Positions 1 to 13,770 of a stretch of DNA of 13,770 nucleotides are shown here, one piece after another. The notes under the pieces are model-generated. The model saw nothing but the letters and a program-made list of their open reading frames with translations, did no database searches and was not told the DNA's origin. How positions within the stretch are numbered: the stretch's first letter is position 1; each line of letters starts with the position of its first letter. Source of the stretch: Nitrospirae bacterium CG2_30_53_67 (GTDB taxonomy: Bacteria > CG2-30-53-67); NCBI GenBank assembly GCA_001873285.1, contig MNYV01000136.1, forward strand, positions 1 through 13,770, given 5' to 3'. Both the position numbers and the translations under genes were made by a program.

Positions 1-1
1 C

Positions 2-76
2 GAGTGGAGGCTCCAACGTGCCAAAGAAGATTTTCTGCGGGAAACGGGAAGGGCCGAGGAGGATGCGAATGAGTAG
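2..76 (+). CDS. 3' end of an unrecognised gene (5' partial)
   Basis: An open frame enters from the left edge and ends at a TAG at 74-76, giving 24 charged residues ending in AEEDANE. The next gene's ATG at 69 overlaps this stop region, the tight coupling usual between genes of one operon, which is the main reason to believe it. From the neighbouring restriction-enzyme relic it could be the C-terminus of a DNA methyltransferase, but too little is visible to identify it. The only other reading of this stretch is an upstream extension of the next gene, which has a poorer start. Confidence 0.4.
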   Translation, partial: EWRLQRAKEDFLRETGRAEEDANE

Positions 77-434
77 CCTCGCAGAACAGATTCGGTACGG
101 TGAGACAGAACTGGCCAGGGCAGAGGCACTACCGCGTCTCGCGCTTTCCCATCCACAGGTTTGTGCTTTGCCACCGGACTGTTACCGCCTGTGGGTGAAG
201 CGGATCGAGAAGCTGAGCCAGCCCCTCCAGGCAACCGTGGACCTGTTGCCTGCCCGTAAGCAAGCGCTTACTGTCGCTAGATCTGTGGCAGAAGAACGGA
301 ACACGGTTGAGTCCAACAATAGCCTTGTTCGCTTCGGCGGCCAGACCTTGGATTTCTTATTGGCCAGGCACTTGGCCGTCGCTGCATATGTGACCATGAC
401 GTGGACCATCTACGACAGGCTGGCCAATGTGTGA
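69..434 (+). CDS. hypothetical protein, probably 3'-truncated, in a restriction-system context
   Basis: I do not recognise a named domain. The ATG at 69 is preferred because a purine-rich GAGGAGG lies at 56-62 with a 6-base spacer; in-frame GTG and ATG codons upstream (18, 63) lack this. The 121-residue product is mostly helical in character, with a hydrophobic stretch near residues 95-115 (FLLARHLAVAAYV) and the C-terminal sequence YDRLANV. The stop at 432-434 coincides with the point where the downstream restriction-subunit relic begins. That suggests a deletion removed the rest of this gene and most of the next, and that the stop codon is a product of the junction. The role is unknown; association with a restriction-modification system is inferred from context only. 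Confidence 0.45.
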   Translation: MSSLAEQIRYGETELARAEALPRLALSHPQVCALPPDCYRLWVKRIEKLSQPLQATVDLLPARKQALTVARSVAEERNTVESNNSLVRFGGQTLDFLLARHLAVAAYVTMTWTIYDRLANV

Positions 435-599
435 GGAAAGCCATCAACGAGAAGGACTTGCTCACCCTCGGCGGTGGTGGAATGGTGCGGCCATGCCACC
501 GAACATGAGCGGAAGCACGGCGGGAAACCGTGGTCGTATCTGCTTATTCCGCACGATGTCATTGCGGACAACAAGACACTCGCGGGATTAGCGGCTTAG
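431..599 (+). pseudogene. C-terminal relic of a restriction endonuclease R (helicase) subunit, frameshifted
   Basis: Two frames together read as the end of a restriction-enzyme R subunit. Frame 431 gives VRKAINEKDLLTL. Around 468-473, in a run of CGG/GTGG repeats, the reading shifts to frame 471, giving AVVEWCGHATEHE, then GGKPWSYLLIPHDVIADN and a TAG at 597-599. The segment with KPW-YLLIPHD is one I associate with the extreme C-terminus of type III-like or DEAD/DEAH-helicase restriction subunits. The methylase, specificity and helicase parts are absent here. No start codon or ribosome site serves this piece, so it is a decayed fragment. The family assignment is from memory of the motif. Confidence 0.55.
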
Positions 600-626
600 T
601 CCAAGCTTTGAGAGCGACTTTTTGTC

Positions 627-656
627 TTGACCACTTATCGGAACAACTTGTATATT
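627..656 (+). promoter_or_regulatory. probable sigma70-type promoter for the MNT nucleotidyltransferase pair
   Basis: TTGACC at 627-632 and TATATT at 651-656 are separated by 18 bases, each one base off the consensus hexamer. Transcription would begin near 663, which leaves a short leader to the ATG at 688 and argues against the ATG at 670. Support is sequence resemblance only. Confidence 0.4.
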
Positions 657-687
657 TCGTCAAAGGGAAATGTGGGGTGAGTGGGGA

Positions 688-1188
688 ATGAATATCTTCA
701 AGAAATTATTCTCTTCGCTTAACCTGGCATCCATAGAATATATGGTCGCAGGTGGAATTGCTGTAAACCTCTACGGCATAGAAAGGGCTACCGCTGATAT
801 TGACATTATCTTAAAACTTGACAAAGAGAATATCTCTAAGTTCATCGAGACCGCAAGGAAGCTCGGTTTGAAGCCGAAAATGCCGATCCATTTAGAAGAT
901 CTCATGGACGCAGAGAAAAGAAACTCCTGGATCACAGATAAGGGTATGACCGTGTTCAGCTTGTATGATCCTGGCGAACCTTTTTTCCTTCTGGATATTT
1001 TTGTTAAAGTCCCTTTCGTCTTCGATGAAGTATATCCGAAGAGAGAGCAAGTGAAGTACGAGGATACGGTCATCCCGGTCCTGTCAATGGAAGAATTGAT
1101 TCGCATGAAGGAGACATCCAACAGACCGCAAGATAAAGCCGATATTTTCTATCTAAGAAAAATATTAGAGGGTTGGGGAAATGAATAA
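688..1188 (+). CDS. MNT-type nucleotidyltransferase (AbiEii/DUF6036-like)
   Basis: The 166-residue product has the hallmark of minimal nucleotidyltransferases: a GG pair at residues 22-23 in YMVAGGIAVNLYG, followed by RATADIDIIL with the DxD metal ligands at D37 and D39. A later segment PVLSMEELIRMKE is where related proteins carry their conserved lysine (IPVLSxxELIxxK). Proteins of this class act as toxin, antitoxin or resistance-type nucleotidyltransferases, often with a small partner. Here the stop overlaps the ATG of a 62-residue gene, so the two are translationally coupled. I chose ATG 688 over 670 because 670 lies almost on top of the purine-rich stretch and the predicted promoter favours 688. 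The gene is clearly AT-richer than the neighbours, which suggests transfer. The substrate cannot be named. Confidence 0.75.
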   Translation: MNIFKKLFSSLNLASIEYMVAGGIAVNLYGIERATADIDIILKLDKENISKFIETARKLGLKPKMPIHLEDLMDAEKRNSWITDKGMTVFSLYDPGEPFFLLDIFVKVPFVFDEVYPKREQVKYEDTVIPVLSMEELIRMKETSNRPQDKADIFYLRKILEGWGNE

Positions 1189-1369
1189 AGATCGAGACAA
1201 CACTGTCCGGGATGAACCGCTCCTATATTATAAAACCGAAGAAGATATCCGGTCGTACAGGAACAAACCTTTGGATCTGAAGTTGAAATGGCTTGAAGCA
1301 CAGATGGAATTCTTTTACAAGGCCATGCCGAAAAAGGCAAAGAAGATCAGGGACAAGTTGAAAAAATAA
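1181..1369 (+). CDS. small partner protein of the nucleotidyltransferase (hypothetical)
   Basis: This 62-residue basic protein starts at an ATG inside the end of the preceding gene (ATGAATAA overlap), so it is almost certainly co-translated with it. The C-terminal half, LKWLEAQMEFFYKAMP followed by KKAKKIRDKLKK, reads as an amphipathic helix with a lysine-rich tail. Small proteins with a 'W-L-E-x-x-x-x-F-x-x-x-x-P' pattern next to AbiEii-like nucleotidyltransferases are familiar to me, and they are suspected toxin-antitoxin partners. Which of the two genes would be the toxin is unknown. No signal peptide or membrane segment is visible. Confidence 0.6.
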   Translation: MNKDRDNTVRDEPLLYYKTEEDIRSYRNKPLDLKLKWLEAQMEFFYKAMPKKAKKIRDKLKK

Positions 1370-1412
1370 GATAACCATTGCTTGCATCCTCGCCTTCGAG
1401 TCCTTGATGCCG

Positions 1413-1448
1413 CTACCTGCGGTCCTCTCGGATAAGTTCAACAGGCGT
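1413..1448 (-). pseudogene. antitoxin (VapB/Phd-like) C-terminal tail remnant, copy 1
   Basis: Directly behind the AbiEii stop codon and in the same frame is an 11-codon remnant, TPVELIREDRR, ending at a TAG (1413-1415). Its DNA at 1416-1442 matches 3249-3275 at 26 of 27 positions; the latter encodes the tail of the antitoxin preceding vapC. No start codon or ribosome site serves it. It looks like a leftover of a VapB/Phd-type antitoxin gene trapped at a recombination junction. Confidence 0.45.
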
Positions 1449-2072
1449 TTACCTCGGAGTGATGTCGGATTTTTCAGGCACCCAAGGGCCACCGGCGCTC
1501 CAGTTGAAGGGGACGGGCGCTGTCCCGGAGGCTGCTCTCAGTGGCGGGAGCAGGAAGTCCCGCAGATGCGAGAGAACGTCCAGAAGCGTGGGATAGCTGA
1601 TTATCCCGGCCTTGGGAGTGACCACGTCACCGAATCCCACATCCACCTGGATGGGTATACGGGCCTTGCCGAGAGAGGCCGTCATCGTGACGCGCTGCCC
1701 CTGATATTCCTGCGCTTCGCGGATCGGTGCAGCCTTCACGCTATGGGCGTTAAATTCCAGACCATCCGGTTCTACGTCAACGGCGCAGACGGTGCGGAAC
1801 ACTTTCACAAGCCGCTCGCTTCCGTCCTCACCATGGCCAAGAAAATCCACATCAACGGTCGGCCTATACGACTGACCTGTCCAGGCCGTGAACAGCATGG
1901 CTCCCTTGAGGATAAAGTCCCAGGCATGCTCCGATACGGACAGGCGGTAGAGAAGCCGTTCATTCGCATAGCGCGTCCAGATCAGGTTCGCGTCGTCCCC
2001 GGTTTCCCGGATGATGTTCAGCAGCCGCTGGCGAACCGAGGCCGCGAGGTTTGATGGTTTCTCCTGGGTCAT
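1449..2072 (-). CDS. abiEii: AbiEii-family nucleotidyltransferase toxin, apparently with internal deletion
   Basis: AbiEii proteins are nucleotidyltransferase toxins paired with AbiEi in type IV toxin-antitoxin and phage-abortive systems. The ATG at 2072 overlaps the abiEi stop (ATGA), fixing the start and giving 207 residues. The N-terminal part is typical: TRYANERLLYRLS, then FILKGAMLFTAWTG, then PTVDVDFLG with the metal-binding D74 and D76, and IPIQVDVGFGD at 139-149. Residues 160-165 (YPTLLD) run directly into HLRDFLLPPL and FNWSAGGPW, which I know as the last 40 residues of full-length AbiEii proteins of about 300 residues. The roughly 90 residues that normally lie between them, carrying the conserved lysine and the second acidic catalytic motif, seem to be missing. 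The reading frame survived, but the toxin is probably inactive. The family-length comparison is from memory. Confidence 0.75.
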   Translation of the reverse strand: MTQEKPSNLAASVRQRLLNIIRETGDDANLIWTRYANERLLYRLSVSEHAWDFILKGAMLFTAWTGQSYRPTVDVDFLGHGEDGSERLVKVFRTVCAVDVEPDGLEFNAHSVKAAPIREAQEYQGQRVTMTASLGKARIPIQVDVGFGDVVTPKAGIISYPTLLDVLSHLRDFLLPPLRAASGTAPVPFNWSAGGPWVPEKSDITPR

Positions 2073-2677
2073 ACGATCGCTTCCATGTAGGGGCGCATGG
2101 TCTTTGTTACACGGCAGATTTTCGCATACCGCCAAAGTTCATCGGTTGTGCATTTGCTCCCGCGAATCACCTCGCGGAGCGCCTCGAGTGCAACATCCAG
2201 CCCGATCTTGTTCCTGTACTTGAAACAATCTGCCACCGTCTTGGCCGGGTTATAGATTCTCACCTTCACGCCTTCAATGACGTGTTCGTTGATGCCCTCC
2301 ATGAGGGCCTTGCCGGAGAAGCGCAGAATCCGCATCTTGGGGGAGTTGGCCCGCGGGCTGGCGGCCCTGCGGTCGATGGCTATCCACACTTCGCGGGGTG
2401 CCTGCGTCCCGATCTCGTGAAAGCGAAGCGCGGAGAGCAGGCACACCACGCCCTTGGGGACCGCCTTCCCTGCCTGTGCCAGTCCATGGTGAGCAGTGAT
2501 ATCGGTATTCGGCAGGCTATACAGCCCCCGTCCGACACGCACGAGTTTCCCCTCTGCGCTCAGTTGTCTGAGGTATTCGTGGTGAATCCCCTTGGAACGC
2601 ACCTCTCCGGTCGTGACGATTCCTGAATTGTGAGCGAGTTCCAGTATGCGTTTTATCTTTTCGTGGCGATTTCTCAT
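2069..2677 (-). CDS. abiEi: AbiEi-family antitoxin / transcriptional regulator
   Basis: This 202-residue protein has the AbiEi layout. An N-terminal winged helix spans roughly residues 5-55 (IKRILELAHNSGIVTTGEV, then YLRQLSAEGKLVRVGRGLYSL). A C-terminal domain follows with CLLSALRFHEIGTQ and the YNPAKTVADCFKYRNKIG motif. AbiEi antitoxins repress their own operon through the winged helix and neutralise AbiEii without direct binding. Two starts are possible, 2695 and 2677. I chose 2677 because the -10 box of a consensus promoter lies between them, so 2695 would not be on the transcript. The gene overlaps abiEii by four bases (ATGA). It looks intact while its partner does not. Confidence 0.85.
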   Translation of the reverse strand: MRNRHEKIKRILELAHNSGIVTTGEVRSKGIHHEYLRQLSAEGKLVRVGRGLYSLPNTDITAHHGLAQAGKAVPKGVVCLLSALRFHEIGTQAPREVWIAIDRRAASPRANSPKMRILRFSGKALMEGINEHVIEGVKVRIYNPAKTVADCFKYRNKIGLDVALEALREVIRGSKCTTDELWRYAKICRVTKTMRPYMEAIV

Positions 2678-2684
2678 GCGCCAA

Positions 2685-2712
2685 ATTATAGACATTTATG
2701 AATATCTGTCAA
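2685..2712 (-). promoter_or_regulatory. consensus promoter of abiEi-abiEii, predicting a leaderless transcript
   Basis: On the minus strand, TTGACA (2712-2707) and TATAAT (2690-2685) are both perfect consensus and are spaced by 16 bases. The expected start site, about 7 bases after the -10 box, falls at or next to the ATG at 2677, so the mRNA would have almost no 5' leader. A GACA/TGTC inverted repeat with a 12-base gap (2710-2707 and 2694-2691) sits between the two hexamers and could be an AbiEi operator. Confidence 0.6.
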
Positions 2713-2823
2713 GAGTTTTGCAAGTAACGGGGAGTCGGTCCTGATACCCCGACCTGCGGGCAGGCATGAAGGATCGGAGGATTCATGGCGAGAATCCGTT
2801 CTGAGGAGGCCAGTGGGTTTATT

Positions 2824-3246
2824 TCATTTAATATCCGCAACCCAGACCACGTGTTTCCTGAACGGACCGCTCTTTAGGACGTCATAGAGCTTGCGGTCTG
2901 CCGTTACCATCCTCCCTTTAAGAAGGGCTGCAAGCGCAATGTACAGGCAGTCATAGATGCTCTTTCCTGTCCTGCTGGCAATCGCAAAAGCGGAATCCGG
3001 AAATGATATAAACGGATGACGTTGTATGGGGTATTGGCGCAGGGCATCCCTTACGTCGCTTCCCTCCTGGGGGCTGACGGCGCCGCGCCGGATCCACTTG
3101 CAGATGATGCTGTCCATCTCCAGCAGAAGGAAATCCGGCGCGTGGAGTTGGTTGTTCTTGTCTAAGACTGAAAGAGCGGCTTCGCTGTGCTCCTCCTCAA
3201 CGAACCATTTTGCGGCCACACTTGCATCAATGATGAATAGACTCAA
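2824..3246 (-). CDS. vapC: VapC-like PIN-domain ribonuclease toxin
   Basis: The 140-residue protein is a complete PIN domain. Its four acidic active-site residues are visible: D7 in FIIDASVAAKWF, E43 in LLLEMDSI, D99 in SIYDCLYIALA and D117 in VTADRKLYD. VapC toxins are Mg-dependent RNases that cut tRNA or rRNA and are held inactive by the co-transcribed VapB. The start is a TTG at 3246 that overlaps the stop of the antitoxin remnant (TTGA), the usual vapB-vapC coupling. Only about 23 codons of that antitoxin survive, so this looks like an orphan toxin. Expression is uncertain because the consensus promoter just upstream points the other way, towards chrB. Confidence 0.85.
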   Translation of the reverse strand: MSLFIIDASVAAKWFVEEEHSEAALSVLDKNNQLHAPDFLLLEMDSIICKWIRRGAVSPQEGSDVRDALRQYPIQRHPFISFPDSAFAIASRTGKSIYDCLYIALAALLKGRMVTADRKLYDVLKSGPFRKHVVWVADIK

Positions 3247-3314
3247 CGCCTGCGGTCCTCGCGGATAAGTTCAACCGTATCGGGAAATTGGTTCAGCCTC
3301 CCTGCGTCTGCTGT
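3243..3314 (-). pseudogene. truncated VapB/Phd-like antitoxin, C-terminal remnant, copy 2
   Basis: The frame that ends in the TGA overlapping the vapC start is open for only 23 codons, ADAGRLNQFPDTVELIREDRRR, and is closed upstream by a TGA at 3317-3315. There is no start codon in it. The position, the overlap with vapC and the acidic/basic tail fit the end of a VapB- or Phd-type antitoxin whose N-terminal DNA-binding part has been deleted. The break lies within about 15 bases of the chrB promoter. It shares 26 of 27 bases with the copy behind abiEii. Confidence 0.5.
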
Positions 3315-3330
3315 TCAAACCAAAAGAAGC

Positions 3331-3363
3331 TTGACAGATGATTCAATTGTTACTATAATTATC
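3331..3363 (+). promoter_or_regulatory. consensus sigma70 promoter of the chrB operon with a possible overlapping operator
   Basis: TTGACA (3331-3336) and TATAAT (3354-3359) are both perfect and are spaced by 17 bases. This predicts a start site near 3366 and a leader of about 20 bases before the AGGA ribosome site at 3377-3380. An imperfect inverted repeat, GATGATT at 3337-3343 and AATTATC at 3357-3363, brackets the spacer and -10 box. A promoter this strong ahead of a metal-resistance operon would be expected to be repressed, and ChrB is the obvious candidate. The operator is inference. Confidence 0.65.
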
Positions 3364-3386
3364 TAACAGTTGGTATAGGAATCATA

Positions 3387-4358
3387 ATGGAAAAAGCAAC
3401 CGAGACCCCCTGGATCCTGCTGATCCACCAGATTCCACCCAAGCCGGATTATTTCCGTGTCAAGATCTGGCGAAGACTCCGGCAGGTTGGAGCCGTGGCG
3501 GTCAAACAGTCGGTCTACGTACTCCCCAGAACCGACCAAACCTTTGAGGACCTGAGCTGGATTCTCAAGGAAATTATTGAGGGCGGCGGGGAGGCGTTTC
3601 TGTCGGAAGCGGTTTTTCTGGAGGGGATCTCAGACGATCAAATCAAGGAAATATTCCGGGCGGCCAGGAACGAGGACTACAAAAAGATAGTCGAAGACGC
3701 CCGGTCGTTAACCCGTGTCCTCTCCAAGGGATCATCCGCGGCCGGAGAGAGTGTCTCCAAGACCAGGGCGCAATTTTCACGGCTGAAGAAAAGATTTGAA
3801 GAGGTCTCTGCCATAGATTTTTTTTCTACTTCCGGACGTGCTGCGGCCGAGGGCGCCCTGGCCGATGCCGCGTCCAGGCTCATGACGGGGGACCGGGAGC
3901 TCCCTGCGCCGGCCATGTCGATTGCGGACATGACCGGCCGAACCTGGGTCACTCGTGAAGGTATCTTTGTGGACAGAGCGGCTTGTGCCTGGCTGATCCG
4001 GCGATTTATTCATCGTGATGCCCGGTTCAAATTTGTGGCGGGCAAAACCTACCAACCAAAGTCCGATGAGATCCGGTTCGATATGTTCGACGCGGAATTT
4101 ACTCATGTGGGAGATCGGTGCACCTTTGAGGTGATGATTGAACGCTTCGGCTTGGACGACCCATCCGTTTTACAATTGGCGGAGATCGTCCACGATATGG
4201 ATTTAAAGGATCATAAATTTGAAAGACCCGAGGCCTACGGTGTTCGCATCCTTTTTCAGGGGATGGCTGCGGCACGGGCCACGGATGAGGAACGCCTGGA
4301 ACGAGGATTGGTTATCTTCGATGAATTGTACCAGTACTTTGCGAAGAACCTTGGATGA
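3387..4358 (+). CDS. chrB: ChrB, chromate-resistance sensor/regulator
   Basis: This 323-residue protein carries both halves of full-length ChrB. Residues 9-85 are the N-terminal ChrB domain (WILLIHQIPPKPDYFRVKIW, then GAVAVKQSVYVLP). Residues 186-320 are the C-terminal domain (TWVTREGIFVDRAACAWLIR, RFIH, then THVGDRCTFEV). ChrB is known as a chromate-responsive regulator needed for induction of chromate efflux. The middle (about 86-185) is helical and charged, with a likely linker. C200, H240 and C245 recur at C16, H59 and C64 of the stand-alone homologue downstream and are good candidates for an oxyanion or metal site (inference). It is first in a four-gene operon and has a clear AGGA site six bases before its ATG. 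Confidence 0.9.
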   Translation: MEKATETPWILLIHQIPPKPDYFRVKIWRRLRQVGAVAVKQSVYVLPRTDQTFEDLSWILKEIIEGGGEAFLSEAVFLEGISDDQIKEIFRAARNEDYKKIVEDARSLTRVLSKGSSAAGESVSKTRAQFSRLKKRFEEVSAIDFFSTSGRAAAEGALADAASRLMTGDRELPAPAMSIADMTGRTWVTREGIFVDRAACAWLIRRFIHRDARFKFVAGKTYQPKSDEIRFDMFDAEFTHVGDRCTFEVMIERFGLDDPSVLQLAEIVHDMDLKDHKFERPEAYGVRILFQGMAAARATDEERLERGLVIFDELYQYFAKNLG

Positions 4359-4382
4359 AAACAAATCAGAAGGAGAAGAATC

Positions 4383-4661
4383 ATGCCATCCATTGAAACC
4401 CATGTACAGAAGAGCACGGAAAGAACCGGCAAGCCCTTCCGGGAGATCCACGAATGGATCGACGAGCCGAGCCACAAGGTCGAGCGCCACGATATCGGCC
4501 GCGTCCTCGAATTCGCCAAGATGTTTGAAGAGAAATACGGCGAGGAAGGCGCGAAGGAATACGTGCAACACCTCCAGGACGATCTGAAGGCCCGCTTCGG
4601 CCATCTTCTGGAGGACGTGGAGAAACTCATTACCGACAACCTGAAGTATTTCGGCTGTTGA
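4383..4661 (+). CDS. small His-rich hypothetical protein of the chr operon
   Basis: The 92-residue acidic protein has a good AAGGAG site at 4370-4375 and sits 24 bases behind chrB and 34 bases before the second ChrB-domain gene, so it belongs to the operon. Visible features are GKPFREIHEWIDEP (residues 16-29), HKVERHDIGRV (31-41) and an amphipathic helical C-terminal half, AKMFEEKYGEEGAKEYVQHL then KARFGHLLEDVE. Histidines 7, 23, 31, 36, 63 and 74 and a C-terminal cysteine could bind metal. It resembles small cytosolic families with a 'GKPF-x-x-x-H-x-W-[IL]-D-E' start (possibly DUF6915-like), but I do not know its function. No signal peptide or membrane segment is seen. Confidence 0.75.
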   Translation: MPSIETHVQKSTERTGKPFREIHEWIDEPSHKVERHDIGRVLEFAKMFEEKYGEEGAKEYVQHLQDDLKARFGHLLEDVEKLITDNLKYFGC

Positions 4662-4695
4662 TGAAGGGTGACCGTTCAAAGAAGGAGTCGAGAAG

Positions 4696-5130
4696 ATGAA
4701 ATGGATCACACGTTCCCACGTTCATGTGGACAGAGTGGCCTGCCCCTGGCTCATCAGACGTTTTATTGATTCGGAGGCGGAGTTTCTTTTTGTTCCGAAA
4801 AGTCAGGTCAAAGCCGTGGCCGAGAAGGAGGGAGCGATCCCCTTCGACTCGCCCGGGGCCGAACTCAATCATGAAGGCGATCTTTGTACCTTCGATGTGA
4901 TCATCCGGAAATACGAGCTTAAGGATAAGCCTCTGATCAGACTTGCCCGAATCGTCAATGCAGCCGACACGCGGCGTCTTGAAAAAGACCCGCTTGCCGC
5001 AGGGGTTGAGGCCATCGCCGTGGGCTATGGGTTGAGATTCCCTGATGACAAAAAGAATCTGGAACGGCAGTTCGAGGTGTATGACGCCCTTTATGCCTGG
5101 TGCTGTTTGAACGCTGCCGGAGAATCCTGA
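4696..5130 (+). CDS. stand-alone ChrB C-terminal-domain protein
   Basis: This 144-residue protein is a single ChrB C-terminal domain, homologous to residues 186-320 of the full-length ChrB upstream. It shares W-[IV]-TR, HVDR-x-AC-x-WLIRRFID and NHEGDLCTFDVII, followed by LARIVNAAD. C16, H59 and C64 align with C200, H240 and C245 of ChrB. An AAGGAG site lies at 4681-4686. Single-domain ChrB proteins are annotated as chromate-resistance proteins, but their biochemical role is unsettled. Presence of both forms in one operon points to a division of labour, for example one sensing or reducing partner and one DNA-binding regulator (inference). Confidence 0.85.
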   Translation: MKWITRSHVHVDRVACPWLIRRFIDSEAEFLFVPKSQVKAVAEKEGAIPFDSPGAELNHEGDLCTFDVIIRKYELKDKPLIRLARIVNAADTRRLEKDPLAAGVEAIAVGYGLRFPDDKKNLERQFEVYDALYAWCCLNAAGES

Positions 5131-5176
5131 CCCGGGATTGCATGAGCAGCCTCCGGCGGGAATGGAGTCAGATGCG

Positions 5177-5230
5177 ATGATGCGGAGCAAGAAGCAGGCA
5201 GGTCTCCTCTTCATTATTCTCATGGGATAG
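5177..5230 (+). CDS. possible 17-residue leader peptide ahead of the MFS gene
   Basis: A tiny frame begins at ATG-ATG (5177), has GGAG nine bases upstream and encodes a basic N-terminus followed by a hydrophobic run, GLLFIILMG. It stops four bases before the MFS start. The arrangement would suit translational coupling to the transporter. With no homologue known to me it may be chance. Confidence 0.2.
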   Translation: MMRSKKQAGLLFIILMG

Positions 5231-5234
5231 AGAT

Positions 5235-6479
5235 ATGCGGCGCAGAGAGCGTGTTTCGGATTTTCTGGGTCTCACCCGAAGCACCGTGGGTGTCCTCTTC
5301 ATGGTCATCCTCGTGGGGATGGGAGAGCGCATGGCCGAGCGCTTTCTTCCCATCTACCTCATGGCCTTGGGAGGAGGGGCTCTCTCCATCGGATTTCTCA
5401 ATGGGATGGACAACCTCCTTTCGGCGCTCTATTCCTTTCCCGGAGGGTATCTCTCCGACCGCATCGGCACGAAGAGGGCCCTGCTCGTTTTCAACATCGT
5501 GGCCATGTGCGGCTTCCTGGTGGTGATTCTGATTCCCGCATGGCAGGCTGTGCTTCTCGGGGCCGTGCTCTTTCTCTCGTGGACTTCGATCTCGCTGCCT
5601 GCGACCATGGGCCTGATCGCCAGGGTGCTCCCCATGCACAAGCGGACCATGGGGGTGACCATGCACTCTCTGGTGAGACGCTTTCCCATGGCCTTGGGAC
5701 CGATTCTCGGCGGTTTGTGCATCGGCTTCTGGGGGGAGAGAAACGGCGTGCGAGCGGCCTTTGCCGCGGCCCTGCTCCTTTCTCTGGCGGCGGTCGTGCT
5801 TCAAGAGAAGCTGATTGAAGAGGAACCGCAGGACTCCACGCGCACGAAAAACCGAGGGGAAAAGAATCCGATGAAGCTCTTCCCGCTCATGAGTCCTGCG
5901 CTCAGGCGCTTGCTGGTCTCAGACGTCCTGGTGCGCTTCTGCGAACAGATCCCCTATGCCTTTGTGGTGGTCTGGTGCATGAAGAGCATTGTCGAACCGG
6001 TCACGGCCCTTCAGTTCGGCATTCTGACGAGCATCGAGATGGCCACGGCCGTGCTTGTTTATATCCCCGTAGCCTATCTGGCCGACCGCAGCGCCAAGAA
6101 GCCTTTTGTGATCATCACCTTTGTCTTTTTCACCCTTTTCCCGCTTGTTCTTCTCTTCTGCCGGTCCTTTGAGTGGCTGGCCCTTGCCTTCATCCTAAGG
6201 GGCCTCAAGGAGTTCGGTGAACCCACTCGAAAGGCCATGATCATGGACCTGGCGCCTGAGAACTGCAAGGCGGGTATGTTCGGCCTCTATTACCTTCTCC
6301 GGGATATCTTCGTTTCCGTGGCCGCGGTCGGCGGGGCTTTTCTATGGCAGATCAGTCCGGCCGTGAATTTTTTCACGGCCTTTGCCTTCGGCGCTGCAGG
6401 AACCATTGGTTTTGCAATCTGGGGCAGGGACCTGAATACGGCCATGCCCGAAGAGAGGCTCGGCCGGCGAGCCGTTTAA
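5235..6479 (+). CDS. MFS transporter, probable efflux protein of the chr operon
   Basis: The 414-residue protein has about twelve hydrophobic segments in two halves joined by a charged central loop near residues 190-215 (EEEPQDSTRTKNRGEKN). The MFS motif A appears as GYLSDRIGTK at 71-80 and in weaker form in the second half as AYLADRSAKKP. It is the last gene of the operon, 104 bases after the ChrB-domain gene, and is followed by a terminator. No ChrA (CHR-family) transporter lies in the window, so this protein is the likely exporter for whatever ChrB senses; chromate is the first guess. The start has only a modest GGGAT purine stretch upstream. Substrate specificity cannot be read from the sequence. 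Confidence 0.85.
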   Translation: MRRRERVSDFLGLTRSTVGVLFMVILVGMGERMAERFLPIYLMALGGGALSIGFLNGMDNLLSALYSFPGGYLSDRIGTKRALLVFNIVAMCGFLVVILIPAWQAVLLGAVLFLSWTSISLPATMGLIARVLPMHKRTMGVTMHSLVRRFPMALGPILGGLCIGFWGERNGVRAAFAAALLLSLAAVVLQEKLIEEEPQDSTRTKNRGEKNPMKLFPLMSPALRRLLVSDVLVRFCEQIPYAFVVVWCMKSIVEPVTALQFGILTSIEMATAVLVYIPVAYLADRSAKKPFVIITFVFFTLFPLVLLFCRSFEWLALAFILRGLKEFGEPTRKAMIMDLAPENCKAGMFGLYYLLRDIFVSVAAVGGAFLWQISPAVNFFTAFAFGAAGTIGFAIWGRDLNTAMPEERLGRRAV

Positions 6480-6516
6480 TTTTGAGCGTGGATCCCCCGG
6501 CCGCCATACTAAATTC

Positions 6517-6546
6517 TTGACGTCCGGTTTGCTTTGGAGATATCTT
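6517..6546 (+). promoter_or_regulatory. possible promoter for a leader upstream of mqnA
   Basis: TTGACG (6517-6522) and TATCTT (6541-6546) are spaced by 18 bases. If used, transcription would start near 6553 and run through the hairpin at 6589-6619 before reaching mqnA at 6650. The -10 match is only fair, so this is tentative. Confidence 0.3.
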
Positions 6547-6588
6547 GTGCGGGACCCTGTCAGAGCGGAATGGCGGAGGATGCGCAGA

Positions 6589-6619
6589 AACGGCAAGCTG
6601 GAAATGCAGGCCGTTTTTT
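6589..6619 (+). terminator. intrinsic terminator (end of chr operon, or attenuator in the mqnA leader)
   Basis: AACGGC (6589-6594) pairs with GCCGTT (6610-6615), extended inside by CTG/CAG (6598-6600 with 6607-6609) across a three-base bulge. The stem runs straight into six T residues at 6614-6619. It lies 110 bases after the MFS stop and 30 bases before mqnA. It most simply ends the chr operon, but it would act as an attenuator if the promoter at 6517-6546 is real. Confidence 0.55.
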
Positions 6620-6649
6620 CAATGGCGCGGCGGGAACAAGAGGGAAATG

Positions 6650-7483
6650 ATGATCCGGATCGGAGAGATTGCCTATGCGAACAGCGCGCCTATCTTTGCC
6701 GCGCTCCGAAGAATGGGTCTGGCGGATCCTTATGAATTCATCCCTGGGGAGCCCGCTGAACTCAATCGCATGCTCTATGCCGGTGAAATTGATCTCGCCC
6801 CCTGTTCTTCTTTTGAGTATGGGCTTCATCCGGCAAACTATTTTCTGATTCCGGATCTTTCGATCTCATCGGACCATGAGGTGGAAAGCGTGCTCCTGAT
6901 CTCCCGCTTGCCGATCGAGGACCTTCACGGGAAGATGATCCTCCTCTCTCCGGCCTCGGCCAGCTCCAATGCATTGATCCGGATCCTGCTGGAGAAACGC
7001 TATCAAGCCGGATGCGCCTACCGGTTTCCCGAAGAGGGCCCTCACCGGTCCGGCTTTGAGGCGAATGCCCGGATCATGATCGGGAATCCGGCGCTCAAGG
7101 TCTACCTGGGGAAAAACAGGAGCCGGCCCGGATACGTCTATGACCTCTCCCTCCTCTGGCGGGATTTTACCGGCCTACCCTTTGTGTTCGCCCTATGGAT
7201 CATCCGGCGTGAGGCCGTGCTCAGGGAGAAAGAAGAGATCGCCAGGTTGGTCCAGTCGCTTTACAGGGCAAGAGGATTCGCCGAGTCTCACTTCCATGAG
7301 ATGGCCGGTGAGTTTGAAAAGGCTCTGGAGATTCCGGCAGAAGATCTGGTCCGGTACTGGGAGAGCATCTCTTTCGATCTCAATGAGGAAAAGATCAAAA
7401 GCCTGAAATCCTATTTCGATTATGCAGAAGAGCTCGGATTGATCCCCAAGAGCCCCCCCCTTGTTTTTTTCATAGGGGCATGA
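6650..7483 (+). CDS. mqnA: MqnA, chorismate dehydratase (futalosine menaquinone pathway)
   Basis: MqnA converts chorismate to 3-[(1-carboxyvinyl)oxy]benzoate, the first committed step of the futalosine route to menaquinone, in the cytoplasm. The 277-residue product shows the family pattern: MIRIGEIAYANSAPIFA at the N-terminus, the anion-binding serine run SPASASSNAL (100-109), IMIGNPALK (142-150) and the diagnostic DLSLLWRDFTGLPFVFALW beginning at residue 165 (about residues 165-183). Two ATGs occur in tandem at 6647 and 6650. I chose 6650 because the AAGAGGG site at 6638-6644 is then five bases away rather than two. No other mqn gene is in the window. This implies a menaquinone-using respiratory organism. 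Confidence 0.92.
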   Translation: MIRIGEIAYANSAPIFAALRRMGLADPYEFIPGEPAELNRMLYAGEIDLAPCSSFEYGLHPANYFLIPDLSISSDHEVESVLLISRLPIEDLHGKMILLSPASASSNALIRILLEKRYQAGCAYRFPEEGPHRSGFEANARIMIGNPALKVYLGKNRSRPGYVYDLSLLWRDFTGLPFVFALWIIRREAVLREKEEIARLVQSLYRARGFAESHFHEMAGEFEKALEIPAEDLVRYWESISFDLNEEKIKSLKSYFDYAEELGLIPKSPPLVFFIGA

Positions 7484-7511
7484 AAAAAACCGGGTATAAT
7501 GCCGGATATGT

Positions 7512-7543
7512 ATTCCTATGGCACAATAATTTTTCTTAGGAAT
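7512..7543. repeat. inverted repeat in the mqnA to thiamine-binding gene gap
   Basis: ATTCCTA (7512-7518) and TAGGAAT (7537-7543) form a perfect 7-bp inverted repeat with an 18-base spacer, 36 bases before the next start codon. A TATAAT lies just upstream at 7495-7500 but without a recognisable -35. It could be an operator or an mRNA hairpin; nothing more can be said. Confidence 0.25.
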
Positions 7544-7578
7544 GAAAGATTGTATGAACAATGTAAGGAGGGTTGAGT

Positions 7579-7881
7579 ATGATTGCCGAACTTTCCATTA
7601 TTCCCTTGGGCCGCGGGGCCAGTATCAGCCCGGAGATAGCCAAGGTCATCAAGATCATCGATCAAAGCGGCATCTCTTACAAGGTCCATTCCATGGGGAC
7701 CGCGCTCGAAGGAGACTGGGACAGGGTCATGGACCTGATCAAGTCGTGCCATCAGGAGGCGCTCAAGGATTCGGAGCGGGTTTACACGATCATCACCATT
7801 GATGACCGGAAGGGGAAGACGGACCGGATCCATGGCAAGGTCGCATCGCTTGAGGCCAAGGTCGGGAAGAAACTGCCGTAA
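7579..7881 (+). CDS. MTH1187/YkoF-type thiamine-binding family protein
   Basis: The 100-residue protein is the single ferredoxin-like domain of the MTH1187 (UPF0045, thiamine-binding) family. It begins with AELSIIPLGRGASISPEIAK and contains the family's YKVHSMGTALEGDWDRVMDLI and RVYTIITIDDRKGK. Relatives form tetramers and bind thiamine or hydroxymethylpyrimidine derivatives in the cytosol; their physiological role is uncertain. A TTG six bases upstream is in frame, but the ATG at 7579 is better placed relative to the strong AAGGAGG at 7565-7571. Length is normal for the family. Confidence 0.85.
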   Translation: MIAELSIIPLGRGASISPEIAKVIKIIDQSGISYKVHSMGTALEGDWDRVMDLIKSCHQEALKDSERVYTIITIDDRKGKTDRIHGKVASLEAKVGKKLP

Positions 7882-7916
7882 TCCCCGCGGCGCCCCTCTC
7901 ATTGAGCAATTTTTTC

Positions 7917-7944
7917 TTGAAGTTTTTGACGATTGTGGTATAGT
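7917..7944 (+). promoter_or_regulatory. probable sigma70-type promoter of pdaD
   Basis: TTGAAG (7917-7922) and TATAGT (7939-7944) are spaced by 16 bases. The predicted start near 7951 leaves a leader of about 50 bases before pdaD. A TTGACG at 7927-7932 is too close to the -10 to serve it. Confidence 0.45.
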
Positions 7945-8002
7945 GCAACCCGTTTTGCGGCTATTTTATCTTGCGGCATAGACCAAAGGGGGGGAGAGAA
8001 AG

Positions 8003-8548
8003 ATGACTAGGGTTCCGAAGAAGGTCTTTTTCACAAACGGCGTGGGCACGCATACTGAAGAGCTTCAATCCTTTGAGCTGGCGCTGCGGGATGCCGGTAT
8101 TGAAAAGTTCAACCTGGTCCAGGTCTCCAGTATCCTTCCCCCGGGCTGCAAGAGGATCTCCCGCAAGGAAGGTTTGAATCTGCTCGAGCCCGGTGAGATT
8201 GTCTATTGCGTTCTTGCGCGCTGTGCCAGCAGCGAACCCCGCCGTCTGCTGGCCGCCTCGGTAGGCTGCGCAGTCCCCATAGACAAGAGGATGTACGGCT
8301 ACCTGAGTGAATACCATGCCTTCGGGACGACCGACCATGCGGCCGGGGAGTACTCCGAAGACCTGGCCGCAGCGATGCTGGCCTCAACCCTGGGCATTGA
8401 ATTCGACGAAGAAAAGAGCTGGGATGAAAAGCGGGAGATCTGGAAGATCAGCGGGAAGATCGTCCACACCAGCAACATCACGCAGTCGGCCATTGTCAAG
8501 AAAGGGTACTACACCTCGGTGGTGGCGGCGGCGGTCTTCGTGTTCTGA
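8003..8548 (+). CDS. pdaD: pyruvoyl-dependent arginine decarboxylase
   Basis: This enzyme decarboxylates arginine to agmatine, the entry to polyamines in organisms lacking the PLP-dependent form. The 181-residue proenzyme shows the N-terminal [17 protein letters not shown], then [12 protein letters not shown], in which cleavage between S42 and S43 would release a short beta chain and leave a pyruvoyl group on the alpha chain. Further family segments are [23 protein letters not shown] and the C-terminal [21 protein letters not shown] site precedes the ATG. It has its own promoter and converges on the next gene with only 18 bases between stops. No agmatine-using gene is nearby. Confidence 0.93.
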
Positions 8549-8566
8549 TGGAAGAGGAGGCTTTTT

Positions 8567-8848
8567 CTACCGGTTCTCCGTAATCATCAAGGACAACTTC
8601 TCAAGACCCTCCTGATCCAGCCACCCCCCGCCGCAGGATCGGCAGCGCTGGATCCTGAAAGAGCCCTTCCAATCCTCCTTGAGCCCTGTTTTACACAGCG
8701 GACAAAGGAGTTCATCGGGGGCGGCCTCGATCTCTTCCTTCTTATCCTTGGACCCGGCCTTCTTTTCCAGCCACTCCCGGTGTTTTTTCAAGAAGTAGTC
8801 TTCCTCTTTCCCTTTCTCTATTTCTTCCCACTGTTCCTTTTTCCTCAT
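8567..8848 (-). CDS. small zinc-ribbon (zf-TFIIB-type) protein
   Basis: The 93-residue protein has a strongly charged helical N-terminal half (residues 1-45, Lys/Glu-rich with EEDYFLKKHREWLEKK). Its C-terminal zf-TFIIB zinc ribbon has CPLC at 49-52 and CRSCGGGWLD at 69-78, giving four zinc ligands C49, C52, C69 and C72. The 'CRSCGGxWLDxxELexL' ending is typical of this family, whose functions are mostly unknown. Its start lies 33 bases beyond the ktrA stop on the same strand, so it is probably the last gene of the ktr operon. AAGGGA precedes the ATG. Confidence 0.85.
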   Translation of the reverse strand: MRKKEQWEEIEKGKEEDYFLKKHREWLEKKAGSKDKKEEIEAAPDELLCPLCKTGLKEDWKGSFRIQRCRSCGGGWLDQEGLEKLSLMITENR

Positions 8849-8880
8849 AGCGGTTCCCTTGTAAGGGGGCTCTATCAGAC

Positions 8881-9537
8881 CTATAATGACTGGACCCGTT
8901 CCAGATCACTGTTCTTTCCGATCAGGATCATGAGGTCGCTGTCTTTGATGACCTTATCCGGATCAATGACCAGTTCCACTTTGTCTTCGATCATGTCCTT
9001 GATCGCGATGATCTGGACCCCGAATTTTTTTCTGAGTTCCAGATCCCGGATCTTATGGCCGACAATTTTATTGGATGGGGCCACCTCCTGGATGCTGTAT
9101 CCCTCGACAAAGGGGATGTAATCGATGATGTTCTTTGCGCTGATGCGCTGGGCAAGGCGGATGGCCACGTCTTTCTCCGGAAAAATCACTTCAGCCGCGC
9201 CCAGTTGAGAAAGGATCTTTCCATGATCCTCTTCGTTAGCCTTGGCAATGATATTTTTGATGCCCATCTCCTTGAGGTAGAGGGTGGCCAGGATGCTCGC
9301 CTCCAGGGATTCTCCCATCGCAATGACGGCTACATCCTTGTCATCGAGGCCGAGTGACTGGAGGACCTCCTTGTTGGTGACATCTGCGACCATGGCTCGT
9401 GATGCAAATTCCTTCGCGCGTTGCACCAGTTCTTTATCACGGTCCAGTACAATGACCTCCATGCCGGCGTCATAGAGGGTTTTTGCCACGTTGCTTCCGA
9501 ACATCCCCAAGCCGATGATCACAAATTGCTGTTTCAT
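8881..9537 (-). CDS. ktrA: KtrA/TrkA, RCK regulatory subunit of potassium uptake
   Basis: The 218-residue cytosolic protein has one RCK_N Rossmann domain with GLGMFG (residues 9-14) for the nucleotide and an acidic D32 at the end of beta-2 (VIVLDRD). An RCK_C domain follows from about residue 135. One RCK pair is the KtrA size; TrkA proper is twice as long. KtrA forms an octameric ring that gates KtrB according to ATP or ADP. The ATG at 9537 was chosen because the Rossmann strand begins directly after it and an AAGGG lies upstream; a longer reading to 9594 adds a non-conserved polar tail. It follows ktrB after 216 bases. Confidence 0.9.
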   Translation of the reverse strand: MKQQFVIIGLGMFGSNVAKTLYDAGMEVIVLDRDKELVQRAKEFASRAMVADVTNKEVLQSLGLDDKDVAVIAMGESLEASILATLYLKEMGIKNIIAKANEEDHGKILSQLGAAEVIFPEKDVAIRLAQRISAKNIIDYIPFVEGYSIQEVAPSNKIVGHKIRDLELRKKFGVQIIAIKDMIEDKVELVIDPDKVIKDSDLMILIGKNSDLERVQSL

Positions 9538-9699
9538 AGGATTTCCCTTTTCGGTTGCTCTCCCATTCCGTTGGCTGGAAGTGTTACGCTTCACGTGCCC
9601 CGCTTTTCTCTATTTTTGTCGTTAGATCCCGGCATCTCCTTGAATCTATTCTTGCCGGGCCGGGACCCTCTGCGACGGCTACTACACTGAGGCATCTTG

Positions 9700-9747
9700 G
9701 GGTCGAGGATTCCAGGGTTCCAGTGGTTCCCTTGACCCCTTGACCCC
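9700..9747. repeat. degenerate tandem array with 8-bp period
   Basis: Six consecutive 8-base units can be written: GGGTCGAG, GATTCCAG, GGTTCCAG, TGGTTCCC, TTGACCCC, TTGACCCC. The last two are identical and the others share the TTCC or TGACC core. It sits in the spacer between the ktrB stop and the ktrA start, so it is transcribed in the ktr mRNA. Similar 8-mer strings of TTGACCCC/TTCCAG type occur in spacers of other environmental genomes in my experience; function unknown. Confidence 0.4.
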
Positions 9748-9753
9748 TTTCTT

Positions 9754-11133
9754 TTACCCTACCATAATATTTTCTTCGGGATATGTAAAGCCCTCGTCTC
9801 TTTTTTCACTTGTAATGGCAAGGGCAATGGTAATGGGTCCCAGCCGCCCGACAAACATCAGGACCATGAGAATCAGTTTTCCGGGAACCGACAACGACGG
9901 GGTCACGCCCGTAGAGAGCCCGACGGTGCCGAATGCAGAGACCGTTTCAAAGAGGTATTGGATGAAAAGGCCTCGGCTCTCCGTAACCGGAATATCCCCG
10001 GCGTCCGTGATCATCAAGGCCAGGGTGGAGAGGATGACCAATAATATAGATGCAAGAAAGATGGAGATCGTGCGTGATACGGCGCCGGCCGGAACCGTCC
10101 GTCCGAAAATAAAGGTCTCCGAACGGTTTTTCCATTTTGCCAGAGCCATAGCCAGGAGCACGGCAAAAGAGGTGGTCTTGATCCCTCCCCCGGTGGAGCC
10201 TGGAGATGCCCCGATAAACATGAAAAAGATCGTGAAAAGGAGCGTTCCGTTGGTCAGAAGGTTGTAATCCATGGTGTTGAATCCTGCGGTTCTGGGCGTG
10301 ACCGACTGAAAAAGAGAGATCAGGATTTTTTCCCCGAAGGGGACGCCTGAAAGGGCGTGGCGCCATTCGAGCATGAGGAATATAACCAGCCCTGAGAGGA
10401 CCAGGGAGGAAGTGGTCACAAGAACGATACGGCTGTGCAGGGAGAGCCGGGCCCTTTTCTTCCGGGTCAGCCGGTTGTTGATATATTGTCGTATATCTTG
10501 GACAACCACAAAGCCGAGCCCTCCTGAAATAATCAGCAGGACCATGACGGCATTGATCCAGGGATCGTCCCGGAAGTCCATCAAACTTCGGGAGAAGAGA
10601 GAGAGGCCGGCATTGCAGAAAGCGGAAACAGAATGAAACAAGGCATTATAAAGGGCCTCTCGCGGCGGGAAAAAGAAACTCCACCGGATGAAGAGGAATA
10701 TAAGGCCGATTCCCTCGAACAGGATCGTCACTAAGAAAACATTTTTAATGAGACTAAGGAGCCCTTGGCCCAGTTTGTACGAGAGGGTCCCTTGAATCGC
10801 TTCTTTCCCCCTGAACGAAAGCTTTTTACCGAGAAGGAGCATCACCACGGTGGTGTAGGTCATGATACCGAGGCCGCCGAGCTGGATCATGAGAAGGAGG
10901 ATCATCTGACCGGTTGTGTTGAAACGGGTTCCGATATCGACCACGGAAAGTCCGGTCACGCAGACCGCGGATGTGGCCGTAAACAGGGCGTCAATTATGG
11001 ATATGTGCCCTTCACGCAGAGAAAATGGGGCGTGCAGGAATATTCCTCCGGCCAGAATGGTGAGCACGAAGCTTCCAATCAGGAGGAAATTGGGATGGAT
11101 CTGTTGCAGCATTCTGGAAGGTCTGATCTGCAT
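9754..11133 (-). CDS. ktrB: KtrB/TrkH-family potassium channel subunit
   Basis: This 459-residue membrane protein has the four pore repeats of the Trk/Ktr/HKT superfamily. Selectivity-filter glycines are visible in CVTGLS (58-63), CNAGLS (173-178), RTAGFN (281-286) and GTVGLS (402-407). The glycine-rich gating loop of the third repeat is GASPGSTGGG at 308-317. Length and partner (a single-RCK KtrA) fit KtrB better than the longer TrkH. It imports potassium, probably sodium-coupled. An alternative start at 11112 is possible, and neither it nor 11133 has a convincing ribosome site. The 269-base divergent gap to the next gene shows no hairpin or motif I can support. Confidence 0.9.
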   Translation of the reverse strand: MQIRPSRMLQQIHPNFLLIGSFVLTILAGGIFLHAPFSLREGHISIIDALFTATSAVCVTGLSVVDIGTRFNTTGQMILLLMIQLGGLGIMTYTTVVMLLLGKKLSFRGKEAIQGTLSYKLGQGLLSLIKNVFLVTILFEGIGLIFLFIRWSFFFPPREALYNALFHSVSAFCNAGLSLFSRSLMDFRDDPWINAVMVLLIISGGLGFVVVQDIRQYINNRLTRKKRARLSLHSRIVLVTTSSLVLSGLVIFLMLEWRHALSGVPFGEKILISLFQSVTPRTAGFNTMDYNLLTNGTLLFTIFFMFIGASPGSTGGGIKTTSFAVLLAMALAKWKNRSETFIFGRTVPAGAVSRTISIFLASILLVILSTLALMITDAGDIPVTESRGLFIQYLFETVSAFGTVGLSTGVTPSLSVPGKLILMVLMFVGRLGPITIALAITSEKRDEGFTYPEENIMVG

Positions 11134-11402
11134 AGTTTGTGTTTATATCTTATGTTTCAGCGCCGGGATTGATGGTCTCGTAAGAAATCTTATCCCATCC
11201 CCGCAAAAACACCGGGATCTGCGGCAAGGGAGAGGGATCTTTTGGACTTTTTACGAGTTCATCAGGATTCTCCGCTTACATACACAGCGGATGCATCATA
11301 ACCTCATTCAACATAGATGGTCAAGATCGTTTTTTCTAACAAAAAAACCTTTATTTGTATCGTATCTCCGGTTATGGTAAATTGTGACAAAAGGAGTGAT
11401 CC

Positions 11403-12059
11403 ATGAATGCCATCAAACGGCTTCTTGCAAAAGGAACGGCCAGCCACTTTGTCAGGATCTCCTTTGCCATGCCCGGCTTTTTGAAGACGCAGGGATTTGC
11501 GCATTGGATGAACAGGATCTTTTCCGGGCTGGCGCCGGCGTACGACCGGATCGGATCAAGGCTTGCATCCGAATCCGTGTTCCTGGGCCCCCTGGAGAAG
11601 GCGTCTCAGGGCTTGAAGGAGCCCCCCGAAAGCGTTCTGGACCTTGCCTGCGGCACCGGCCTCGCAACATTCCGGCTGAAGCATCTTTTTCCGGGATCCC
11701 TGGCCGTGGGGGCCGATCTTTCCACAGAGATGATTCAGATCATGAAGCGCAAGGCCCGAGATGCCGGCCTGAACGGGCTTTTTGCCCTGGTCTGCAATTC
11801 AGCCGAGCTCCCCTTCGGCGGCGACCGGTTTGATCTGGTGATCACGCAGAATGCGCCCCCCTATCCCGAGGAGATGGTCCGGGTGCTCCGGCCAGGAGGA
11901 AGGATCTTCCTGCTCTATTCTTTTGTCTATCTCCCCCTGGTTCGGAACGCGGTGACCGAACGGTTGAAGAGACTGAACCTTGAGGAGGTCACGGTCGTGC
12001 AGGCCGGGGAGGGCATGGCCGCCACCGCCCGGAAGCCTGTAATGTCGTGTCACGTCTAA
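11403..12059 (+). CDS. class I SAM-dependent methyltransferase
   Basis: The 218-residue protein has a Rossmann methyltransferase core: motif I VLDLACGTG at 78-86, the acidic end of strand 2 in VGADLS (102-107), motif IV region FDLVITQNAPPYPEEM, and RVLRPGGRIFLLYS. The first 60 residues form an extension with MNRIFSGLAPAYDRIGS, which resembles the UbiE/MenG-like 'F-D-x-x-A-x-x-Y-D' substrate-side helix. Menaquinone methylation is therefore one possibility, given mqnA nearby, but the sequence is too generic to assign. A strong AAAAGGAG at 11389-11396 precedes the ATG. It is divergent from ktrB. Confidence 0.8.
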   Translation: MNAIKRLLAKGTASHFVRISFAMPGFLKTQGFAHWMNRIFSGLAPAYDRIGSRLASESVFLGPLEKASQGLKEPPESVLDLACGTGLATFRLKHLFPGSLAVGADLSTEMIQIMKRKARDAGLNGLFALVCNSAELPFGGDRFDLVITQNAPPYPEEMVRVLRPGGRIFLLYSFVYLPLVRNAVTERLKRLNLEEVTVVQAGEGMAATARKPVMSCHV

Positions 12060-12079
12060 AATGACGTATCCCGTTTTCC

Positions 12080-12156
12080 CCATCACCTCAATCCCCAAGG
12101 GGAGAGGAAGTTCAAACATTCCTTCTCCCCATAGGGGAGAAGGTTAGGATGAGGGG
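12080..12156. repeat. REP-like pair of inverted palindromic units
   Basis: The spacer holds a perfect 10-bp hairpin, CCTTCTCCCC (12121-12130) with GGGGAGAAGG (12134-12143) across a three-base loop, and a second palindrome TCCCCAAGGGGA at 12092-12103. The flanks, CCCCATCACCTCAATC on the left and the reverse complement of GGTTAGGATGAGGGGG on the right, resemble each other, so the two units are diverged copies in opposite orientation. Without a T-run it is a poor terminator. It matches the CCCTCACCCTAACCCTCTCCC-type intergenic repeat common in many bacteria. Confidence 0.55.
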
Positions 12157-12206
12157 GCGGCATAAAAAAGACACTACAAGGCTGACACGATAGTAGGGGC
12201 ATCCTG

Positions 12207-13418
12207 ATGATTCTTGCCCGGATCGATTCCATGGCCTATGGCGGATACGGCGTGGCACGGGTCGAGGGCTTCGTGCATTTCGTCCCGGAGAGCGTACCCG
12301 GCGACCTTGTGGAGATCGAACCGGTGATCCGGAAAAAGCACCATGGGTTTTCACGCCTCTGCCGGATTGTGGAGCCCTCTCCCCTTCGAACCGATCCCTT
12401 CTGCCCCTATTTCGGTGAGTGCGGAGGGTGCCAGCTCCAGCACATTCAGTATGAGGAGCAGAAGAGGATCAAAAAGAAGATTTTTATTGAGCAGATGAAG
12501 CGGATCGGGGGTCTGACGGATATTTCTGAGCCTGAGATCCTGGGCTCCCAGACCGGAAGGACCCGGATGCGCTTTCATCTGCATCACGGGAAGATCGGAC
12601 TTTACAGGACGAGGAGCCATACCCTCTGCCCGATCGAGGCATGCGGGATCGCATCTCCGCAGGTGAACGCTGTATTGCAGGAGATACACAAATCTCTGAT
12701 GCGGAACCGAAAAAAACTAAACGGCACGATCACCATCCTCACTTCGCCGGCCGGCGCTCTCATTGCCGCCGCCCTTGCTGAAAGCGAGGCTCAAGATCTT
12801 TACCGGTCGCTCGGGCATGCCGTGCAGGGCTGTACGATCCTGAAACAAAAAAAACGGATTGTGCTGGGGGAGCCCTATCTGGCCATGCCGGTGCAGGGGC
12901 TTCGGATCTTTGTCCCCCCGGACGCGTTCTGGCAGGTGAACCCGGAGATCAACGAAATTCTGGTCGGCGGGATCTGCGAGTTCATGCAGGGCTCGGATCG
13001 GGTGATGGATTTTTTTTGCGGCTGCGGGAACATCACCCTTCCCCTCTCCCAGGTCTGTGCCAGAGTGGTTGGGGTCGAATCGGAATTCTCTTCGGTTGAT
13101 GCGGCCTGGCATTCCGCATTAAAAGCAGGGATCACCAATGTCTCTTTCCGGTTGGCCGATGTGCAAAAGGCGGAAATCGGGGATGCGGACGGCCTTGTCC
13201 TGGACCCGCCCCGCTCCGGACTCCAGGCCGCCTTGATCCGGAATATCATAAAACAAAGGCCCATGAAAATCGCCTATGTCTCCTGCAATCCGTCCACGCT
13301 GGCCCGGGATCTTCGACTTCTGATGGACTCGGGATACCGGATAGATTCAATCCGCCTGCTCGATATGTTCCCTCACACCTATCATATTGAGTCACTAACT
13401 TTTTTAACTGCCGATTAG
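12207..13418 (+). CDS. rlmD: RNA m5U methyltransferase, RlmD/TrmA family (TRAM and [4Fe-4S])
   Basis: The enzyme methylates C5 of a uridine in 23S rRNA (RlmD/RlmC) or tRNA (TrmA). The 403 residues show an N-terminal TRAM RNA-binding domain (about 1-55, DSMAYGGYGVAR). Iron-sulfur cysteines are C66, C72, C75 and C141. SAM motif I is FFCGCGN at 269-275, followed by DPPRSG at 333-338. The catalytic nucleophile is C360 in VSCNPSTLARDL, and the general-base glutamate is E395. The intact cluster cysteines argue for the RlmD/RlmCD branch rather than TrmA, but the exact RNA target is not provable here. It starts 148 bases after the preceding methyltransferase, behind the REP-like hairpins, with AGGGG upstream. 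Confidence 0.88.
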   Translation: MILARIDSMAYGGYGVARVEGFVHFVPESVPGDLVEIEPVIRKKHHGFSRLCRIVEPSPLRTDPFCPYFGECGGCQLQHIQYEEQKRIKKKIFIEQMKRIGGLTDISEPEILGSQTGRTRMRFHLHHGKIGLYRTRSHTLCPIEACGIASPQVNAVLQEIHKSLMRNRKKLNGTITILTSPAGALIAAALAESEAQDLYRSLGHAVQGCTILKQKKRIVLGEPYLAMPVQGLRIFVPPDAFWQVNPEINEILVGGICEFMQGSDRVMDFFCGCGNITLPLSQVCARVVGVESEFSSVDAAWHSALKAGITNVSFRLADVQKAEIGDADGLVLDPPRSGLQAALIRNIIKQRPMKIAYVSCNPSTLARDLRLLMDSGYRIDSIRLLDMFPHTYHIESLTFLTAD

Positions 13419-13472
13419 AGTTCATCTTCAATTATTGTATTCTTTATCGATGGGAATTTATGGATCATCTCC

Positions 13473-13510
13473 AGTAAAATAGGAGTAAAATAGGGACAGC
13501 GCCCATTTTA
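13473..13510. repeat. 11-bp tandem repeat and palindrome upstream of the RAYT gene
   Basis: AGTAAAATAGG is repeated exactly at 13473-13483 and 13484-13494. Overlapping the second copy is a palindrome, TAAAAT-A-GGG (13486-13495) against GCCC-ATTTTA (13501-13510), around an ACAGC core. A 'TAGGGACAG...CCATTTTA' element just ahead of a REP-associated transposase is a pattern I have met in related genomes and may be the element recognised by the transposase (inference). Confidence 0.4.
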
Positions 13511-13546
13511 CTTGACTTCACATTCTGCATTGTTTACCATTGGCCC

Positions 13547-13770
13547 ATGCCGAGAATCTCCAGAGCCGTAGCTGTAGGCTTTCCTCATCACATCACTCAA
13601 CGGGGCAATTACCGGCAGAGCGTCTTTGAAAGAAAAGACGATTACCTGTTTTATCTTGAATGGCTCAAGACATACAGCAGCAAATATTCACTCAAAATAT
13701 GGGCCTACTGCCTGATGAAGAACCACGTTCACTTCATCGCAGTGCCCATGGAGTCCGATTCCATGGCAAG
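13547..13770 (+). CDS. REP-associated tyrosine transposase (RAYT, IS200-like Y1), 3' partial
   Basis: The frame from ATG 13547 runs off the right edge with no stop. The 74 visible residues carry the RAYT signature: PRISRAVAVGFPHHITQRGN at residues 2-21 and the HUH metal motif NHVHFI with H60 and H62 in YCLMKNHVHFIAVP. The catalytic tyrosine lies beyond the window. RAYTs are domesticated or semi-mobile single-strand transposases that act on REP palindromes. No strong ribosome site precedes the ATG. The REP-like unit about 1.4 kb upstream may or may not be its substrate. Base composition is more AT-rich than that of rlmD. Confidence 0.88.
   Translation, partial: MPRISRAVAVGFPHHITQRGNYRQSVFERKDDYLFYLEWLKTYSSKYSLKIWAYCLMKNHVHFIAVPMESDSMA

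Follow-up and report, generated by a model that had tools for sequence, protein, structure and literature searches.

Resistance to chromate is commonly taken to mean ChrA, the protein on which known chromate efflux rests. The chrBAC(E/F)-type operons, including those of TnOtChr, pMOL28, and the Stutzerimonas plasmid pPS-VIM-5, share with the locus described here (i) a first gene encoding ChrB with the same key residues, (ii) a single-domain ChrB_C gene located downstream, and (iii) in some cases, an MFS gene in the last position. An extra single-domain ChrB_C copy is ordinary in chr operons, and full chr operons containing ChrA also bear MFS genes. In the Arthrobacter FB24 determinant, the N- and C-terminal parts of ChrB are encoded by separate genes, and accessory genes are required for full resistance (PMC2751784); it differs from our locus in the presence of ChrA and in its separately named accessory genes chrJ, chrK, and chrL, of which chrK encodes WD40 repeats (PMC2751784) and thus is not the MFS. 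The only report of an MFS role in chromate resistance that we found concerns EmrAB of staphylococci, a multidrug system with 14 TM segments (PMC5033799). In a homologue of this ChrB, others have established DNA binding, the specificity for chromate, and the residues that take part. The characterized ChrB is triggered by chromate; arsenate, phosphate, sulphate, molybdate, and tungstate elicit no response (PMC3543429). In cells, about one Cr(VI) is bound per ChrB monomer.

The window analyzed here is a 13,770-nucleotide stretch of the Nitrospirae bacterium CG2_30_53_67 genome. Its positions 3331-6619 form a single unit that includes the following features:

3331..3359, plus strand: sigma-70 promoter TTGACA-17-TATAAT, 12/12 against the consensus with a 17-bp spacer
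3344..3372, no strand assigned: possible ChrB operator (candidate), a 9-bp imperfect inverted repeat CAATTGTTA-11-TAACAGTTG spanning the -10 box
3387..4358, plus strand: chrB, full-length ChrB regulator (ChrB_N and ChrB_C domains), 323 aa, by Pfam and conserved residues
4383..4661, plus strand: P92, 92 aa, without Pfam or NCBIfam match, predicted helical
4696..5130, plus strand: single-domain ChrB_C protein, 144 aa, by Pfam; structure model apparently DHH-phosphoesterase-like
5235..6479, plus strand: MFS exporter, 414 aa, by Pfam MFS_1; distant relative of NorA
6586..6618, plus strand: rho-independent terminator hairpin with U-run, -14.4 kcal/mol, z -3.1

All four genes have intact reading frames and are separated by 24, 34, and 104 bp. 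The operon is internal to the contig, and the flanking genes on both sides are unrelated; the abiE pair in the window has its own 12/12 promoter site. The original prediction of a complete unit running from a perfect promoter to a terminator, with the gene order ChrB, 92-residue protein, single-domain ChrB_C, MFS, agrees with the open reading frames, the Pfam matches, and both transcription signals. By composition, 0.003 sigma-70 sites with a 12/12 score are expected in the window, and an equally good terminator was obtained in 1 of 200 shuffles; the hairpin had been overlooked by a mechanical scan because of its long loop. A TTGACA box and the similar stretch ATGATnCAATTG are also present upstream of the operon in the congeneric sister genome (L014). 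The layout of the candidate operator resembles that of the Ochrobactrum chr operator, a 12-bp imperfect repeat overlapping the -10 box (PMC3817168); the repeat is not significant (57 of 500 shuffles were equally good) and is absent from L014.

The first gene product matches both ChrB_N (63 bits) and ChrB_C (162 bits), and the third matches ChrB_C (PF09828, 168 bits), all over the Pfam cut-offs. The DNA-binding residues R18 and R23 of the Ochrobactrum ChrB are kept here as R24 and R29, and its chromate-response residues R180, R187, and H229 as R190, R197, and H240. The same triplet is found in the single-domain protein (R6, R13, and H59), which keeps the invariant W/T/R...DR...D...H core of the family (W3, T5, R6, D12, R13, D51, and H59). 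The Cys/His/Cys set previously noticed in both proteins is indeed common to them, being C200/H240/C245 in ChrB and C16/H59/C64 in the single-domain protein. By analogy with the characterized regulator, chromate would be the ligand of ChrB in this species.

The absence of ChrA from the operon, as originally described, extends to the whole 95%-complete genome, in which no match to PF02417 was found; in particular, no chrA lies just outside the window in the same operon. A literature search for ChrB "without chrA" returned nothing. The congeneric sister genome retains the ChrB-ChrB_C-MFS core and lacks P92. Between the two species, ChrB_C and MFS are 86% identical, and the dN/dS values of 0.05 and 0.11, respectively, correspond to strong purifying selection. 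Behind its MFS gene, the sister genome has a chrA remnant of ~85 residues and no other ChrA. In Magnetococcales (L011 and L012), the operon reads ChrB-ChrA-P92-ChrB_C-MFS; chrA is present between ChrB and P92 and the order is otherwise the same, with identities to our locus of 66-67% for P92, 73-75% for ChrB_C, 62% for MFS, and only ~29% for ChrB. Because of the remnant in the sister genome and the chrA-bearing version of the same operon in Magnetococcales, the lack of chrA appears to reflect secondary loss and not a separate system. Compared with the chrBAC(E/F)-type operons, our locus has P92 and is devoid of ChrA, superoxide dismutase, and rhodanese, and its MFS belongs to a subfamily other than that of the Stutzerimonas MFS. 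The plasmid locus of Nitratidesulfovibrio vulgaris (pDEVAL01 and pDsulf-L2-1) shares a P92 family member (52% identity), ChrB, and a divergently transcribed MFS; it differs in its order P92-rhodanese-ChrB-ChrA, in the presence of ChrA, in the lack of a single-domain ChrB_C, and in its MFS subfamily.

On balance, we favor the view that the locus is not a new system but an operon of the chr type that remains functional after losing chrA; the purifying selection on ChrB_C and MFS points to an operon that functions without ChrA. The suggestion of a self-contained cassette for sensing, processing, and export of an oxyanion is thus supported as regards sensing plus export without ChrA, whereas its status as a separate system gives way to secondary chrA loss, and the description of its substrate as not established is too open for the sensing side, given the chromate specificity of ChrB (PMC3543429) and the conservation of its key residues.

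As a working scheme, to which we give slight preference overall, the locus would be a chromate-responsive detoxification operon of the chr type that uses MFS as its exporter. ChrB would repress its own promoter and release it upon chromate binding to the C-terminal domain, so that chromate entry into the cell would switch the operon on. The single-domain ChrB_C, which shares these presumed oxyanion-binding residues with ChrB but has no DNA-binding half, may act as a cytosolic partner of the MFS pump that captures or chemically handles chromium species, and MFS would be a proton antiporter that expels chromate or a chromium product. P92, small and helical, would serve as an accessory protein found specifically in ChrB loci and could be a metal-binding chaperone.

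The association of the sensor domain with MFS is not restricted to this genus. In a set of 386 diverse genomes, a ChrB-family gene has an MFS neighbor in 9 genomes and a ChrA neighbor in 6; the 9 genomes, out of 23 considered, compare with ~0.5 expected if 1% of genes encode MFS, a share that is our own assumed figure. Outside this locus, four other lineages have ChrB_C next to this MFS subfamily with neither ChrB_N nor ChrA beside it, the ChrB_C gene being directly 5' of the MFS gene in G135, G262, G273, G386, G387, and G307; G262 and G273 have no ChrA anywhere in the genome. In the MFS tree, the ChrB_C-linked copies do not form one clade, and their distribution requires five changes, at least two of them forced by well-supported branches; for the archaeal plasmid relatives (28% identity), one record was examined and showed no ChrB_C link. 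P92 and MFS do recur next to ChrB. The pair of the sensor domain and MFS recurs in several unrelated lineages of bacteria and is therefore probably a genuine alternative chromate-defence module; since ChrB-family domains occur beside MFS more often than beside ChrA across diverse lineages, surveys based on chrA only would miss such loci.

The fourth gene product matches MFS_1 (106 bits, over the Pfam cut-off) and contains motif A (GGYLSDRIGTKR) and the antiporter motif C (ALGPILGG), both read from the sequence; the profile together with these motifs assigns it to the drug:proton antiporters (DHA1-like). Its substrate would be chromate or a chromium product. An alternative, which we consider unlikely, is that ChrB senses chromate and the single-domain ChrB_C deals with chromate itself, while MFS exports a non-chromium solute, such as a thiol conjugate, an oxidized metabolite, or a drug-like solute made under chromate stress. 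In line with this alternative, the nearest solved relative of MFS is the multidrug pump NorA, a distant one, and the subfamily, present in 24 of the 386 genomes, stands alone, away from ChrB_C, in 18 of these 24; thus, its basic substrate may not be chromium. Furthermore, MFS proteins of unrelated subfamilies also occur paired with ChrB and ChrB_C, as does, in one case, a TauE-type exporter, so that no single transporter is tied to the domain. However, the tight pairing of ChrB_C with this MFS, which in G273 and its relatives extends to a 4-bp overlap of the two genes, speaks for a common substrate.

Export and sensing of another oxyanion (selenite, arsenate, vanadate, or molybdate) instead of chromate is quite improbable. 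In L065, the domain has a sulfite-exporter-type gene as its neighbor, and in L070/L071 a binding-protein ABC transporter; its ligand may vary accordingly. On the other hand, the characterized ChrB is highly chromate-specific, all residues shown by test to be required for its response are retained here, and the orthologous operons carry chrA. That the locus is a decaying remnant of a chrBA operon without present function, as the loss of chrA here, its fragment in the sister genome, and the absence of P92 from the sister operon might suggest, is highly improbable given the four intact frames, the strong purifying selection on ChrB_C and MFS, and the retention of a perfect promoter and a good terminator.

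P92 has zero matches in Pfam or NCBIfam, no solved relative was found, and its predicted helical model (pLDDT of only 73) gave no fold match. It had been described as His-rich: six of its 92 residues are His, and four of these (H7, H23, H36, and H63) do not vary among six homologues, although the enrichment is only mild. Every true homologue found adjoins ChrB, and P92 occurs only in ChrB loci; a match in G043 was rejected as a chance match within the reading frame of an unrelated gene. Since the sister operon lacks P92, it is not essential to the core.

The structure models were built from shallow alignments (7 and 4 rows), and that of the single-domain ChrB_C is confident (pLDDT 94.7). No relatives of ChrB_C were found in PDB by sequence. 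In VIA-align comparisons, the model matches 6mtz, an uncharacterized protein (Z 12.2), and several DHH enzymes (Z 5-8); with Foldseek alone, the matches have E of 0.2 or worse. The model appears to resemble the N-terminal domain of DHH-superfamily phosphoesterases (RecJ, NrnA, PAP phosphatase, and family II pyrophosphatase). At the sequence level, the Pfam DHH profile gave no match to ChrB_C at E 10, and profile-profile comparison with DHH proteins was not significant (hhalign probability 0.1%); hence, the claim on the fold is a structural one. A literature search for ChrB with DHH found nothing. In this reading of the model, D12, D51, H59, and D91 would occupy motifs I-IV of the phosphoesterases, and the chromate-response residues would lie at the positions corresponding to motifs I and III. 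ChrB_C differs from these enzymes in that motif I (HxxxDxD) has Arg in place of His and has lost the first Asp, motif III contains a single His and no DHH triad, and the DHHA1 domain is missing. A rhodanese had been suggested earlier for the ChrB C-terminus (PMC3817168). Seven members of the ChrB_C family were compared with the Pfam Rhodanese profile, and none matched at E values up to 10; no rhodanese was among the structural matches, which by itself excludes nothing; as modelled, the domain appears to resemble DHH phosphoesterases rather than rhodanese. Tentatively, and with considerable doubt, ChrB_C could be a degenerate DHH-phosphoesterase-like domain in which a phosphate/metal active site has turned into a chromate-binding site, and which together with a dedicated MFS forms a self-sufficient, ChrA-independent chromium-detoxification module across several bacterial phyla. 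The model suggests, in testable form, a fold in which ChrB could accommodate chromate, and the placement of the mutagenesis-defined induction residues at equivalents of phosphoesterase active-site positions, if correct, would replace the rhodanese idea. Such a fold would also predict a bound divalent metal, which could be part of the reason why purified ChrB binds Cr(VI) weakly.

The operon at 3331-6619 is built of known families and belongs to the chr type, chrA having probably been lost. Its gene content and order agree with the original prediction:

3387-4358, ChrB, with ChrB_N and ChrB_C domains (above the Pfam cut-off)
4383-4661, P92, a 92-residue protein matching nothing in Pfam
4696-5130, single-domain ChrB_C (above the Pfam cut-off)
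5235-6479, MFS transporter, MFS_1 (above the Pfam cut-off)
6586-6618, terminator hairpin (folding z -3.1)

The intergenic gaps are 24, 34, and 104 bp, and the promoter carries 12 of 12 consensus bases (0.003 such sites expected), which together with the hairpin bears out a complete transcription unit. The predicted absence of ChrA extends to the whole draft genome of which the window is one contig (2.36 Mb, 95% complete; its phylum is small, with 8 genomes in the collection): no PF02417 match was found by a search that was positive in 9 of 14 control genomes. Since both flanks are present on the contig, chrA does not lie just outside the operon either. Directly upstream are an AbiEii/AbiEi pair (1449-2135 and 2069-2695), which has a 12/12 promoter of its own (2712-2685, minus strand), and a PIN-domain gene (2824-3246), spanning 1449-3246 together. 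A pyruvoyl-dependent arginine decarboxylase gene (8003-8548) exceeds the NCBIfam cut-off, and a 29-nt near-palindrome AGTAAAATAGGGACAGCGCCCATTTTACT (13484-13512), perhaps a REP-type element, lies near the contig end.

Comparison with the one other genome of the genus revealed a sister operon with ChrB, ChrB_C, and MFS in the same order, without P92. Its flanks differ from those in the window; thus, the operon occupies different loci in the two species. Directly behind the sister MFS gene lies a chrA remnant (L014:15283-15530) encoding ~85 C-terminal ChrA residues (tblastn, 42% identity, E 1e-9), the only trace of ChrA in that genome. Identity between the species is 61% for ChrB, 86% for ChrB_C, and 86-87% for MFS. 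The respective dN/dS ratios of 0.16, 0.05, and 0.11 are rough, with dS near or above 1, yet far below 1. The remnant and these ratios suggest that ChrA was probably lost in the genus, while the rest of the operon stayed under selection. The lower identity of ChrB need not mean replacement, as ChrB is also the fastest-evolving protein in a Magnetococcales pair.

P92 is rare: among 386 genomes it was found only in the source genome and its sister, where it belongs to a second ChrB locus; one further match was rejected as a chance match. Two Magnetococcales genomes have the order ChrB-ChrA-P92-ChrB_C-MFS, with ChrA between ChrB and P92, whereas it is absent from the window. A Nitrospiraceae contig carries ChrB-P92-HD-like gene-MFS, with an MFS of another subfamily and the HD-domain-like gene at L013:980-1576. 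Two Nitratidesulfovibrio vulgaris plasmids carry P92-rhodanese-ChrB-ChrA beside a divergent MFS gene. ChrB adjoins every true P92 found. On proteobacterial plasmids, single-domain ChrB_C behind chrA, superoxide dismutase (SOD), or rhodanese is standard, and a Stutzerimonas plasmid has ChrB-ChrA-SOD-ChrB_C-MFS.

In Ochrobactrum ChrB, repression requires R18 and R23, and the chromate response requires R180, R187, and H229; C213 is dispensable (PMC3817168). Alignment through plasmid ChrB proteins of the same spacing, rather than the Ochrobactrum sequence itself, places these five residues at R24, R29, R190, R197, and H240 of the window ChrB, and the chromate-response residues at R6, R13, and H59 of single-domain ChrB_C. 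The predicted Cys/His/Cys set is present in both proteins, the window ChrB having both Cys. The set is characteristic of single-domain ChrB_C: of 23 proteins, 21 have C16 and 22 have C64. Full-length ChrB has it less often, mostly carrying Ser in place of the first Cys.

The AlphaFold model of single-domain ChrB_C is confident (pLDDT 94.7). A Foldseek search with it gave no significant match; structural realignment placed at the top 6mtz (Z 12.2), an H. pylori protein that is uncharacterised. The matches ranked below it were mostly DHH phosphoesterases: PAP phosphatase, pGpG phosphodiesterase, Cdc45, RecJ, and family II pyrophosphatases. ChrB_C WITRSHVHVDRVAC can be aligned by eye, gapless, with ILITTHVNPDGDGISS from a DHH protein that the source genome encodes. 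The motif I His is replaced by Arg6, the second Asp corresponds to Asp12, followed by Arg13, and the succession Asp51, His59, Asp91 mirrors that of motifs II to IV. By this match, the chromate-response residues would sit at a DHH-type active site. Profile comparison of ChrB_C with DHH proteins was not significant, and judged by motif ChrB_C is no DHH enzyme. An earlier proposal that the ChrB C-terminus is a rhodanese has no Pfam support.

In the proposed pathway, chromate entering the cell would be bound by the C-terminal domain of ChrB, lifting repression so that ChrB_C, P92, and MFS are made. Purified ChrB holds hardly any Cr(VI), versus about one per monomer in cells (PMC9728187), and ChrB reporters do not respond to arsenate, phosphate, sulphate, molybdate, or tungstate (PMC3543429). 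Motif A, antiporter motif C, and distant kinship to NorA make outward transport by the MFS protein likely; its cargo may be chromate itself, some other chromium species, or a conjugate. For an effect of an MFS protein on chromate tolerance, one report was found, on staphylococcal EmrAB (PMC5033799).

Complete ChrB_C domains occur in 23 of the 386 genomes. ChrB or ChrB_C has a neighbouring MFS gene in at least nine, by four MFS subfamily profiles (G000, G001, G038, G135, G144, despite one short intervening frame, G262, G273, G307, and G316), and a neighbouring ChrA in six (G007, G092, divergent, G179, G182, with one gene between, G283, and G295). Assuming that 1-2% of genes encode MFS proteins, less than one MFS case is expected (binomial probability at 2%, 3e-10). 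A lone ChrB_C gene lies directly 5' of a gene of the window's MFS subfamily in G135, G262, G273, and G307; a further two genomes from the phylum of G273 also have this pair, the genes overlapping by 4 bp. Neither G262 nor G273 has a ChrA anywhere in the genome. This subfamily occurs in 24 of 386 genomes, mostly standing alone. In the tree of this subfamily, the ChrB_C-linked copies are not monophyletic, and the linkage underwent at least two changes; thus, the pairing is recurrent rather than one inherited block. The suggested sensing and export cassette without ChrA is supported; its lack of chrA probably reflects secondary loss rather than a separate system. The literature searched seems to hold no description of recurrent ChrB_C-MFS pairing in the absence of ChrA, of P92 as a family, or of a DHH-like fold for ChrB_C.

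Other transporter partners were also observed. At L065:5162-6384, in a genome without ChrA, ChrB_C adjoins a gene for an exporter of the TauE/SafE family, which makes a third type of transporter partner. In two further genomes, a divergent ChrB_C-family protein ends an ABC transporter operon encoding an ATPase, a permease, and a solute-binding protein (L070:5994-9984 and L071:5595-9444).
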